The notes beneath the pieces are model-generated. The model was not told the DNA's origin. It did not search any database and saw only the letters and a list, made by a program, of their open reading frames with translations. Of a DNA stretch of 64,000 nucleotides, positions 1 through 64,000 are shown piece after piece (positions within the stretch are counted from its first letter, which is position 1; every line of letters begins with the position of its first letter). Source of the stretch: Haladaptatus sp. DJG-WS-42 (lineage in GTDB: Archaea; Halobacteriota; Halobacteria; Halobacteriales; Halococcaceae); the NCBI RefSeq assembly GCF_037198285.1, contig NZ_CP147243.1, positions 806,001 to 870,000 of the forward strand. Direction: 5' to 3'. The position numbers and the translations under genes were made by a program.

Positions 1-1
1 T

Positions 2-313
2 ACGGCACCCCGAATCGTGAACCTCTCCTCGGGGATGGGCGCACTTGGCGAACGAATGTCCGGCGGCTATCCGGCCTACCGCATCTCGAAAACCGCGATT
101 AACGGCCTCACGGCGTATTTGCATGGTGAGTACAACCGACGCGGCCTGCTTGCAAACTCAGTCTGTCCGGGCTGGGTGCGCACCGACATGGGCGGGCCGG
201 GAGCCTCTCGAAGCGTCGAGGAGGGCGCGGACACTCCGGCGTGGCTCGCACGCTTCGCGCCGGGAAGTCCGTCGGGGTTGTTCTGGCGCTCGCGGACGGT
301 CATCGACTGGTAA
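2..313 (+). CDS. SDR-family oxidoreductase, C-terminal part (5' end outside window)
   Basis: The reading frame is open from the first bases of the window and ends at a TAA, so only about the last 103 residues are present. The catalytic Ser region (VNLSSGMGAL) and the YxxxK signature (YRISK) of classical short-chain dehydrogenases are visible, followed by the VCPGWVRTDMGG segment typical after the active site. The family reduces or oxidises carbonyl/alcohol groups with NAD(P)(H) in the cytoplasm. The substrate cannot be told from this fragment. A MOSC gene follows on the same strand after 32 bp. Confidence 0.85.
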   Translation, partial: TAPRIVNLSSGMGALGERMSGGYPAYRISKTAINGLTAYLHGEYNRRGLLANSVCPGWVRTDMGGPGASRSVEEGADTPAWLARFAPGSPSGLFWRSRTVIDW

Positions 314-345
314 ACACCTAACTCGGTTCGCGCCACTGTGTTCGC

Positions 346-789
346 ATGGCCGGACGCGTCACCGACATCCACATCGCCCGCGAGAAAAGCGCCCCCGTCG
401 AATCGGTTTCGTCCGCAGCCGCCGTTGCTGGTGCAGGACTCCGCGGTGACCGACACTTTCTCCCCGACGACGACAAACCAGACCTGACGCTCATCGACGC
501 AGACGCGTTCGCTGCGGCGGGCGACGACCTCGGTGTCGAACTCGAACCCGGCGAACACCGACGCAACGTAACCGTCTCCGGCATCGACCTCGATTCGCTC
601 ATTGGCACGGAGTTCACGATTGGCGAGGTGCGCTGTCAGGGGCTCGCCGATTGCCCGCCGTGTGCCCACCTCGAAAATCTCACTGCGCGCGACGGGCTAC
701 AGGTCGCCATGACAGACCGCGGCGGCCTCGAAGTACGCATTCTCACTGACGGCACCATCCGCGTCGGAGATACGGTCGAGCCGCTGTAA
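346..789 (+). CDS. MOSC-domain protein
   Basis: A 147-residue protein made of a single MOSC (molybdenum cofactor sulfurase C-terminal) domain. It has the GLRGDRH segment near residue 32 and a conserved cysteine cluster (CQGLADCPPC, about residues 95-104). MOSC domains carry sulfur or bind Moco; stand-alone versions such as YiiM-like proteins act on N-hydroxylated substrates or in metal-sulfur chemistry. The ATG lies 32 bp after the SDR stop, so co-transcription is possible. A MoaB-like Moco gene lies 5 kb away at 6008, but no direct link is visible. The exact substrate is unknown. Confidence 0.85.
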   Translation: MAGRVTDIHIAREKSAPVESVSSAAAVAGAGLRGDRHFLPDDDKPDLTLIDADAFAAAGDDLGVELEPGEHRRNVTVSGIDLDSLIGTEFTIGEVRCQGLADCPPCAHLENLTARDGLQVAMTDRGGLEVRILTDGTIRVGDTVEPL

Positions 790-831
790 GCCGCCAGCAG
801 AGTTACCCGTCTGTTTGTTCTAGCTTAGCAC

Positions 832-2229
832 ATGCAACGCGTGAATCCAGCGACGGGAGAGACGCTGAGCGAAATCGCCGAACACAGCGACGACGAGGTT
901 GACGCGGCGCTCGACACCTCGATGGACGCCTTCGACGAGTGGCGCGACGTGCCGATTAGAGAGCGCCAGCAGTTGCTCTCGAACGCCGCAGTCGTCCTCC
1001 GCGAGAACAAACAGGAGTACGCAGACGTGATGACCGAAGAGATGGGCAAACCCATCGCCGCCTCGGTCGCTGAAGTGGAAAAATGTGCATGGGTGTGTGA
1101 CTACTACGCCGAGCACGCGGGCGAGCAGTTACAGGACCACGTCATCGGGAGCGAGCCACACGCACAGACGAAAGTCACCTACGAACCGCTCGGCGCGGTG
1201 CTCGCGGTCATGCCGTGGAACTTCCCGTTCTGGCAAGTGTTCCGGTTTGCCGCCCCGCACCTGACCTCGGGGAACGTTGGTCTGCTCAAACACGCCTCGA
1301 ACGTCCCCGAGTGCGCGCTCGCCATCGAAGACGTGTTCCGGAAAGCAGGCTACCCGGAGGGCGTCTTCCAGACGCTTCTCATTGGTTCGTCGAAAGTCGG
1401 CGACGTCATCGCAGACGACCGGGTTGCGGCCGTCACGCTCACCGGGAGCGAGGCCGCCGGACGGTCGGTCGCAGAGACTGCGGGCAAGAACCTCAAGAAG
1501 ACCGTGCTCGAACTCGGTGGGAGCGACCCGTTCGTCGTCCTCGACGACGCAGACGTGACGACCGCCGCGAAGGTCGGCGCACGCGCGCGAACCATCAACT
1601 CGGGCCAGTCGTGTATCGCGGCAAAACGCTTCATCGTCCATGAAGCCGTCTACGACGAGTTCCTCGACGCGTTCCTCGCAGAACTCGAATCGCTCACCGT
1701 TGGCGATCCGACCGACGAGGAGACAGACATCGGCCCACAGGCCCGTGAGGGACTGATGGACGGCCTGCACGAGCAGGTCACGAAGAGCGTAGACGCGGGC
1801 GCGACCGTCGCGCTCGGTGGAGAGCCACTCGACCGCGATGGGTTCTACTACCCACCAACGGTGCTCACGGACGTGCCGGACGGCTCACCAGCAGCCGAAG
1901 AGGAGATCTTCGGCCCTGTTGCCTCCGTATTCAAAGTCGCAGACGAAGCCGAGGCGATTCGCGTAGCCAACGACACGAATCTCGGCCTCGGTGCGAGCGT
2001 CTGGACGGCCGACCTCGCGCGCGGCGAGCGCGTCTCCCACCGCATCGAAGCGGGCTGTGTGTTCGTAAACGAACTCGTGAAATCGGACCCTCGACTACCG
2101 TTTGGTGGTATCAAAGACTCCGGCTACGGGCGTGAACTCGCCCGTGAAGGGATGCTCGAATTCGTGAATCAGAAAACGATGTGGATTCAGGATGCAGACG
2201 GCGATGCCGAGATTTCACTCTCCGAGTAG
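832..2229 (+). CDS. NAD(P)-dependent aldehyde dehydrogenase (succinate-semialdehyde dehydrogenase type)
   Basis: A 465-residue full-length ALDH. The Rossmann region, the general-base Glu in LELGGSDPFVVL (about residue 226) and the catalytic Cys in INSGQSCIAAKRF (about residue 260) are all visible. The C-terminal PFGGIKDSGYGRE motif is intact. The GSDPF variant after the Glu loop is common in GabD-like enzymes, which oxidise succinate semialdehyde to succinate, but haloarchaea have many ALDH paralogues, so the substrate is inferred. A leaderless-type start is plausible, with a weak AT-rich stretch (tagcttag) just before the ATG. Confidence 0.9.
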   Translation: MQRVNPATGETLSEIAEHSDDEVDAALDTSMDAFDEWRDVPIRERQQLLSNAAVVLRENKQEYADVMTEEMGKPIAASVAEVEKCAWVCDYYAEHAGEQLQDHVIGSEPHAQTKVTYEPLGAVLAVMPWNFPFWQVFRFAAPHLTSGNVGLLKHASNVPECALAIEDVFRKAGYPEGVFQTLLIGSSKVGDVIADDRVAAVTLTGSEAAGRSVAETAGKNLKKTVLELGGSDPFVVLDDADVTTAAKVGARARTINSGQSCIAAKRFIVHEAVYDEFLDAFLAELESLTVGDPTDEETDIGPQAREGLMDGLHEQVTKSVDAGATVALGGEPLDRDGFYYPPTVLTDVPDGSPAAEEEIFGPVASVFKVADEAEAIRVANDTNLGLGASVWTADLARGERVSHRIEAGCVFVNELVKSDPRLPFGGIKDSGYGRELAREGMLEFVNQKTMWIQDADGDAEISLSE

Positions 2230-2243
2230 GCTGGGAAAACCGC

Positions 2244-2357
2244 TCACTCGCGGCGAACGGTGAGGTTCTGCATCACGCCGCCACACTCTGGACAAGCTGT
2301 TCCGGCTGTGGTCTCCATGCGGTGGCCACAGTCCATACACTCGAACGTTTGTGTCAT
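2244..2357 (-). CDS. 37-residue rubrerythrin-like zinc-ribbon microprotein
   Basis: Too short for a standard ORF cut-off. It translates to a 37-residue protein with two CxxC knuckles, CMDC (residues 7-10) and CPEC (residues 22-25), and ends QNLTVRRE. Such single zinc-ribbon microproteins of the rubrerythrin-like type are widespread in haloarchaea; most have no proven function. It is divergent from the ThDP-enzyme gene at 2455. An AT-rich stretch at about 2381-2390 (taataattat) lies 24-33 bp before its ATG and could serve as its TATA box. It lies 14 bp from the end of the aldehyde dehydrogenase gene, in convergent orientation. Confidence 0.8.
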   Translation of the reverse strand: MTQTFECMDCGHRMETTAGTACPECGGVMQNLTVRRE

Positions 2358-2454
2358 ATGGTAGCATAACACATCCTGTGGTAATAATTATTCGCCGATT
2401 TCAGCGGACTCTCACAGCCGGTGGAATGATGGCTCGGTGAGACAAACGTGTGGT

Positions 2455-4038
2455 ATGAAAGCGTCTGACTTACTCGTCGAGTGTCTCGCGCTGGAAGGGG
2501 TAGAGTACATTTTCGGCCTGCCGGGGGAGGAACTCGAAGACGTGCTGTTTTCGCTCGAAGACTCGCCAATTGAGTTCATTCCGACGCGCCACGAACAGGG
2601 GGCGGCGTTCATGGCCGACGTCCACGGGCGGTTGACCGGGAAGGCAGGTGTGTGCATGGGGACGCTTGGCCCCGGCGCGACCAACCTGCTCACGGGCGTC
2701 GCGGACGCCCACCTCGACAAAAGCCCGCTCGTCGCCATCACCGGCCAAGGCGGGCGCGAGCGCCTGCATAAAGAGAGCCATCAGGCGCTCGACATCGTCC
2801 ACATGTTCGAACCAGTCGTGAAGTGGAACACCCAGATTAGCGAACCCGAAATCGTGAACGAATCGGTTCGCAAGGCGTTCAAACTCGCGGAGTACCAGAA
2901 ACCCGGCGCGACCCATCTAGAGTTCCCCGAAGACGTCGCAAAAGAGGAGACGGACGCAACACCGCTCGAAAAACGCGAGCGTGTCCGTCGGCCAGACACC
3001 GACGTGACCGCCCTCGAACGCGCCGCAGAACTCCTCTGTGGAGCAGACAAACCACTCATCCTCGCTGGCAACGGTGCAGTCAGAACCCATTCTGCCGACC
3101 CACTCCAGCAACTTGTCAACCAGACAAATGCGCCCGTCGTCGCCACCTACATGGGCAAAGGTGCGATTTCGGACGCCGACGCCCACTCGCTCATGACGCT
3201 CGATTCCGGCTCCGGCGACGAGGCCCACACCGTCATCGAGCGCGCCGACGCGGTGCTCGCCGTTGGCTACGACATCGCAGAACACGACCCGGCGAAGTGG
3301 AACCCAGACATTGACAAAGAAATCGTCCACCTCGACCACGAGCCAGCGGAGGTGTACGAACACTACAACCCCGACGTAGAGTTGGTCTGTGACATCAGGG
3401 CTGGGTTGCGGGCCCTGCTTGGCCACCTCGACGGCTGTTCAACCGACGACGACTGGTACGCCACAGAGCGGGCTGCAATCGAAAAGGAGGTGCAGACAAA
3501 ACCCGACGCAGACGCCGAGTTCAGCGTGGCAGGCACGCTGCCATATCTCCGCGAAGCCATGGCCAACGACGACGTGCTCATCTCCGACGTGGGCCACCAC
3601 AAGATGGTCATCGCCCAGAACTTCCCGGCCTACGAGCCGAACACGACCATCATCTCGAACGGGCTCGCAACAATGGGAATCGCCGTCCCGGGTGCTGTGG
3701 CTGCAGACCTCGCGGTGGACGCGAACGTCGTCGCGGCGACGGGTGACGGTGGCTTCCTGATGAACGCCGCAGAAATCGAAACCGCAACCCGACTCGGCTG
3801 TGGGTTCACCATCATCGTGTTCAACGACGATGATTACGGCCTGATTTCGCGAAAACAGCGCGACCATACCGGCAAGTCGTTCGGAACCCACCTCACGAAC
3901 CCCGATTTCGTGACATTCGCAGAGAGCTTCGGCATCGACGCGCACAGACCAGAAACGTGGGACGAACTCGAAGCCGTGTTACAGCGGGTGATTCCCGAAG
4001 ACGAAATAGCGCTCGTCGAAGTGCCGTATTCGCGGTGA
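2455..4038 (+). CDS. ThDP-dependent enzyme of the acetolactate synthase large-subunit family
   Basis: A 527-residue protein with the three domains of the acetolactate synthase/pyruvate oxidase family. The N-terminal PYR domain has the cofactor-activating Glu in TRHEQGAAFM (about residue 49). A central FAD/NAD-like domain follows. The C-terminal PP domain has the GDGG...N metal/ThDP motif (GDGGFLMNAAE, about residue 430). The internal Met at 2455 is preferred over the upstream Met at 2437 because it starts the conserved KASDLLVECLALEG block. No regulatory subunit (IlvN) gene is adjacent, so it may be an IlvB paralogue acting on another 2-oxo acid rather than the valine/isoleucine enzyme. Confidence 0.88.
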   Translation: MKASDLLVECLALEGVEYIFGLPGEELEDVLFSLEDSPIEFIPTRHEQGAAFMADVHGRLTGKAGVCMGTLGPGATNLLTGVADAHLDKSPLVAITGQGGRERLHKESHQALDIVHMFEPVVKWNTQISEPEIVNESVRKAFKLAEYQKPGATHLEFPEDVAKEETDATPLEKRERVRRPDTDVTALERAAELLCGADKPLILAGNGAVRTHSADPLQQLVNQTNAPVVATYMGKGAISDADAHSLMTLDSGSGDEAHTVIERADAVLAVGYDIAEHDPAKWNPDIDKEIVHLDHEPAEVYEHYNPDVELVCDIRAGLRALLGHLDGCSTDDDWYATERAAIEKEVQTKPDADAEFSVAGTLPYLREAMANDDVLISDVGHHKMVIAQNFPAYEPNTTIISNGLATMGIAVPGAVAADLAVDANVVAATGDGGFLMNAAEIETATRLGCGFTIIVFNDDDYGLISRKQRDHTGKSFGTHLTNPDFVTFAESFGIDAHRPETWDELEAVLQRVIPEDEIALVEVPYSR

Positions 4039-4039
4039 G

Positions 4040-4330
4040 TCAGGGGCGCGTCGTCGCCCACACCGCGAGCGACCCGAGCAAGAACGCCGGGATGAGCGGG
4101 AGAAACAGGTAGGTGTCACGGAACGAGAGGCCGATACTCACGACGAAGTCTTGGGCCATCGGCAAGAGGAGAATCGCACCCGGAATGACGAGAAACGAGA
4201 CGATGATGACGCCCACGAGAATCCAGCCCCGCCAGCCGAAGTCGCGGTCTTCTATGGGCTGTTGGGTCGCGCTCGCGTCGCCACTCTCCTCGAAGGCGGC
4301 CGGGTCGTGGACGTATCGGTCGTCGGCCAT
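4040..4330 (-). CDS. Small two-helix membrane protein
   Basis: A 96-residue protein with an acidic soluble N-terminus (residues 1-32) and two predicted membrane helices (about 35-57, WILVGVIIVSFLVIPGAILLL, and 70-92, YLFLPLIPAFLLGSLAVWATT). Its ATG overlaps the TAA of the upstream MDR reductase gene by one base (TAATG), so the two are very likely translated from one transcript. It converges on the ThDP-enzyme gene with one base between the stops. No family is recognised; a helper or anchor role is only a guess from the overlap. Confidence 0.75.
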   Translation of the reverse strand: MADDRYVHDPAAFEESGDASATQQPIEDRDFGWRGWILVGVIIVSFLVIPGAILLLPMAQDFVVSIGLSFRDTYLFLPLIPAFLLGSLAVWATTRP

Positions 4331-5373
4331 TACTCGTACTGGGCGTCTGGAACGACTACAACCTTCCCAAATCCGTTTCGGGTTTCGAGCAGGCTGTGAG
4401 CGCGTTTGACTTCGCTCATCGGGAGCACCTCGCGGATGTGCGGACGGAAGGTGCCATCCCAGACGAGCGGGAGCACGTCGTCTGCTTCACCGGGCGTCCC
4501 CATCGAGGAGCCGAGGATTTGGAGTTGGTGCCAGAAGATGCGATTCAAGTCGGTTTCCGGATGGCGGCCAAGCGTGGCCCCGCAAGTGACGAGACGGCCG
4601 TTTTTGGCGAGACTTTTTATCGAATCTTTCCACGTCGGGCCGCCAACATGGTCGACGATGACGTCCACGCCGCGCTTGTCCGTCATCTCGTAGATTTCGC
4701 TCGCATAGTCAGTTTTCTCGTAGTTGATGACGTGGTCTGCGCCACACTCTGCGGCGAGTTCGAGCTTTTCGGGGCTAGACGCCGTCGCGTACACCTCCGC
4801 ACCTGCGTACTTCGCAATCTGGACGGCGGCGTGGCCAACCCCACCGCTCGCGCCGAGGACGAGCACTTTCTCGCCGGGTTCCAACTCAGCGCGGGTGATG
4901 AGCATGCGCCACGCCGTCTGGAAGACAAGCGGTGCAGACGCCGCCACCTCCCACGAGACGTGGTCTGGAACCGGGACGAGGTTGGCTTCGGGGACGGCAG
5001 CGAGTTCGCTGTGGACGCCGCGGGTGTGTTCGCCAAGGACGCGAAAGTCCACACAGAACGAGGGGTCGCCGTCGCGACAGAACTCACAAACGCCACACGA
5101 CAGTCCAGCGGTGACCGCGACGCGGTCGCCCGGCGCAAAACGCGTCACGTCCTCGCCAACCGCGTGGACGACGCCCGCGCCGTCGCTCCCCGGGATGTGC
5201 GGCAAGGGGAGGTCAAGGCCGGGCAGTCCCCGGCGCGTCCACACGTCTAAGAAGTTGAGCGCGCCTGCGCGCATCTCGACTACGACCTCGTCGCGGTCAG
5301 GCTCGGGGTCCGGGAAGTCGTCATACTGTAGCACGTCACGGTCGCCGTGGTCCTCGAAATAGACCGCCTTCAT
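4330..5373 (-). CDS. Zinc-binding medium-chain dehydrogenase/reductase
   Basis: A 347-residue MDR protein beginning MKAVYFEDHG. It has a GroES-like N-terminal half and a Rossmann domain with VLGASGGVGHAAVQIAKYAGA (about residues 172-192). A four-cysteine structural-zinc loop is present (CGVCEFCRDGDPSFC, about residues 92-106). The family performs NAD(P)H-dependent reduction or dehydrogenation of alcohols, quinones or enones; substrate unknown. The start at 5373 fits the family N-terminus; the frame runs upstream without homology. It is followed immediately by the small membrane protein at 4040-4330. Confidence 0.9.
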   Translation of the reverse strand: MKAVYFEDHGDRDVLQYDDFPDPEPDRDEVVVEMRAGALNFLDVWTRRGLPGLDLPLPHIPGSDGAGVVHAVGEDVTRFAPGDRVAVTAGLSCGVCEFCRDGDPSFCVDFRVLGEHTRGVHSELAAVPEANLVPVPDHVSWEVAASAPLVFQTAWRMLITRAELEPGEKVLVLGASGGVGHAAVQIAKYAGAEVYATASSPEKLELAAECGADHVINYEKTDYASEIYEMTDKRGVDVIVDHVGGPTWKDSIKSLAKNGRLVTCGATLGRHPETDLNRIFWHQLQILGSSMGTPGEADDVLPLVWDGTFRPHIREVLPMSEVKRAHSLLETRNGFGKVVVVPDAQYE

Positions 5374-5509
5374 ATGACACACACTCCCGTGGGGGGCCAA
5401 AATAGTACGGTCTGCGGAAAACATGGAAAATCCACGAAAGGAGAGAGTCTCAGCCGCGAGCAGAGCAGGATATCGTGTGAAAACACGTACTGACTAGTGG
5501 GTGACCAAG

Positions 5510-5956
5510 ATGGCTAGTAAAGCGACACGCCCAGCGGCATCGCCCGGTGAGATTGCCCAAGAGTTGTGGACGAGCATCAACGAGGGAGACTTCAGCGTCG
5601 TGGATACGTACGTTTCAGAGAACTACGTCGAACACGACCCGAACTCGCCTGCGGAGATTCGCGGCCGTGAGGGGTTCAGACAGAACATCGAGCAGTACTT
5701 CGCTGCCTTCCCGGACATGGACATAACCATAGAAGACCTCATCGAAGAGGGCGACAAGGTGGTGACGCGGTGGTCTGGGACCGGCACGCACAAGGGTGAA
5801 TTGATGGGCATTGCGCCCACGGACAAGTCCATCACCGTGACGGGCCTCGACATCGAACGCTACGAAGACGGCATGCTCACAGAATCGTGGTCTAGCTTCG
5901 ACGCCCTCGGCCTCATGCGTCAACTCGGTGCGTTCCCGGATGCGGTCGGAGAGTAA
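5510..5956 (+). CDS. SnoaL-like polyketide-cyclase-fold protein
   Basis: About 148 residues in the alpha+beta barrel fold of NTF2/SnoaL proteins, with FVNEGDF-like (INEGDFSVVDTYVSENYVEH) and DMDITIEDLIEEGDKVVTRW core segments. Haloarchaea have many such ester-cyclase or small-ligand-binding paralogues, and another lies at 60364. The ATG at 5510 is chosen; a GTG at 5501 in the same frame is an alternative. It is followed by a C-run then T-run (5959-5975) suited to transcription termination. The ligand is unknown. Confidence 0.82.
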   Translation: MASKATRPAASPGEIAQELWTSINEGDFSVVDTYVSENYVEHDPNSPAEIRGREGFRQNIEQYFAAFPDMDITIEDLIEEGDKVVTRWSGTGTHKGELMGIAPTDKSITVTGLDIERYEDGMLTESWSSFDALGLMRQLGAFPDAVGE

Positions 5957-6007
5957 CCCCCCCGTTTTTCCCGGACAGTTTTTGTGATTCCACGAGTAGA
6001 GGCCGTC

Positions 6008-6640
6008 ATGACTGAGAAGAAAAATCCCGACACAGCACACGGCCACGAGAAAGAATTGGGTCACGACGGGCACACCCACGACGACAGCCACGGTCATCAC
6101 GAACACGGGCACGACACCCATGACCACGACCACAGCCACCACGACCACGACCTGAAGACTGTCGGCGTGGGCATCGTGACGATTTCAACGTCTCGGTCGC
6201 TCGATGACGACCCCGCCGGAGACGCGATTGCAGAAGCCTTCGAACACGCCGGCCACTCGGTCGCGACCCGCGAACTCATCGGTGACAAGTTCGATGGCAT
6301 TCAACAGACAGTCGACCGCCTCGTCGGGCGCGACGACGTGGACATCGTCGTCACCACCGGCGGCACGGGCGTCACCCCCGACGACGTGACCATCGAGGCA
6401 ATCGCGCCGCTGTTCGAGAAAGAACTCCCCGGCTTCGGTGAGCTGTTTCGCCAGCTTTCGTTCGGTGAAATCGGCACCCGCGTCGTCGGGACGCGGGCGA
6501 CCGGCGGCATCGCAGACGGCGTCCCCGTGTTCGCACTGCCGGGCAGCGAAAATGCCGCGCGACTCGGCGCACACGAGGTTATCGTCCCCGAAGTGAGCCA
6601 TCTGGCCGGGCTTGCAGCGCGAAGCGAACCAGACGCCTAA
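6008..6640 (+). CDS. MoaB/MogA-family molybdopterin adenylyltransferase with His-rich N-terminus
   Basis: A 210-residue protein. Residues about 52-210 form the MoaB/MogA domain with the signature [20 protein letters not shown] and the distal ALPGS motif ([16 protein letters not shown]). The family adenylates molybdopterin before metal insertion. Residues about 10-50 are a strongly His/Asp-rich stretch with 16 histidines (HxH, HH and [10 protein letters not shown] patterns), likely binding divalent metal. The stop overlaps the convergent DUF6884-like gene by four bases. The start at 6008 is the first Met giving a charged N-terminus; 5984 is an in-frame alternative. Confidence 0.88.
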
Positions 6641-7077
6641 GGCGGCTTTGCGGGCCGTTTTCTGCCCGCCTCAATCGTGTCTTCACTTGGTTGCTCGACA
6701 GTCATACCTGCATTTTCTGCGTGCAAGTACACCGGTTCAAGCGCCGCCAGATAGTAGTCGTCGGTGAGGACGATGACGCGCGCGAACTGCGGATTCTCGC
6801 CCGCGTCAAAGAGCGCGTCGCGTAACTGCTGTTGAAGTCGTTTGACCCACTGCAGTTCCTCGAACGGGCCGAAGTCGTCACGAGTGAGGTCGTAACTCTC
6901 GATTTCCGTCTCGGATGCAACGATGTCGTACTTCGGTGAGACGACGACCCACGCATCGCAGGTTTCCTCGGCATAGGCACGACGTGACTCGAACGTCTCT
7001 CCCGTGTACTGCCTTCGAGCCACACGAGTCCCACCCCGTGTTTCGATACCCCCTTGGACAATCCCGATGGTTGCCAT
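6637..7077 (-). CDS. DUF6884-like protein
   Basis: A 146-residue protein. The central segment YTGETFESRRAYAEETCDAW followed by VVVSPKYDIV resembles DUF6884, a family related to the YaaA/DUF1863-like nucleotide-processing fold and often found in haloarchaea. The biochemical role is not known. The start at 7077 fits the TATA-like AAAAAATTAAT on the plus strand at 7104-7114, about 30 bp upstream. The gene converges on moaB (overlap 6637-6640) and diverges from the SRPBCC gene at 7221. Confidence 0.75.
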   Translation of the reverse strand: MATIGIVQGGIETRGGTRVARRQYTGETFESRRAYAEETCDAWVVVSPKYDIVASETEIESYDLTRDDFGPFEELQWVKRLQQQLRDALFDAGENPQFARVIVLTDDYYLAALEPVYLHAENAGMTVEQPSEDTIEAGRKRPAKPP

Positions 7078-7103
7078 GTCTGGACAACGTTGCGTATCGC
7101 GTA

Positions 7104-7114
7104 AAAAATTAATC
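7104..7114 (-). promoter_or_regulatory. TATA-box candidate for the DUF6884-like gene
   Basis: The minus strand reads ATTAATTTTTT about 27-37 bp before the ATG at 7077. This is the spacing expected for a leaderless haloarchaeal transcript. Confidence 0.5.
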
Positions 7115-7220
7115 GACGGTCGCAATAACAGTTAAAATATCGTGAGTTTCTACGAGATTCCAGTGTTGTGTGCTGTAATTCTCACAAACAGTCATTCTCT
7201 CAGCGAGCATATCGTTCGCT

Positions 7221-7703
7221 ATGGCACGGGTAGAATCCGCAACCACGATTCGGGCACCACAGGAGTACGTCTGGGAACTCGTGTGCGACGTGAACCGCTA
7301 TCCAGAGATTTCGTCGGCGTTCACAGAGCGCGTGACCTACGTGAGCGACGGGCCGGTCGGGAAGGGAACCGTCTACCGCGAATACGGCGGTGTCGGGCCG
7401 ATGAAAGACGAAAGCGAGTGGATGATAACCGAGTTTGCGGAGCCGACGCGACAAATTCACGAAGGCGACCTCGGCGTGATGCAACCGGTGTTGACCATCG
7501 AGCTCGAATCCATTGGCGAGGACACCCGACTGTTTCAGGCACTCGACTTCGAGATGCTGCCGCAGGTTCGCCCGGTTGGGCGACTGCTCGAAGCGGTGTT
7601 CGTAAAACGCACGATGCAACGCGGTCTCGACGACACGGTAGCGAACGTAAAGCGGATTGCAGAACGCGAGTACGAGACCGAGTCGAAGCAACCAATGGCG
7701 TAG
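7221..7703 (+). CDS. SRPBCC (COQ10/polyketide cyclase-like) lipid- or ligand-binding protein
   Basis: A 160-residue START-like protein. It opens with the typical ESATTIRAPQEYVWELVCDVNRYPEI pattern (residues about 5-30) and contains a long C-terminal helix (LLEAVFVKRTMQRGLDDTVANVKRIAE). Members bind hydrophobic ligands in a helix-grip cavity; COQ10-like members escort quinones and others are cyclases. No catalytic residues can be assigned. It lies 43 bp upstream of a folate-enzyme gene on the same strand. Confidence 0.83.
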   Translation: MARVESATTIRAPQEYVWELVCDVNRYPEISSAFTERVTYVSDGPVGKGTVYREYGGVGPMKDESEWMITEFAEPTRQIHEGDLGVMQPVLTIELESIGEDTRLFQALDFEMLPQVRPVGRLLEAVFVKRTMQRGLDDTVANVKRIAEREYETESKQPMA

Positions 7704-7746
7704 CCGCGAGCGGAACTCGTTTTGGTGTGGTTTTGGTAGAACGCGC

Positions 7747-8445
7747 ATGGATAAACAGCGCATCCGCGAGCGCGTCTGGGATGCCCTCGAAGCCGAGGGA
7801 ATCGCCCGATTTCCGTTTCCCCCGCATGGCCGGATTCCGAATTTCGATGGCGCGCGCAACGCCGCGGACCGACTGGCTGAGACTGCGGAGTGGCAGGACG
7901 CCACAGCAATCAAGTCGAATCCGGATTCGCCCCAACTCCCCGTCCGGCGGCGGGCGCTCGCGGAGGGGAAGATGGTGTACATGGCCGTCCCGCGCCTGCG
8001 TCACGAGAAGTGTTTCGTCCGCTTAGACCCCGCGACCATCGACGACACCGACCGCGCCGCCGCTATCTCGCACATGGACGAGTACGGCGAGCAGGTCGGC
8101 CCAGATGAAATTGACAGCATCGACCTCATTGTGTCTGGGAGCGTCGCCGTCACAGCGGAAGGCGCGCGCATCGGGAAAGGCGAAGGGTACAGCGATTTAG
8201 AGTACGCCGTGTTGCGCGAACTTGCGCTGGTTGACGACGACACGCCCGTGGTCACGACGGTTCACGAGCGACAGGTCGTGGACGACGCGGTCGAAATCGA
8301 GGCGCACGACGTGCCAATGGACTGTATCGTGACCTCAGAACGCGTGATTCGCTCTGCAGGTGGGCAAAAACCCGTGGGTATCGACTGGGAGCTATTGGAC
8401 GACGAGCGAATCGAAGAAATTCCCGTCCTCCAGCGATTTCGTTAG
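7747..8445 (+). CDS. 5-formyltetrahydrofolate cyclo-ligase-like protein
   Basis: A 232-residue protein resembling the NagB/5-FTHF cyclo-ligase superfamily. The N-terminus KQRIRERVWDALEAEGIARFPFPPHGRIPNF, the NPDSPQLPVRR segment and a Gly-rich KGEGYSDLEYAVLRELALV loop (about residues 141-160) fit the archaeal branch of this family. The textbook reaction converts 5-formyl-THF to 5,10-methenyl-THF with ATP. The archaeal members are not firmly characterised, so the substrate is inferred. The stop overlaps that of the convergent cupin gene (8442-8445). Confidence 0.8.
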   Translation: MDKQRIRERVWDALEAEGIARFPFPPHGRIPNFDGARNAADRLAETAEWQDATAIKSNPDSPQLPVRRRALAEGKMVYMAVPRLRHEKCFVRLDPATIDDTDRAAAISHMDEYGEQVGPDEIDSIDLIVSGSVAVTAEGARIGKGEGYSDLEYAVLRELALVDDDTPVVTTVHERQVVDDAVEIEAHDVPMDCIVTSERVIRSAGGQKPVGIDWELLDDERIEEIPVLQRFR

Positions 8446-8759
8446 CTCGGGAACGGCGCGAGCGTCGCGGTGAAGTACACCACGTCTTCGGTGTCGTTTC
8501 GCGCACCGTGGAGGACGCCGCGGTCGTGGAACACGACGCCGGGGGCTTTGACGCGCTCTTCGTCGTCGTCTTGAAGCACCGTCACGGTCCCCTTGACGAT
8601 GTGAAACACGTTCGAGGAGGAGTCGTGCGGGTGCGGTTTCAACTCGGCGCCGGGGCCGAGGGCGAACAGTTTGACGAGTGCGTCATCGGAGACGACCAGT
8701 TCTTCGGTGATGATTTCGCCCTCCTCCGGGTCGGGTTTCGTAAAGCGATTGAGCGACAT
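8442..8759 (-). CDS. Small cupin-domain protein
   Basis: A 105-residue single cupin barrel. The two cupin motifs are visible: GAELKPHPHDSSSNVFHIVKG (motif 1, about residues 35-55, with His ligands) and the second motif in GVVFHDRGVLHGARN (about residues 74-88). Cupins of this size bind a metal and act as small enzymes or sensors; the function is unknown. The frame continues upstream of the ATG at 8759 without cupin similarity. A second small cupin lies at 49266. Confidence 0.85.
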   Translation of the reverse strand: MSLNRFTKPDPEEGEIITEELVVSDDALVKLFALGPGAELKPHPHDSSSNVFHIVKGTVTVLQDDDEERVKAPGVVFHDRGVLHGARNDTEDVVYFTATLAPFPS

Positions 8760-8875
8760 GCCTGCATCCACGGGCGGGTCACCCTTAGCGTTTGGCCGTC
8801 GCATAGAGTCAGGAAAGCTGGACAGTCTCACGGGGCGAAAAAGCGGTTAGGGCCTCTGAGCGCGTTTGTGGTGTC

Positions 8876-9691
8876 ATGGAGTACGTGGTCGCACAAGGGG
8901 CAGCGGTTCCGAAAATCGGACTGGGGACGTGGCAGCTACGGGGGACGACCTGTCGGCGCGTGGTCGAAGATGCCCTCGACCTCGGCTACCGACACATCGA
9001 CACCGCACAGGCCTACGGCAACGAGCGACAAGTTGGCTCTGCGATTGCCGCCTCGGACGTGGACCGCGAGGAGATTTTTCTGGTCACGAAGCTCTCACCG
9101 CGCAATCTTGGTGCGAAGCGAGCGAAAGAGACGACGAAAGAAAGTCTCGCACGACTCGGCGTCGACTACGTAGACTGCCTGCTCATCCACCGGCCAAATC
9201 CACTGATTCCAGTCCGTGAAACGCTCGATACCATGAACGACCTCGTCGAAGAAGGCGTCATCAATCATATCGGCGTGAGCAACTTCAGCCAGTCACAGCT
9301 CATGGAAGCCCGTGAGCAGTCGCTCGAACCGATTCTGACGAATCAGGTCCGCTACTCGCCGTTCGACCGAAAACAGGCGTTGGTCGAATACTGCCAGATT
9401 CACGATGTGGTGTTGACCGCCTACAGCCCATTTTTACACGGCGGCATTCTCAGAGATAGCACGCTCTCCGGCATCGGGCTTCGCTACGAGAAGTCTGCCG
9501 CCCAAGTCGCACTGCGGTGGCTCATCCAGCAAGAAAACGTCGCCACTATCCCGAAGGCGTCGACATATCCGCATTTGCGAGAAAACCTAGAGGTGTTCGA
9601 CTTCTCACTTACCGACGAAGAGATGGCGCGCATTGGCCGCCCCTCGGCCGCGAAAACGCTCTCGAGGACGCTCCGAGGCTTTCTGACCTAA
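8876..9691 (+). CDS. Aldo/keto reductase
   Basis: A 271-residue TIM-barrel AKR. The catalytic tetrad can be placed: Asp and Tyr in HIDTAQAYGNE (about residues 41-51), Lys in LVTKLSP (about 72) and His in CLLIHRPNP (about 104). The GVSNFSQSQL segment and the C-terminal VATIPKAST cofactor-binding segment support NADPH use. The reaction is reversible reduction of an aldehyde or ketone; the substrate is unknown. It converges on the PPOX gene with a four-base overlap. Confidence 0.92.
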   Translation: MEYVVAQGAAVPKIGLGTWQLRGTTCRRVVEDALDLGYRHIDTAQAYGNERQVGSAIAASDVDREEIFLVTKLSPRNLGAKRAKETTKESLARLGVDYVDCLLIHRPNPLIPVRETLDTMNDLVEEGVINHIGVSNFSQSQLMEAREQSLEPILTNQVRYSPFDRKQALVEYCQIHDVVLTAYSPFLHGGILRDSTLSGIGLRYEKSAAQVALRWLIQQENVATIPKASTYPHLRENLEVFDFSLTDEEMARIGRPSAAKTLSRTLRGFLT

Positions 9692-10137
9692 GTGCCGCTT
9701 CCTTTTCTGCCAGTCGTTGCTTCGATGTCGAGGACGTATCCCTTGAGTTCGCCCATCGGGTCGGCTTCGGAGAACAGGCTCGGGTGCCACGCATTGTCCG
9801 CCATCGTGTCGCGGGCGTGGGCGACTTCGTCGTCACGCACTTCTCTGAGCCGCCCGGTGACGATGACGCTCTGCCAGTCGAACTTCGAGTTGACCTGATA
9901 GACGAGAAAGCTGGCCGTGTCCGTCGTGTCCGCGAAGACGCGTTTCCGTGACTCGACACCCAACTGGAGAAACAGGAAATAGAGGTGGTTGCCGTCGTAA
10001 CCAAACGAGACAGGGACGCCATAGGCGTCGCCGTCTGCGGCGAGCGACAGCGTGCCGTAGCCCTGACTTCTGAGGAAGAAGTCGATTTCCGTCTCCTGCA
10101 TCGTTCCACTCTGCTCGATAAATTCCTCCGATGACAT
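9688..10137 (-). CDS. Pyridoxamine 5'-phosphate oxidase-like flavin-binding protein
   Basis: A 149-residue split-barrel (PNPOx-like) protein. It has the GYGTLSLAADGDAYGVPVSFGY segment near residues 26-47, the usual FMN-contact strand, and the later SVIVTGRLREV strand. Many haloarchaeal paralogues exist; they use FMN, F420 or heme and only a few make PLP. The start at 10137 (MSSEEFIEQ) fits the family; the longer upstream frame has no homology. It diverges from the MBL gene at 10228. Confidence 0.87.
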   Translation of the reverse strand: MSSEEFIEQSGTMQETEIDFFLRSQGYGTLSLAADGDAYGVPVSFGYDGNHLYFLFLQLGVESRKRVFADTTDTASFLVYQVNSKFDWQSVIVTGRLREVRDDEVAHARDTMADNAWHPSLFSEADPMGELKGYVLDIEATTGRKGSGT

Positions 10138-10227
10138 CTCACACCTCCTCGTATATTGGAGCGCGAGCAGGTTAAACGAATATCTCGGGCGAAACTGCCT
10201 CGGGGCTAGAGCGCGTTTTCCCACGTA

Positions 10228-10899
10228 ATGGTCAATCGACTCGGAACGATTGGATGGTGGTTCGACCTTCGGGGCGTCAACGCCTACCTCGTCGAAGACG
10301 GCGATGCACTCACGCTCATCGACGCAGGCCACCCGTGGGATGTCAACGCCCTCCGCCGCGAGGTCGAAGCAACGGGCCACACCGTCCGCGACGTAGACCG
10401 CGTGTTGCTCACCCACTACGACGTAGACCACGTCGGCACGCTCGCCCGTCTTACCGAACTCTCTGCGCCCATCTACATCGGCACAGGCGACGCACCCTAT
10501 CTCCAAGGTGACGAACGCCCGACGTGGCGAAATCGGAAGGCGGCCCTTCAGCGTCTCGCTGGAGCCGTGGTCAAACCGGTCTCGACGGTCGAGCGCGTCG
10601 AGAGTGGCGAAGAAATCGGCAGTTTCACCGCCTACCATACGCCCGGCCACACGCCGGGGCACGTCGCCTACGTGAGCGAAGAACTCTCAGTCTGCTTCCT
10701 TGGCGACCTCGTTATCGAGCGAAACGGTCGCCTCGAACCCTCGCCGTACATGCTCAGCTACGACGACGTGGCGGTCGAGCGAAGTATCAAGGCACTCGCG
10801 GCTCACGACGTAGATTTCGAAATCGCGGCGATGGGCCACGGCGTGCCCTTCGTGACGAAGGGGGCAGCCCGCCTCGACCGGCTGGCGGCCACCCTCTAA
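10228..10899 (+). CDS. MBL-fold metallo-hydrolase
   Basis: A 223-residue metallo-beta-lactamase-fold enzyme. The metal motif is present as THYDVDHVG (about residues 57-65, the HxxxDH variant in which the middle His is replaced by Asp), with further ligands in HTPGHTPGHVAYV (about 141-153), FLGDLV (about 160) and GHGVPF (near 210). The first motif is THYD-x-DH rather than THxHxDH, as seen in some family members. Substrates range from thioesters to lactones and cannot be told here. Confidence 0.88.
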   Translation: MVNRLGTIGWWFDLRGVNAYLVEDGDALTLIDAGHPWDVNALRREVEATGHTVRDVDRVLLTHYDVDHVGTLARLTELSAPIYIGTGDAPYLQGDERPTWRNRKAALQRLAGAVVKPVSTVERVESGEEIGSFTAYHTPGHTPGHVAYVSEELSVCFLGDLVIERNGRLEPSPYMLSYDDVAVERSIKALAAHDVDFEIAAMGHGVPFVTKGAARLDRLAATL

Positions 10900-10901
10900 A
10901 A

Positions 10902-11219
10902 TTAAACCAGCTCTTCTGCGACCGTTTCGACGGCGAGTAGGTCTGGGTCGATGATGAGTCCGGCCTGTCCGCGGACGAACTCCGGCACCGAATCGTCCGC
11001 GTACACGACGACGCGCAGGTTCTCGTTTATGTCCTTCGCGACCGGAATCGACGTGGCCTGCGAGACGTCCGTGAGGACGAGCAAGTCACAGTCGGTGATG
11101 CCCGCGTCTTCGAGCGCGGGGCGGTTTGCGATACCATCGAGATAGGTGACGGCAACGCCCTTCGCTTCGAGGGCATCGCCAAGCGCGTACTCGTCTTCCC
11201 CGATGACGATTGCATTCAT
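10902..11219 (-). CDS. Small Rossmann-like protein (DUF7126-like) in the pyrG-guaA operon
   Basis: A 105-residue protein of alternating strands and helices ([60 protein letters not shown]) resembling half of a TrkA-N/Rossmann unit. I place it tentatively in the haloarchaeal DUF7126 family. Its ATG shares one base with the guaA stop (TAATG), and guaA overlaps pyrG the same way, so the three form one translationally coupled operon. A role in nucleotide synthesis or in sensing its product is an inference from that context. Confidence 0.7.
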   Translation of the reverse strand: MNAIVIGEDEYALGDALEAKGVAVTYLDGIANRPALEDAGITDCDLLVLTDVSQATSIPVAKDINENLRVVVYADDSVPEFVRGQAGLIIDPDLLAVETVAEELV

Positions 11220-12136
11220 TATTCGTATTCGATGGTTGCGGGCGGTTTGTGGGTTACGTCATAGACCACGCGCGAGACGTTGTCGAGGCTGCCCGTGATG
11301 CGCGACTGGATGCGCTGGAGCGTCTCCCAGTCGAGTTCCTGTGCGCGGGCGGTCATGCCGTCGCGGCTCTCGACCGAGCGGACGGCCACAATCCAGCCGT
11401 GGACGCGGTTGTCACCTTTGACGCCGGTTGCTTTCCCGATGACGGCGGCGAGCGCCTGCCACGGTTCGTACTCCTCTAACTCCTCTTCGACGATGAACGT
11501 CGATTCGCGGGCGACTTCCACCTTCTCCTCGGTGACTTCACCGATAATACGCACGGCGAGGCCGGGGCCGGGGAACGGCATGCGCTCTGCGATGATGGAT
11601 TCGAGGCCGAGGTCGCGGGCGACCTCGCGCACCTCGTCTTTGTAGAGGTCGCGGACGGGTTCGACGATACCCTCGAAGTCAACCACGTCGGGGAGGCCGC
11701 CGACGTTGTGGTGGCTCTTGATTTCCCCGTCGGATTCGATGCGGTCTGGGTAGATGGTGCCCTGCACCAGATAGTCCGCATCGACTTCGTTTGCGACGGT
11801 TTCGAACTCGCGGATGAACTGTTCGCCGATGATTTGGCGTTTCTCCTCTGGGTCGGTGACGCCGGAGAGTGCGTCTAAGAAGCGGTCTTGGGCTTCGACC
11901 ACGCGGAGGTTCTCCATGAAGGAGAACGTCTCGCGGATTTGCTCGGTTTCGCCCTTGCGCATCAGGCCAGTGTCAACGTACACGGGCGTGAGTTGGCCGC
12001 CGATGGCGCGGTGGGCGAGGGTGGCAGCGACAGAAGAGTCCACCCCGCCCGAAAGGGCGATGATGGCGTGACCGTCGCCGACGTCGTCTTGAATCTCTGC
12101 CTCGGCTTCTGGGATGAATTCGTCTACGTTTACCAT
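11219..12136 (-). CDS. guaAB: GMP synthase subunit B (PP-ATPase, glutamine-dependent)
   Basis: A 305-residue ATP-pyrophosphatase subunit with the PP-loop [16 protein letters not shown] (about residues 28-43) and the C-terminal dimerisation domain ([10 protein letters not shown] end). It amidates XMP to GMP using ammonia from a separate glutaminase subunit. As is usual in archaea, the amidotransferase subunit is a separate gene, and it is not in this window. It is coupled to pyrG upstream by a TAATG overlap at 12136. Confidence 0.95.
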
Positions 12137-13776
12137 TAGGCTTCAACCTCCGTTTGCTGCGCTTCGAGCACTGCCTTCACGAGCCCCACGAACGGCGGAC
12201 TTGCCCGGCCGGGTCGGGACTTGAACTCGGGGTGGAACTGCGTGCCGAAGAAGTACGGGTGATTTGCGAGTTCGACAATCTCCATCCGGTTTTTCGCCTT
12301 GCCCGAGAACGAGAGATCGTCGGCTTCGAGTCGGTCGATGTACTTCGGATTTACCTCGTAGCGGTGGCGGTGGCGTTCGACACACGACGTGCCGCCGTAC
12401 ACCTCGCTTGCGAGCGTGTCCGGGGAAATCTGGGTTTCGTGTGCGCCAAGGCGCATCGTGCCACCGAGGTCTTCTAAGTCGTATTGCTCTGGGAGCAGGT
12501 CGATGACCGGGTGGGGCGTCTCCGGTTCCATCTCGGTCGAGTCTGCGCCTTCTAAGTCGAGGACGTTGCGCGCGTACTCGATGACGGCGAGTTGGAAGCC
12601 AAGACAGAGGCCGAGGAACGGAATCTCGTTCTCGCGGGCGTAGCGGATGGCCTCGATTTTCCCGAGGGTGCCGCGCGACCCGAAGCCACCGGGGACGACG
12701 ATACCGTCTGCGTCGTGGAGGCGTTCCATGTGGTTGTCGGCCATCTCGTCTGAATCGACCCAGAGGATGTCTACGTCAACGCCCTGGTCGAGTCCGGCGT
12801 GTTTGAGCGACTCGTGAATCGACATGTAGGCGTCTTCGAGCGCGTACTTGCCAACGAGTGCGATTTTGACAGAGCCCTCGGTTTCTTGCGTAACGAGGTT
12901 GCGCCACTCGTTGTTGCGCTCTGCTTTCGGGAGCGCATCGGCTGCGAGGTCGAGGTGCTCCATGACGTACTCGTCAAGGCCTTCCTCTTCGACCATCAGC
13001 GGGACGTGGTAGATGTCCTCGACGTCGGCGTTAGAGAAGACAGCCTCCGTCGGAACGTCACAGAACAATGCGATTTTCTCTTTGGTCTCTGGTTCGAGTT
13101 CCGTCTCACACCGGCCAACGAGGATGTCTGGCTGGAGGCCAATCGAGCGCAGTTCTTTGACGCTGTGCTGGGTTGGCTTCGTCTTCTGCTCGCCGTTTTT
13201 CGAGTACGGGATGAGCGTAACGTGGGTGAGAAGCACATCGTCTTCGTCTTCTTCGTGGACGAACTGGCGGAGGGCTTCTAAATACGGCATGCCCTCGATG
13301 TCGCCAATCGTGCCGCCCACTTCGACGATACAGACGTCGTGGCCCTCCGCGGCCTCGCGGATGCGGCGCTTGATGTCGTCGGTGATGTGCGGGATAATCT
13401 GGACTGTCTTTCCGAGATAGTCCCCAGCGCGCTCTTTCTCGATGACGTGCTGGTAGGTTTTCCCCGTGGTGATGTTGTGGTCGAACGTCATGTCGATATC
13501 GAGGAAACGTTCGTAGTTGCCCAGGTCTAAGTCCACTTCGCCACCGTCTTCTAAGACGTACACTTCGCCGTGCTGATAGGGATTCATCGTCCCCGCGTCG
13601 ACGTTGAGATACGGGTCAATCTTGACCGCGGTCACGTCGAACCCAGCGTTCGAAAGCAGTCGGCCAGTGCTGGCGGCAGTGATACCCTTCCCGAGTCCGG
13701 ACATCACACCCCCGGTAACGAAAATGAACTTGTTCCCGAGTGTCGGGTCGTAATCCGTTTCGGGTTCCGTCGGCAT
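12136..13776 (-). CDS. pyrG: CTP synthase
   Basis: A 546-residue full-length CTP synthase, converting UTP to CTP with ATP and glutamine. The N-terminal synthase domain has [20 protein letters not shown] (about residues 17-36). The C-terminal glutaminase domain has the nucleophile Cys in [11 protein letters not shown] and the His-Glu pair in FGTQFHPEF. The start [19 protein letters not shown] is taken; the frame runs further upstream without similarity. It heads an operon with the GMP synthase subunit and a small Rossmann-like gene, so CTP and GMP supply are co-expressed. Confidence 0.97.
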
Positions 13777-13844
13777 ACTGACTGTCCGCAAGCGTTCTTC
13801 AAAACCATTTCGGAGCGACGGAGCCACCGAGAGGGAGTCACACA

Positions 13845-14441
13845 CTACAGGTGCGAGGCGAGAAAGTCACAGACACAACGGGCAACCTTCTGGGTCTGCC
13901 CGACGAAAAAGTGGTCAGCACTCAACTCATCAACACGATAGTCGAGGGCGCGCGCCTGTTCGACAACTGGCTGCCAGTTCGCCGTCGTGTCGCGGGTGGC
14001 GTACACCACCTGGGTCGGCGCTGAGATGTCCGCGAGCGCGGTGGCCGTGTCGAAGCCCGCCGGAAGCGAGCCAGCGGGCGCGAGCGCACTGACGGCCGTG
14101 AGGTCGTCGCGGTTCGCCGCCGTGAGCAGTGAAATTGCGCCGCCAAACGAGAAGCCGAAGATGCCGACTCGCTCGTAGTGGTCGTGCGCCCACGCGATGG
14201 CGTTACGGGCGTCTTCGCACTCGCCGCGGCCCTCGTCCCACGCGCCGTAGTCAAAGCGCAGGGTAGCAATACCGTGGTCTGCGAGTGCGTCTGCGACGGC
14301 GGTGAGTCGGGAGTCGGTTCGGCGGCCGCCGTGCTGGGGATGGGGCGGGCACGCGACGACGACGCTCGTCGCACCCGAGGCGGTGTCGTGGCTCGCCCGC
14401 ACGTCGCGGCCACCCGGGATGAGAACGGGGTCTGCTGTCAT
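13845..14441 (-). CDS. Alpha/beta hydrolase (dienelactone hydrolase-like)
   Basis: A 198-residue alpha/beta hydrolase. The nucleophile elbow is GFSFGG (about residues 96-101) and the probable catalytic His lies in SADHFF (about 176-181), with an Asp in [10 protein letters not shown]. Length and sequence fit the small archaeal branch (COG2945-like). The substrate is unknown. It lies 68 bp upstream of pyrG on the same strand and diverges from pspA. Confidence 0.85.
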
Positions 14442-14496
14442 TACTGACTGTTAGTGAGGTGAGAGTTTTTAAGGCCGCGCATGGCCAATAGCCTCC

Positions 14497-15303
14497 ATGG
14501 GAATCTTCTCGCGCATGTCGTACGTCATCCGCTCGAAACTGAACGCACTGCTCAACCGGGCCGAAGACCCGACCGAGACGCTCGATTACTCCTACGAGCA
14601 GATGCGCGACGAGCTACAGGACGTGAAACGAGGGATTGCAGACCTCACGACGCAGAAAAAGCGCCTTGAAATCCAGAAACGCCGGTTAGAAGAGAACGTC
14701 GAGAAGCACAACCGACAGGCCCGCGAAGCCGTCAATCAAGACCGCGACGACCTCGCCCGCCAAGCCTTAGAGAAGAAAAAGCAAAAGATGGCCCAAATCG
14801 AGGAACTCGAGGGTCAGGTTGCGAGCTTACAGAACACCCAAGACAACCTCGTCTCGAAGAAAAACGAACTCCAGAACCGCATCGAGGAGTTCCGCACCCA
14901 GAAAGAGACCATCAAGGCCCGCTACGAGGCCGCAGAAGCGAGCACGCGCGTCTCCGAGGCGATGACGGGCGCGGGCAAGGAGATGGAAGACGTCTCACGC
15001 GCCATCGAGCGCGCCCGCGAGCGCACCGACGACATGGAGGCGCGTTCTGAAGCGCTCGACGAACTCCAGGATTCGGGCGCGTTCGAGGACGCGCTCTCTG
15101 ATAAGGACTCCATCGACCGCGAACTCGAATCGCTGTCCACTGATAACGAAGTCGAATCCGAGTTAGAGACGCTCAAAGCCGAAGCCGGGAAGGGAACGAC
15201 GAGCGCAGCGCCGGAAGCGGAAGCCGAGGCGGAACCCGAAACCGAGTCAGTAGACCCCGCGGTCGAAGCCGAACTCGAAGACATCAAAGAAGAAGACAAC
15301 TGA
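14497..15303 (+). CDS. pspA: PspA/IM30-family membrane-stress protein
   Basis: A 268-residue protein with the amphipathic N-terminus MGIFSRMSYVIRSKLNALLN and a long coiled coil (about residues 25-195) typical of PspA/Vipp1, an ESCRT-III relative that binds and remodels stressed membranes. The C-terminal tail (about 200-268) is Ala/Glu-rich and acidic. PspA-like proteins are abundant in salt-stressed haloarchaea. A membrane protein of unknown function follows 45 bp downstream on the same strand. Confidence 0.9.
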   Translation: MGIFSRMSYVIRSKLNALLNRAEDPTETLDYSYEQMRDELQDVKRGIADLTTQKKRLEIQKRRLEENVEKHNRQAREAVNQDRDDLARQALEKKKQKMAQIEELEGQVASLQNTQDNLVSKKNELQNRIEEFRTQKETIKARYEAAEASTRVSEAMTGAGKEMEDVSRAIERARERTDDMEARSEALDELQDSGAFEDALSDKDSIDRELESLSTDNEVESELETLKAEAGKGTTSAAPEAEAEAEPETESVDPAVEAELEDIKEEDN

Positions 15304-15347
15304 GCGGCCACCAACCCTTTTGAGTCACGCGAAGTTTCTCGGCGTAG

Positions 15348-16385
15348 ATGAGCAACGCAAGCGGCGAGCCGAGCGACACGATGCGAGCGCGCGTCCCCGA
15401 AAGTCGCGCCAAACTCTGGTTTCTCATGGAGGCGAATCGCTGGCTGGTTGCGGGCGTGATGCTTGCAACCTTCTTCTTCGCACTCGTGATTCTCGGCGCG
15501 CTCGACCCGAGCCTGATTCGCGGGACGATGGCGAACAAAGACCCGACTGAGACGCTGTTTCAGGCCTTTGTGACGGCCATCATCACCGGCGTCACGCTCG
15601 TGGTGACGCTGAACCAGCTCGTGCTCTCACAGGAACTCGGGCCGATTGGCGACCAGCACGAGCGCATGGAAGGGGCGATGCAGTTCCAAGCCGACGTCGA
15701 GGACACCCTCGAGACACAAGTGAGCCCCGCAGAACCCGCGCGCTTCCTCCGGACGATTATCGAAGCAACCGGCGAACAAGCAGTGCGGCTCGCGGACACA
15801 CTCGACGGCGACCTCTCGGACGACGAACGCGAGGAGATTATTCGCTTTACCGACAGCGTAGAAGAGAACGCCGCCGGGGTGGCAGACCGCCTCGATGACG
15901 CCCAGTTCGGCACGTTCGACGTACTCTCTGCGGCACTCGACTTCAACTACTCGTGGAAGGTGTACGAAGCCCGGCGAATCCAAAACACGTACGGCGGGCA
16001 GGTAGGAGCGAACGCCAACAGTGCACTCGACGACCTCCGTGAGACGCTCACGTTCTTCGGCCCCGCCCGTGAGCACTTCAAGACGCTCTACTTCCAGTGG
16101 GAGCTCATCAACCTCTCGCGGGCGATGCTGTACGCGGCCGTACCAGCGCTCATCGTCGCCACCGCATCGATTATCTACCTCGATGCGAGCGCCGTGATGG
16201 GCACGTTCCTCGGCCTCGACATGCTTATCTGGGTTGTGAGCGCCGCAGCCGCCATCTCGATTGTGCCGTTCGTCATCCTCCTCGCGTTCATCATGCGGAT
16301 TGCGACGGTCGCAAAGCACACGCTCTCGATTGGCTCGTTCATCCTCCGCGATACGGAGGGCAGTCACAAAACGGGCGGCGACTAG
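15348..16385 (+). CDS. Four-helix membrane protein of unknown function
   Basis: A 345-residue protein. Two membrane helices near the N-terminus (about 32-53 WLVAGVMLATFFFALVILGA and 70-92) are followed by a soluble, mostly helical domain (about 95-255). Two more helices come at the C-terminus (about 258-280 AMLYAAVPALIVATASIIYL and 290-315). I do not recognise a named family. It sits 45 bp after pspA on the same strand and may be its membrane partner, an inference from position only. It overlaps the convergent ATP10-like gene by four bases. Confidence 0.8.
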   Translation: MSNASGEPSDTMRARVPESRAKLWFLMEANRWLVAGVMLATFFFALVILGALDPSLIRGTMANKDPTETLFQAFVTAIITGVTLVVTLNQLVLSQELGPIGDQHERMEGAMQFQADVEDTLETQVSPAEPARFLRTIIEATGEQAVRLADTLDGDLSDDEREEIIRFTDSVEENAAGVADRLDDAQFGTFDVLSAALDFNYSWKVYEARRIQNTYGGQVGANANSALDDLRETLTFFGPAREHFKTLYFQWELINLSRAMLYAAVPALIVATASIIYLDASAVMGTFLGLDMLIWVVSAAAAISIVPFVILLAFIMRIATVAKHTLSIGSFILRDTEGSHKTGGD

Positions 16386-16843
16386 GCCGCGACGGGTTCT
16401 CGAAGCAGCGTTTCGAGTTCGTCCGCCCGACCAGCCGTGAGCGGGCCGGGGGCGTGCCACCGCACCTCGCCGTCGCGGGTGACGAGGAAGGCGTGCATCG
16501 AGTGTTCTGAGAGAATCTCTAACTCCCAGCGGAACGGCCGCTTGTCGAGGTACGCCGTAATCGTGCGTTTGCGCATTGTTTCGTCGTCACTATCGACGCG
16601 CAGGCCGCCACCGATGAACGGTTTGACGAGGCGATAGCTGCGGCTCAGTACGGAGAGTTCGTAGGACTGGAACCGCTCGTAGCGCGCGCGGAGATTTTCG
16701 ACGAACGGTTCCCAGGAGTCTACAGCTGCCTGCTGGTCGCGGCTGAACGCGACGAACACGAGATTCAGGTCGCCCTCGAAATCGCGCGGCAGTCGAAACT
16801 CCGTTCCTGCTACAGTTGACCCTGTTACGGTTGGAAATTGCAA
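16382..16843 (-). CDS. ATP10/thioredoxin-fold-like protein
   Basis: About 153 residues, with EFRLPRDFEGDLNLVFVAFSR then QQAAVDSWEPFVENL and the C-terminal SMHAFLVTRDGEVRWHAPGP. This pattern recalls ATP10-like/peroxiredoxin-fold proteins but lacks a CxxC active site, so it is probably not a redox enzyme. The start is uncertain: no ATG exists in the frame. TTG at 16843 begins the conserved part; TTG at 16876 or 16894 are alternatives. A TATA-like TTTATTC on the minus strand at 16898-16904 favours a start below about 16876. Confidence 0.65.
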   Translation of the reverse strand: MQFPTVTGSTVAGTEFRLPRDFEGDLNLVFVAFSRDQQAAVDSWEPFVENLRARYERFQSYELSVLSRSYRLVKPFIGGGLRVDSDDETMRKRTITAYLDKRPFRWELEILSEHSMHAFLVTRDGEVRWHAPGPLTAGRADELETLLREPVAA

Positions 16844-16921
16844 CGCAATACACGTCGTGGCGGGGTTGCCAGACAAGTGGATATTTGCGGGCAAACAGAA
16901 TAAACGTGCCTGCGAGTGTGC

Positions 16922-18844
16922 CTACGCGAGGAAGTCCGGTTCGAGGCGCTTTTCTTCCTGTTCAGATTCGAGGTGGGCTTGGAACTCAGCCAGCTCTACG
17001 CCGTTTCGGTCGCGCTCCTTACGGTCGCGAACCGAGATGGTGCGGTCTGCTTCCTCGTCGCCGCCGATGATGATTTGGTACGGCACGCGGTCGGTGTGGG
17101 CTTGCTGGATCTTTCGCCCGACCGTCCACGAGCGGTCTTCGATGGTGACGCGGAAGTCGCCGAGGCGGTGTTTGAGTTCTTTCGCGTACGGGATGTTGTC
17201 GTCGCTGACCGGCAGGATGCGCACCTGCTCTGGGGCGAGCCAGAACGGGAACTTGCCGTTGTAGTGCTCGATGAGCACCATGAAGAAGCGCTCGAAGGAG
17301 CCGTAGAGCGCGCGGTGAATCATCACTGGGCGGTGGTCTTCGTTGTCCTCGCCGGTGTAGGTGAGGTCGAAGCGCTCTGGCATGTTGAAGTCGAGTTGCA
17401 CGGTCGGGCCGTCCCACACCCGGCCAAGCGCGTCCTCGAACGAGAAGTCGATTTTCGGCCCGTAGAACGCACCGTCGCCGGTTTCGACGCGGTAGTCGAT
17501 GCCCGACTCGTCGAGCACGCTTTCGAGTTGCGTCTCGGCTTGCTCCCAGATTTCGTCGCTCCCGACCGATTTCTCGGGGCGGGTTGCGAGCGCGACTTTG
17601 TACTCTAAGTCGAACGTTTCGAGCACCTCGAAGATGAGGTCCATCGTGTCCTCGACTTCTGACTTAATCTGGTCGGGGCGGACGAACAGGTGGCCGTCGT
17701 CGATGGTGAACGCCCAGACGCGCGAGAGGCCCGAGAGTTCGCCGCGCTGTTCTTTGCGGTACACCTTCCCGTTTTCTGCGTAGCGGACGGGGAGGTCACG
17801 GTAGCTCCACGACCCCTGCTTGAAGATGGTCGCGTGGCCCGGACAGTTCATCGGCTTCAGGCCGTATTCCTCGTCGTTCACGTCGAGGAGGAACATGTCG
17901 TCGACGTAGTTGTCGTAGTGGCCCGACTGCTTCCAGAGTTCCGTGCGGAACAGGTGAGGCGTCTCGACGTAATCGTAGCCGAAGCTCTCGTTCAGCGACT
18001 GGCCGTAGCCTTCTAGCTGCTGGAGGATTTTCTTCCCGTTCGGGTGGTAGAGCGGGAGGCCGGGACCGGTGACCTCTGGAATCGAGAAGAGGTCGAGTTC
18101 CTGGCCGAGTTTGCGGTGGTCGCGCTCTTTGGCCTCTTCGCGCTGTTCTAAGAATTTGGTGAGGTCCTTCTCGGACTTGAACGCCGTGCCGTAGACGCGC
18201 GTGAGGGTGTCGTTTTCTTCGTCGCCGCGCCAGTAGGCAGAGGAGATGTTGAGGAGTTTGAACGCGCCGATTTCGCCGGTCGATTCGAGGTGCGGGCCTT
18301 TACAGAGGTCTTTGAACTCGCCCTGTTCGTAGAAGGAGAGGGGGTCGTCGCCTGCGGCCTCAGTTTCGAGGATGTCGAGTTTGTACGGATTGTCCTCGTA
18401 GAGGGAGAGGGCTTCTTCGCGGGAGAGTTCCGTGCGTTCGACTTCGTAGTCTTCTGCGATGATTGTCTCGGCTTCGGCCTCGATTGCGCGCAGGTCGTCG
18501 CTGTCGAGTTCGACGCCCGTGATGTCGTAGTAGAAACCATCGTCGGTCCACGGCCCGATGGTGAGTTTGGCCTCGGGGTGGATGCGCTGGAGTGCCTGTG
18601 CGAAGACGTGCGCGCCGGTGTGGCGGAGCACCGAGAGGTAGTCGTCGCTCTGGGGCGTGACGATGACGAGGCGACAGTCGTCAGAAAGCGGCGTGTCTTT
18701 GTCAACGAGGTCACCGTCAACGACGCCAGCGACCGTGTCTCGGCCGAGTCCGGGCCCAATTTCGAATGCCACGTCTTCGACCGTCGACCCCGACTCCATG
18801 TGGAGTTCGGAGCCGTCGGGTAACGTGACGACGATTTCGCTCAT
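16922..18844 (-). CDS. thrS: Threonyl-tRNA synthetase, bacterial genre (TGS + N2 editing domain)
   Basis: A 640-residue enzyme charging tRNA-Thr. Domains in order: TGS (residues 1-60); N2 editing domain with HTGAH (about 78-82) and CKGPH (about 180-184), which clears Ser-tRNA-Thr; class II catalytic core; and anticodon-binding domain (about 535-630). The core zinc ligands are visible as Cys in [11 protein letters not shown], His in TIDDGHLF and His in [14 protein letters not shown]. All expected sites are intact. A TATA-like TTATTTT lies at about 18867-18873. A second ThrRS of archaeal genre diverges from it at 19074. Confidence 0.97.
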
Positions 18845-18866
18845 GGCCGAGGTAAGTCACACACGC

Positions 18867-18873
18867 AAAATAA
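18867..18873 (-). promoter_or_regulatory. TATA-box candidate for thrS
   Basis: The minus strand reads TTATTTT 23-29 bp before the ATG at 18844, fitting a leaderless or nearly leaderless transcript. Confidence 0.5.
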
Positions 18874-18929
18874 GTGTGTTGAGACGCGGCCACGCAGCAG
18901 GCGTGCGAGAAGGTGTCAATCCACGACAG

Positions 18930-18938
18930 GTTTATGCC
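18930..18938 (+). promoter_or_regulatory. TATA-box candidate for the leader ORF and archaeal-type ThrRS
   Basis: GTTTATGCC at this position is a typical haloarchaeal TATA box. It would place transcription start near 18958-18962, exactly at the ATG of the 14-codon ORF at 18961 and about 113 nt before the synthetase start. Confidence 0.55.
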
Positions 18939-18960
18939 GAGCGGTCATGTGTTTCTAGCT

Positions 18961-19005
18961 ATGAGTGTGTTGTTCCGGACAACACGTGGACTCGCCTCTT
19001 TCTAA
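18961..19005 (+). CDS. Candidate leader peptide (14 codons, Thr-Thr) upstream of archaeal-type ThrRS
   Basis: ATG to TAA encodes MSVLFRTTRGLASF. Codons 7 and 8 are consecutive ACA (Thr) codons at 18979-18984. They lie in the 3' arm of a perfect 7-bp inverted repeat (18967-18973 / 18979-18985, 5-nt loop). The ORF starts about where a transcript from the TATA box at 18930 should begin, and is not in frame with the synthetase at 19074. A tandem-Thr leader before a threonyl-tRNA synthetase suggests translation-coupled control, but this is inference; short ORFs occur by chance. Confidence 0.4.
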   Translation: MSVLFRTTRGLASF

Positions 19006-19006
19006 G

Positions 19007-19024
19007 GAGCCGCGCCGCTGGCTC
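19007..19024 (+). promoter_or_regulatory. Second hairpin in the ThrRS leader
   Basis: GAGCC and GGCTC form a 5-bp stem around an 8-nt loop, beginning two bases after the stop of the leader ORF. It could be the regulatory partner of the upstream hairpin. The stem is weak, so confidence is low. Confidence 0.25.
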
Positions 19025-19073
19025 TCAGTTTGCCACGACTGCCCACATCCACGTATCCAACCCAAATCAACTA

Positions 19074-20909
19074 ATGAAACTCCTGTTCATCCACGCAGAC
19101 CACCTCTCGTTCGAGGCGAAAAAAGAAGCTGGCCGCGACATCGCGGAAACCGAGGGCGTCCCCATGTCCGGACGCATGGACGACTGCGTCACCGTCTTCA
19201 TCAGCGTCGAATCCGGCGACGCAGCGAGCGTCGACGGCGTCGTCGAAAACGCCGCCGCAGAACTCCGCGACGTCACGACCCAACTGAATGCAGACAAGGT
19301 GGTGCTGTATCCCTACGCCCACCTGAGCGACGACCTCGCGCCACCCGACGTTGCAAAGCGCGTCTTCCGCGAACTCGAGGCCGAACTGAAAGACGAATAC
19401 GAACTCCTGCGCGCACCCTTTGGCTGGTACAAAGCGTTCGAAATCTCCTGTAAGGGCCACCCGCTCTCAGAGCTTTCCAGACATGTGAGCGCCCACCGCG
19501 ACGAGGAAGCAGAAGCAGAAGAACGCGCCCCCAGCGAGTGGCACGTCCTCACGCCCGACGGCGAGTTGCTCGACCCACTTGAAGCGAAGGACCAGTTCAG
19601 TGAGGACTTCCAGTCGCTCATCGCCGCCGAAGTCGAAGGCGTCACCGCGAGCAAAGGCCAAGAACCCCCACACCTCGCACTGATGGCCGAGAAAGAATTC
19701 GTCGGCTACGACGAGCTATCCGATATCGGCAACCTCCGGTGGTATCCGCGCGGGAAACTCGTCCGCGACTCGCTGATGCAGTACGTTTCTGACCTCGTTA
19801 TCGACTACGGCGGGATGCCCGTCGAGACGCCCATTATGTACGACTTGGGCGCACGGTCGATTAGCGAGCACGCAGAGAAGTTCGGTGAGCGCCAGTACCG
19901 TTTCGAGTCCGGTGACCGACGCATGATGCTCCGCTTTGCCGCCTGCTTCGGGCAGTTTTCCATCATGCGCGACATGCACATCTCGAAAAACGACTTGCCG
20001 CTGCGAATCTACGAGATGAGCACCTACTCGTTCCGCCGCGAACAGCGCGGTGAGGTGTTGGGGCTGAAACGCCAGCGGGCGTTCACGATGCCCGATATGC
20101 ACACCGCGACGAAGGACATGGCGCAGGCCAAAGCGGAGTTCGAAAAGCAGGCGAAACTCGGCTACGCGACGGGCGCAGACTTGGGTGTCTCGTACGAGGG
20201 TGTTTTCCGCATGACCAGCGCGTTCTACGACGAGCACCGCGACTGGGTCAAAAGTGTGGTCGCGGACGTAGGAAAACCCGTGCTCCTCGAACGCATCCCC
20301 GAACGCCACCACTACTGGTCTGCGAAAATCGACTTCGCCGTCATCGACGGCCTGCGTCGCCCCATCGAGAATCCGACGGTGCAGATCGACGTCGAAAGCG
20401 CCGAACGCTTCGGTATCGAGTACAGCGACGGCCAGCAAAGGCACCACCCGAACATCCTGCACTACTCACCGAGCGGGAGCATCGAACGGGTGATGGCCGC
20501 CCTCCTCGAACACGCCGCGACCGAGGACGTGCCGCGACTGCCGACGTGGCTCTCGCCGACGCAGGTCAGGTTCATCCCGGTGAGCGACGACCACGTGGCT
20601 TATTGCGATGAATTAGTGGAGAAACTGTCGGCGACGAGGATTCGCGCCGACGTAGACGAGCGCGCCGAAACGGTCGGCAAGCGCATCGTGAAAGCAGAAC
20701 GCGACTGGGTGCCCTACTACGTCGTCGTTGGCGACGAAGAACTCGACGCAGGCGAGTTCAAAGTGAACCGACGCGCGGCGGGCGACGAGGTGCGCCACTC
20801 GTTCGCTGCGCTCCGTGAGGCAGTCGATGCAGAAATCGGAGACCGCCCGCGACGACCCCGCTATCTTCCGGCGCACATGAGCGCCCACCCGCACTTTACG
20901 GGTGCGTAG
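19074..20909 (+). CDS. Threonyl-tRNA synthetase, archaeal genre (DTD-like editing domain)
   Basis: A 611-residue archaeal-type ThrRS. Residues 1-145 form the archaeal editing domain (MKLLFIHADHLSFEAKK, LYPYAHLSDDLAPP, RAPFGWYKAFEISCKGHPLS), which resembles D-aminoacyl-tRNA deacylase and removes mischarged Ser. The catalytic core follows with zinc ligands Cys (RFAACFGQF), His (TMPDMHT) and His (NILHYSPSGSIERV), then the anticodon-binding domain (LSPTQVRFIPVSDDH onward). Everything looks intact. The start at 19074 gives the exact family N-terminus and leaves a leader with a short Thr-containing ORF. It stands head to head with the bacterial-type thrS. Confidence 0.95.
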   Translation: MKLLFIHADHLSFEAKKEAGRDIAETEGVPMSGRMDDCVTVFISVESGDAASVDGVVENAAAELRDVTTQLNADKVVLYPYAHLSDDLAPPDVAKRVFRELEAELKDEYELLRAPFGWYKAFEISCKGHPLSELSRHVSAHRDEEAEAEERAPSEWHVLTPDGELLDPLEAKDQFSEDFQSLIAAEVEGVTASKGQEPPHLALMAEKEFVGYDELSDIGNLRWYPRGKLVRDSLMQYVSDLVIDYGGMPVETPIMYDLGARSISEHAEKFGERQYRFESGDRRMMLRFAACFGQFSIMRDMHISKNDLPLRIYEMSTYSFRREQRGEVLGLKRQRAFTMPDMHTATKDMAQAKAEFEKQAKLGYATGADLGVSYEGVFRMTSAFYDEHRDWVKSVVADVGKPVLLERIPERHHYWSAKIDFAVIDGLRRPIENPTVQIDVESAERFGIEYSDGQQRHHPNILHYSPSGSIERVMAALLEHAATEDVPRLPTWLSPTQVRFIPVSDDHVAYCDELVEKLSATRIRADVDERAETVGKRIVKAERDWVPYYVVVGDEELDAGEFKVNRRAAGDEVRHSFAALREAVDAEIGDRPRRPRYLPAHMSAHPHFTGA

Positions 20910-20910
20910 C

Positions 20911-21927
20911 TCAGGCGGTGCGCCAAATCGTCGAATCGGATTGCTCGCCAACCCACGTCGGTTTCCCCCGGCGGTCGGTGAGTGAGCCCTGTCGCTCCCA
21001 CTCCTCTACGATGTGAGAGAGCCCATCGCGGTAGTCGCCAAAGTGCGGCCGCCAGCCCGTTTCCTCACAGAACGGCTCATTCGTCGTCGGCATCGAGTGA
21101 CTGAAGAAATCGACGGCCGCTTTCGTGGTGCGAAAGCGAGCAAGCCACGCTGGGATGCGCCGTGGCTCCGATGCCCCGAGCAAGCGCGCGAACTCGCGGA
21201 AGTAGCCAGCAGTCGTGACCGGGGTGTCGTCGGTGACGTGCCAGAGCCCGTTGGTTCTGCGATTGATGACTGTCGTGAACGCGCGGGCTGCGTCGGCTGC
21301 GTGCAGACACGAGAGCGTTGCGTCTTTCCGGCCGAGGAGGCCACCGCCGATTATCGGAAGCTCGCCTTCGAGCAACCCTTGAGCGATGAGCCGAGTGTGG
21401 GCGGCGTCGGGAGCGTACAGCCAGCCACAGCGCAGGATACTCACGTCGTATGCATACTCCATGCGCGCGTCGATGGAGAGACGCTCTGCATCGACTTCCG
21501 ATTGCGTAATCGCGGTTGGGTTCCAGTCGTCTTCCTCCGAGAACGACCCACCATCCGGTTTGCGCGCAACCCAGACGAGACTCTGTTGGACGTACTGGTC
21601 TGCGCCGACGTGTCCGGCCGCGGCGGTGAGGTGTTTCGTGCCTTGGCGTCGGATTTTGTCGTTGTGCGCCCAGTCCTGTTTCGTCGGCGCGCGCGTCTTT
21701 GGTATCGCAGAGGCCGCGTTTACCACGACATCTGCGCCGTCTGTGGCGGTGAGCAGTGAATCAAAATCAAGAACGTCTCCGCGCCGTGGCTCGCCGCCAG
21801 CGGCGCGAATCACGCCATCGCTCCGCGCAGACCGGCTGAGCCCAACGACCTCGTGGCCCTCGCGGGCCAGTTCAGAGACGAGTCTCCGGCCAAGGACTCC
21901 GGTCGCCCCAGCAACGAAGACGTGCAT
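20911..21927 (-). CDS. NAD-dependent epimerase/dehydratase-family (extended SDR) protein
   Basis: A 338-residue extended SDR/NmrA-like protein with the nucleotide-binding GATGVLGRRLVSELAREGHEV at residues 7-27 and the VVVNAASAIP segment. The usual YxxxK is not obvious, so it may be an atypical or regulatory member. It converges with the archaeal ThrRS gene with one base between the stops. A TATA-like TTTTATATTTG (minus strand, 21947-21957) lies about 20-30 bp before the ATG. Substrate unknown. Confidence 0.85.
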   Translation of the reverse strand: MHVFVAGATGVLGRRLVSELAREGHEVVGLSRSARSDGVIRAAGGEPRRGDVLDFDSLLTATDGADVVVNAASAIPKTRAPTKQDWAHNDKIRRQGTKHLTAAAGHVGADQYVQQSLVWVARKPDGGSFSEEDDWNPTAITQSEVDAERLSIDARMEYAYDVSILRCGWLYAPDAAHTRLIAQGLLEGELPIIGGGLLGRKDATLSCLHAADAARAFTTVINRRTNGLWHVTDDTPVTTAGYFREFARLLGASEPRRIPAWLARFRTTKAAVDFFSHSMPTTNEPFCEETGWRPHFGDYRDGLSHIVEEWERQGSLTDRRGKPTWVGEQSDSTIWRTA

Positions 21928-21946
21928 ACCCCGGGGTTTGTGCTAC

Positions 21947-21957
21947 AAATATAAAAG
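21947..21957 (-). promoter_or_regulatory. TATA box for the extended-SDR gene
   Basis: The minus strand reads CTTTTATATTT 20-30 bp upstream of the ATG at 21927, a strong haloarchaeal core promoter with little or no 5' leader. The rest of 21958-22123 is AT-rich and I see no gene in it. Confidence 0.6.
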
Positions 21958-22123
21958 CGCACACACTTCTCAAACTACCTGAAATGTCCAGCTAGAGGTT
22001 CTCATTCGAGTTGATAGATGCATTGTCTGACACAATATGTTGTTATCATTAAGTTACAGCAGTGGTGACAGTAATGTGTGATATCACCCGAAATAGACAC
22101 GGAAAACGGCCAAACAGGCGTAC

Positions 22124-23161
22124 TTAGCGGTGGCGTGCGCCTGTTCCGGGACGTGTGGGGTCGAGTCCGATCGCTCCGCCTGGCATCGAGATCCCGTCAT
22201 ATCGATCTTCTGCAAGGAGCAATGAGCCATCTATGTCGGCATAGTCGAGCAATGGCGCAAGGTGGGCCGCCGCCGCGATTGAAGCGTTCGACTCGATCAT
22301 ACACCCGAGCATAACTTCGAGGCCGTGAGCGCGCGCGGTGTGGATCATCCGCTTCGCTTCGCGGAGGCTGCCACACTTCATCAGTTTCAGATTCGCGATG
22401 TCCACGCGGTCTGCAATCTGTGGGATGTCTGCGAGGGTGATACAGGACTCGTCTGCGGCGATAGGGAGCGGTGAGCGTTCGTAGACGAATTTGAGTCCTT
22501 CGGGGTCTTCTGCGGGAACCGGCTGTTCGACGAACTCGACGTCGTAGGTGTTGAGCATGTACGTCATCTCGACGGCCTCGCGGGGCGTCCAGCCCTCGTT
22601 TGCATCCACGCGAATCGTGGCTTCCGGGGCGGCCTCTCTGACCGTCTCGATGATTTCCTCGTCGCGGTCGGTGCCGACTTTGACCTTCAGGATGTCGTAG
22701 CCCGCGTCGACGGCCTCGCGGGTTTTCTCGTGCATCCGCTCTTTCGTGTCGATGCCGATGGTGAACGACGTGTCCGGTGCGTTCGAGGGGTCGAGTCCCC
22801 AGTAGCGATACAGGGGCAAGCCCGCGCGTTTGGCCGCGAGGTCGTGGAGCGCGATGCTCACCGCAACTCTGGCGGCCGGGTTCAGGTTCACGCGCGCCTG
22901 CATTGTCCGCTCGATTTCCGCTAAGGCATGGGGGTCGCCCACCTCCTCGACCACCGAGAGGAGCGTCGGGAGGACTGCTTCGACGGTGTCTGCGGTCTCG
23001 CCGTAGTGCTCCGAGGGAGCGGCCCCGCCAACGCCGACGGTTCCGTCGTCGTCTTCGATGCGGACGATGACGTTCTCTGCGACCTCTTGCGTGCCACGCG
23101 CGATGGTGAACGGATTTTCGAGCGGCAGCGAAACGCGCTCGAAGGAGGCGTCGAGGCTCAT
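22124..23161 (-). CDS. dgcA: Enolase-superfamily racemase: DgcA-type N-acetyl-D-glutamate racemase / dipeptide epimerase
   Basis: A 345-residue enolase-superfamily protein of the L-Ala-D/L-Glu epimerase group. The acid-base Lys lies in DILKVKVGTDRD (about residue 160) and the second Lys in LKLMKCGSL (about 266). Metal ligands are in RVDANEGW, EQPVPAEDPEG and AADESC. Because the DUF1611 gene overlaps it upstream, the best assignment is DgcA, which racemises N-acetyl-D-glutamate to N-acetyl-L-glutamate in a D-glutamate catabolic route reported from marine bacteria and halophilic archaea. Dipeptide epimerase activity remains possible. Confidence 0.82.
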   Translation of the reverse strand: MSLDASFERVSLPLENPFTIARGTQEVAENVIVRIEDDDGTVGVGGAAPSEHYGETADTVEAVLPTLLSVVEEVGDPHALAEIERTMQARVNLNPAARVAVSIALHDLAAKRAGLPLYRYWGLDPSNAPDTSFTIGIDTKERMHEKTREAVDAGYDILKVKVGTDRDEEIIETVREAAPEATIRVDANEGWTPREAVEMTYMLNTYDVEFVEQPVPAEDPEGLKFVYERSPLPIAADESCITLADIPQIADRVDIANLKLMKCGSLREAKRMIHTARAHGLEVMLGCMIESNASIAAAAHLAPLLDYADIDGSLLLAEDRYDGISMPGGAIGLDPTRPGTGARHR

Positions 23162-24171
23162 AGTACCTCATCCAGAATGGTATCTGGGTCGAAGCGGACC
23201 GGGTCAGTCGCGGGTGCGTCGATGGCATCTGCGAAGTCATCGACGGCGGCCTGTGCGTCTTCATCTTCAGCGATAGAGCGCGTGTTGAGCGCGCCAGCGA
23301 CGACTTCGGTCTCGTGAACCGGGCGGGCGAGGTCTTCGTAGAGCTGTCGGTAGGTGCTGAAGTCGGGCAGCGCGAACGATTCGTAGCCGTGGATTGCCTC
23401 GCGTCCGGCGGCGTGACAGAGGACGAGTTTGTCCGCCATCGAGCCGTGGAGGATGCCGCAGGTGACCGCGGAGTAGGCGGGGTGGATGATGGTGCCCTGC
23501 CCTTCGACGAACAGGTAGTCGTGGTCGTTGCCTTTTTCGAGAATCATCTCCTCGACCGCACCCGCGGTGAAGTCAGAGACGACGCGGTCAACGGGGTTGC
23601 CCCAGCCTTCGATCATGATGCCGGTCTGGCCTGTCGGGATGAATTCGGCATCGATGCCACGTTCCTGTGCGGCGCGGGCGAGTTCGAGCGAGACCGTCAT
23701 TTTCCCGACCGAGCAGTCGGTTCCAACGGTGAGGATGACTTCGGCATCCACTGAGTCTGCGATACCCTGCGCCACGGTCAGGTCGTCGTGCGGTTTGCGC
23801 ACGTCCCAGATGTCCGCGCCGTGCTCGTCTGCGAGTTGGGCGAACTCCTCGTCGTCTTCTAAGAAATAATGCAGGCCGGAGATGACGTCCTTCCCGGCTT
23901 TGAGCGCCGTACGCACGTCGTCGCGCCACGTATCATCGAACCCGCCGCCAATCGGCGCGATGCCGATGACGAGCGCGTCGTAGGATTCGACTTCGTCGAT
24001 GCTCGCGACGATGGGCGCGTCTTGGACGTCCGGAACCGTGTCGTGGACGCGGGTGTCGGGACTGTCCCGGTCGAGCACGGCAACGACGGTGTCGTCCGAA
24101 TATCGAAGGATACCGAGTGCGGTTTTCGCCTCGTCGGGGAACTTCTCGTGTGCGAGTAGGGCAATGTCCAT
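23158..24171 (-). CDS. dgcN: DUF1611 protein, DgcN-type D-glutamate N-acetyltransferase
   Basis: A 337-residue DUF1611 protein. The N-terminal Rossmann-like half (MDIALLAHEKFPDEAKTALG) is followed by a P-loop-like half with TVGTDCSVGKMTVSLELARA (about residues 148-167) and EGQGTIIHPAYSAVTCGILHG. DgcN acetylates D-glutamate to N-acetyl-D-glutamate. Its stop overlaps the dgcA start by four bases (ATGA), so the two steps are coupled. The start at 24171 gives the family N-terminus; the frame upstream is non-homologous. The acetyl donor site is not identifiable by eye. Confidence 0.82.
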   Translation of the reverse strand: MDIALLAHEKFPDEAKTALGILRYSDDTVVAVLDRDSPDTRVHDTVPDVQDAPIVASIDEVESYDALVIGIAPIGGGFDDTWRDDVRTALKAGKDVISGLHYFLEDDEEFAQLADEHGADIWDVRKPHDDLTVAQGIADSVDAEVILTVGTDCSVGKMTVSLELARAAQERGIDAEFIPTGQTGIMIEGWGNPVDRVVSDFTAGAVEEMILEKGNDHDYLFVEGQGTIIHPAYSAVTCGILHGSMADKLVLCHAAGREAIHGYESFALPDFSTYRQLYEDLARPVHETEVVAGALNTRSIAEDEDAQAAVDDFADAIDAPATDPVRFDPDTILDEVL

Positions 24172-24229
24172 ACCGATTGTTCGTGCGAGGGGTTCCTTAA
24201 TTCTCGCGGAGGCGGAGACTGCTGGAACG

Positions 24230-25114
24230 TCAGACGCTCGACAATCGCGTCGTCCAGAAATCGTGGAAGGCTTCTGCAAGTGCCGCCTCGGGGTCGCCTG
24301 TGGCGTCGACCGTCCGCGTGGCGTCCGCGTGAGGTTTGAATTTGCCGAGCACCGTGCGCTCGCCAACGACAATAAGTCGGTCTGCGTCGGTCTGTTCGAC
24401 CGCCGCAAGACAGCGTTCGACGTGGTCTGCGATTTGGCCCTCGCGGATGCGCTCGAAGCGCCCTTGCGAGAAGCCACCTTTCGAGTGGTTGCTTTTTACG
24501 TCTGTCTCGAAGCCGGTGAGCGAGACGCGCTCGCGGCCCTCGTATTCGCCAAGCGCGAACAGGTCAGACCGGACGAGCGCGAAGGCGAAGCTCCCCGTCG
24601 GCTCGAACCACGCGCGGTCAAACGCGAAGTGGTCGTCCCACGTCACGTGTGCGTCGGGCAAGAGCGGCGGTTCGAGAACGACGCTCACGAGGCCCGCATC
24701 ATCGCCAAAAAAGACGCACGGAGCGGCCCGCGAGACGAGCGCGGCGCGGTCGCCGAGCAGGTCGGTGACTTCCGCGGGGAGCGAGTCTTCGACCACCGCA
24801 GACAGCGCGCCCTCCGGCTCGGTTTCCACTGATTCGAGCCGGGTGAGCACCTCGGAGAGTCGGTCGCCCCGGAGCCGTTCCTCGTGGCGAACCGAGAGCG
24901 ACTGCTCGGTTTCTGGCTTGTCGAGCTTGCCTTCGAGGCCCGCAATCTGGTCTTCGAGGCGATTGACGCGCTCTTCTGCCTGCTGGCGGGCGTGGGCGGC
25001 GTCGGCGCGGCGCTCCTGTTCGGCCGAAAGCTGGCGTTCGAGGTGACGGGTTTCCGATTCGAGCTCCTCGATGCGTTCCTTTAGCTCCGTGCGGCCGAGC
25101 AGGTCGTCAAACAT
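24230..25114 (-). CDS. Vms1/VLRF1-type peptidyl-tRNA hydrolase (aeRF1-fold)
   Basis: A 294-residue protein. An N-terminal coiled coil (residues about 5-70, MFDDLLGRTELKERIEELES) precedes an eRF1-like domain with NHSKGGFSQGRFERIREGQI (about residues 210-229), matching the VLRF1/Vms1 catalytic loop in the GGQ position. Such proteins release nascent chains from stalled ribosomes. The loop reads GGF-S-QGRF rather than GGQ-S, so Gln is offset. It lies 58 bp upstream of dgcN on the same strand and is probably co-transcribed, though the functional link is unclear. Confidence 0.8.
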   Translation of the reverse strand: MFDDLLGRTELKERIEELESETRHLERQLSAEQERRADAAHARQQAEERVNRLEDQIAGLEGKLDKPETEQSLSVRHEERLRGDRLSEVLTRLESVETEPEGALSAVVEDSLPAEVTDLLGDRAALVSRAAPCVFFGDDAGLVSVVLEPPLLPDAHVTWDDHFAFDRAWFEPTGSFAFALVRSDLFALGEYEGRERVSLTGFETDVKSNHSKGGFSQGRFERIREGQIADHVERCLAAVEQTDADRLIVVGERTVLGKFKPHADATRTVDATGDPEAALAEAFHDFWTTRLSSV

Positions 25115-25145
25115 CGGTCGAACTCGGGGACGAACCCCCTTAAAA

Positions 25146-25487
25146 TCAGGCGACTGTGCCCGCGATTCTGAGCAGTTGCTGGGCGCGCTCGCCGCGGGCG
25201 AGCCACACCTCGCGGCGCTCTGGCGGGTTGTCGAGTCTGAGCGCCTCGTGCAACGACGCGGGCACGGCGAGGGTGTACTCGGGGACGCCTGCGTCCCCAT
25301 GAACCGAAAAGTGGCAGGTTCCGAGTTTCATCACGAGCGGGTAGTCTGTGCGGGCGATGCCCGCCGTGGCGTAGACCTGTTCGTTCACCTGCTCGTGTTG
25401 GGAGTGGTGCATCAGTGCAACGTCGCCATCGTACGGTTCGACGTACAACTGACCGACGTAGTAGCCACTTGAGAATCGCTCAAACAT
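25146..25487 (-). CDS. Haloarchaeal conserved protein (DUF5802-like)
   Basis: A 113-residue protein starting MFERFSSGYYVGQLYVEPYD, with HEQVNEQVYATAGIARTDYP and KLGTCHFSVHGDAGVP segments. I recall this pattern as DUF5802, a haloarchaea-restricted family of unknown function. It heads a minus-strand run with the VLRF1-like, dgcN and dgcA genes. A perfect 8-bp inverted repeat (25490-25509) begins 3 bp upstream of its ATG, between the TATA-like CTATACC and the expected start of transcription, and looks like an operator. Confidence 0.7.
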   Translation of the reverse strand: MFERFSSGYYVGQLYVEPYDGDVALMHHSQHEQVNEQVYATAGIARTDYPLVMKLGTCHFSVHGDAGVPEYTLAVPASLHEALRLDNPPERREVWLARGERAQQLLRIAGTVA

Positions 25488-25489
25488 AT

Positions 25490-25509
25490 TGGTATGTGTG
25501 AACATACCA
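25490..25509. promoter_or_regulatory. Perfect inverted repeat, operator candidate for the DUF5802-like gene
   Basis: TGGTATGT and ACATACCA pair perfectly around GTGA. It lies between the TATA-like element at 25511-25517 (minus strand) and the ATG at 25487, where a repressor would block transcription. A further ATGGTAT half-site follows at 25509-25515. Confidence 0.45.
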
Positions 25510-25546
25510 TGGTATAGCTGATAACTGTTTGCCAGCACGTTTATGT

Positions 25547-25564
25547 TGCCGTGCAAACACGGCA
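25547..25564. promoter_or_regulatory. Perfect inverted repeat, operator candidate for the DUF1405-like gene
   Basis: TGCCGTG and CACGGCA pair perfectly around CAAA. The repeat follows a TATA-like CGTTTATG (25538-25545) and precedes the DUF1405 ATG at 25604, so it lies between promoter and expected transcription start. Confidence 0.4.
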
Positions 25565-25603
25565 CACGATACGCCTTTGGCCGCGGGGCCCGCCACTTTG
25601 AGT

Positions 25604-26230
25604 ATGATTCCGGAGCGCTACGCGCGCTACTATCTCGAAAACGCGCCGAGCCTCACGTGGCTCATCTTCGCAAACGCCGTCGCAATCCTCGTCGGCGTCC
25701 GCTTTTACGTCGAGACGATGCCCGATGTTTCGACCTTCCTCTGGCCGTTTTACACCGACTCACCAGTGGCCGTGTTCTTCGCCACGCTCTCACTCATGGT
25801 GCTCGTCCCGAACCTTGGCAAGCGGCTCGACGAAGCGCCACAGAACCTCCCGCTTGTATATCTGCACACGATTGCGTTCGTCTGGCTCGTCAAGTACGGC
25901 ATCTGGACGGCGCTCGCGTTGAATCTCGGGTTTTCCGAATACTTCCCCGCGGTGTGGGCGTACTTCGGCATCATCCTCACCCACCTCGGGTTCGTCGGGG
26001 AGGCCTATCTCATGCCCCACTACGGGAAAACGACGCGCGGGGCGCTCGCCTCCGCACTTGGTCTCATGTTGCTGAACGACTACATCGACTACGGACTGGG
26101 CTTGCACCCGCCGCTTCGCTACGAACCGGGTCTCGCGTTGCCGGTGTTGACTGTCGTACTCTCGGTCGGAACGGTCTGGCTCGCCTCGCGGGCGTTCGAC
26201 CGATACGAGCCGACAGAAACCACCCAGTAA
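25604..26230 (+). CDS. DUF1405-family membrane protein
   Basis: A 208-residue integral membrane protein with about six hydrophobic segments (for example 18-38 TWLIFANAVAILVGVRFYV, 55-72, 86-108, 115-135, 150-165, 180-200). The pattern matches DUF1405, a family of small membrane proteins common in archaea and firmicutes, without known function. The start at 25604 gives the family N-terminus (MIPERYARYYLENAPSLTW). A short inverted repeat at 25547 lies in the promoter. Confidence 0.85.
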   Translation: MIPERYARYYLENAPSLTWLIFANAVAILVGVRFYVETMPDVSTFLWPFYTDSPVAVFFATLSLMVLVPNLGKRLDEAPQNLPLVYLHTIAFVWLVKYGIWTALALNLGFSEYFPAVWAYFGIILTHLGFVGEAYLMPHYGKTTRGALASALGLMLLNDYIDYGLGLHPPLRYEPGLALPVLTVVLSVGTVWLASRAFDRYEPTETTQ

Positions 26231-26264
26231 AGCACTTGCGAGGCAGACAGTGCTCACAGCGCAT

Positions 26265-27077
26265 CTAGCGGCTCTGTAATCGCTCCGTAGAAATCAGTCG
26301 ACGGGCGATGACCACGAGGCCATTGCCCAATCCGCTTGCGAAAACTGCGTGTTCTTCGGTCAGTTCGGTATCGTCCTTGCCATCCGATTGGATGGAACTC
26401 ACAAAGAGGTTCTCGCGGTCGGTGAGCAGCAGACGGCCAACCGCCGCTTCATCGGCCAGTTACGGCCCAACAAGCCAATCCAGCCCGGATTCGAACACCT
26501 CAATCGCGGTCAACTCGTGTTGGAGTGCTTCTATCACTGTCGGAGAAAATCCCCCAACTGTGACGGCGACGCCGCGGTCTTTCGCCGCCTTGAGCCGTTC
26601 GAATAACGCTTCTGTGAGCATCGCTTCGTCAGCGACGACGAGGATGAGTTCCTTTTTTGCCGTATCAATCAGCTCGATGGTGCGCGATTCGATAGCCCGA
26701 GGGTTTGAAAGCGTCCACACCTCCTGCATCAGCTCGTCGTCTGTGGTTTCTGTGAGTGGGTTGAGGTTGTTGAGCGTCGTTTGAAGGCTTTCAATCCGCT
26801 CAAGATACTGCATGCGAAGCGTTTCTGCGGCCTCAGAAACGGAAACAGCACGAAACCGACGGGGACTGCCATGTTGAACGGTGACGAGTCCTTCTGCCTC
26901 CAACACCCGAATGGCGTCATACACCCGCGTTCGAGGGATGTCCGCGAGTTCGCTTATTTCCTTTGCAGTTCCAGTCGGTAACTGTGTGAGTGCGACAAAA
27001 CAGCGTGCTTCGTACTCTTTCAGTCCGAGCTGTTGTAACAGGTCAACGGCATGTTCTGGTTTCGTGCTTTCAATCAT
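26265..27077 (-). pseudogene. TrmB-family transcriptional regulator interrupted by an in-frame TAA
   Basis: From ATG 27077 to TAG 26265 the frame spans 271 codons but contains one internal TAA at 26460-26462, after residue 205. Upstream is the TrmB HTH (residues about 12-75, LGLKEYEARCFVALTQLPTG, IPRTRVYDAIRVLEAEGLV) and the phospholipase D-like middle. Downstream, in the same frame, the typical C-terminus continues for 64 codons: LADEAAVGRLLLTDRENLFV ... VFASGLGNGLVVIARRLIST. Full length matches TrmB proteins, so this is a single nonsense change or sequence error. The truncated product may still bind DNA. Confidence 0.8.
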
Positions 27078-27114
27078 GGGCCCAACCATTGTCTGACCCG
27101 TGCGGCCAGACAGC

Positions 27115-27126
27115 TACCTCAGATAG
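27115..27126. repeat. Copy 1 of a 12-bp near-palindrome (TACCTCAGATAG)
   Basis: It lies 38-49 bp upstream of the TrmB-like start. A second copy with one mismatch is at 27306-27317. The consensus TACCTCAGGTAG is nearly self-complementary, so it is a possible operator. Confidence 0.35.
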
Positions 27127-27653
27127 TAGTCCCACTGCAATAAGAAGGGAGAATATTGGAACGAGTTTGTCATGTGGTCTGAAATAGCTAAAAGATGCTG
27201 GCGAGGTGTTGTCAAGAAAGCATCTTGAGAATAATACCGGCAAAAAGATGTTTAACTGCCAGGTTGCGCAGAACTTTCACCCACATAATCACACAACGTT
27301 CTTTACCTCAGGTAGAGAATGGTATACTGGTGCGTGACTGGGAGGCCCAACCCCCAGTCATGGTACCAATTCTCAGAAACCCCCCCTTCCCCACAGTTTT
27401 TCCGTTTCGCAATGTGTGCAGACAGCCACCACGAGTTTCACTAAATTGCGTAAAATCCGGAACTGGGTGAAACGAAACCTTACCCACGTTGCCGCCAAAC
27501 TCACTGTTGCGTACTTCGTCACAGGTGCGCATCTTCGACAACTTGTCGAGACGGGGTATCCGCTTCGTGGGGACGGGGCCATTCCGCTGAGTCAAGCGTG
27601 CTATCTCGCTCCAGAGCGAAGCCGTGTAGCTCAGTGGAACTGTTCGGCCGTCA
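27127..27653. other. Long intergenic region with no convincing gene
   Basis: Between the TrmB-like and ArsR-type genes about 530 bp are poorer in GC than the surrounding genes. Short frames of 81-91 codons exist on both strands but have no recognisable domains and lack the acidic composition of haloarchaeal proteins. A second TACCTCAGGTAG copy (27306-27317) and a C-run near 27381-27393 are the only patterns I see. Confidence 0.5.
27306..27317. repeat. Copy 2 of the 12-bp near-palindrome (TACCTCAGGTAG)
   Basis: It matches 11 of 12 bases with the copy at 27115 and is itself an almost perfect palindrome, in the same intergenic region between two regulator genes. Confidence 0.35.
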
Positions 27654-28415
27654 ATGACTGAGTCAGGTGCCTCTGAACAAGCAGAATTGACGGTCGATTC
27701 CGACAGCGGCGGTGAGGTATGCTTTTCCCCACAGACTACCAATGAGTGGCTAATGGACTCGGCTGCCCTGCTTGACTTACTCGGGAACGAAAATCGCCGG
27801 CGCATCCTGCGATTGCTCGCACGCAAACCGTGCTATGTGACCGAAATCAGCGAGTACCTCGGGGTCAGCCCAAAGGCCGTCATCGACCACCTGCGCAAAC
27901 TCGAAGACGCCGGACTCGTCGAGAGTCGTACCGACGACCAACGGCGCAAATACTTCCACATCGCCCGGAACCTCCGGCTCGAAGTGAACGTCTCACCCTA
28001 CAGTTTCGGCACAAAAAGCGCCTACCCAGCGAGTTCGAGCCTCGACATGACGACGACGTGTCGCCACCTCACGCTCGACGTGAAAACCGCGAGTACGAAC
28101 AGCGACACCTCGGTCGAAGAGGTCGTCTCGGAACTCGCCAGCTTAGAGCAGTTAGAAAGCGAGTTGTCGATGGCCCAACGCTGGGTGCAGGGCCGGCTCA
28201 CCGACGTGATGGACCGGCTCTCTGAGTATGTCGGCGATGCGAACGCGCGGCTCTTTACCGACATCTTGCGCGCGATAGCCGGTGGCGCCGACACGGTCGC
28301 GAAAATCGCGACCGTCGTGGAAGCGCCCTACGCCATCGTCGAAGACTCGCTGTATCAACTCAACGAGCGCGGGCTGGTGTACTTCGAGAACGGCCGTTGG
28401 AAAATTGCGGACTAA
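27654..28415 (+). CDS. ArsR-family winged-helix transcriptional regulator
   Basis: A 253-residue regulator. The winged helix is at about residues 35-100 (LLDLLGNENRRRILRLLARK, YVTEISEYLGVSPKAVIDHLRKLEDAGLVES), followed by a long C-terminal part. That part has a second HTH-like segment near the end (VAKIATVVEAPYAIVEDSLYQLNERGLVYFENGRW). This double-HTH layout is common in haloarchaea. The ligand and targets are unknown. It diverges from the interrupted TrmB gene. Confidence 0.85.
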   Translation: MTESGASEQAELTVDSDSGGEVCFSPQTTNEWLMDSAALLDLLGNENRRRILRLLARKPCYVTEISEYLGVSPKAVIDHLRKLEDAGLVESRTDDQRRKYFHIARNLRLEVNVSPYSFGTKSAYPASSSLDMTTTCRHLTLDVKTASTNSDTSVEEVVSELASLEQLESELSMAQRWVQGRLTDVMDRLSEYVGDANARLFTDILRAIAGGADTVAKIATVVEAPYAIVEDSLYQLNERGLVYFENGRWKIAD

Positions 28416-28870
28416 AGCTCTCTTGTGAAGCCGTCTTTCAGGTCGCGTCCGATGTAGAACCCAGCGATAGCGAGGCCAAAGCCTGCGCCAGCGCTGAACA
28501 CCGCGACGGGGACGCCAAGGCCCATCGCGGTGAGGAGCAGGTTTCCGAGGAGGGCACTCACGCCGGAGACGAGCGCCCCCGCCGCACCGATTTCGAGATA
28601 GCGACGGCCGTCTGCGATAAGACCGAGCAGGAAGGCAACGACTGCGAGACCAGCGAGGCTCCCAAGGGGCCCAAACGGCAAGACTGCGCCGCCGATGAAC
28701 AGTCCGACGAGCGTACCAACGAGCGCGAGGAGGAAGAATTTCGGGTCGAACAGCCGCGTGAGGCGAGGCGCTCGCGGGCGAAGGCGCGAGAGGCGACTCG
28801 TGTCCGACTCTTCTTGGTGGCTCGCGCGTGACGGGCGCGTTCGCGTGAGTTCGTCTGTTCGCTCTGCCAT
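28412..28870 (-). CDS. Small multi-pass membrane protein (unknown)
   Basis: A 152-residue protein. An Arg-rich cytoplasmic N-terminus (residues 1-42) is followed by about four hydrophobic helices (FFLLALVGTLVGLFIGGAVL, LAGLAVVAFLLGLIA, AGALVSGVSALLGNLLLTAM, VAVFSAGAGFGLAIAGFYIG). No known family was recognised. The start at 28870 gives MAERTDELTRT. It overlaps the convergent ArsR-type gene by four bases and diverges from gatD. Confidence 0.75.
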   Translation of the reverse strand: MAERTDELTRTRPSRASHQEESDTSRLSRLRPRAPRLTRLFDPKFFLLALVGTLVGLFIGGAVLPFGPLGSLAGLAVVAFLLGLIADGRRYLEIGAAGALVSGVSALLGNLLLTAMGLGVPVAVFSAGAGFGLAIAGFYIGRDLKDGFTREL

Positions 28871-28955
28871 ACGCGGTGGTTCGCGGGCCGAGAATATGGG
28901 CCTTGTGCGGAAGTGGATGGCAGGGTTCAAGTCCAGTCACGCGGTAGCGGGGCGT

Positions 28956-30197
28956 ATGAACCCAGGGGACCGCGTCCGTGTCGAACGCGGCGGCCAGACC
29001 TACGACGGTGTGTTGCTGCCATCGACCACCCACGAGACGCTCGTCGTCAAGTTAGACGGCGGTTACAACGTCGGTATCACCCGCGCAGACGCCGAAGTCG
29101 AAGTGCTCGAATCTGACGTCTACCAAATCGAACCGGGCAAGACGAGCGACGTGTCCGAAGTCGAGTTCGACGACGACCTGCCGACCATCGCGCTCATCTC
29201 GACCGGCGGTACCATCGCCTCGACGGTGGACTACCGCACCGGTGCGGTGACCGCCCAGTTCGACGCAGAAGACGTGCTTCGCGCCGTCCCCGACCTCGCC
29301 GGACGCGCGAACTACCGCGGGCGCGTCGTCGCAAACATCCTCTCTGAGAACATGACGCCCGACGTGTGGCAAGACCTCGCCCACGCCATTTACGAAGAAA
29401 TCGAGAACGGTGCAGACGGCGTCGTCGTCATGCACGGCACCGACACGATGCAGTTTACCGCGAGCGCGATGGCGTTCATGCTCGAAACGCCCGTCCCCAT
29501 CGTCTTCACCGGGAGCCAGCGCTCTGCAGACCGCCCCTCCTCTGACAACGTGATGAACGCCGTCTGTGCGGTCGAAGCCGCGAAAAGCGACTGCGCAGAA
29601 GTGCTCCTCTGCATGCACGCGACCGAGAGCGACACGACCTGCGCGCTCCACGAGGGCACGCGCGTCCGGAAGAACCACACCTCCCGGCGCAACGCCTTCG
29701 AAACCATCGGCGCGGCTCCACTCGGCGAAATCGACTACGACACGGAGGAACTCACGTTCCGCCGCGAGTACACGAAACGCGGCGAGCGCGACCTCGACAT
29801 CGCACCGGACATCGAAACCGACGTGGAACTCATCAAGTTCACGCCCGGGATGGACACCGCGTTTCTCGACGTGCTCGAAGGAAAGGCAGGCGTCGTCATT
29901 GAAGGCACCGGCCTCGGCCACGTCCACACCGACTGGATCGACAGCATCGAAGCGCTCGTTGACGACGGCACCGTCGTTGTCATGACCAGCCAGTGTCTCG
30001 CCGGGCGGGTCTGTGACCGTGTGTACGACACGGGCCGCGACCTCCTCGATGCGGGCGTCGTCGAAGGCGAAGACATGCTCCCGGGCACGGCCAAAGTCAA
30101 GCTGATGTGGGCGCTCGCCAACGCCGACGACGTGACCGGCACGATGCAGACGCCGCTTGCTGGCGAAATCACGCCGCAGTCTGTGCCATGGAACTGA
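28956..30197 (+). CDS. gatD: Glu-tRNA(Gln) amidotransferase subunit D
   Basis: A 413-residue GatD, the asparaginase-like glutaminase of the archaeal GatDE complex that turns Glu-tRNA-Gln into Gln-tRNA-Gln. An N-terminal beta-barrel (residues 1-65) precedes the L-asparaginase fold, with catalytic Thr motifs in ALISTGGTIAS (about 82-92) and VVMHGTDTMQF (about 162-172). The start MNPGDRVRVERGGQTYDG fits the family; a longer open frame upstream is non-homologous. GatE is not in this window. The GNAT gene at 30188 overlaps its end by 10 bp. Confidence 0.95.
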   Translation: MNPGDRVRVERGGQTYDGVLLPSTTHETLVVKLDGGYNVGITRADAEVEVLESDVYQIEPGKTSDVSEVEFDDDLPTIALISTGGTIASTVDYRTGAVTAQFDAEDVLRAVPDLAGRANYRGRVVANILSENMTPDVWQDLAHAIYEEIENGADGVVVMHGTDTMQFTASAMAFMLETPVPIVFTGSQRSADRPSSDNVMNAVCAVEAAKSDCAEVLLCMHATESDTTCALHEGTRVRKNHTSRRNAFETIGAAPLGEIDYDTEELTFRREYTKRGERDLDIAPDIETDVELIKFTPGMDTAFLDVLEGKAGVVIEGTGLGHVHTDWIDSIEALVDDGTVVVMTSQCLAGRVCDRVYDTGRDLLDAGVVEGEDMLPGTAKVKLMWALANADDVTGTMQTPLAGEITPQSVPWN

Positions 30198-31096
30198 CGG
30201 TCAGAGGAATCCGCGACACCGACGTAGACGCCATCATCGGCTTCACCCAAGAGACGTGGGCAGACCGAGAGGTCGGCGACCACATCCCGCGCGTGCTCGA
30301 AGACTGGCTCGAGTCTGAAGGCGACACCCAGAAAACGTTCGTCTTAGACGCGGGCGACGACATTGCGGGCCTCTGTCAGGGCGTGTTGCTCTCAGACCAC
30401 GAAGCGTGGGCACAGGGCATGCGCGTGAATCCGGCGTTTCGCGGAAACGGCGTGAGCCGCACGCTCACGAACACGCTGTTCGACTGGGCCGCACAGCAGG
30501 GCGCGACCGTCGCGCGAAACATGGTCTACTCATGGAACATCGGCGGCCTCGGCCAGTCGCGCGCTACGGGGTTTGCCCCCGCCACCGAGTTCCGCTGGGC
30601 GAAACCTGAACCGGACGCTGATGCCCGCCCCGAACTCACCGTCGAAGCTGACCCGGCGGCGGCGTGGAGCTACTGGAACCGGTCTGACGCGCGCACCCAC
30701 CTCGTCGGCCTCGGCCTCGACTTGAACGAGTCGTGGGCGCTCTCTGAACTCACCCTCGACAAACTCCGCGCGCTCGCGGCCGACGACGCCGTGTTCGCGG
30801 TCAAAGCTGACGGCACGCGGGCGATGGCCTACCGCAACCGCACGTTCGAGCACACGAACGACGAGGGCGAAACCCGACGTTACGCCGAGTACGGCGTCGG
30901 CGCGTGGGAAGATGCAGCAGCCGCCCGCTCGCTGTTCGCCGCGCTCAGCAGAGACGCCGCCGAGCTGGGTGCGGACAACGCGCGTGTCCTCATCCCCGAG
31001 ACGGTTCGTCACGTGAGCGACGTGGCGACCGCTCGCGTGCCTGTGAGCAGCGAACCGGACTTCGTCCTCGAAGCAGACCTGACTACCCGCCGCTGA
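30188..31096 (+). CDS. GNAT-family N-acetyltransferase (long form)
   Basis: A 302-residue protein with an N-terminal GNAT domain (residues about 1-140; acetyl-CoA loop MRVNPAFRGNGVSRTLTNTL). A second half (about 150-302) resembles another degenerate GNAT unit (VLIPETVRHVSDVATARVPV near the end). It starts inside the last codons of gatD (10-bp overlap, different frame), so it is translationally linked. It overlaps the convergent SAMP1 gene by 14 bp. The acceptor substrate is unknown. Confidence 0.85.
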   Translation: MELTVRGIRDTDVDAIIGFTQETWADREVGDHIPRVLEDWLESEGDTQKTFVLDAGDDIAGLCQGVLLSDHEAWAQGMRVNPAFRGNGVSRTLTNTLFDWAAQQGATVARNMVYSWNIGGLGQSRATGFAPATEFRWAKPEPDADARPELTVEADPAAAWSYWNRSDARTHLVGLGLDLNESWALSELTLDKLRALAADDAVFAVKADGTRAMAYRNRTFEHTNDEGETRRYAEYGVGAWEDAAAARSLFAALSRDAAELGADNARVLIPETVRHVSDVATARVPVSSEPDFVLEADLTTRR

Positions 31097-31361
31097 CCGG
31101 CGGAAACAGCGCGAGTTCGTCACCGGCTTCGAGCACGGTGTCGAGCCCCTCACTTTCTGTAAACGGACTGCGCCCGTTTCGCAACAGCCGAATGTGGTCG
31201 TGGAGCGTGCCGTCTTCGTCGTACACCTCTGTGCGGAGTGCCGGGTGTTCGGAGACGAGGGCGGCGAGGGCATCACCGAGCGTGTCGCCGGGGTCGGCGG
31301 CCACGGTGACCTCCTTCCCGCCGGCGGCTTCTGCAAGATTCGCAAAGAGCTTCCACTGCAT
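31083..31361 (-). CDS. samp1: Ubiquitin-like small archaeal modifier protein SAMP1 (MoaD/ThiS family)
   Basis: A 92-residue beta-grasp protein beginning MQWKLFANLAEAAGGKEV and ending LFPPVSGG. The C-terminal di-glycine is the site activated by the E1-like UbaA for isopeptide linkage to lysines (sampylation) and for sulfur transfer to molybdopterin. Sequence and length closely follow Haloferax SAMP1. It overlaps the end of the convergent GNAT gene. The Met at 31361 is preferred to 31388 as it gives the family N-terminus. Confidence 0.93.
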   Translation of the reverse strand: MQWKLFANLAEAAGGKEVTVAADPGDTLGDALAALVSEHPALRTEVYDEDGTLHDHIRLLRNGRSPFTESEGLDTVLEAGDELALFPPVSGG

Positions 31362-31404
31362 GCGAGAGTCTACCGGACGCGAAGGCAAAAAGGCTCGCCG
31401 CCAG

Positions 31405-32571
31405 TTAGTTCATCGTGCTCTGCTGTTTCGACGGGCCAGTGACCGCTTCGAGTCGCCGGAGTTCGTCGGGCCGGACAATCGCGTAGATGGTGTCACCGGC
31501 TTCGAGAACGTGGCCGCGTGCCGGAATCGCCGTGACGCCGCCTGATTGGGGTTTGACCGCGACGACGGTGGTGTCGAGGTTCCCTAGTTCAGTCCCGACA
31601 AGCGCACTCGATTCGTCGACGGTGACCGCACCCATCGTCTCGTCTGCAACCCGAAGGAGGGAGGCGAACTCGCGGTCGGGGAGCGGTTCGGAGGGCATCG
31701 TGATGAGGCGATAGGTGTCCTCAGCCGAGAGGCGCTCTGCATCGTCTGCATCGACGACGACCGTCACGACATCGTCAACCGTGGCTCTGAGTTCTGCGGC
31801 CGTCACAAGTTCCGGTTCAGGGCCGGGCTTCCATAGTTGGACGAGGTCGCCCGCGCTCGCGCCGTGGGCTGGGTCTGCGCGGATAGCGACGGCCGCTTTC
31901 CCCGGCGGGAGCGTCGGGCCAAGCCCGGCCGCCCGACTTCCGATAGCGAGGAACGTAATCGACCCGTTTTCGTCCAACTCAATGTCCACGTGGCCAACGC
32001 TGTAATCTTCTTTGAGTCGTGAGACGAGGCGGGTTTTGAGTTCCGCGACCGTGAGCCGACGCGGGAAGACGAGCGAGATGCCTGCGAGTTTCTCTTTGGT
32101 TGCCTCGTCTACCGGGTCGTAGCCTTCGATGTCGTTGATGTCGTCAGGCAACGTGACCGTAATCGTCCGCCCGACCGACTGGACGAGTTGGCTCATCTCT
32201 CGGTTCAGGTCTTTGACCCCGGAGATGGCGAAAAATCGCACGGCGAGATCGTCACCAATCTGGTGGCCAAGCGACGCGCCGAAGCCGCCGACGACGAACG
32301 ACGCAATCGTGATGATGGCGTTCGTTTCAAGGTTGTCTAAGTTGCCTGCGGTGATGACCTGCTTGAGCGCCAAATCGGTGTTGAGCCAGAGCGACACCGC
32401 AGCGAGCCCAACGAGAATGGCGACGTTGACGGGCGGTTTCTGGCGGGAGTACCAGCGGTAGACAAACGTGAGCACGAGCGCACTTGCAAGGGCGAGAAGC
32501 CCCATCCCGACGACCGACAAAAGCGCACTGAGGTCGAGCAAAACGCCCATCAGCTCGGATGCGACCGTCAC
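31405..32571 (-). CDS. Membrane protein with TrkA-C-like regulatory domains (first of pair)
   Basis: A 388-residue protein with three N-terminal membrane helices (residues about 12-34, 48-66, 85-107), then a soluble part with repeated TrkA-C/RCK-C-like segments. The last of these reads GGVTAIPARGHVLEAGDTIYAIVRPDEL (about 346-373). Such domains bind nucleotides or ions and gate K+ transport. There is no pore helix or TVGYG motif, so it is probably an auxiliary or regulatory subunit. It starts four bases inside the end of the similar upstream gene (32568-32571). Confidence 0.8.
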   Translation of the reverse strand: MTVASELMGVLLDLSALLSVVGMGLLALASALVLTFVYRWYSRQKPPVNVAILVGLAAVSLWLNTDLALKQVITAGNLDNLETNAIITIASFVVGGFGASLGHQIGDDLAVRFFAISGVKDLNREMSQLVQSVGRTITVTLPDDINDIEGYDPVDEATKEKLAGISLVFPRRLTVAELKTRLVSRLKEDYSVGHVDIELDENGSITFLAIGSRAAGLGPTLPPGKAAVAIRADPAHGASAGDLVQLWKPGPEPELVTAAELRATVDDVVTVVVDADDAERLSAEDTYRLITMPSEPLPDREFASLLRVADETMGAVTVDESSALVGTELGNLDTTVVAVKPQSGGVTAIPARGHVLEAGDTIYAIVRPDELRRLEAVTGPSKQQSTMN

Positions 32572-33803
32572 GCGGCCACCTCCTTGAATCCGGCGAGTGC
32601 ATCGCGGGTTCCGACGACGAACAGTTCGTCACCGGCCGCGAGCAACGTCTCGCCACGCGGGGCGAACACCCAGCCACGTGCGGTGCCGTTGGTGTCCGCC
32701 TTCGAGGAGCGTTTGACCGCGAGCACCGCCACGTCGTACGTGCTTCTGACCGCGATGTCGCCAAGCGTCTGCCCGTCGAGGTCGCCGCCGGTTCTGACGG
32801 TGAGTTTTTGGAAGCGCTTGCCCGCCCGTCGAAGCAGGGAAACGAGTTCGTATTCACGGCGCGTCCCGCGTGCTTGCGTCACGATGCGCCCGGTTTCGAC
32901 GCCGAGCAGTTGCTTTGCGTCCGTGCGGTCTACGGCGACGGTAATGCGCCCCTCACCGCCAGTGGTCGTCGGCGCGTGTGGCGCGGGAATCGGGGTTTCG
33001 TCGGCTTCGTCGGTGGGTTCCGCTGGTTTCTGCTCGCCACCACCGTCGGACTGTGCGGCGACGACCGGCCCGGTGACCGAACCAGCAGTCGTCTGTAACA
33101 CCACTTCGTCGCCGCGCGCGATGCCGGTCGGGAGCAGCGCCTCGATTGAGACGGCGCGTTTGCCTTTCGGAACGCGCCGGGAGAGACGGCCACTTGGTGG
33201 GGCGGCGTTCACGCTTGCTTTTGCGTTTGCGTCAACGGTCACCGACACGTCCGCGAGGTCGTGGTCGTTTCGCAGCCGGTCTGCGAGGCGGCTTTCGAGT
33301 TCCGAAAGCGGGAGGTCGGGCGGGACGGTGAGTTTCGACTCTTTGATGGCCTTCCGCAAATCTGCGGACAGCGGCGGATAGCCCTCCATGTCGCCAACGG
33401 GGCCGACGATGTCGAGTTGGATTTCGCCGCGAACGCCGACGCGGTTGAGTACGTCGCGTGAGAGTTTCTGCTCGCGCAGGCGTTTAAGCGAGAGGCGTTT
33501 TGGAAAGTCCGCACCGAGTTTGTCGCCCATCGAGTGCGTATAGAGTGTAATCATCATCACGACGATGGCGGCGACGAGCAACATCGGCGAACTCTGGACG
33601 GCGGGGTCGATAAGCCCGAGTAGGCCACCGTTGATACCGGCAATCGCGACCCCAAGGGTGACGACACCAAAGCCAGGGAGGGTGACTCCGGTGAAGTATT
33701 TGAACACGAAGCCGAGCGTGAAGGCGATAAGGCCCGGGAGAAGCCCCGTCAAGAGGCCGAGATAGATGCCAAACAGCACCTGCAGCGGAAGGGCTTGAAC
33801 CAT
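32568..33803 (-). CDS. Membrane protein with TrkA-C-like regulatory domains (second of pair)
   Basis: A 411-residue homologue of the protein encoded at 31405. It has three N-terminal helices (about 8-33, 40-61, 70-88), a soluble region of TrkA-C-like segments, and a tail reading RSSKADTNGTARGWVFAPRG then ETLLAAGDELFVVGTRDALA. It shares no pore motif. Its ATG overlap with the next gene, and a divergent potassium channel 97 bp away at 33900, make a K+-transport role likely. The two genes may form a heteromeric complex. Confidence 0.8.
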   Translation of the reverse strand: MVQALPLQVLFGIYLGLLTGLLPGLIAFTLGFVFKYFTGVTLPGFGVVTLGVAIAGINGGLLGLIDPAVQSSPMLLVAAIVVMMITLYTHSMGDKLGADFPKRLSLKRLREQKLSRDVLNRVGVRGEIQLDIVGPVGDMEGYPPLSADLRKAIKESKLTVPPDLPLSELESRLADRLRNDHDLADVSVTVDANAKASVNAAPPSGRLSRRVPKGKRAVSIEALLPTGIARGDEVVLQTTAGSVTGPVVAAQSDGGGEQKPAEPTDEADETPIPAPHAPTTTGGEGRITVAVDRTDAKQLLGVETGRIVTQARGTRREYELVSLLRRAGKRFQKLTVRTGGDLDGQTLGDIAVRSTYDVAVLAVKRSSKADTNGTARGWVFAPRGETLLAAGDELFVVGTRDALAGFKEVAA

Positions 33804-33867
33804 AGTTGCACCACTCAGGGTATGACTTTACCAGTACCGGAACACAAAGTCGGCCGACAAGTCGAGG

Positions 33868-33876
33868 TTTATATAC
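33868..33876 (+). promoter_or_regulatory. TATA box for the potassium-channel gene
   Basis: TTTATATAC lies 24-32 bp before the ATG at 33900, giving an ideal leaderless haloarchaeal promoter. Confidence 0.65.
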
Positions 33877-33899
33877 TGTCACGAAACAAGCAGTGGTGT

Positions 33900-35072
33900 A
33901 TGGAACGGAGGCGCGCTTGGTACAGCATCCGTCTTGCAATTTTGCTGACTCTTGCAGTGGCGTTGCTCTCCTTTGCGACGGGGGTGGCAAACATCGCGAC
34001 GCCGACGGTCGTGCCCGGCCCGCTCAGCCCCTACGTTCACGAAACGATCCAGCAGACCGCTGGCTTTACCGGCGCACTCACTGGCTTCTTGGTGTTGCTC
34101 AGTTTCGTTGGCCTGCGGCGCGGACTCGAAGCCGCGTGGCTCTCGACGATGATACTGCTGCCGCTGACCGCAGCACAGGGACTTCTCCAGTCGAACTCAC
34201 TGTCGTTGCCCCTCGTGGCACTCTCGCTGATTGCACTGGTCGTCGTTGGCTTCAATCGAAAGCGCTTCACGCAAGAGGTTTCGCTGAGTACGACCCAACT
34301 CGGCGCGCTCGCCGCAATCGCGGGAGCCCAGATTTATGGCACTGTTGGGACGTTTGCCCTCAGAGAGCAGTTCGCCGGCGTCAACAACCTCACCGACGCC
34401 TTCTACTACACCCTCGTCACGGCGAGTACGGTCGGCTACGGTGACGCCTCACCGACCACGCAGGTCGCCCGCCTGTTCGGCATGAGCGTCATCGTCATCG
34501 GCACCGCCAGCTTCGCAATCGCGCTTGGGTCCGTCCTCGGCCCCGCAATCGAAGCGCGCTTCAGCAGAGCCCTTGGTATCATGAACGAATCACAACTTGC
34601 AACCCTCGAAAACCACGTCGTCGTGCTCGGCTACGGCGAACTGACCGAACCGATTTTAGAAGAACTCGAAACGACCGCTGAGTTCGTGGTCATCGTCCCG
34701 GACAAAGAACACACCACCGAACTCTCAGAGCGCGGCTACAAAGTTCTCACTGGCGAACCCTCAGACGAGGATGTGCTAGAGCGCGTTGGCATCGACCGTG
34801 CGCGCGCCGTCGTCGCTGCGACCAACTCGGACGCAGAGGACGCGCTCTCGATTCTCACGGCGCGCCAACTGAACCCGAACGTACGAATCGTCGCCGCCGC
34901 CACCGAACGCGAGAACATCCAGAAGCTGAAGCGCGCCGGGGCAGACACCGTCATCAGCCCAGCGGTCATCGGCGGGCACTTGCTCGTCCAGTCCGCACTC
35001 GGCCAGCGCGGCATGGAGGACTTCGCAGACCGCATCTTAGACGTGGACGAACAACACACGGACGCCGCCTAA
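33900..35072 (+). CDS. Potassium channel with RCK (TrkA-N) domain
   Basis: A 390-residue channel. N-terminal membrane helices (about 8-32, 50-75, 80-100, 130-150), the selectivity filter TVGYGD (about residues 180-185) and a pore-lining helix are followed by an RCK/TrkA-N domain (NHVVVLGYGELTEPILEELE, about 238-257) and a short C-terminal tail. K+ entry through such MthK/Kch-type channels is central to salt-in haloarchaea. The frame starts 35 codons upstream, but ATG 33900 is supported by the TATA box. Confidence 0.93.
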   Translation: MERRRAWYSIRLAILLTLAVALLSFATGVANIATPTVVPGPLSPYVHETIQQTAGFTGALTGFLVLLSFVGLRRGLEAAWLSTMILLPLTAAQGLLQSNSLSLPLVALSLIALVVVGFNRKRFTQEVSLSTTQLGALAAIAGAQIYGTVGTFALREQFAGVNNLTDAFYYTLVTASTVGYGDASPTTQVARLFGMSVIVIGTASFAIALGSVLGPAIEARFSRALGIMNESQLATLENHVVVLGYGELTEPILEELETTAEFVVIVPDKEHTTELSERGYKVLTGEPSDEDVLERVGIDRARAVVAATNSDAEDALSILTARQLNPNVRIVAAATERENIQKLKRAGADTVISPAVIGGHLLVQSALGQRGMEDFADRILDVDEQHTDAA

Positions 35073-36550
35073 TCGAGAATCGGCAGCGGGTGTTTGCCGC
35101 GGTCAACGATGACAACGTCACTTTCGAGTTCGTGAATCCGTTCGAACGTCGGCGGTGAGATGAGCCGCGAGGCCGCAGAGCGGTCGGTGCTTGCCCCGAG
35201 GAAAATCGCGTCGTACTGCGGGGCGTTCGCCGAGAGGAACGCTTCGATGGTCGCCCGCGAGACACGCGTTTCCAGGTTGCCTTCGAAGGCGTCAACGAGG
35301 TCTGAGAGCATGTGCTCTGCGGCGCGGCGCTGGTTGGGTGCGGTGATGCAGTTTGCGACGCTCACCCGCCCCGTGCGTCCGGCTAGTCTGAGGCCGAAAT
35401 CAATCATCGCGTGGGCCACGTCGCTTGGCTGGCGGATGGGGACAAGAATGTGCTTCCACCGGGTGCGCCCGCCAACCGAGCGGTGGACGGCCACGTCAAC
35501 CTCGCTGCGAAACAGCGTGCGGACGAACGGCGACAGCGCGCCGTGGCGCTCTTCGTAGGGCGTGACAATCAGGTCGCAGTTGGTCGATTGCGCCGTCTGG
35601 ATGACCGTCTGTGCTGGCGAGGTGCCATCGACTGCGACGACGACTTCCACGGGAACCCCGACTTTCGTCCGGAGGCGATTCGCCCACGCCTCTAAGTCGG
35701 CCGCAGCATCGGTCGCGGCTTTCGTCTCCGCCTGTTCTTCGAGGGGCTGTTTTTCGCCGCTGTCGGTGAGCACCTGTGCGTCGTGGCCGAGCAAGGCGGC
35801 TTCGGCTGCCGCGATGGCTTCGTCGTCGACGATGTCGAGGAGGACGACCTTTCCGGCGTCGTGGGCCGCAGCGAGGCGCGCGCCGAACATGGCAGACGTC
35901 TCCGGATGCTCACCACGCATCGGGACGAGGACGTGGTCGTCGCCTTTCGTCGATTGATACAGGAAGCGGGCTCTGCGCTGGTAGAACTGCTGTTTCCAGA
36001 AGACAAAGGCGAGCGCGACGATTGCACTGGAAGCGGCAACCGAGAGGACGTAGTCGAACTGGGTCGAGCCAGCGACGAGGGTGAGGAGTGCCGTCGAAAA
36101 CGCAGAGGGCTCTTCGATATCGAACATCCACGTCGCAAGCGCGGTGAGGAAGATGCCAAGTCCGGCGCTGACCGCACTCACCGACTGGCCACTCGGTGCC
36201 GGCGTGAATGGACTGATGGCGACGAGTTCGAACGCGCCCCAGCCACAGAGCGCGCCGATGGTGAGTCCGGCGACGAACTTGCCGGGCTTCGAGTATTTCC
36301 CTTCGGGGTCTGCAAACAGCGTGTACGTGCCAGCAGCGAGCGGTGGAAACAGCAGGAACGAGAGTTGTTCGAGCGAGTTCGAGATGGCGGTAACGGTGGC
36401 GATGAGCAGCGGAACGAGGACGACAACGGAGAGATGAACCAGATTGCGCGTACTCTCGACCCAGCGTCGGAGGTCTCTGAGGCGACGCCGTTCGAGGCGT
36501 TTGGCTCGGGCGTAGTAGGTGGCGAGACGAGTGCGCACCGAATCGAGCAT
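35069..36550 (-). CDS. HPP-like membrane protein fused to universal-stress domain(s)
   Basis: A 493-residue protein. Residues about 28-190 hold five to six membrane helices and resemble the HPP family (LLFPPLAAGTYTLFADPEGK; here FPP in place of HPP). Residues about 200-493 form two UspA-like nucleotide-binding units (HVLVPMRGEH..., then RWKHILVPIRQPSDVAHAMI). HPP/USP proteins are linked to ion or nitrite transport and stress sensing; function unknown here. The start at 36550 gives MLDSVRTRL; the long upstream frame is non-homologous. It converges with the K+ channel gene. Confidence 0.85.
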   Translation of the reverse strand: MLDSVRTRLATYYARAKRLERRRLRDLRRWVESTRNLVHLSVVVLVPLLIATVTAISNSLEQLSFLLFPPLAAGTYTLFADPEGKYSKPGKFVAGLTIGALCGWGAFELVAISPFTPAPSGQSVSAVSAGLGIFLTALATWMFDIEEPSAFSTALLTLVAGSTQFDYVLSVAASSAIVALAFVFWKQQFYQRRARFLYQSTKGDDHVLVPMRGEHPETSAMFGARLAAAHDAGKVVLLDIVDDEAIAAAEAALLGHDAQVLTDSGEKQPLEEQAETKAATDAAADLEAWANRLRTKVGVPVEVVVAVDGTSPAQTVIQTAQSTNCDLIVTPYEERHGALSPFVRTLFRSEVDVAVHRSVGGRTRWKHILVPIRQPSDVAHAMIDFGLRLAGRTGRVSVANCITAPNQRRAAEHMLSDLVDAFEGNLETRVSRATIEAFLSANAPQYDAIFLGASTDRSAASRLISPPTFERIHELESDVVIVDRGKHPLPILD

Positions 36551-36587
36551 TGCCAGACGTTCGAAAGTGGCCTTGAAAGGCCTTTCT

Positions 36588-37313
36588 CTACAGCGAAGTC
36601 GTCGCGGTGAGCGCGATGCGGATGGCGCGCTCGACGTTGTTTTTCGCCTTGTCGGGGAGTTCTTCGCCTTCAGTCTCGCCCTTCTGTGTGCCTTCGACGA
36701 GGTTGCCGTCAACCGTACAGATGGCCCCGGCGCGCAGGCCCTTGCGGCGGGCGAGCGTGAAGACGGCGGCGGCTTCCATCTCGACCGACAGCAGGTTTGC
36801 GGCTTCCCACGCATTCACGAACTCGTCGGTTTCCGCGTAAAACGCGTCGTCGGAGGCGATGGGGCCGACGTGGACGTCTTCGTCGTTTGCCTCTGCGGCG
36901 TTGACGAGTTCCGTGAGCACGTCGTAGTCGGGGACGGCGGGGAACTCGACGTCCTCGTAGCGTTTCGAGGTGCCTTCGTTTTTCGCCGCGCCGGTTGCGA
37001 CAATCATGTCGCCGATTTCGATGCCTTCCTGGAGTGCGCCCGTCGTCCCGACGCGGATGAACGTCTCGACGCCGACGCGGGAGAGTTCTTCGACGGCGAT
37101 TGCGGCGGAGGGACAGCCAATCCCGGTCGAACAGATGGTGAGTTCGCGGCCCTCGAACTCCGCGTTTACGACCTTGTACTCACGATTCTCAGCGACGAGT
37201 TCGACGTTCTCACACTGCTTTGCGATGCGGTCGACGCGACCCGGGTCGCCCGGGATGAGTGCGATATCAGTCACGTCGCCTTCTGAAACGAGGAGGTGGG
37301 GCTGTTTTGCCAT
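36588..37313 (-). CDS. udp: Uridine phosphorylase
   Basis: A 241-residue purine/uridine phosphorylase-family enzyme. IALIPGDPGRVDRIA (about residues 17-31) binds phosphate, STGIGCPSAAIAVEEL follows, and SVEMEAAAVFTLA (about 181-193) has the Glu-Met-Glu ribose contact typical of uridine phosphorylases. It splits uridine to uracil and ribose-1-phosphate. The R1P can enter the pentose bisphosphate route through the PfkB and R15P isomerase genes just downstream in the cluster. The start at 37313 gives MAKQPHLLVSEG. Confidence 0.93.
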   Translation of the reverse strand: MAKQPHLLVSEGDVTDIALIPGDPGRVDRIAKQCENVELVAENREYKVVNAEFEGRELTICSTGIGCPSAAIAVEELSRVGVETFIRVGTTGALQEGIEIGDMIVATGAAKNEGTSKRYEDVEFPAVPDYDVLTELVNAAEANDEDVHVGPIASDDAFYAETDEFVNAWEAANLLSVEMEAAAVFTLARRKGLRAGAICTVDGNLVEGTQKGETEGEELPDKAKNNVERAIRIALTATTSL

Positions 37314-37359
37314 ACGCGCACTCACAGGAGGCGCGGCAAAAAATACGACGGGTTTGCGG

Positions 37360-38229
37360 TCAGTGCGTTTCGAGGAACGCGTCCACGCGCGCTGGTGTGA
37401 GCGAACCGCGAGCGCCGACTTGCTGACTCGCAAGCGCGCCACACGCCGCGGCGAATTCGAGCGAGTCGGGAAGCGAGTCCCCTGTGAGTTGGGCGTGGAT
37501 GAAGCCCGCGGCGAACGCGTCGCCTGCGCCGGTCGAGTCGGTGGTTTCGATGTCGAAGCCCGGATGTGAGGCGAGTTTGCCCCCCGAAATGAGTTGTGCC
37601 CCGCCCGCCCCGAACTTGGTGACGACGACGCGATTTGGGGTGTCGAGGTCGAATTTCTCCGCTGCTTGCTCGGCTTCGTGCCGGTTGAGAAAGAGGTAAT
37701 CGACGTGTGGGAACGTTGCAGAGAAGTCACGAGAGGCGACGCGTCGGCCCGGGTCGAAACTGACGGGCACGCCGGCTTCAGCCGCGAGGGCAGCGAGGTG
37801 GGCTGCGGTGTCCGGACGTTGACTCGTCAGATGGAGGTGGTCTGCACTCGTGACGTAGTCGGCATCCACGTTTTCGGGCGTGACGGCTTCGTTCGCGCCC
37901 TTGTTGCCGAGCACCATCACCTCGCCCGTCTGGTCGACGATGAGGTACTTGACGGCGGTTTCCGCCTCGACTTCGAGGAGGTGTGAGAGGTCGAGTCCGG
38001 CACCAGTCAGTTCTTCGCGGGCGAGCGTGCCGTTTTCGTCGGTTCCGACGCTTCCGATGAGTCCCGCCGTCGTACCGAGCCCGGCGAGGGCAACGGCGGT
38101 GTTGGCCGCGCTCCCGCCGCCTGCCGTGCGCTGGGACTCGATGAGCGCTTCACCGTCGGGTTTGGGCAGACGGTCGACACGCAAAGTCAGGTCCCAGTTG
38201 ACGTGGCCAGCACAGATGACGCGGGGCAT
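37360..38229 (-). CDS. PfkB-family sugar kinase, probable ribose-1-phosphate kinase
   Basis: A 289-residue ribokinase-fold enzyme with GGGSAANTAVALAGLG (about residues 38-53) and the catalytic DSTGAGDAFAAGF (Asp base, about 231-243). In the pentose bisphosphate pathway described for haloarchaea, a PfkB-family kinase phosphorylates ribose-1-phosphate to ribose-1,5-bisphosphate. Its position between uridine phosphorylase and R15P isomerase strongly suggests that role; a simple nucleoside or sugar kinase remains possible. Confidence 0.85.
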   Translation of the reverse strand: MPRVICAGHVNWDLTLRVDRLPKPDGEALIESQRTAGGGSAANTAVALAGLGTTAGLIGSVGTDENGTLAREELTGAGLDLSHLLEVEAETAVKYLIVDQTGEVMVLGNKGANEAVTPENVDADYVTSADHLHLTSQRPDTAAHLAALAAEAGVPVSFDPGRRVASRDFSATFPHVDYLFLNRHEAEQAAEKFDLDTPNRVVVTKFGAGGAQLISGGKLASHPGFDIETTDSTGAGDAFAAGFIHAQLTGDSLPDSLEFAAACGALASQQVGARGSLTPARVDAFLETH

Positions 38230-38268
38230 TAACACCGCCACTTCGGTGGGTGAGACAAAAAAGTCTGC

Positions 38269-39093
38269 TTACCCGAGGACGGTGAACAGCAAGAGGTTGT
38301 GTGCGCCGGGGCCGAGGCCAACGGCGGCGATGAGCGCGAGCAGGAGGTAGCCCTCCCGTGGGCTTTCGCGGACCGTCTCTGCGAGAAACGCGACGACGAC
38401 GGTGGCGAGTGCGATTTTCACGAGGACGAACAGCCACACCGTGCCGAGCACCTCAGCCGTGGGGAGGGCGGCGGCGAACTCAATAATGGCTCTCGAAAGT
38501 GGCGTCTGCTCGCCAAAGCCGAGCGCGTCGATGCCGACCGCCGTCGAGACGCCGTCGAGCGTGTGGCCAAACACGACAAGCGCGCCCGCGCTCCCGGTGG
38601 TGGCCGCAATGTCGGGGAGGCCGGTGCGGATGCCCGCCCAGACGAGCGCGGCGAGGAGCACAGCGATGAGGAGGCCAATGGCGGGCCAGAAAAGCATCAA
38701 GCCAGATTGCGCACCGACGGCGAGCGTCGCCCCAGCCACAAGGAAGATACCGAGCAGGCCTGTCGCCGCGAGGATGCCGGGCGCAGAGCGCAGCGCCCAG
38801 TCGTCTGCGGGAAGGCGAGACGAGACGGCCCAGATCGCCCCGGCGATGACGAACGTCGAACCGTACACAGTCGGCGAACTGAACAGCGGCGCAATTGCCG
38901 AGGGCAGTCCCTCAATCTGATAGAGGACGTACAAACTCGACCCGACGACCATCCACGGTGCGAAGGCGACGACGAGGCGGCGGGTGACCGGTGGGTTGCG
39001 CCGGTAGAGCGCGCCACCGACGACGGCGAGGGAGACGAAAAGAGCCAACACAAAAGGGAGCGGTGGAATCGAAAATCCGTCCGGAAGTACCAT
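38269..39093 (-). CDS. DUF63-family membrane protein
   Basis: A 274-residue polytopic membrane protein with about seven hydrophobic segments (for example FVLALFVSLAVVGGALY, YGSTFVIAGAIWAVS, GILAATGLLGIFLVAGATLA, LLLALIAAVGLGPGAHNLLL). It matches the archaeal DUF63 family of unknown function, here lying inside the nucleoside-breakdown cluster between the kinase and isomerase genes. It could be a nucleoside or base transporter, but only its position suggests this. The second Met (39093) is chosen over 39099. Confidence 0.8.
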   Translation of the reverse strand: MVLPDGFSIPPLPFVLALFVSLAVVGGALYRRNPPVTRRLVVAFAPWMVVGSSLYVLYQIEGLPSAIAPLFSSPTVYGSTFVIAGAIWAVSSRLPADDWALRSAPGILAATGLLGIFLVAGATLAVGAQSGLMLFWPAIGLLIAVLLAALVWAGIRTGLPDIAATTGSAGALVVFGHTLDGVSTAVGIDALGFGEQTPLSRAIIEFAAALPTAEVLGTVWLFVLVKIALATVVVAFLAETVRESPREGYLLLALIAAVGLGPGAHNLLLFTVLG

Positions 39094-39135
39094 AGCCACA
39101 CTCGTGGCCGGAAGCAGTAAACGCGTTGCGGTCTC

Positions 39136-40095
39136 TCAGAGTTCTTCCCACGGGTTGGTGACTCGCTCGCCGAACAGTTCGCGCATAAGGATGACGATGC
39201 TCTCTGGGGGGAACTGGCCGCGTTCGGTGACGATGGCGTCGACGTAGCGCGGCGGCGTCACGTCGAAGGCGGGATTATTGATGCGAATGTCACCAATCTC
39301 CGCGCGCACGTCGTCTGCGACGACTTCCGTCGCGTCGCGCTCTTCGATTTCGACGGTGTGGCCCGTCATCGTCGCCGGGTGGAGTTTGATGGTCTGGGCG
39401 GCGACCATCACCTGCGTTCCCATGTCGCGGGCGTTCACGGCGAGACCGCTCGTGCCGATTTTGTTGATGACCGAGCCGTCTGCGGCGATGCTGTCCGCGC
39501 CGACGAGGACGTGGTCGACGTCGTTCAGGTAGTGGCGCGCGGCGTTGTCCACGATGAGCGTGACATCGACGCCCAGTTCGGTGAGTTCGCGGGCGGTGAT
39601 GTGGCCCTGATTGCGTGGGCGCGTCTCGCGGACGTAGGCGGTGAGTTCTTTCCCATCTTCGACGGCGGCGCGCACGCACGCGATGACGTCCGTCGAGTGG
39701 CAGTGGGTCATGATGGTGTCGCCGTCGCGCAAGCGGTTGCCGCCAAAGCGCCCGAGGTCGTCTTGGGCGCGTTCTAGTTGACCACAGAAGGCGGCGACGC
39801 GCCGCGCAATCGAGTTCTGCAGTTCCTCGACCGTGGTTCCCTCCATTCCGAGCAGGACGTAGCGAAGCGCGTTCGGGAGGCTGACCGCGGTCGGTCGGGT
39901 GTCGTGAAGCACGCGCGCAGCAGCCCGGAGTTCGGCACGGAACTCCTCGGGAGTGGCCGCCGTGCTCGCTTCGGCCTGTGCACCAAGGGCGCGCGCGGCG
40001 GCGTCCGCGATGGTTGCCGCGCCGCGAATCTCCATCTCCGCGATGGCTGACGCCGTTTCGGTCACCTCGGTGTGGAGCGTCTCAGGCGTGTTCAT
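39136..40095 (-). CDS. Ribose-1,5-bisphosphate isomerase (eIF2B-like)
   Basis: A 319-residue eIF2B-alpha/MtnA-family protein. The Cys-containing loop [18 protein letters not shown] (about residues 128-145) and the Asp in [20 protein letters not shown] (about 200-219) occupy the positions of the catalytic Cys and Asp of archaeal R15P isomerase. It converts ribose-1,5-bisphosphate to ribulose-1,5-bisphosphate. In haloarchaea without RuBisCO this product is dephosphorylated and cleaved. Its neighbours udp, PfkB and deoC support that pathway; MtnA-like activity is the alternative. Confidence 0.88.
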
Positions 40096-40167
40096 GACAT
40101 CTATTTGGTATCCCGCGGGGAAAAGTCGATGGGGCAATTTTTACACAGAGAGCGTTTTTGGTGCGAT

Positions 40168-40812
40168 ATGAACGCAGACCGCCTCGCCTCCATGCTCGAC
40201 CACACGGTGCTCGGTCCTGAGACGACCTTTGACGACGTCCTCGCCGTCCTCGATGACGCGACCGAGTACGGCATGAACGCCTGCATCCCGCCGTGCTACG
40301 TCAAAGAAGCGAACGAGTATGCTCCCGACGTGACGCTCGCAACCGTCGTTGGGTTCCCACATGGGCAAAACACGACCACCGCAAAGCGCGACGAAGCAGA
40401 AGACGTGTGGAAAGACGGTGCAGACGAGATTGACATGGTCATCAACATCGGCCGCCTCAAAGCCGGTGAGTACGACGCCGTGCGTGAGGACATCGCAGAA
40501 GTCGTCGCCGCCGTTCCCCTCCCGGTGAAGGTCATCATCGAAACGGCGCTACTCACCGAGGACGAGAAGCACAAAGCCTCCGAGTTGGCCAAGGACGCGG
40601 ACGCCGCCTACGTCAAGACCTCGACCGGTTTCGCGGACGGCGGCGCGACCGTTTCTGACGTGGAACTGATGGCAGAATACCTCCCCGTCAAGGCGAGCGG
40701 CGGTGTCGGCAACTGGGAAGAGGCAAAGGCGATGTTTGAGGCAGGCGCAGAGCGCATTGGCGCGTCCTCGGGTGTCGCCATCATGGAGAGTTTCTTCGAC
40801 GCACAGAAATAA
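40168..40812 (+). CDS. deoC: Deoxyribose-phosphate aldolase
   Basis: A 214-residue DeoC TIM barrel. The Schiff-base Lys lies in YVKTSTGF (about residues 151-158) and the second Lys in PVKASGGVG (about 176-184). It splits 2-deoxyribose-5-phosphate to glyceraldehyde-3-phosphate and acetaldehyde, completing deoxynucleoside breakdown in the same cluster as uridine phosphorylase. The start at 40168 gives [16 protein letters not shown], the family N-terminus. It diverges from the isomerase gene at 40095. Confidence 0.95.
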
Positions 40813-40932
40813 ACCGAGATGGGTGAAGTGCGGTCAATCAAGATGAGTGACTGTTCGAGCGGTGTGTAAACTGCTCTATTGAAAATGCAGTATAGCAGCG
40901 TGATTATTCGGGCTGGGTTGCTCGGACGCTCA

Positions 40933-42183
40933 CTACTCAGCGACGGTGGTGAGGGCATACATCTCCCCAATCTCATCGAGGACAAATACGGTATTACGAG
41001 CAACCACCGGTCGAGAAATACTCCTACCATCAAGTGAGAACTCACCGAGGAGACACCCGCTCGCGGCGTCAAGTGCCCAAACCCCGCGACTTCCATCAGT
41101 TTGACCGTTGTTCACCCCAGCGTAGAGGACGCTATCGGCGACTTCCGCTGGCGTCGTCACGGTTCCAGTCTCGAACTCCCGGCTCCAGACGTACTCACCT
41201 GTCTCGGCAGCAAGTGCGGCAAAACGATACCCGTTCGCGGCGCTCCTCCCCGAGCAGTACACCCGGCCGTCAGCAATTCCATCGACGCTTTCCAATCCAG
41301 ACTGCTCCCATAGAGTTGTCCCGTCAGCAGTCGAGAGGGCGAGCGCTGTCTCCGACGTTCCCTCGACGCCGAGGTAGAGCGTTCCATCTTGGACACCACC
41401 GAATCTGACATTCAGGTTGACATCGTCCACTGGAAGTGTCCGCCGCCACCGTTCGTTCCCGCTCATCGTGACCGAGAGAAGGACACCATCTTCCCACGCT
41501 ACGTAGACTGCGTCACCGTCAGCGGAGACGGTCCATCCGAATTCTCCTTCCCCCGGAACGTCGTCGTATTGCCACAATGACTCACCGGATGTTGCATCGA
41601 GTGCGTCCAATCTGACGAACGTCTCCTCGAAATTCTCTGAGGCAGTCGGGTACTTCGAAGTGACGACATACACCTGCCCGTCTGCGACGGCAACATCACT
41701 CACACTCGCATTCTCTTCGGCCTCGAAGCGCCAGTCAGTTGACCCAGTAGCTGCGTTAATCGCTCGAACCGTCTCGATACCGGCGAGGAGTACACGCCTG
41801 TCGGTGGCTGCAACCACGTCGGTATTCGCATCCTCGATTTGAAGGTGCTGCTTGGGGGTTCCATCGAAGTTGTATGCGACGATGCCCTGAGACACGCTCG
41901 CGTACAGAACATCATTGACGATGCGCAGGTCATCAGCATCGTTTCCAATATTTTTCTGCCACCGCACAGTCGGTTCCCAAGTTCGGTCACATTTGCTGGA
42001 CGGTGGGTTGGTTCTGGCCTCTTTAGTCGTCGTCTCGGTCGTTGTGCTAGTCTCCGTGAGTGTTGTTTGTGGCTGGGTGTCCAAACAGCCGGAGACGCTG
42101 GTGAACACTCCAACTCCAATCAAACCAAGGAGGGCACGGCGCGAGCAATGGGGCACAGGTAGAATATTTGAAGTGAGAATCAA
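40933..42183 (-). CDS. Tat-exported lipoprotein with PQQ-like beta-propeller
   Basis: A 416-residue secreted protein. The N-terminus has a twin-arginine signal (CSRRALLGLIGVGVFTSVSG) and a lipobox ending in Cys (about residue 33), then a Thr-rich linker. It continues as six to eight WD/PQQ-like blades (for example GIVAYNFDGTPKQHLQIED, VRAINAATGSTDWRFEAEE, VWALDAASGCLLGEF). It is anchored outside the membrane and probably binds ligands or partner proteins. No enzyme role is visible. It diverges from the MtaB-like gene at 42354. Confidence 0.88.
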   Translation of the reverse strand: MILTSNILPVPHCSRRALLGLIGVGVFTSVSGCLDTQPQTTLTETSTTTETTTKEARTNPPSSKCDRTWEPTVRWQKNIGNDADDLRIVNDVLYASVSQGIVAYNFDGTPKQHLQIEDANTDVVAATDRRVLLAGIETVRAINAATGSTDWRFEAEENASVSDVAVADGQVYVVTSKYPTASENFEETFVRLDALDATSGESLWQYDDVPGEGEFGWTVSADGDAVYVAWEDGVLLSVTMSGNERWRRTLPVDDVNLNVRFGGVQDGTLYLGVEGTSETALALSTADGTTLWEQSGLESVDGIADGRVYCSGRSAANGYRFAALAAETGEYVWSREFETGTVTTPAEVADSVLYAGVNNGQTDGSRGVWALDAASGCLLGEFSLDGRSISRPVVARNTVFVLDEIGEMYALTTVAE

Positions 42184-42353
42184 AGCGTTTGTGTTGGAGT
42201 GTTGAATGGTTCGCGCTCATCTGCTGTTTTTCCATATCGATGAGCGTCTGCTCGCTACTGAATTTCTGGTGATTGCCCTATTATCGAAGGCATACGAGTA
42301 GCCAGTCAATCCGTCGCGTTTTTGCCTCCCCGGCCGTTAACGACGCCAAGCGA

Positions 42354-43607
42354 ATGGCCCGCTATCACATCGAGACGTACGGGTGTACCTCGAATCAAGG
42401 CGAGAGTCGCTACATCGAGCAGGCGCTCCGCGACGGGGGACACTACCGCGCAGAGGGCCCCGAAGACGCCGACGTCGCCATCCTCAACACCTGTACCGTC
42501 ATCGAAAAGACCGAACGCAACATGATTCGGCGGGCGGAAGAACTCCAGTCTACGACAGCCGACCTCATCGTCACCGGTTGTATGGCACTCGCACAGGGCG
42601 AAGAGTTCGAAGACGCCGGTATCGACGCACAGATTCTTCACTGGGACGAAGTGCCGACGGCGGTGCTCAACGGCGAGTGCCCGACCCCGACGCCCGACTC
42701 GAAGCCGATTCTCGATGGCGTCATCGGGATTCTCCCCATCGCCCGCGGCTGTATGAGCAACTGCTCGTACTGCATCACGAAGTTCGCCACGGGCAAAATC
42801 GACTCTCCACCCGTCGAAGAGAACGTCCGAAAGGCCCGCGCGCTGGTCCACGCCGGTGCGAAAGAGATTCGCATTACCGGTCAGGACACCGGCGTCTACG
42901 GCTGGGACAAGGGCGAACGCCAACTCCACACCCTGCTTGATGAAATCTGCCAGATAGAGGGCGACTTCCGCGTGCGCGTCGGGATGGCGAACCCGAAGGG
43001 TGTTCACGGCATTCAGGACGAACTCGCCGAAGTGTTCGCCAAACACGACAAGCTCTACAACTTCTTGCACGCGCCCGTCCAGAGCGGGTCGAACGACGTG
43101 CTGGGGGACATGCGCCGCCAACACCAAGTCGAAGAGTACGTCGAAGTCGTCGAAACGTTCGACGACCACCTCGACTACTGGACGCTGTCGACAGATTTCA
43201 TCGTCGGCTTCCCGACCGAGACGGACGCAGACCACCAGATGAGCATGGCGCTCCTGCGCGAAACCCGTCCGGAGAAGGTGAACATCACGCGCTTCTCGAA
43301 GCGCCCCGGGACGGACGCCGCGAAGCTGAAAGGCCTCGGCGGGACGCTCAAGAAAGAGCGCTCGAAGGAGATGTCCACGGCGAAGCACGAAATCGTGGGC
43401 GAGGCCTACGAGGAGATGGTTGGGACAGTTCAGCGAGATTGCCTCGTCGTAGAGCAGGGCACGGGCGACTCCGTGAAGTGCCGAGACGGAGCGTATCGCC
43501 AAATCATCGTCCAGAACGCGTCAGAACACGGCATCGAACCCGGCGACTTCGTGGACGTTGAAGTTACGGGTCAGCAGACGGTGTACGCCTTCGGCAAACC
43601 GCTGTAA
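42354..43607 (+). CDS. tRNA (N6-threonylcarbamoyladenosine-37) methylthiotransferase, MtaB/CDKAL1 type
   Basis: A 417-residue radical-SAM enzyme. The N-terminal UPF0004 domain has three cysteines (ETYGCTSNQGESR; LNTCTV; VTGCMAL). The radical-SAM cluster is CMSNCSYC (about 134-141), and a C-terminal TRAM domain follows (about 355-415, GDFVDVEVTGQQTVYAF). It converts t6A to ms2t6A at position 37 of ANN-decoding tRNAs. The start at 42354 gives MARYHIETYGC; the upstream extension is non-homologous. Confidence 0.95.
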   Translation: MARYHIETYGCTSNQGESRYIEQALRDGGHYRAEGPEDADVAILNTCTVIEKTERNMIRRAEELQSTTADLIVTGCMALAQGEEFEDAGIDAQILHWDEVPTAVLNGECPTPTPDSKPILDGVIGILPIARGCMSNCSYCITKFATGKIDSPPVEENVRKARALVHAGAKEIRITGQDTGVYGWDKGERQLHTLLDEICQIEGDFRVRVGMANPKGVHGIQDELAEVFAKHDKLYNFLHAPVQSGSNDVLGDMRRQHQVEEYVEVVETFDDHLDYWTLSTDFIVGFPTETDADHQMSMALLRETRPEKVNITRFSKRPGTDAAKLKGLGGTLKKERSKEMSTAKHEIVGEAYEEMVGTVQRDCLVVEQGTGDSVKCRDGAYRQIIVQNASEHGIEPGDFVDVEVTGQQTVYAFGKPL

Positions 43608-43627
43608 GGTTTGCTTAACAGACCGTT

Positions 43628-44548
43628 TCAATCGTCAAACCGGCGGAGCAGTCGGTTGGTTTCCTCGTCTTCTTTCCATTCCCCCAACTCTTTCGGGTCG
43701 ATGTGGACGAACACGTCGTCAACCTGAGATATATCCCGAATTGCATTGACGACGGCCGTTTCGATGTCGTGAGCTTCCATCAGCGTGAGGTCGCCTTCGA
43801 CCTCGATGTGCAGGCTTACGTCGATTTCCGGGCCGACGTAGTGGGCGATGACTTCGTGTGCACCAGACACTTGGGGGTGAGCGAGCGCGCGTCGGAGGAT
43901 TTCGATTCGGAGTTCTTCTGGCGGGGCCGCGCCGACGAGGTAGGCGACGTTGTCGCGGACGATTTCGATGCCCGTGTAGAGAATGCCAATCGAAACGAGG
44001 CCCGCGGCGAGTGGGTCTAAGATGGGGAAGCCGATGGATGCGCCGACCACGCCGACGAGCGCGGCGCTCGCAGTCAGGATGTCGTTCCGGTTATCGAGCG
44101 CAGCGGCGGTGACCGCAGGCGAGTGATACCGACTGCCCACGTCGAGGCAGTAGCGATAGAGGCCGAATTTGATGACCGCGGCCCCCGAGAGCACGACGAT
44201 GGCGAAGGGGCCTGCAGGAGGTGAGACGGTTCCGTTTACCACAGACGAGGCGGCTTGGACGAGGATGAGCACGCCCGCGACGAAGATGCCGATGGCGATG
44301 ACGAGCGAGACGAACGGCTCGATTCGCTCGTGGCCGTGGGGGTGTTCGAAGTCCGGCGGTTGGGTGGTGAGATAGAGGCCACCGAGAACGACCGCCGAGT
44401 ACACCGCGTCCGCGAGACTGTTTACGGCTTCTGAGCCAACGGCCAGCGAGCCGGTGGTGTACCATACCGCCGCCTTCGTCGCCATAAGCACGAAGTTCAC
44501 CCCCAATATAACGAGGCCAACCCGACGGATTGCGGCGGCGCGCGACAT
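43628..44548 (-). CDS. Cation diffusion facilitator (CDF) metal transporter
   Basis: A 306-residue CDF protein. About six membrane helices (residues 10-195) carry Asp-containing metal sites (VNSLADAVYS near residue 41 and ALDNRNDILTA near 150), followed by a C-terminal cytoplasmic domain (about 200-306, ISQVDDVFVHIDPKELGEWK). Members export Zn, Fe, Mn or Co by proton antiport; which metal is not determinable. It lies 54 bp from the HIT gene on the same strand. Confidence 0.9.
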   Translation of the reverse strand: MSRAAAIRRVGLVILGVNFVLMATKAAVWYTTGSLAVGSEAVNSLADAVYSAVVLGGLYLTTQPPDFEHPHGHERIEPFVSLVIAIGIFVAGVLILVQAASSVVNGTVSPPAGPFAIVVLSGAAVIKFGLYRYCLDVGSRYHSPAVTAAALDNRNDILTASAALVGVVGASIGFPILDPLAAGLVSIGILYTGIEIVRDNVAYLVGAAPPEELRIEILRRALAHPQVSGAHEVIAHYVGPEIDVSLHIEVEGDLTLMEAHDIETAVVNAIRDISQVDDVFVHIDPKELGEWKEDEETNRLLRRFDD

Positions 44549-44602
44549 GGAGTCGTGGTTGGCGACCCGAGCGTATAGTGGCTTCGCCGTGCGGTTGTCG
44601 GA

Positions 44603-45145
44603 TTATTCGATGACAACGGGGCCGTGTTCGTGGTCGACGTGCGTGCCGTCCTGTGCGGCGAACGCATCGTGGAGGTGGTCGTACGTCTCATCCAACGCTT
44701 CGACGATGACTTTCGTGTCGCTCGTAATCGGCATGAAGTTCGTATCACCGTTCCATCGCGGGACGATGTGGGTGTGGAGGTGGTCACCAATGGAGCCACC
44801 CGCCGCCGGGCCGAGGTTGAGCCCGGCGTTGAACCCTTGGACGCCACCCATCGCCGCTTCGAGGGCGTCGAAGGTGCGCTGTTTGAGCGTGGCGTGGTCG
44901 AGGAGTTCTGCGTCGGTGAGGTCGCCGTACTCGCCGGTGTGTTTCCGGGGAATCACCATCACGTGGCCTGGATTGTACGGGTAGTTGTTGCAGAGGACAA
45001 ACGTGTGTTCGCTCGCAGCGACGACGAGATTCTCGCGTGCGTTCTCACGGGTTGGGAGGTCACAGAAGACGCAGCCGTCTACAGCGTCGTTCTTGTCTTC
45101 GCGTTTGATCCACTCGATGCGCCAGGGGGCGAACAGCTGGTCCAT
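44603..45145 (-). CDS. HIT-family nucleotide hydrolase/phosphorylase
   Basis: A 180-residue HIT protein. A zinc site (CVFCDLP, about residues 25-31) precedes the HIT motif in GDHLHTHIVPRWNGDTNFMP (about 120-139), with the catalytic His in HLHTH. The family cleaves diadenosine polyphosphates or AMP derivatives. A TTTAA element within GATTTAACC (minus strand, about 45166-45174) lies 21-29 bp upstream of the start. Confidence 0.92.
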   Translation of the reverse strand: MDQLFAPWRIEWIKREDKNDAVDGCVFCDLPTRENARENLVVAASEHTFVLCNNYPYNPGHVMVIPRKHTGEYGDLTDAELLDHATLKQRTFDALEAAMGGVQGFNAGLNLGPAAGGSIGDHLHTHIVPRWNGDTNFMPITSDTKVIVEALDETYDHLHDAFAAQDGTHVDHEHGPVVIE

Positions 45146-45165
45146 GCCGTCCGTGGTCGCGCAAC

Positions 45166-45174
45166 CGGGTTAAA
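45166..45174 (-). promoter_or_regulatory. TATA-like element before the HIT gene
   Basis: The minus strand reads GATTTAACC 21-29 bp before the ATG at 45145. The remainder of 45175-45388 is AT-rich, holds the palindrome ACCATATGGT (45252-45261) and TATATAAATA, and shows no gene. Confidence 0.4.
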
Positions 45175-45388
45175 TCCCCGGCAGAGTGGGCTCAGTCGTT
45201 TGATTGCGACTCTATAGCACACCCGGCTGAAACACCTATATAAATATTACGACCATATGGTGTTTAACCACCCCCAAAACACGTTTAGCGCAGGTTGTAA
45301 ACGCTCTAAAGACCTATGGAACAGTCGTTTGCCCAATTCGACCCCCATATGGCGAAAACCGTCTGAAACAAGGTGCAACAGATTGGGG

Positions 45389-45397
45389 TTTTTATGC
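45389..45397 (+). promoter_or_regulatory. TATA box for the 45424 zinc-ribbon gene
   Basis: TTTTTATGC lies 27-35 bp before the ATG at 45424, fitting a leaderless transcript. Confidence 0.55.
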
Positions 45398-45423
45398 TCT
45401 CCCCGGTGCCAGTAGCTGATACG

Positions 45424-45624
45424 ATGTCAACCCAGAACCGAACCCCAGGCGACATGACCGAAGATTGCAACGCGTGCGGTCGTGACACGCCCCACAAAGT
45501 CGCCCTGAAGCTCCTCACGGAGAGCGACAAACCGGAAAACGCAAAATTCTCGCGCGAGCCCTACCGCGTGAGCACGTGCATGAACTGTGGTCACGAGACC
45601 ACGCTTCGAATGAACAACGCGTAA
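45424..45624 (+). CDS. 66-residue zinc-ribbon protein (DUF7835-like)
   Basis: A 66-residue protein with two zinc knuckles: CNACGRDTPH (about residues 15-24) and CMNCGHET (about 52-59). It is strongly conserved in haloarchaea (I recall DUF7835). The Met at 45424 is preferred over 45373 because it follows a TATA box at the right distance and gives MSTQNRTPGDMTEDC. The function is unknown; a nucleic-acid or protein-binding role is likely for this fold. Confidence 0.8.
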   Translation: MSTQNRTPGDMTEDCNACGRDTPHKVALKLLTESDKPENAKFSREPYRVSTCMNCGHETTLRMNNA

Positions 45625-45679
45625 AAAATCGATTCCTCGCTGACGAACGGTCCTCCAACCGTTCTACACCCCTCCGAGA

Positions 45680-46570
45680 TTACGCCGTCGTAATCTCACA
45701 CCCATCTTCTGTGACGATGATGGTGTGCTCTTTTTGACTCACGAGGTGCCCGTCTGCTTCCTTGAGCACCGGGTAGCCGTGGACGATGCCGTTGCGCTTC
45801 AGGCGACGGAGCGCCATCTCCGCGCGGTCGGTGTCGAGCCACCGGATAGCAAACGGCAGGGTACGGAACTCTTCTGTGATCTGGTCGAGTGCTTCGCGTG
45901 CCTGTCGGTTGCGAATCGGGCGCTCGTGTTCGAGGGCGAAGATCTCCTCTTTGCTCCCTTCGCGAACCTTCCCGCTCCCGTCGGTGGCGAACGGTTCGAT
46001 GGCGACCACGTCACCAACTTCGAGTTCGACGCCCGTCGAAACGGCGCGATTTGGAATGGTTGGCTGGGTGTGTTGTTGCCAGTGTTCGAGGCCGTGGCCC
46101 GTGAGGTTCACGACGGGGTTGAACCCGTAGCTCGTGATGACATCTTCAATCTCTGCGCCGAGTTCGCCCGTGCTGACGCCCGGTTCGACGAGTTCGAGCG
46201 CGGCTTCGAGTGCTTGCTCTGGGGCCTCTTTGAGTTCGGTGTGCCCGGAAAGGTCAACAGTAATCGCCGTATCTGCGAGCCAGCCATCGACGTGGACGCC
46301 GATGTCTAAGTTAATCATCTCTTCGCCGAAGACGGATTCGTCACCGATTTTTGGCGTGGCGTGGGCGGCTTCTTCGTCGATGCTGATGTTCACCGGGAAG
46401 GCGGGTTCGCCGCCGAGTTCGCGGATGCGGTTTTCTGCGAACTCTGCGACCTCCAAGTGTGTGACACCAACGTCGACTTTGTCGGCTGCTTCGTCGCGTA
46501 CCTGCGCGAGGATGCGGCCTGCCTCGCGGTTCTTCTCGTACGATTCCGAAGAAAGGTCGATATCGCTCAT
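45680..46570 (-). CDS. map: Methionine aminopeptidase, type II
   Basis: A 296-residue type II Map, removing the initiator Met. Metal ligands are visible: Asp in MINLDIGVHVDGWLADTA (two Asp, about 86-99), His in NLTGHGLEHW (about 159), Glu in VVAIEPFATDGSG (about 193) and Glu near the end (SQKEHTIIV, about 281). The type II insert is present. The start MSDIDLSSESYEKNREAGRI fits. Several minus-strand genes follow nearby; no operon partner is obvious. Confidence 0.95.
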   Translation of the reverse strand: MSDIDLSSESYEKNREAGRILAQVRDEAADKVDVGVTHLEVAEFAENRIRELGGEPAFPVNISIDEEAAHATPKIGDESVFGEEMINLDIGVHVDGWLADTAITVDLSGHTELKEAPEQALEAALELVEPGVSTGELGAEIEDVITSYGFNPVVNLTGHGLEHWQQHTQPTIPNRAVSTGVELEVGDVVAIEPFATDGSGKVREGSKEEIFALEHERPIRNRQAREALDQITEEFRTLPFAIRWLDTDRAEMALRRLKRNGIVHGYPVLKEADGHLVSQKEHTIIVTEDGCEITTA

Positions 46571-46607
46571 ACCGGCTTTTCGCCGGAGCGGTCCAAAGGG
46601 TTTGCGA

Positions 46608-46730
46608 CTACCTGTTCTCGACCCACGGACACTCGTGGCACGTCATGAGCCCCTGCACGTTGAGCAGCGCGCCTCCACAGTCCGGGCACGCTGTGCGCTG
46701 TTCCCCTCGTTTCACTGTTAGCTGTGCCAT
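46608..46730 (-). CDS. 40-residue zinc-ribbon microprotein
   Basis: It translates to 40 residues with CPDC (15-18) and CHEC (31-34) knuckles, too short for usual ORF thresholds. The minus strand reads AGTTTTATTAT at 46754-46764, 24-34 bp before the ATG, a good core promoter. Haloarchaea encode many such zinc-finger microproteins, some affecting growth, biofilm or swarming. The exact role is unknown. Confidence 0.75.
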   Translation of the reverse strand: MAQLTVKRGEQRTACPDCGGALLNVQGLMTCHECPWVENR

Positions 46731-46863
46731 GAGAGGAGGTATGAGATTCGTCGATAATAAAACTGCCCCACGACAATTGTCGAATATCTCGCGCAGTCGA
46801 CTGTCTGTGAAAAAGAGTGGAGACGCAGTGGTGCTACGCCACGGGTTTCGAGGAGGCAGCCGA

Positions 46864-47721
46864 CTACTCGCCCGCCACGCTCACCTGCATCGCGTCTGTG
46901 TTGTACGCGCTTCCGACGGAACCGTCTGCGCTGAGAACGATGACACCGGCTTCAGAGCTAGTGCGGTCTTCGAGTTCTTCGATGGCCTGATCTGCGGCAT
47001 TCTGCGCCGTCTCACCGGCTTCGAGCAAATCGACGGCGCGCCGAGAGAGGGTGACCTTCGCAATGTCTTCGCCCGCGCCCGTCGCGCTCGCACCGCCCGC
47101 GGGCGTGGCGTAGAAGCCGCTGCCAATCTGGGGGACGTCGCCGACCCGTCCAGCGAGTGCAAGCCAGCGGCCACCAGTCGAGGTTGCCGCGGCCACACGA
47201 CCGTCCGCAACGGCGACCGCGCCCACGGTGTCGTGTCCACCGAATTTCTCATGTATCCAGTCGAGTTGTCCCCGAACGTCCGTGTTCTCAGGGACGTGTT
47301 CGAGCTCGGCCCACTGCTCGCGAGTCTCGTCTGTCAGGAGGTCTCCGCGCGTCTCGATACCGAAGGCGTCCGCGAGGTCGACGGCGTGGACGCCCGAGAC
47401 GAGGACATGTGGGGTCTCTTCCATCACGACACGGGCCACGTCGATGGCGTGACAGACGCCGGGCATGGCCGCTGCGGCCCCCGCTTCATACTCATCGGTC
47501 ATGATACCCGCGTCCGTCCGGACGATGCCGTCCGACTGGATGGCTCCGCCGACACCAGCATTGAATCGAGGCGACGATTCGAGGACGTGGACGGCGGCGA
47601 CGACGGCGGAAACGGGGTCTGTTTCTGCCGCGCCTGTGGTCGCTGCTTCGTCGAGAATTTGTTGGCGACGGTCGGGTTCGTCGGGCTGACCGCCAGCACC
47701 ACCATGGACAACAATTCGCAT
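46864..47721 (-). CDS. Isoaspartyl peptidase / type III L-asparaginase (Ntn hydrolase)
   Basis: A 285-residue Ntn-hydrolase starting MRIVVHGGAGGQPDEPD. The autocleavage site and nucleophile Thr are in HDTVGAVAVAD (about residues 161-171), giving alpha and beta chains. Downstream contacts are in GRVGDVPQIGSGFYA and ATGAGEDIAKVTLS. It hydrolyses isoaspartyl dipeptides or asparagine. The start at 47721 gives the family N-terminus. It diverges from icd. Confidence 0.92.
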   Translation of the reverse strand: MRIVVHGGAGGQPDEPDRRQQILDEAATTGAAETDPVSAVVAAVHVLESSPRFNAGVGGAIQSDGIVRTDAGIMTDEYEAGAAAAMPGVCHAIDVARVVMEETPHVLVSGVHAVDLADAFGIETRGDLLTDETREQWAELEHVPENTDVRGQLDWIHEKFGGHDTVGAVAVADGRVAAATSTGGRWLALAGRVGDVPQIGSGFYATPAGGASATGAGEDIAKVTLSRRAVDLLEAGETAQNAADQAIEELEDRTSSEAGVIVLSADGSVGSAYNTDAMQVSVAGE

Positions 47722-47784
47722 ACCCAAAACACGCACCCGGCGACATAATCCCCTCGGCTCTCGTGGCGAGACGAGAACAGCAGG

Positions 47785-47794
47785 GCTTTTACTG
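47785..47794 (+). promoter_or_regulatory. TATA box for isocitrate dehydrogenase
   Basis: GCTTTTACTG lies 24-33 bp before the ATG at 47818, giving a near-leaderless transcript. Confidence 0.5.
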
Positions 47795-47817
47795 TGCTAA
47801 CCTGAGGCTAATGTGTT

Positions 47818-49071
47818 ATGAGCTACGAGAAGGTCGACGTTCCCGAAGACGGGGAGAAAATCACCGTCTCGGACGGCAAACTGGAGGTACCTGACAACCC
47901 AATTATCCCAATCATCCACGGCGACGGAATTGGGTCAGACGTCGGGCCAGCCGCTCAGAAAGTGCTGCAGGCAGCCGCACAGGCAACCGGGCGTGAAATC
48001 AACTGGATGCGTGTCTACGCAGGCGAGAGTGCACGCGAAAAGTACGACGAGAATCTCCCAGCAGACACCGTCGAAGCAATCAAAGAGTTCCGCGTCGCCA
48101 TCAAGGGGCCGCTCACCACCCCTGTCGGCGCAGGCTTCCGCTCGCTGAACGTCGCGCTCCGCAAGAAGCTCGACCTCTACGCAAACGTTCGCCCAACCTA
48201 CTACATCCAGGGCGTCCCATCGCCGGTCAAGCACCCAGAGAAGATGGACATGGTCACCTTCCGTGAGAACACGGAAGACGTCTATGCGGGCATTGAATGG
48301 GAAGCGGGCACCGACGAAGTCGAGCAGGTCAAAGCGTTCGTCGAAGACGAGATGGGCAAGACGGGCATCATCCACGACGGTCCTGTCGGCATTGGCATCA
48401 AGCCAATCACCGAGTTCGGGACGAAGCGCCTCGTCCGCGAAGCAATCGAGTACGCCATCGAGGACGACCGCGACTCCGTTACCCTCGTCCACAAAGGCAA
48501 CATCATGAAGTTCACCGAGGGTGCCTTCCGTGACTGGGGCTACGAACTCGCAGCCGAAGAGTTCGGCGACGTCACCATCACCGAGGACGAACTCTGGGAA
48601 GAGTACGACGGCGAGGCGCCAGCGGACAAAATCGTCATCAAAGACCGCATCGCAGACAACATGCTCCAGCAGATTCTGACCCGCACCGACGAGTACGACG
48701 TCGTTGCGACGATGAACCTGAACGGCGACTACATGTCCGACTCCGCCGGCGCACAGATTGGCGGCCTCGGCATCGCCCCCGGTGCGAACTTCGGAGATAA
48801 ACTCTGTCTCGCAGAACCCGTCCACGGCTCCGCGCCAAAATACGCCGGCATGGACAAGGTCAACCCAACCGCACTCATCCTCTCGGGCCGCCTGATGCTC
48901 GAATACATGGGCTGGAAGGACGCCGCAATGCTCGTCCGCGACGCCGTCGAGGAAGCCGTCTCCACCGGCCGCGTCACCTACGACCTGCACCGTCAGATCG
49001 AGGGTGGCCAGAAACTCGCCACGAGCGAGTTCGCTGACGTCATCGTCGAAGAAATCGAAAAACTGGCGTAA
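47818..49071 (+). CDS. icd: NADP-dependent isocitrate dehydrogenase
   Basis: A 417-residue Icd catalysing isocitrate to 2-oxoglutarate in the TCA cycle. Substrate-site Ser and Arg are in GAGFRSLNVALRKKLDLYAN (about residues 105-124) and NTEDVYAGIEWEAG (about 150). The metal-binding Asp is in YMSDSAGAQIGGLGIAPGAN, and the conserved LAEPVHGSAPKYAG follows. Length is standard. It has its own TATA box. The 3' side holds a hairpin and T-runs acting as terminator. Confidence 0.97.
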   Translation: MSYEKVDVPEDGEKITVSDGKLEVPDNPIIPIIHGDGIGSDVGPAAQKVLQAAAQATGREINWMRVYAGESAREKYDENLPADTVEAIKEFRVAIKGPLTTPVGAGFRSLNVALRKKLDLYANVRPTYYIQGVPSPVKHPEKMDMVTFRENTEDVYAGIEWEAGTDEVEQVKAFVEDEMGKTGIIHDGPVGIGIKPITEFGTKRLVREAIEYAIEDDRDSVTLVHKGNIMKFTEGAFRDWGYELAAEEFGDVTITEDELWEEYDGEAPADKIVIKDRIADNMLQQILTRTDEYDVVATMNLNGDYMSDSAGAQIGGLGIAPGANFGDKLCLAEPVHGSAPKYAGMDKVNPTALILSGRLMLEYMGWKDAAMLVRDAVEEAVSTGRVTYDLHRQIEGGQKLATSEFADVIVEEIEKLA

Positions 49072-49086
49072 GCCAGTTTTTCGTCC

Positions 49087-49157
49087 CCTCGAACCGCGTT
49101 CGAGGAAAATCGAGAAGCTCGCGTAAGCTCGCAGCACCTACGTTTTCTTTTTTCTCA
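49087..49157 (+). terminator. Terminator region after icd
   Basis: A perfect 7-bp stem (CCTCGAA at 49087-49093 with TTCGAGG at 49099-49105) starts 16 bp after the stop. It is followed by CGTTTTCTTTTTTCTC at about 49142-49157, the T-rich signal expected for archaeal termination. Confidence 0.5.
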
Positions 49158-49265
49158 CTGGTGAGCCGACGGTGTACCTTTCAAAGCCTGGTTTCTGGGC
49201 AATTCGAAGACGGCTGCCGACGGCACTGGGCAGCTTGTGAAAATGCGCATCGCTCGGCGACTGAC

Positions 49266-49607
49266 TCAGTCTTCCATCCACGGCACGTCGAGGCGCGGCG
49301 GGCTGAAGATGTCGAGGCCATCGACGGGCACGTCGCCGCGATTTTCTGCGGCGTGGGGTTCGCCGCCGGGGACGACGTAGGATTCACCCGCCGAAACAGA
49401 GATTTCTTCGCCATCGACGAGGAAGATGAGCGTCCCCTTCGTCACGTAGCCCGTCTGCTCGTGGGGATGGCTGTGTTCCGGGACTTTCGCGCCAGGTTCG
49501 ATGTGGAAGTGCTGGACACTCATTTTCTCGCCGGCGGCGAGTTGGGCGAGGTGCACACCGTCGATGGCTTCGACTACGTCGCTGTCTGAAAGGGAGACTG
49601 CGTCCAT
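49266..49607 (-). CDS. Small cupin-domain protein
   Basis: A 113-residue cupin with motif 1 in PGAKVPEHSHPHEQTGYVTKG (His ligands, about residues 40-60) and motif 2 in SYVVPGGEPHAAENRG. The start MDAVSLSDSDVVEA fits; the frame upstream is non-homologous. It may be an enzyme or metal/ligand sensor; the substrate is unknown. It diverges from the DUF5817-like gene at 49686. Confidence 0.85.
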   Translation of the reverse strand: MDAVSLSDSDVVEAIDGVHLAQLAAGEKMSVQHFHIEPGAKVPEHSHPHEQTGYVTKGTLIFLVDGEEISVSAGESYVVPGGEPHAAENRGDVPVDGLDIFSPPRLDVPWMED

Positions 49608-49685
49608 GTGCGTGAGACGATAGCAACCCACAAAAGCATGGCCCTGGGCGGTGGATTCAACTCCCCGCACCGAGTGTGTGTTCGT

Positions 49686-50207
49686 ATGTATGCGGTCGTC
49701 GGCTGTAGCAACTGTGGCGCGCTGAAAGTCGTCGAGGGACGCCCGAAGACGACGAACTGTACGAGCTGTGGCAAGCGCCTTCGCTACAAGAAACTGAAGA
49801 AATTTATTACGACCGACGACGCGAACGAAGCGCGCCAACACCGCGCGCAGATGCTCGCAAACCGGCAGGGCGAATCCGAGGCGTTCGCCAACGTCGATTC
49901 CTTCGGTGAGATGGAATCATATACGGGCGAGTCAATGATTTCAGACGAGGAGTACCTCGAAGGCTCGGGACTTGACGCCGCAGAAATCACGGCGGCGGGC
50001 AAGCAGGCGACCGCAAACCACGAGACCATGAGCAAGAAAGACACCGTACTCGCGGCGCTTGCGGAACTCGATTCACCCACGGAAACTGACGTGGTCAAGT
50101 TTGCCGAACAGCGTGGGGTCTCACGGGGCTATGTCGAGACGGCGCTTACCAGACTCGTACAGGCCGGAGAAGTGAGTGAAAGTCGGGGCGTCTATCGGTT
50201 GTTATAG
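49686..50207 (+). CDS. DUF5817-like zinc-ribbon/winged-helix protein
   Basis: A 173-residue protein. An N-terminal zinc ribbon (CSNCGALK, about 7-14; CTSCGKRL, about 25-32) and a basic linker lead to a C-terminal winged helix (KKDTVLAALAELDSPTETDV, ..., YVETALTRLVQAGEVSESRG, about residues 118-170). It resembles haloarchaeal DUF5817 and is a likely nucleic-acid-binding protein or regulator. Its end overlaps the small minus-strand gene at 50202. Confidence 0.8.
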   Translation: MYAVVGCSNCGALKVVEGRPKTTNCTSCGKRLRYKKLKKFITTDDANEARQHRAQMLANRQGESEAFANVDSFGEMESYTGESMISDEEYLEGSGLDAAEITAAGKQATANHETMSKKDTVLAALAELDSPTETDVVKFAEQRGVSRGYVETALTRLVQAGEVSESRGVYRLL

Positions 50208-50327
50208 CTGGCCAACCGCCTGCCAGATGGTGACGGCCGTTGCGATGATGCCAAGCAGGAGCTTCAGCAGGCGCAACAGGCGATAGGCGCGCGATGCCGC
50301 TGGCTGGTCGGAACAGGAATCGGTCAT
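50202..50327 (-). CDS. 41-residue single-helix membrane microprotein
   Basis: It translates as 41 residues with a basic stretch (SRAYRLLRLLK) then a hydrophobic helix (LLLGIIATAVTIWQAVG). It lies below usual ORF cut-offs and overlaps the convergent DUF5817-like gene by six bases. It is the second gene after hmgA on the minus strand, separated from it by a hairpin. Function unknown; it could be spurious. Confidence 0.5.
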   Translation of the reverse strand: MTDSCSDQPAASRAYRLLRLLKLLLGIIATAVTIWQAVGQL

Positions 50328-50346
50328 TTTCGTACCTCTGTGGAAA

Positions 50347-50372
50347 CGCCCGCTGGTGCTCGCCAGCGGGCG
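50347..50372 (-). terminator. Perfect 10-bp hairpin downstream of hmgA
   Basis: CGCCCGCTGG pairs exactly with CCAGCGGGCG around a 6-nt loop. Read on the minus strand it lies 67 bp past the hmgA stop and is followed by TTTCC, so termination of hmgA is likely. Confidence 0.5.
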
Positions 50373-50438
50373 CTATTATTCCAATTTCGAGCACGGTACA
50401 ATAAACGGGAGCCGTAAGCAGGGTGAAAGTGAAACTGG

Positions 50439-51650
50439 TTATCGGCCTAACTCGGCATGTGCCGAAGACAGGTGTCTCGACGCCAGTGCCGACAGAAGCG
50501 AGAGTTCGCCAGCGAGTGCGCCGGTGGCTATCACTTCCGCCAAGGCGTCTGCGTTCGCACCCGCCGGGTCGCCGCCGCCGCGAAGCCCGAGCACGGAGAG
50601 CCCTTCTGCCTGCGTCGGGAGCTTCGTCCCGCCGCCAACGGTACCGACTTCGAGGCTGGCGAGGCTGATGCTCGCGTACAGTTCGTCCTCGCGGGCTTCC
50701 GCGGTGACAATCGCATTCGACCCTTCGACAACCTGTGCGGCGTCCTGGCCAGTAGCGAGGAACATCGCGGCCACGGTGTTCGCGGCGTGGGCGTTGAAGC
50801 CGAGACTACCAGCTTTCGCGCTTCCCACCAGATTCTTCCGGGTGTTGACCTCCGCTATCGCTTCTGGCGTGGTCTTGAATCGTTCTTCGACGAGTTCACG
50901 CGGAATGCGAACGTCGGCGACAACGGTGCGACCGCGGCCCTCGATGGCGTTGATGGCAGCGGGTTTCTTGTCCGTACAGAGGTTCCCCGAGAGCGCGACG
51001 AGGGAGGCTGGCGTTTCTTCTTCCACGATGGCGCTCGCGGCTTCGGTGGCGATGGTCGCCATGTTCATCCCCATCGCGTCTTTCGTGTCGTAGCCAAAGC
51101 GCAGGAAGACGTTGTCGCCGACGACGTAGGGCGTCACGTCAAGGAGTTCGCCGTGGCTCGTCGTCTCCTCTGCGGCTTCCTTCAACTTGTCCGTGTTCGC
51201 GCGGACCCATTCGACGACTTCGACGGATTCGGCCACGTCCTGCACCCGAAACACGGGGGCGCGGGTCATCTTCGACTTGATGACGCGGGCGGTCGAACCG
51301 CCTGCGGCGCGGATGGCGGAGAGTCCGCGGTTCACGCTCGCGAGCAGTGCGCCTTCGGTCGTCGCAAGTGGAAGGTAGAACGTTCCTTCTGCTTCGCCTC
51401 CGTGGATTGGCACGGGGCCCGCAACCCCGAGAGGAACCTGAATCGCGCCGACCATGTTCTCGATGGCCGAGGCCGCGTCTGCGGCGTCGAAGGCGTACTC
51501 GCCTGCCACAGAGAGGTCTGCGCCGGTTTCTTCTTCGACGTACAGGCGGCGGGCGGCGGCAGCCGTGTCCGCGTCTGCGTGCTGTTCGAGTTCGTGAAGC
51601 CGAATATCTCCGTCGCGGACGCGGGCGACGAGGTCGGCAGGCTCGGTCAT
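50439..51650 (-). CDS. hmgA: HMG-CoA reductase, class I type (mevalonate pathway)
   Basis: A 403-residue enzyme making mevalonate for archaeal isoprenoid lipids. Catalytic residues can be placed: Glu in LATTEGALLASVNRG (about residue 78), Lys in FGYDTKDAMGMN (about 190), Asp in LATGQDAAQVVEG (about 300) and His in SRHLSSAHAELGR near the end. GTVGGGTKLPTQAEGLSVLG is also present. This is the classic statin target in haloarchaea. It diverges from the GNAT gene at 51731. Confidence 0.96.
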   Translation of the reverse strand: MTEPADLVARVRDGDIRLHELEQHADADTAAAARRLYVEEETGADLSVAGEYAFDAADAASAIENMVGAIQVPLGVAGPVPIHGGEAEGTFYLPLATTEGALLASVNRGLSAIRAAGGSTARVIKSKMTRAPVFRVQDVAESVEVVEWVRANTDKLKEAAEETTSHGELLDVTPYVVGDNVFLRFGYDTKDAMGMNMATIATEAASAIVEEETPASLVALSGNLCTDKKPAAINAIEGRGRTVVADVRIPRELVEERFKTTPEAIAEVNTRKNLVGSAKAGSLGFNAHAANTVAAMFLATGQDAAQVVEGSNAIVTAEAREDELYASISLASLEVGTVGGGTKLPTQAEGLSVLGLRGGGDPAGANADALAEVIATGALAGELSLLSALASRHLSSAHAELGR

Positions 51651-51730
51651 GTTCCTGCCATGACGGGCCGGGCGCGTAACGATTGCGCTTCGCCCGTAGG
51701 CTTTTGTCGGCCGAACCTGTCATCGAAGCT

Positions 51731-52237
51731 ATGCCATCCGGCGTGACCGTTCGTGCGGCAGCGTCCGAAGACGTGAGCGCAATCAAGCGTGTCGCGCGGG
51801 CAGCCTACGAAGCCGCCTACATGGAGATTATCGGACAACGAGAGATTGACGCGGCGATGACGGCATGGTACAACGACGAGAGGCTCCACGACGCGATTGT
51901 GAATCAGGAGACCGCGTACTTCGTCGCTGAAGCCGACGAGGTGGTTGGCTACGCCTCCGGCGGTGGAACAGACGAACTCGGTGAAGGAGAACTCTACAAC
52001 ATCTACGTCCATCCGGAATGGTGGGGCGAGGGCGTCGGCACCCAGTTGCTCTCTGCCATTGAAAATGAACTCACTGCCCGCGGTGTGTCGAGGTTGCAAC
52101 TCCAAGTGTTCACAGAAAACGACGGGGCACGACGCTTCTACGAAGCGCGCGGATTCACGCGCGTCGGCGAAAAGGAGACCGACCTCTTTACCGGGACGAC
52201 GACGGGAATTGTCGTGTACGCAAAGGCCCTCTCCTAG
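51731..52237 (+). CDS. GNAT-family N-acetyltransferase
   Basis: A 168-residue GNAT with the acetyl-CoA pyrophosphate loop in VHPEWWGEGVGTQLLSAIEN (about residues 92-111) and the FYEARGFTRVGE segment near the end. The substrate may be a small amine or a protein N-terminus and is not determinable. The Met at 51731 is chosen by alignment with the family; an earlier start at 51683 is unlikely. It lies 37 bp upstream of the amidohydrolase gene on the same strand. Confidence 0.88.
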   Translation: MPSGVTVRAAASEDVSAIKRVARAAYEAAYMEIIGQREIDAAMTAWYNDERLHDAIVNQETAYFVAEADEVVGYASGGGTDELGEGELYNIYVHPEWWGEGVGTQLLSAIENELTARGVSRLQLQVFTENDGARRFYEARGFTRVGEKETDLFTGTTTGIVVYAKALS

Positions 52238-52274
52238 CCCGACTTTTTATCGCCACGGCCACAGAACAGGGGGT

Positions 52275-53804
52275 ATGACCGAGGCCGCCGACCGCATCCT
52301 GCTAAACGCGGAGGTTCACACGCTCACCGACCCGGACGAAGTTGCAGACGGCGTCGCCATCCGCGACGGGCGCATCGTCCGCATCGACCGCGCCTACGAA
52401 CTCGACTTTCTGGCTGGCACAGAGACAGAGATTATCGACCTTGACGGCAGCATTGTTCTCCCCGGGTTTATCGACGCGCACACGCATCTGAACATGGTTG
52501 GTCGTCGCCTCGTCCACGCCGACTTAGCCGATGCGAATGGCCCCGTTGACTGCCTCTCTCTGCTCACGGAATCCGCGCGCGAGTCGGGCTGGATTCTTGG
52601 CTACGGCTACGACGAAAGCGAGTGGGACGACGCCCGTTACCTTACCCGCGAGGACTTAGACGAAGTGAGTACCGACCGACCCGTGGCCGCCTTCCGCGAA
52701 GACCTCCACGTCGCCTCGCTCAACTCCGTCGCGCTCGACCAGTTCCTCGATGCCATGCCAGACGAGGACGTTCTCGCAGCGGGCGGCGAGCCAACTGGCG
52801 TCGTGGTCGAATCGGCGCTCGACGTGATTTTCGAGGCCACGGAACCCGACGCTGCAGAGATGCGCGACTTGCTGACGGCGGCCCAGCGCCACGCAAATGC
52901 CCGCGGCGTCACGGGCGTCCACGACATGGTTCGCAATTCGACCGCGCCCGAGGTGTTCCGCGACCTTGATTTGGAAAATGAACTCACCCTACGCGTCCGC
53001 CTCAACTACTGGTCTGACCATCTCGATGCGGCCGTAGAAACCGGCCTCCGGACGAATCACGGCTCTGCGATGGTTGAGACGGGAGCCATCAAGTCCTACA
53101 CCGACGGCAGTTTCGGCGGGCGCACCGCGAAGCTGTCAACCCCCTATGCCGACGCCGACACGACTGGTCAGTGGGTCGTCACCCCGGAAGAACTCGACAC
53201 CGTCGTCGGCATCGCAGACCGTGCTGGCTTCCAAGCCTGCGCCCACGCGATTGGCGACGAGGCGATTACTGCGGTTCTCGACGCCTACGAAGAACAGACA
53301 GCAGACCCAGAAGCCGCCCGCCACCGCGTCGAGCACGCGGAGCTGCTCACCGACGAGCACATCGAGCGGTTCGCGGAGTTGGGCGTCGTCGCCTCCGTCC
53401 AGCCGAACTTCCTGCGTTGGGCCGACGAGAGCGGCCTCTACGACGCCCGACTCGGCGAGCAACGCCGCCGCCAATCAAACCGCTACGCCGACTTGCTGGA
53501 CGCGGGCGTCCCCCTCGCCTTCGGCTCAGATTGTATGCCCCTCGACCCACTCTTTGGCATCCACCACGCCGTGAACGCACCCGACCCCACCCAGCGCATC
53601 TCGGTGACTGATGCACTGCGCGCCTACACGGCGGGCGCGGCCTACGCCGGGTTTGCCGAAGACCGACGCGGAACCATCGAGAAGGGGAAGCAAGCAGACC
53701 TCGTCGTGCTCGACCGGTCGCCGTGGGAGCACGCAGACGCAATCGAGGACATCGACGTGACGATGACGCTTGTTGGCGGAGAAGTCGTCTACGACGGGCG
53801 GTAG
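52275..53804 (+). CDS. Amidohydrolase (YtcJ-type)
   Basis: A 509-residue TIM-barrel amidohydrolase. Metal-site motifs are VLPGFIDAHTHLNMVGR (about residues 65-81), IKSYTDGSFGGRTAKL (Lys/Asp, about 274-290), CAHAIGDEAI, RHRVEHAEL and FGSDCMPLDPLFGIHHAV. A C-terminal composite beta-sandwich follows (KGKQADLVVLDRSP). The family hydrolyses amides such as N-substituted formamides; the substrate is unknown. The start at 52275 gives MTEAADRILLNAEVHTL. It converges with gpmI four bases away. Confidence 0.9.
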   Translation: MTEAADRILLNAEVHTLTDPDEVADGVAIRDGRIVRIDRAYELDFLAGTETEIIDLDGSIVLPGFIDAHTHLNMVGRRLVHADLADANGPVDCLSLLTESARESGWILGYGYDESEWDDARYLTREDLDEVSTDRPVAAFREDLHVASLNSVALDQFLDAMPDEDVLAAGGEPTGVVVESALDVIFEATEPDAAEMRDLLTAAQRHANARGVTGVHDMVRNSTAPEVFRDLDLENELTLRVRLNYWSDHLDAAVETGLRTNHGSAMVETGAIKSYTDGSFGGRTAKLSTPYADADTTGQWVVTPEELDTVVGIADRAGFQACAHAIGDEAITAVLDAYEEQTADPEAARHRVEHAELLTDEHIERFAELGVVASVQPNFLRWADESGLYDARLGEQRRRQSNRYADLLDAGVPLAFGSDCMPLDPLFGIHHAVNAPDPTQRISVTDALRAYTAGAAYAGFAEDRRGTIEKGKQADLVVLDRSPWEHADAIEDIDVTMTLVGGEVVYDGR

Positions 53805-53808
53805 AAAA

Positions 53809-55323
53809 TTAGTTCAACAGCGATTCGCCGGTCATCTTCTCGGGCTTTTCGATACCGATGAGTGAGAGGAGCGTCGGCGCGATGTTCGCAAGCGTGCCGT
53901 CTGCGATGACGGTACGGCCGCCGTCGGTGTTTTCTGGCGTGAGATAGATGAGCGGCACCGGGTTCAGCGTGTGTGCCGTGTCCGGGTTTTCGGGGGTGCC
54001 CATGTCATCTGCGTTGCCGTGGTCTGCGGTGATGAGGACGTGCCCGCCCGCCTGCTGGACAGCAGCGACGAGGCGACCGAGTTGTGCATCAACGGCTTCG
54101 ACCGCCTTCACGGCGGCGTCGTAGTCGCCAGTGTGCCCGACCATGTCGGGATTCGCGTAGTTGCAGACGAGCACGTCTGGGTCGTCGGTTTTGATGACCG
54201 AGAGCGCCGTATCCGTGACTTCTTTCGCGCTCATTTCGGGTTGCAGGTCGTAGGTCGGAACGTCCGGACTCTGGATGATTTTCCGAATCTCGCCGTCGAA
54301 TTCGACTTCGCGCCCGCCGTTCAGGAAGTAGGTGACGTGGGCGTACTTCTCCGATTCCGCGAGGCGAAGTTGGGTGAGCCCTGCCGCAGACACGACCGCT
54401 CCGAGGGTGTCTTTGGGCTGGTTGGGCGGGAACGCCACGGGGACAGGGAACGTCTTGTCGTACTGCGTCATCGTGACGAGATACGTCTCCGGCGGGTGGG
54501 TCTCGAAATCCCATTCGGGGCGGATGTCCGCGAGCATGCGGGTGAGCTGGCGGCCGCGGTCTGAGCGGAAGTTGAAGAAGATGACCGCGTCGCCGTCTTC
54601 GAGGGCCGGGCCGCCCTCAATGAGCGTTGGCTCCACGAACTCGTCTGTATCACCGCGCTCGTAAGACGCTTCGACCGCCTCAACGGCGGAGGCGGCGGTG
54701 TACGGCGCGTCTCGGTTCACGATGGCGTCGTAGGCGCGGCGAGTGCGCTCCCAGTTCTGGTCGCGGTCCATCGCGTAGTAGCGCCCGGTGACGGTTGCCA
54801 CGTTCCCAGTTCCCGCGTTTGTGGCGTGCGCTTCGAGGTCGGTGAGGAACTGTTGGCCCCCTCTCGGCGCGGTGTCACGGCCGTCGGTGAAGGCGTGGGT
54901 CACGGCGTCGATATCCCGATCTGCGGCGATGTCGATGAGCGCGTGGAGGTGACTCTGGGCAGAGTGGACGCCCCCGTCGGAGACGAGTCCCATGAAGTGG
55001 ACGCGGCCGCCCGACGCCTCGGCGTGGTCGAACGCGTCCTGAATCGCGTCGTTCGTGGCGAACGAACCGTCGGCGATGGCGTCTTCGATGCGGGTGAACT
55101 CCTGCATGACGACGCGGCCTGCGCCGATGTTGAGGTGGCCGACTTCGCTGTTCCCCATCTGCCCTTCGGGGAGGCCAACGCGACGGCCGGAGACGGTCAG
55201 TTCGCCGTACGCGCCCGCTTCCGTGAGGCGGTCGAAATTCGGCGTGTCCGCGCCTTTCACCGCATCCAGCCGGTCGTGGCTCCCGAGTCCCCACCCGTCT
55301 AAAATGATGAGCGCCGCTTTCAT
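53809..55323 (-). CDS. gpmI: 2,3-bisphosphoglycerate-independent phosphoglycerate mutase
   Basis: A 504-residue GpmI interconverting 3- and 2-phosphoglycerate. The catalytic Ser is in PEGQMGNSEVGHLNIGAG (about 58-75). Metal-binding residues are in ALIILDGWGLG (start), CNYANPDMVGHTGDYDAA and VLITADHGNADDM. Substrate residues are in HAFTDGRDTAPRGG and RSDRGRQL. The bacterial-type enzyme in a haloarchaeon is the usual iPGM form. The start at 55323 gives MKAALIILDGWG. Confidence 0.96.
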   Translation of the reverse strand: MKAALIILDGWGLGSHDRLDAVKGADTPNFDRLTEAGAYGELTVSGRRVGLPEGQMGNSEVGHLNIGAGRVVMQEFTRIEDAIADGSFATNDAIQDAFDHAEASGGRVHFMGLVSDGGVHSAQSHLHALIDIAADRDIDAVTHAFTDGRDTAPRGGQQFLTDLEAHATNAGTGNVATVTGRYYAMDRDQNWERTRRAYDAIVNRDAPYTAASAVEAVEASYERGDTDEFVEPTLIEGGPALEDGDAVIFFNFRSDRGRQLTRMLADIRPEWDFETHPPETYLVTMTQYDKTFPVPVAFPPNQPKDTLGAVVSAAGLTQLRLAESEKYAHVTYFLNGGREVEFDGEIRKIIQSPDVPTYDLQPEMSAKEVTDTALSVIKTDDPDVLVCNYANPDMVGHTGDYDAAVKAVEAVDAQLGRLVAAVQQAGGHVLITADHGNADDMGTPENPDTAHTLNPVPLIYLTPENTDGGRTVIADGTLANIAPTLLSLIGIEKPEKMTGESLLN

Positions 55324-55418
55324 GTGCGTGGAATTTTCGGCCACGGTAAATAGCGTGCTGGTCGGCGAAGGACTAACCTGTCGGCTGTCGTAGCCGTTCG
55401 TATGCTGGAGGTCCGTGG

Positions 55419-56333
55419 GTGTTAGTCGAAATACTGCTCTTTCTTGGTGGCCTCGCGCTGCTCGTTTACGGCGCGTCGCGCGCCGTCGGTGAGGCAAGTA
55501 ACCTCGCACTGTACTACGGCGTCACGCCGTTTTTCATCGGCGTGACGGTCATTTCAATTGGGACGTCAGTACCAGAAATGGTCACCTCCGTCCTCGGGGC
55601 ACGACTCGGCGCGGGCGACATCGTCGTCGGGAACATCGTCGGCTCAGAAACCTCCCAAATCACCCTCGCCATCGGCATCGTTGCGTTGGTCGCCCCCGTC
55701 GTCGCCACCCGCCGCGAGGTGCTCGTGTACGGCGGCGGCATGGTGCTTTCTATGGTCATCATGATGCTCGCGCTTGACGACGGGGCGCTCACCTTCTCAG
55801 AAGGCGTGTTGATGATGCTCGCCTACGTCGAGTTCATCTACATCCTCTATACGAACGCGGGCGGCGAGGAGATAGCAGAAGAAACCGTCGAACGACAGAC
55901 ACCCCGCGAAACTGTCCCGTGGATTGTGGTTGGGCTTATTTTCGTCGTCGTGGGCGGGCAGCTGATGGTCACGAACGCGATTTCGCTCGCCCGCCTCTTT
56001 GGTATCTCTGAGTACTTGATTGGCCTGCTCACCGGCCTCGGGACGACCGCGCCGGAAATCGCGGTTGCGGGCATCGCCGCCTACCGTGGCAACGGCGGGA
56101 TTTCGGTGGGTGCGTTGCTCGGGAGCAACATCACCGACCCCGTGTTCTCCCTCGGCGTTGGCGCGCTCGTTGCAGACGTGGTCGTCGATACGGCGGCGAT
56201 TTCAACCTCGCTCACCTACATGCTCGGTGTCTCGATTCTCGTCCTCGCGCTCATGTACTGGCGGCGCGGCCTCGGGCGGTGGGAGGCACTCGTCTGTATT
56301 CTGCTCTACCCGGTGAGCCTCCTGTTTCACTGA
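55419..56333 (+). CDS. CaCA-family cation/proton or Na+/Ca2+ exchanger (YrbG-like)
   Basis: A 304-residue exchanger with about ten membrane helices and two alpha-repeats: ISIGTSVPEMVTSVLGARLG ... GNIVGSETSQIT (about residues 43-85), and GLGTTAPEIAVAGIAAYRGN ... GALLGSNITDPV (about 205-245). The conserved acidic residues (PEM, PEI) are present. It exchanges Ca2+ (or another cation) for Na+ or H+. The start is GTG at 55419; no ATG is available in frame near it. Confidence 0.93.
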   Translation: MLVEILLFLGGLALLVYGASRAVGEASNLALYYGVTPFFIGVTVISIGTSVPEMVTSVLGARLGAGDIVVGNIVGSETSQITLAIGIVALVAPVVATRREVLVYGGGMVLSMVIMMLALDDGALTFSEGVLMMLAYVEFIYILYTNAGGEEIAEETVERQTPRETVPWIVVGLIFVVVGGQLMVTNAISLARLFGISEYLIGLLTGLGTTAPEIAVAGIAAYRGNGGISVGALLGSNITDPVFSLGVGALVADVVVDTAAISTSLTYMLGVSILVLALMYWRRGLGRWEALVCILLYPVSLLFH

Positions 56334-56378
56334 GCGATTACCCCGGTGTTTTTCTCGCGGGCCGCAGATGAACGGGAT

Positions 56379-57617
56379 ATGACACTCGACCCGGTCCACT
56401 TCGACGGCATCGCGGATCTGGCCCGCCGGATCGAGCAGGACGTGGATGCGAGCGACCACCGCGCGTTCGCAGAGACCGTCTGGAACGAGTTTTTAGACCC
56501 GCTCTGGGACGGCAATACGAAAGTCCTCGAACCGCTCGACAAGGTGGCCAGAAAGCGCATTGACATCGCCGATGTCGCTCTCTGTGATGACCGCTTTGAA
56601 ACGTGCCACGGCATCGACTCTGGCACCATCAACCCGACGACGTTCAAAAACGGGCTGGTCATCGACGTGGCCCAAGCGGCGATGAGTGCGGTTCCCTCTG
56701 ATTTAGCGCTCCACCGCTCACGGACGATGGTTGCCACCGTTCACACGAACGACACGGCGGGCACGTTCGACGAGGACTGGTCGATGTTCGACGACGGCTA
56801 CAGTCGCGCTCGGCTGTTCAAAGTCCCGCGCGTGAGTCGCTACGAGGGGGCCGTCGTCCACGCGCTCGCGCTCTATCTCGCAGAGAGCAAACACGCCCTG
56901 TTGCAGGCCGACGTGGTCGAAAACCTGCTCGTCCTCGATGGGCCAATCTACCCGAAAGGCCTGTTGAACTGGGAGAATCGGCATCCCGAACTCCGCGAGT
57001 TGCTCGTAGAGGACAAGCGACCGCGTGACGTGGTCGAAAACTACGTCCGGTTGGTCGAGCGCTTTGCAAACAGAGAGATTCCGCTCATCGGCTTCGTGAA
57101 AAACACCTCGACGAAGGCCATCACGAACGCTGTCCGCGGAAAAGCAGAGGCCCCGTGGGTCAACGACGCCGCCTTCTTCGCAAAAGTGCTCGAACGCCGG
57201 GCAGACGACGAGCGCCTGACCGATTGCCTGACATTCACCAATTGGTTCATCTCGCGAGGCGGCGCAGACGAGACGTTTTCGGTGAAAGGCGACGCGCTCG
57301 ACATCGACCGCGAACTGCCAGCCGAACAGTACGAAGTGACGTTCTTCATCGTCTACGACCCACGCCAAGACCTCGTGTACAAGGTGGAAGCGCCGTACGC
57401 GTTCACGAAAGACGAGGAACTGCGAGAGCAGCTCACCATGCAACTGCTCTGTGACGTGGCGCGCAATCGTGGGCCACCAAAGGTCATCGGAAAGGCGGAC
57501 GAACTCGCGCGCATCAGCCAGCAAGAGAAAGAATCACTCAAACAAAAACTCGAACAGACGTTCCATGCAGACCGTGAGCGCACCTACGACGACGTGCGCT
57601 GGGGACTCGATTATTAA
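56379..57617 (+). CDS. nurA: DNA-end-processing nuclease NurA
   Basis: A 412-residue NurA, an RNase H-like 5'-3' nuclease that resects DNA ends with HerA, Mre11 and Rad50. The catalytic Asp lies in CHGIDSGTINPTTFKNGLVI (about residues 76-95), with further acidic residues in LLVLDGPIYPKG. It lies 470 bp upstream of herA on the same strand with a small minus-strand gene between. The start MTLDPVHFDGIADLARRIEQ fits. Confidence 0.9.
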   Translation: MTLDPVHFDGIADLARRIEQDVDASDHRAFAETVWNEFLDPLWDGNTKVLEPLDKVARKRIDIADVALCDDRFETCHGIDSGTINPTTFKNGLVIDVAQAAMSAVPSDLALHRSRTMVATVHTNDTAGTFDEDWSMFDDGYSRARLFKVPRVSRYEGAVVHALALYLAESKHALLQADVVENLLVLDGPIYPKGLLNWENRHPELRELLVEDKRPRDVVENYVRLVERFANREIPLIGFVKNTSTKAITNAVRGKAEAPWVNDAAFFAKVLERRADDERLTDCLTFTNWFISRGGADETFSVKGDALDIDRELPAEQYEVTFFIVYDPRQDLVYKVEAPYAFTKDEELREQLTMQLLCDVARNRGPPKVIGKADELARISQQEKESLKQKLEQTFHADRERTYDDVRWGLDY

Positions 57618-57952
57618 GTTTCCGGGTGAACTTTCGACAGTTCGAAATCGACGTCACTCGACGGAAGGCCAAGCCGCGCAAACTGCGTGCGGATGTGGTC
57701 GTAGGCATCGCGGATGGCTTGCTCGCGCGTCTCGAAGCCGTGTGGTGAGGGCGCTTCGAAGGCAACGCGGCGTTCTTCGTCGTTGATGGTCTGGACCTGT
57801 CCGCCGCTTTCAACCTCGTAGAACGAATCACACACCCAGACGTAGGGCGCGCCGTCGTCCGGCGCACCGCGGTAGGTTGGCGGGCGCTCGCCGCGCTCGT
57901 ACAGCGTCCCGGTCAGCGTCGTCCCACCGGCGTGGCCACGAATAAGCAGCAT
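57614..57952 (-). CDS. Haloarchaeal conserved protein (DUF7113-like)
   Basis: A 112-residue protein starting MLLIRGHAGGTTLTGTLYER with a core VWVCDSFYEVESGGQVQTIN. I recall this as DUF7113; no function is known. It sits between nurA and herA on the opposite strand and overlaps the nurA stop by four bases. The start at 57952 avoids the non-homologous upstream extension. A link to DNA repair is possible only through position. Confidence 0.65.
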   Translation of the reverse strand: MLLIRGHAGGTTLTGTLYERGERPPTYRGAPDDGAPYVWVCDSFYEVESGGQVQTINDEERRVAFEAPSPHGFETREQAIRDAYDHIRTQFARLGLPSSDVDFELSKVHPET

Positions 57953-58091
57953 AGGATATGTTTGGTTCGCTGAACATATACGATTGGCTGTACCTCTAGG
58001 AAGTAATGAATTGGATTGTTGAGCAGTTAGCACGGCACACGGCGAGCGCGTCGTGGGAAACGGATTTGTGGGAATGGTGTGATTGGGGCAT

Positions 58092-59882
58092 ATGACCGAC
58101 CTCGGTGACTTCAACGATTTCGACCCCGACGACGGGGACGTTGAAGCGACAACCGCGACGGAGAGCGATTTTGAGCCCGTGACCGTAGAGGGCGTGGGAC
58201 CAGACCGCGGCATTGGCACGCTCGCTGTCTCCGCTGGCCTCTCGATTGGCGAAGACCGCGACGAGACGTGTCTCAGAGCCTACGTGACCGCGAAAAACCG
58301 CTCTGACGTGCGTATTGGAAAATATCTCCTCATCTCCTATCCCGACGGCGAGAGCCTCTTTTGCCGGATTACGACGCTCGAATACGCCCAAGAGTACTAC
58401 ACCGACGACGCCACCGAGATTCACGCCCGCCGCGCGATGCGCTCTTCTGGCATCGACGAACACGACTACAAGTTCATGGCCTCGCTCGAACCCATCGCGG
58501 TGCTCTACGAGGACGACGGCGAACTCAAACGCCGGATGACCGACCGCGTCCCGAAGCCAGAAACCGTCGTGCGCGAGGCAACCGACCAGACAGAAATCAA
58601 GACCGGCCTCAAGATTCCAGAGGAAGGCGTCTTCCTCGGGCACCTCTCGGTCGGTGGCGAGAAAGTCCGGACGGGCGCAGAGCCACCGACCATCGACTAC
58701 CGCGTCAAGGACAACTACGAGTCGGGTGACCCGCTCGTGTTTCGCCACACGCTGATTGCGGGTGGGACGGGGTCGGGGAAAACCCACAGCGCGAAAAACG
58801 TCCTCAGGCAGTATCTGAGCGAGGCACGCACCTACCCAGTCGAAGCCGGGAGTTCACAGGAGCGCCGGATGGCCGTCGTCCAGTTCGACCCCCAGGACGA
58901 GTATGCCCAGATGCACGACGACAACCCGGAGATGACCACGGAGTTCGCTCGGCGGTGTGAACGCGAGAACATCGCCCACGGCGGCCACGAGGACACCATC
59001 GCGTTCATCCCGAAAGTCGAGGGGTCGAACTACGCCGCAGACCACCACCGCGCAGAGCAAGTCGAGTTCACCATCCCGTTCTCGCTCGTGCGCAACAACC
59101 GCTGGCTCGTCGCGGGCGGGAGTCTCAACGACAACCAGTACAACGCCCTCGACTTCCTCTTAGACCGCTACTTTAGAACCGGCTCTACGCACACCTATCG
59201 CGGCTTCCTCTCGTTCCTTGACGACCCCGCCCTGCGCGAGGAACTCGACGAGAGCGGGCGCGTCCACGAGGCCACCTTCGATGCCGTCCACCGCCGGGTG
59301 CGCTCCTCGGCGTTCAACAGTGTGTTCGACCAAGACGCAGCGCCGATTACTGAGCAGATTCACCGCCTCGTGCGGGCCGGCGGCCTCACCGTGATTCCGA
59401 CCTACCACGTCACGAATAGCCGTGCGACCGAAGTCATCGTCCTCGCGGTGGCAAGCCTGCTCATCGACCAGAAACTCTCGAACGACCCGCAGTTCGACCG
59501 CATCAAGGAGACGCCGCTCGTCGTCGGGATGGACGAGGCGCACAACTTCCTCGCAGATGCGGAGAGTGCCCAAGCGCGCAAGGTGATAGGCAAGTTCACC
59601 GAAGCCGCAAAACAGGGCCGGAAAGAGCGCCTTGGCCTCTTTCTCATCACCCAAGACCCACAGGACATCGCCGAACCGGTGTTCAAGCAGGTGAACACGA
59701 AAATCGTGCTGAATCTGGGTGATGTAGACGCCATCAAGAGCGTGAACATCCCCGCGAATTTAGAGAAGAAAGTGCCCTACATGGAGAAAGGCCAGATGGT
59801 GATTTACTCGCCGGACAACTCAGAGCCGGTCGAGTTGATCGGGCTCTCTAAATGTCTCACCCGACACGGCCGGGGCGCGTAG
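58092..59882 (+). CDS. herA: HerA-type DNA translocase/helicase
   Basis: A 596-residue HerA/FtsK-type hexameric ATPase that works with NurA in DNA-end resection. An N-terminal HAS barrel (about residues 30-170) precedes the motor, with Walker A LIAGGTGSGKTHSAKNVL (about 222-239) and Walker B PLVVGMDEAHNFL (about 475-487). An acidic insert lies between them. LFLITQDPQDI carries the sensor/arginine region. The start MTDLGDFNDFDPDDG is the third codon of a slightly longer frame. Confidence 0.93.
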   Translation: MTDLGDFNDFDPDDGDVEATTATESDFEPVTVEGVGPDRGIGTLAVSAGLSIGEDRDETCLRAYVTAKNRSDVRIGKYLLISYPDGESLFCRITTLEYAQEYYTDDATEIHARRAMRSSGIDEHDYKFMASLEPIAVLYEDDGELKRRMTDRVPKPETVVREATDQTEIKTGLKIPEEGVFLGHLSVGGEKVRTGAEPPTIDYRVKDNYESGDPLVFRHTLIAGGTGSGKTHSAKNVLRQYLSEARTYPVEAGSSQERRMAVVQFDPQDEYAQMHDDNPEMTTEFARRCERENIAHGGHEDTIAFIPKVEGSNYAADHHRAEQVEFTIPFSLVRNNRWLVAGGSLNDNQYNALDFLLDRYFRTGSTHTYRGFLSFLDDPALREELDESGRVHEATFDAVHRRVRSSAFNSVFDQDAAPITEQIHRLVRAGGLTVIPTYHVTNSRATEVIVLAVASLLIDQKLSNDPQFDRIKETPLVVGMDEAHNFLADAESAQARKVIGKFTEAAKQGRKERLGLFLITQDPQDIAEPVFKQVNTKIVLNLGDVDAIKSVNIPANLEKKVPYMEKGQMVIYSPDNSEPVELIGLSKCLTRHGRGA

Positions 59883-59924
59883 GGGTAACGAGTCTTTTTG
59901 ACGGCTGGGGACGTATCAGATGCT

Positions 59925-60353
59925 ATGGGAAAGCGCCTGCTGATTCCGATGGACGGCTCAGAGCAAGCCGTCCACGCGCTCCAGTTCGGCCTCAAAGAGT
60001 TTCCGAGTTCGGACATCACCATCCTCCACGTCATCAACCCAATGGACACCGGCTTTAGCCCGCAGGCGTCGCTCCCCGGCTACGCAGAGGAGTGGTACAA
60101 AAACGCAGAAGAGAACGCAGCTGAGATTTTCACAGAGGCGGACGATATCGCAGGCGAGTTCGACCGCGGCGTCGATACCGAACAGGTCGTCGGACGGCCA
60201 GCCCGTGAAATCGTCACGTACGCGAAGGACAACGACGTCGACCAAATCGTGATGGGAAGTCACGGGAGAACGGGTGTTTCGCGCATTCTCCTCGGGAGCG
60301 TCGCTAAAAACGTCGTCAAACGGTCGCCAATTCCGGTGACCGTGGTTCGCTAA
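59925..60353 (+). CDS. Universal stress protein (UspA family)
   Basis: A 142-residue single UspA domain with the N-terminal strand KRLLIPMDGSEQAVHALQF and the ATP-binding motif GSHGRTGVSRILLGSVAKNV (about residues 110-129). Such proteins bind ATP and act in stress adaptation. Haloarchaea have many. It lies next to a SnoaL-like gene and downstream of herA, without a clear operon. Confidence 0.93.
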   Translation: MGKRLLIPMDGSEQAVHALQFGLKEFPSSDITILHVINPMDTGFSPQASLPGYAEEWYKNAEENAAEIFTEADDIAGEFDRGVDTEQVVGRPAREIVTYAKDNDVDQIVMGSHGRTGVSRILLGSVAKNVVKRSPIPVTVVR

Positions 60354-60363
60354 AAAGAGGGAG

Positions 60364-60828
60364 TTACATCCCGATTTTTTGCAGGTCGTCCGGGAGGACG
60401 CCGAGCTGTTGGGCGTAGTTTAAGCTGTCGTCGATGACCCAGAACTCTGCGAGTTTGCCGTCTTTGATGCGGTGGAACGCCACGCCCGACGAGCGGTAGT
60501 GCTTGCCGGTCGGGTCGATGCCCGCGAGTTCACCACGGGTGAGTTCGCCCGTGAACGTGCCTTCTTCCATGAAGCGAAGGACGACAACGTCGTCTTCTGC
60601 GATGAGTTCTTTGGCGTCAACGGTGAAGTCGGGGAAGGCCGTCCGCCACGCTTCGACGTGCTTTTGGAAGCCCTGTGGCCCGGTTGCGACCGTGTTGCCG
60701 TCGTCGTCAAGGACGCGGATGTCGTCGTGGGCGAGTTGCGAAAGCGACTCGAAGTTCCCTTCGTTCCAGCACTCTTTGAGCGTGCGCTCTACGATTTGTT
60801 TGTTCTGTGCGGCTGTTGAAACTGCCAT
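60364..60828 (-). CDS. SnoaL-like polyketide-cyclase-fold (ester cyclase) protein
   Basis: A 154-residue NTF2-like protein (KQIVERTLKECWNEGNFESL, AFPDFTVDAKELIAEDDVVV, HRIKDGKLAEFWVIDD). It is a distant paralogue of the protein at 5510, with the same YxxxF/DFxV-type core. It binds or cyclises a small hydrophobic ligand in the family; here unknown. It converges with uspA with 10 bp between stops. Confidence 0.83.
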   Translation of the reverse strand: MAVSTAAQNKQIVERTLKECWNEGNFESLSQLAHDDIRVLDDDGNTVATGPQGFQKHVEAWRTAFPDFTVDAKELIAEDDVVVLRFMEEGTFTGELTRGELAGIDPTGKHYRSSGVAFHRIKDGKLAEFWVIDDSLNYAQQLGVLPDDLQKIGM

Positions 60829-60995
60829 ATTGTCCCTCCAATCGTCTCTCTGGCGTGCCCCGCCCGCAGAGACGTATAGGTAGTTCGTCGGCTGAGACGA
60901 TAGCCGTAATTCAAGGGTTTGGGAGGGTCTGTGCGGCTTGCAGGATGGATTTGCGGTAGAGCGGTCGCTGTGCAGTTGGCGTCAAGCACTCTAAT

Positions 60996-61018
60996 CGAAC
61001 GCGCCAGCGGCGCGTTCG
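60996..61018. repeat. Perfect 10-bp inverted repeat
   Basis: CGAACGCGCC pairs with GGCGCGTTCG around AGC. With the hairpin at 61045 it forms a tandem structure in the region 60829-61080, which holds no recognisable gene. Confidence 0.5.
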
Positions 61019-61044
61019 GCTTTTTCATGCAAGTTTTTGCCAGC

Positions 61045-61065
61045 GGGGGTTGCGAAGCAACCCCC
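61045..61065 (-). terminator. Perfect 9-bp hairpin after the KaiC-like gene
   Basis: GGGGGTTGC pairs exactly with GCAACCCCC around GAA. Read on the minus strand it lies 16 bp past the stop of the KaiC-like gene, with CTTTTT before it and CAAAAA after. It is probably a terminator or mRNA 3'-end stabiliser. Confidence 0.5.
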
Positions 61066-61080
61066 CGCCGGAAAAAGTTG

Positions 61081-62160
61081 CTAGAAGATATTCGCCTGCT
61101 GATACACACTAATCCCGGTGCCCGTAATCTCGTAGGGTTTGGTCTCCCGGGAGTGGTTCGCGTTACGGATTTTCTGGATTTCGACGGCCAGTCGCGTTTC
61201 GCGGAAATCAGAGGGGCGGACGTACTGGAGGATGAACACGGCGTCGGTGAGGTACTCAACAATCCCGTGGCGCGAAGCGTAGGGATTGTCGTCGCTGGCT
61301 TCGCTCGTGAGCATCGTCGTGATACCGGCTTGCTTGAGCGCGCGGGTGAAGTTGAAAATCTCGGTGCGGCGCTTTGCCTGCTGGTCGTACATCATTTCGA
61401 GCAAGGAGACGGAGTCGAGGACGAACCGCGACGCGCCGAACTCGGAGATGAGTTCAGGGAGTTCAGACCGGATGTTGTCGAGGCTGTTTGCCATCTCGAC
61501 GGGGTCTAAGTCGATGACGGCGAGTTGGTCGTTTTCGATGTAGGTGTCGAAATCGTAGCCTTTCTCGACCGCGGTGTTGATGACCTGTTCTTGGCTCTCT
61601 TCTAAGGTGATGTAGATGGCTTTTTCGTCGTTTTCGAGGGCGTGGTGGAGAAACTGGAGCGCGAACGTGGTTTTGCCCGTCCCGGCGCTCCCGATGGCGA
61701 CCATCAGCGAGCTTTCGGGAACCCCGCCTTGAATCATGTCGTCTAAGCCGAGAATCCCGATGTCGATACGCGGGATGTTCGAGTCGAGCGCCTCGTCATC
61801 GAAGTTTGCGTTGCCACCCGAGCCGCTGGGGCCAGGGGCGTTTCCGAAGGCGCTTGCAAAGTCGTCATCGAACAGCGAGTCGTCGTCAAGCCCGAACGAG
61901 TCGTCACCGCCCATCCCGAAGTCGGCGTCACTGCCCATGCCAAACTCGCCGTCTCCACGTTCATCCATGCCGAACGCGGCTGCGTCATCAAAGCCGTCAC
62001 CGTCGGCTGGGTCCGCGTCTTGTGGGTGGTCGAGTTGCTCGCTCGATGCGTCTGCGGTCGAATCTGCGTCAGTGTCGTCGCCTGCGTCGTCCGAGAGGCC
62101 GCGTTCGAACCAGTCGTCACCCTTGTCAGTCGGCTGTTCGTCCTCGCTCACGAACACCAC
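61081..62160 (-). CDS. KaiC-like RecA-superfamily ATPase with acidic FGM-repeat N-terminus
   Basis: A 359-residue protein. Residues 1-125 are extremely Asp/Gly-rich and contain repeated FGM/FGL units (AFGM, FGMGSDADFGMGGDD, FGLDDD). Residues about 128-359 form a KaiC/GvpD-like domain with Walker A IGSAGTGKTTFALQF (about 156-170) and the two-Glu motif in YITLEESQEQ (about 185-194). Walker B is FVLDSVSLL. Such ATPases act in haloarchaeal signalling and motility. There is no ATG; GTG codons at 62160, 62157 or 62151 are possible starts. Confidence 0.82.
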   Translation of the reverse strand: MVFVSEDEQPTDKGDDWFERGLSDDAGDDTDADSTADASSEQLDHPQDADPADGDGFDDAAAFGMDERGDGEFGMGSDADFGMGGDDSFGLDDDSLFDDDFASAFGNAPGPSGSGGNANFDDEALDSNIPRIDIGILGLDDMIQGGVPESSLMVAIGSAGTGKTTFALQFLHHALENDEKAIYITLEESQEQVINTAVEKGYDFDTYIENDQLAVIDLDPVEMANSLDNIRSELPELISEFGASRFVLDSVSLLEMMYDQQAKRRTEIFNFTRALKQAGITTMLTSEASDDNPYASRHGIVEYLTDAVFILQYVRPSDFRETRLAVEIQKIRNANHSRETKPYEITGTGISVYQQANIF

Positions 62161-62262
62161 CTCATGACTGGCCGCTGAGACATACGCTGACCTCGCGCCG
62201 ATGCCTGATTAATGTTGCCCGAACGTGGGCAGATTTTTACACCGCCAGACGAATCGCCACAC

Positions 62263-63087
62263 ATGAGAGTCGGTATCGTCGGCCAGCGCGGAAATCCACG
62301 GGCGGCGTCGCTCACCGACGAGATTCGCGAGAGTCTCCTCGCTGAGGGCGTGGACGTCTGGATTGACGAGGAGATGGCCACAGCCCTCGACATCGAAGGC
62401 CACGACATTCCGTCGATGAACGAGTGTGACCTCGTCGTGAGCATCGGCGGTGACGGCACGTTTCTGTTCGCCGCCCGCGGTGCTGAGGCCACCCCCGTCA
62501 TGGGCGTGAATCTCGGGGAAGTGGGCTTTCTCAACGCGGTTTCGCCCGAGGAAGCGGTCGAGGCCGTGTCGAAAGAGGTCGCGCACTTCCGCGAGGCGGG
62601 CGAGATTCGTACGCGGTCGATTCCACGCTTACAAGCCGAAGGCGACGGCTGGGAACTCCCGCCTGCGCTCAACGAAATCGTCATCCAAGGCGACCAACGC
62701 GGCCACGGACAGGGGCTCAGCATCGAAGTCAGAATCGATGGCGCACTGTACTCGGGCGGGCACGCGGACGGCGTGCTCATCGCGACGCCAACGGGTTCGA
62801 CGGCGTACAATCTGAGCGAGGGTGGCCCACTTATCCACCCGTCTGTTCCGAGCCTTGTCGTGACCGAGATGTGTGCGACCGAGTCGATGCCGCCGCTCGT
62901 CACGGGCGTGGAGAGTGAAATCGTCATCCGCGTTGCAGACGCAGACACCGCCGTCGTCATCAGCGACGGTCGGACGAAAGAGTACGTCACGCCACCTGCG
63001 GAAATTCGGGTGTCGGTAGCAGCTGTGTCGATGCACGTCGCCGGGCCGCCGCTCGATTTCTTCAAAGCCCTTGGCAAACTCGACTGA
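62263..63087 (+). CDS. nadK: NAD kinase
   Basis: A 274-residue NAD kinase using ATP or polyphosphate to make NADP. The catalytic Asp and phosphate loop are in [16 protein letters not shown] (about residues 59-74). [13 protein letters not shown] (about 83-95) and [20 protein letters not shown] (about 175-194) are also present. NADP supports icd and the reductases in this window. The start [16 protein letters not shown] is taken over a longer non-homologous frame. Confidence 0.95.
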
Positions 63088-63137
63088 GATGTCACCTTTC
63101 GTAACCCATAATCGCGCGCGGGTTCTTACTGCAGGCA

Positions 63138-64000
63138 ATGGCCCATCAACTGCCTGACGTACAGGCGACGAGCCCGGACGTCACCGTCGGGCTGAACCGC
63201 GTTGGCGTCACTGGCGTCGAGAAACTCGTCAAACTCGCTCGGAAAGACAAACGGCCAATCGTTCTCATGGCCGACTTCTCCGTCTTCGTTGACCTCCCGA
63301 GCTGGCGCAAAGGCGCGGATATGTCCCGCAACATGGAGGTGATCGACGAGGTGTTAGAGCAAGCCGTGAGCGAACCGGCCTACCGCGTCGAAGACGTGTG
63401 CGGCGACGCCGCAGAGCGCCTGCTGAAGAAACACGAGTACACGACCCGTGCTGAGGTGCACATGGAGGCCGAGCTGGTCATCCGCGACCACACACCCGCG
63501 AGCGGCTTAGAGACCCAGAGCACCATCGACATCATCGCCTCAGCAGAGGCCACAGAAAAGGGCACCTTCGAAGAAATCGGCGCGCGCGTCGTCGGCATGA
63601 CCGTGTGTCCGTGCTCGCAAGGCATGTCGGAATCGCGCGCCCGCGACACGCTCGAACAGCTTTCGGTGGACGAAGCAACCATCGACGCCTTCCTCGAAAA
63701 AGTCCCCCAACCGGGCCACTCCCAGCGCGGCCACGCGACGCTGACGGTCAAATGCCGCGACGCCCCGAAAGTAGACCTCATGGACATCGTAGAAGTCGCC
63801 CGCGATTCGATGAGTGCGCGCATCTACAACCTCGCAAAGCGCCCGGACGAAGACCACATGACCTACGAGGCACACGCGGACGCGAAGTTCGTCGAAGACT
63901 GCGTGCGAGCGATGGCCGAAGACGTGGTCGAAAAGTTCGACCAACTCCCCGACACCACGGTCGTCACGATGAAACAATCGAACGACGAATCCATCCACCA
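63138..64000 (+). CDS. mptA: GTP cyclohydrolase MptA/FolE2 (3' end outside window)
   Basis: About 287 codons are present and the frame is open at the window edge. It starts [20 protein letters not shown] and has the metal-site segment [20 protein letters not shown], with [11 protein letters not shown] further on. MptA turns GTP into 7,8-dihydroneopterin 2',3'-cyclic phosphate. In haloarchaea this feeds tetrahydrofolate and archaeosine tRNA modification. The start lies 50 bp after the nadK stop, so co-transcription is possible. Confidence 0.93.

Follow-up and report, generated by a model that had tools for sequence, protein, structure and literature searches.

The gene for the archaeal/rare-type threonyl-tRNA synthetase (ThrRS-R) in the haloarchaeal DNA studied here is preceded by a 113-nt leader, in which a short open reading frame with two consecutive threonine codons overlaps a perfect hairpin. 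The most probable interpretation is that this leader ORF is regulatory and belongs, as a lineage-specific case, to a hitherto unrecognised class of leader ORFs ahead of haloarchaeal aminoacyl-tRNA synthetase genes. Regarding the broader proposition that such cognate-codon leaders control their synthetases through ribosome stalling (Phe codons at pheS, Trp codons at trpS2, Thr codons at ThrRS-R), we see the chances as evenly balanced. If it is true, leader-peptide control would operate in Archaea and would do so on leaderless mRNAs, in the case of threonine at the level of translation. Archaea with their eukaryote-like transcription, and haloarchaea with their mostly leaderless mRNAs, would then also sense the charging of tRNAs through the translation of a leader.

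A leader ORF between two divergent ThrRS genes

The window, i.e., the whole stretch of 64,000 nucleotides that was analysed, corresponds to positions 806001-870000 of a 2.78-Mb haloarchaeal genome and contains two ThrRS genes that face away from each other across a spacer (18845-19073). The gene on the minus strand (16922-18844) encodes a bacterial/common-type threonyl-tRNA synthetase (ThrRS-C; 663.8 bits with TIGR00418, cut-off 383.65), and that on the plus strand (19074-20909) encodes ThrRS-R with its archaeal N-terminal editing domain (825.5 bits with NF003068, cut-off 484). Both proteins are full length: ThrRS-C is matched end to end by the ThrRS structures of S. aureus and E. coli, and residues 1-141 of ThrRS-R match the solved editing domain 4rrf. 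The start codon of ThrRS-R (ATG 19074) was set by the N-terminal sequence MK/RLLFIHxDH that is kept in its homologues. ThrRS-C and ThrRS-R are known as homeoalleles of archaea, and we equated the two genes with these. Within the class, ThrRS-R is found in 29 of 391 genomes, 14 of which also possess ThrRS-C. Their arrangement as a divergent pair (16922-20909) was found only in this genus; elsewhere, genomes with both types keep the two genes apart. Compared with two other genomes of the genus, ThrRS-C is 97 and 95% identical and ThrRS-R is 91 and 89% identical. Hence, ThrRS-R is evolving faster than ThrRS-C within the genus, as expected for an auxiliary copy.

On the ThrRS-C side of the spacer, a TATA-like box (CTTATTTTG, 18866-18874, minus strand) marks the promoter of this gene, for which a leaderless transcript is predicted. 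A CTTAT box with GTCTCAACA before it also precedes ThrRS-C across the rest of the family, and the conservation of the extended element GTCTCAACAxxCTTAT (18866-18888, minus strand) throughout the family exceeds that of a plain TATA box.

On the ThrRS-R side, the sequence-only reading of this DNA had pointed to a TATA box near 18930 and had placed the predicted transcript start near ATG 18961. Our analysis bears this out: the box (TTTAT, 18931-18935, plus strand) ends 25 nt before the ATG, and from its position the transcript is predicted to start on ATG 18961 itself, 113 nt ahead of the ThrRS-R ATG at 19074. An alternative promoter located directly before ThrRS-R was considered and rejected, as there is no TTWT-like box at leaderless distance, unlike in most other ThrRS-R genes. 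In Haloferax volcanii, 72% of the protein-coding transcripts are leaderless, and about 80% of these start on the start codon itself (PMC4983044); given this preponderance of leaderless transcripts, ribosomes would translate the leader ORF like any other leaderless ORF.

The ORF (MSVLFRTTRGLASF; 18961-19005, plus strand) comprises 14 codons (18961-19002) and a TAA stop codon (19003-19005); in the two relatives it reads MSVLFGTTRGLASF. Codons 7 and 8 are tandem ACA triplets (Thr-Thr; 18979-18984, plus strand). They fall within the 3' arm of a hairpin with a perfect 7-bp stem inside the ORF (GTGTTGT-TCCGG-ACAACAC; 18967-18985, plus strand), just as the earlier reading had described. At the level of DNA, this inverted repeat could equally be an operator. 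ACA accounts for only 14 of the 255 Thr codons (5.5%) in 11 genes of the window. The tRNA-Thr anticodons found in the genome are CGT, GGT and TGT, and a single one of the genes found carries TGT, the anticodon matching ACA. Past the stop codon, GGAGCC (19006-19011) and GGCTCT (19020-19025) are predicted to form a second hairpin (19006-19025, plus strand); this part of the earlier description holds for the sequence of the window, but only about 4 bp of the stem are left in the relatives.

We assessed conservation in a three-way alignment of the window genome with the two same-genus genomes, both of which possess this divergent pair and the leader. The four-fold sites of 11 neighbouring genes, 45% of which are variable (856/1,908), provided the reference rate. 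Only 2 of the 45 sites of the leader ORF vary, and there are no indels (binomial P = 1.6e-9 versus the four-fold rate). One of the changes is an R6G replacement in the hairpin loop; the other is silent (TCT/TCC). Two substitutions in three genomes are too few to separate a coding constraint from a constraint on RNA or DNA. The palindrome is variable at 1 of 19 sites (a C/G exchange at a loop base; the stem is invariant), and the remainder of the ORF at 1 of 20. The conserved stretch extends from TAGCT just ahead of the ATG to the stop codon. None of the 12 sites of the TATA region (18924-18935) varies, and in the block CCACATCCACGTATCCAACCCAA ahead of the start of ThrRS-R (19044-19066, plus strand), a single one of 23 sites does (P = 2e-5). 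Variable sites amount to 10 of 19 in the spacer between the TATA box and the ATG, whose length is constant in the three species, to 6 of 24 in the stretch past the stop codon (19006-19029), and to 5 of 7 immediately before ThrRS-R. This pattern of site variability indicates that the promoter, the ORF and the block upstream of the ThrRS-R start are under selection. Retention of the Thr codons by close relatives had been set beforehand as a test of the leader idea; the ORF is kept in all three genomes of the genus (3/3), with both ACA codons invariant.

A search with the leader DNA across the class recovered only the three same-genus genomes, all other matches being short (E about 0.008 or worse). 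Likewise, among 49 further archaeal loci of ThrRS-R, of which nearly all are haloarchaeal, none showed an ORF with Thr-Thr and a TATA box, and no Thr leader was present before ThrRS-C in the loci compared. Most of the other haloarchaeal ThrRS-R genes examined have a TATA box (such as CTTTTTACC) directly before the ThrRS ATG and lack a leader, and they have this leaderless appearance regardless of whether ThrRS-C is present elsewhere in the genome. Since it is limited to the three same-genus genomes, the leader would most simply be viewed as an innovation of this genus. For the other synthetases of the three species with readable alignments (LeuRS, MetRS and one class-II gene), the TATA box lies directly before the start. 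About 50 nt upstream of the LeuRS gene show almost no variation among the three species; they include the dyad ACCTG-CGAGCGT-CAGGT, a possible regulatory site.

Phe and Trp leader ORFs at other haloarchaeal synthetase genes

A table of H. volcanii uORFs published in 2016 lists 16 such ORFs in long 5'UTRs, including those of pheS (HVO_2948; 26 aa) and of the TrpRS gene HVO_A0127 (23 aa); both lie on transcripts mapped by dRNA-seq, and neither their codons nor a role in regulation drew comment (PMC4983044). The statement of the sequence-only reading that no such case was known for an archaeal aminoacyl-tRNA synthetase holds as a claim about regulation in the literature searched, but uORFs at pheS and TrpRS were already on record in that table. 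In view of these two entries, we examined the regions upstream of pheS and trpS in 30 haloarchaeal genomes.

A Phe-run ORF, ending in GFGFFF or similar, precedes pheS in 17 of the 30 genomes (e.g., MASEPYAGCVTHERAAAPGFGFFFA), and each of these 17 ORFs is preceded, at a distance of about 25 nt, by a TATA box (AACGCTTTT). The genome from which the window was taken has a pheS leader of its own (MAPEPTPVLTGDDSRLTPGFGFFRF, upstream of pheS at 1568378). Downstream of the pheS leaders, the motifs GAAACCG and CGGAACCGCTAACTGAC are conserved, and several more genomes possess FxF variants of the ORF.

Judged by sequence, a Trp-coded ORF (WRW/WRWW) is present at 8 of 14 loci of trpS2, the gene for a second TrpRS. 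It is carried by all five of the genomes that were found to have the gene (e.g., MNAAPWRWWSPASGADSPAVVVAAA) and by three of nine plasmid loci, among them that of Haloferax mediterranei (MVSTSHANCWRWHAFREVDSIAV, 23 aa). Six plasmid trpS2 genes (Natrinema, XH8, Haloprofundus, Halobaculum) have no Trp-run ORF within 380 nt upstream; consequently, not every trpS2 gene has a Trp leader. Trp leaders occur before trpS2 in several haloarchaeal genera and on plasmids of Haloferax and Natronorubrum. From its length and the gene that it precedes, we infer that the 23-aa TrpRS uORF of H. volcanii is a Trp leader like the 23-aa Trp-coded ORF that its Haloferax relatives have before their second TrpRS gene.

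The Trp codons occupy a hairpin loop. In five sequences, the 5' arm of this hairpin begins 6 nt downstream of the ATG, an offset that the Thr leader shares. The hairpin, the 1:2 hairpin of the Trp leader, exhibits compensatory changes (e.g., TCCACTTCCC/GGGAAGTGGA to TCTACTTCCC/GGGAAGTAGA) and ranked above shuffled sequences in all five cases tested (p 0.002 to 0.028). A 2:3 switch in the trpS2 leaders was discarded, as it was significant in none of five sequences (lowest p 0.072). Farther downstream in these leaders, GCTCACTC and a T-rich stretch are conserved.

As a cross-check, one filter, a TATA-positioned ATG ORF, was applied to all sets of upstream regions. With this filter, Phe runs were recovered from 17 of 30 pheS regions and from none of 102 other regions, and Trp runs from 5 of 14 trpS2 regions, with one chance match among 118 other regions. 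Thr-Thr was present in all three ThrRS-R leaders, yet it also occurred, by coincidence, inside 6 of the 30 pheS leaders, and Thr-Thr alone is therefore a weak signature. The Phe and Trp leaders are stronger evidence for a general phenomenon than is the Thr leader.

Proposed control of ThrRS-R and competing explanations

We tentatively propose, with a confidence just short of even, that the second ThrRS gene is regulated in cis by its 113-nt leader and that ribosomes stalling at its Thr codons induce ThrRS-R; the sensing of threonine by this leader is plausible but unproven. Transcription would begin at ATG 18961, and ribosomes would translate the mini-ORF in leaderless fashion. As long as charged tRNA-Thr is plentiful, ribosomes would clear the two rare ACA codons and depart. 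The vacated leader RNA could then refold, either into the codon hairpin or through pairing of ACGTGGA (18984-18990) with TCCACGT shortly upstream of the ThrRS-R start, and less ThrRS-R would be translated. When charged tRNA-Thr(UGU) becomes scarce, a ribosome would stall at codon 7 or 8 and mask both the hairpin and ACGTGGA; it would thereby keep the ThrRS-R start region open, and the auxiliary synthetase would be induced.

This hypothetical RNA switch was explored by RNA folding. A long-range helix is possible, with ACGTGGA (plus strand) as its 5' strand and the complement TCCACGT (19048-19054) within the conserved block 19044-19066 as the other. This helix and the codon hairpin compete in the model of the unmasked leader, and for the helix, mean pairing probabilities of 0.43 to 0.91 are predicted; in both relatives, the 5' arm would also be able to pair with CCCAAC adjoining the ThrRS start. 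Placing the masking footprint of a ribosome at codon 7 or 8 removes the long-range pairing in the models for all three species. The opening of the ThrRS start region that is predicted upon stalling is small (unpaired fraction 0.48-0.67, rising to 0.71-0.72). No transcription terminator is seen between the ORF and ThrRS-R, and the longest T-run in 19006-19073 is TTT. In the absence of a U-run or terminator from the leader, control at the level of translation is favoured. The notion of a cognate-codon leader, which the sequence-only reading had put forward for this locus, finds backing in the Phe (pheS) and Trp (trpS2) leaders found elsewhere; Thr-Thr taken alone carries little weight, and the second hairpin is poorly conserved. 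The number of Thr codons in the leader, only two, is small by comparison with the cognate codons of the Phe and Trp leaders.

Single features of the leader (the stem, Thr-Thr and the long-range pairing) are only mildly unusual by chance. A perfect 7-bp stem arises anywhere in a leader of like composition with p about 0.037, and Thr-Thr arises in a shuffled ORF with a probability of about 0.12. ACGTGGA is complementary to sequence farther down the leader with p values of 0.09 to 0.24 and no accompanying covariation, and the fold of the whole leader is no better than that of shuffled sequence (z = -0.34). These modest values would be in keeping with a region of conserved promoter-proximal sequence with no regulatory role, composed of a promoter, a start-site context and an unstructured stretch for ribosome entry. 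We nevertheless hold this to be improbable, as conservation of the 45-nt ORF greatly exceeds that of silent sites, in a block that extends from the TAGCT before the ATG to the stop codon, and other archaeal ThrRS-R genes manage without a leader. The same low probability attaches to an autoregulatory RNA, in which ThrRS-R or ThrRS-C would bind the leader hairpins and repress translation as the E. coli ThrRS does. Two hairpins and a conserved block ahead of the start codon of a ThrRS gene would suit such a mechanism; the loops found in the three species (TCCGG/TCGGG and GCGCCGCT/GTGCCGCT) are, however, without the Thr anticodon NGU, and the second hairpin is poorly conserved.

The remaining two explanations, both of them unlikely in our view, concern the ORF and the dyad themselves. 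The leaderless ORF at the 5' end might capture ribosomes and hold ThrRS-R low via reinitiation or blocking, regardless of the charge of Thr-tRNA. Such a non-sensing uORF would show identical anatomy and conservation, and Thr-Thr is not rare among haloarchaeal leader ORFs; on the other hand, it predicts neither the two rare ACA codons nor the recurrence of cognate codons at pheS and trpS2, and we assign it a low probability. Alternatively, a dimeric repressor might bind the 19-bp inverted repeat, centred at +16, and block the transcription of ThrRS-R, with the ORF being incidental. The perfect 7-5-7 dyad lies directly downstream of the predicted start, it is the sole mismatch-free copy in the 2.78-Mb genome (five further sites have 2 mismatches each), and its only change among the three species sits at its centre, all of which would befit an operator. 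An operator leaves the conservation of 18986-19005 and 19044-19066 unexplained, however, and a scan of eight neighbouring genes revealed no recognisable regulator. Moreover, the genome contains no second copy with 0 or 1 mismatch, and a regulon sharing the palindrome was rejected on this ground. Overall, we rate the operator as rather unlikely. The proposed control of synthetase genes by cognate-codon leader ORFs is directly testable, since Haloferax is tractable and the uORF transcripts of H. volcanii have been mapped at pheS and a TrpRS gene.

Relation to known regulatory systems

Ribosome-mediated attenuation is a textbook bacterial mechanism. In the trp, his, thr and pheST leaders of E. 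coli, a short ORF with consecutive cognate codons overlaps a hairpin, and the gene controlled restores the pool of charged tRNA. The Thr leader resembles these systems in that its predicted transcript opens with a short ORF whose tandem cognate codons overlap a hairpin. It differs from them in being archaeal, in its predicted leaderless initiation and in having only two cognate codons; furthermore, neither a terminator nor a U-run precedes ThrRS-R, so that control would be translational. We found no report of ribosome-mediated attenuation in Archaea in the literature searched, a search that left subscription literature largely outside.

T-box riboswitches located before thrS and thrZ of Firmicutes let the charging of tRNA-Thr control ThrRS, including a second, inducible ThrRS. 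There, the Thr signal is read by RNA-tRNA pairing, whereas in the ThrRS-R leader it would be read by the ribosome. A T-box or another known RNA family was rejected for this locus, as nothing in the window matched an Rfam family at the gathering score. In the translational operator of E. coli thrS, ThrRS binds mimics of the anticodon arm in its own leader. In both systems, hairpins occur upstream of a ThrRS coding region; mimicry of tRNA-Thr after the fashion of this operator was dismissed, since neither loop of the ThrRS-R leader displays NGU.

The uORFs of H. volcanii at pheS and a TrpRS gene are likewise short ORFs ahead of haloarchaeal synthetase genes and lie on mapped transcripts; they differ in their genes and sequences and include no Thr case (PMC4983044). 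Both types of ThrRS were already known as archaeal homeoalleles, ThrRS-R within the Halobacteriales from Halorhabdus utahensis, and usually one type was reported per species (PMC3191353); in the genome studied here, both are present, and they form a divergent pair.

Follow-up and report, generated by a model that had tools for sequence, protein, structure and literature searches.

A Haladaptatus-type haloarchaeon carries on the minus strand of the window (the whole 64,000-nucleotide stretch of DNA that was analysed) what is probably a recent nonsense allele, or young pseudogene, of an accessory transcription factor of the TrmB family. Translation confirmed the initial annotation of a frame that is open for 205 codons from the ATG at 27077, stops at an in-frame TAA and continues for 64 further codons to the original end of the gene (Table 1). 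As had also been claimed, nothing else is disturbed: translation and alignment revealed a start codon and no frameshift. Another in-frame ATG is located at 27089, 4 codons further upstream, and is common to the intact ortholog of Haladaptatus sp. QDMS2 (MVGPM); hence, the part ahead of the stop may measure 209 codons instead of 205.

Table 1. Parts of the stop-interrupted regulator gene, in window coordinates (G001 and G002, the two other Haladaptatus genomes compared).
Feature	Position	Strand	Description
Upstream stretch TCTTATTGCAGT	27134..27145	-	Possible promoter part; by alignment also in G002, about as far ahead of the start
Translated part	26463..27077	-	205 codons: winged helix, linker helix, beginning of the predicted PLD-like domain; 209 codons from ATG 27089
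TrmB-type winged-helix DNA-binding domain	26838..27038	-	PF01978, 73.2 bits; residues 18-84 of the 209-codon reading
Premature TAA	26460..26462	-	CAC in G002, CAT in G001
Lost C-terminus	26268..26459	-	64 codons: three strands and last helix of the predicted PLD-like domain
TAG, original end of the gene	26265..26267	-	Located by translation

Our collection represents the genus by three genomes, the window's own, G001 and G002 (strain QDMS2). G002 was assigned to this strain by its second contig, a plasmid, of which 6,000 bases matched at 100%; G001 gave only a 75.5% match covering 7% of the query in the same comparison. G002 carries a syntenic and intact ortholog, the counterpart of the disrupted frame of the window. 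The two proteins are 76% identical before the stop (204 residues) and 77% identical after it (60 residues), and identity reaches 95% across the 55 compared codons of the HTH part. The tail is also 74% identical to its G001 homologue across 54 residues and keeps the C-terminal residues found invariant across 28 aligned full-length homologues, which bears out the earlier proposal that the 64 codons beyond the stop are the true C-terminus of the protein. Furthermore, comparison with the sister genomes, which had been suggested as a check, revealed a sense codon at the TAA site in both of them.

Full-length homologues are widespread. The relatives search returned a match of any closeness in 53 of 60 genomes, and the family search in 17 of 18. 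Of 29 loci fetched in the relatives search, each from a different other genome, 27 have a full-length open frame; only G001 and the draft genome G024 deviate. The G024 homologue (L052 / L033) contains an early TAG and scrambled frames, which may be a real lesion or a draft error. Of 283 stretches in named genomes that encode a relative, we retained the 80 best; each has an open frame of 257-291 codons, none ends at the stop site of the window, and a recognisable C-terminus is present in 79 (ends judged by eye). The one with a scrambled end, L059 from a draft Halorubrum, reflects either a real lesion or a draft error.

We observed that G001, the closer relative of the window with 91-98% protein identity in nine neighbouring genes, also bears a broken copy. 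Homology of the G001 ortholog begins at about residue 36, the upstream region and some 35 codons being gone, and its C-terminus is split by a segment of about 1.5 kb that encodes a TnpB-type protein (L036 6715-8067; G001:C1:1064717-1066066). According to our own reading of the junctions, the old regulator frame resumes across both sides of this segment. The inserted protein comprises 450 residues and matches PF07282 with 81 bits (cut-off 26.3), PF01385 scoring under its cut-off. Close relatives of this protein are found at another place in G001 (93% identity) and also in G002 (91%), so that, judging by sequence, the element is repeated within the genus. As the TAA site reads CAC in G002 and CAT in G001, the stop is unshared and the lesions of the window and of G001 are independent. 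A broken copy is thus found in two of the three genomes of the genus, by different routes.

Divergence was similarly constrained on both sides of the stop. In comparison with G002, dN/dS was 0.14 before the stop (204 codons) and 0.21 after it (64 codons), and the effector half ahead of the stop gave 0.21 (114 codons), like the post-stop part. In comparison with G001, the values were 0.20 (169 codons) and 0.18 (56 codons), respectively. The gene appears to have been under constraint through most of its divergence, and the lesion seems too young for visible decay, an order of events that we infer. Because constraint is alike on both sides of the stop, the lesions look young; together with the sense codon in both sister genomes, this agrees with the initial description of the change as recent. 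Neutral decay of the G001 copy was rejected, as a raised dN/dS was expected but 0.13-0.20 was found.

Of 62 window segments, the gene is the one that diverges most from G001 at synonymous sites (pS 0.597, with a median of 0.304 and the next segment at 0.517), and the stretch of high pS (26418-26972) is flanked by sequence with 91-98% protein identity. GC3 of the gene is 0.59 versus 0.72-0.82 in eight neighbours, and the correlation of GC3 with pS across segments is -0.04 for G001 and -0.47 for G002. Loss alone fails to account for the high synonymous divergence from G001, for which older alleles, allelic replacement or weaker codon bias are possible explanations. Against G002, the gene is no clear outlier, as pS is 0.616 for its coding part and 0.615-0.623 for four other segments; the maximum row (0.636) takes in non-coding codons upstream of the start.

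Assignment of the gene to the TrmB family was borne out for the DNA-binding domain. The pre-stop part matches the TrmB winged helix (PF01978) with 73.2 bits, far above the gathering cut-off of 25.6. PF11495 scored 27.5 bits in this part (cut-off 22.2) and spans only the first 58 of 233 positions; in the intact relatives L006 and L062, it covers the first 54-58 of 233 positions and stays below the cut-off in both. The NCBIfam equivalogs TrmB, TrmBL1 and TrmBL2 all scored far under their cut-offs in the window and in these two relatives. For the sugar-sensing TrmB profiles NF040851 and NF047392, the window reached 56.0 and 61.4 bits, respectively (cut-offs 600 and 500), and the intact relatives 51-65 bits. 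For TrmBL2 (NF041141, cut-off 530), the window part scored 54.5 bits and the relatives 46.9 and 48.1. The 64-codon tail by itself matched nothing in Pfam or NCBIfam.

An AlphaFold2 model of the full-length homologue L062 (m07d80e2b78c0, 42-sequence alignment, mean pLDDT 84.4, pTM 0.67) predicts a PLD-like domain besides a winged helix and a long helix. A second look at the matches of Foldseek placed TrmBL2, NucT, Nuc and the TrmB effector domain in the top rows. The model aligned with TrmBL2 (5BQT) over 242 residues with Z 15.7 and an rmsd of 20.4 over both domains, because the two domains sit in a different relative placement. It also matched the PLD-family nucleases NucT (6EHI; Z 13.5, rmsd 2.7, 131 residues) and Nuc (1BYR; Z 13.3, rmsd 2.9, 133 residues), as well as the TrmB effector domain (2F5T; Z 13.1, rmsd 2.7, 126 residues). 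A profile search against solved structures returned four hits, to TrmBL2 and TrmB, with TrmBL2 as the best. The C-terminal domain of L062, the one protein modelled, is therefore predicted to have a PLD-like fold, which implies no catalytic function.

Placed by alignment, the TAA maps to about residue 206 of the L062 model. Strands 212-219, 223-229 and 241-246 and helix 250-260 of the model would be lost. Of the invariant columns, 7 fall in the lost 64 residues and 8 in the preceding 114 when 28 full-length proteins are aligned, versus 10 and 8, respectively, when 42 proteins are aligned. The truncated protein keeps its winged helix, as first annotated, but the statement that it also keeps most of the effector domain was generous: about 89 of some 150 residues stay, and three of the seven strands are missing along with the final helix.

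These observations suggest the following course. The ancestral protein of about 270 residues would have had a winged helix at its N-terminus and, joined to it by a long linker helix, a PLD-like domain at its C-terminus that presumably senses or forms dimers, as in TrmBL2 and TrmB. Following codon 205, the TAA would terminate translation within the PLD-like domain. With three of the seven strands and the final helix gone, misfolding or degradation of the short product is most likely, and the regulator would thereby be lost. The same gene is broken otherwise in G001, which also points to loss of the regulator. It appears dispensable in the genus, with G001 having broken its copy independently, through a 5' deletion plus insertion of a TnpB element, and G002 retaining an intact one. 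A full-length paralogue, 40% identical, elsewhere in the window's genome (L154 7205-8026; G000:C1:1659264-1659980) makes redundancy plausible.

Loss of function is opposed by the state of the gene in the one strain of the window: no further lesion is present, and the part ahead of the stop has a low dN/dS; the short form may thus still function. It could bind DNA by its winged helix, be deaf to the signal and act as the constitutive regulator that was initially envisaged. We consider this unlikely, though the view keeps some weight, as TrmB proteins with a single domain do work. Haloferax volcanii OxsR, a natural single-domain protein of 123 aa, is a haloarchaeal member of the TrmB family that functions with its winged helix, according to the portion of PMC9426492 available to us. 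The winged helix and linker helix of the window copy are likewise intact and conserved, and the upstream stretch is shared with G002. However, the stop falls at no clean domain boundary and leaves a partial, otherwise compact PLD-like domain deprived of conserved residues, none of the best 80 of 283 homologues ends at this site, and G001 lost its promoter region and start entirely. It is also doubtful that two sister lineages inactivated the same regulator since an altered regulon pays in their habitat, with a short form that may bind DNA and be dominant and signal-blind.

An error of base calling or assembly within an intact gene is improbable as the source of the TAA, even though it is a single lesion within an otherwise perfect frame. 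The genome was assembled as one 2.78-Mb contig, the context of the stop (GGGCCGTAACTGGCC) contains no homopolymer, and independent breakage in G001 makes a real lesion more likely a priori. Furthermore, the TAA was the sole clear in-frame nonsense codon with constraint on both sides in the gene-like segments compared, 63 with G001 and 64 with G002. The screen, in which one stop was tested per row and stops near match ends were uncounted, flagged 13 rows with internal stops. Two of these are the TAA itself, and nine look non-coding before the stop, with a pN/pS of 0.6 or more on that side, so that the stop precedes the gene start there. Another stop, at 47687, falls within a diverged tail, 15 codons short of where the G002 frame ends. 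The last row has a TGA at 45417 that fell into none of these classes; the 21 codons after this TGA are identical to G001, and the surrounding stretch (45231-45482) shows very low divergence from G001 (pS 0.09) and a GC3 of 0.45, unlike the rest of the window. The screen speaks against poor quality throughout the assembly but leaves room for a single wrong base. Read-through or recoding of the stop, yielding the full protein, is extremely improbable. The post-stop frame is open and constrained, as it would be in that case, but the sisters carry CAC or CAT and none of the 80 kept homologues (best 80 of 283) has a stop at this site; the absence of the stop in relatives indicates that this is no conserved recoding site. 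TAA differs from the selenocysteine and pyrrolysine codons, and Rfam returned no family at the gathering threshold over the window, 45231-45482 included.

The preferred reading, a young nonsense allele, most likely places the gene in an already known category, the ordinary loss of a dispensable regulator. Ordinary young pseudogenes arise by nonsense mutation or IS insertion, like the single stop here and the TnpB-type element with 5' loss in G001; the sole oddity is that two close genomes were hit in the same gene by different routes. Among characterized regulators, TrmBL2 of Pyrococcus and Thermococcus (5BQT, 5BPD) is similar in length (264 aa) and in its architecture of winged helix and C-terminal domain, and ranks first for L062 in the structural comparison as well as in the profile search against solved structures. 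It differs in that identity is only 22-24%, the intact relatives score 47-48 bits against a cut-off of 530, and the window copy is truncated. TrmB (2F5T, 3QPH; Halobacterium VNG1451C) shares the PF01978 winged helix and a related effector fold. However, it is about 340 residues long and includes a sugar-binding part, whereas the full-length relatives here have about 270 residues and align with no more than the first 54-58 of the 233 PF11495 positions; they score 61-65 bits against the cut-off of 500 of the halophile TrmB equivalog. In contrast to OxsR, a natural single domain, the window copy has two domains and is cut within the second.

A nonsense allele of an accessory archaeal regulator has little significance by itself. 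Annotators should not accept a TrmB protein of 205-209 residues at this locus at face value. The intact, the stop-truncated and the 5'-deleted, TnpB-interrupted copies form a natural trio in which an expression comparison could reveal the regulon of this TrmB subfamily, which occurs in many haloarchaea. The regulon is not guessable from synteny, as no neighbour family recurs in most of the 80 loci; the largest groups other than regulators and shadow frames were found in 21-22 loci (by eye). According to the accessible part of PMC10817205, haloarchaea encode on average three TrmB-type regulators with both domains (97 genomes). In the literature text available to us, only engineered strains turned up for pseudogenes of the TrmB family in haloarchaea, and a search under the strain name QDMS2 found nothing on Haladaptatus. 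The regulator of PMC13286277 was discarded as irrelevant to the TrmB comparison, being of the Lrp/AsnC type in the part available.

Two further observations concern other copies of the regulator. The 40% paralogue adjoins an ORF (L154 5853-6860) that resembles a tyrosine integrase by eye, suggesting that regulators of this subfamily may travel with mobile DNA. In the draft G015 (L157, G015:C33), regulator copies are in a tandem-like arrangement, with a single N at the scaffold joins and sequence repeated or skipped around them. A breakpoint common to the G015 members (seeming start at residue 35-37) and G001 was rejected, as the single N at the scaffold joins makes this an assembly matter. Finally, the neighbouring gene at 24230-25108 of the window matches the acVLRF1 release-factor-like family (PF18859, 113 bits), the Pfam name of which refers to actinobacteria and chloroflexi.
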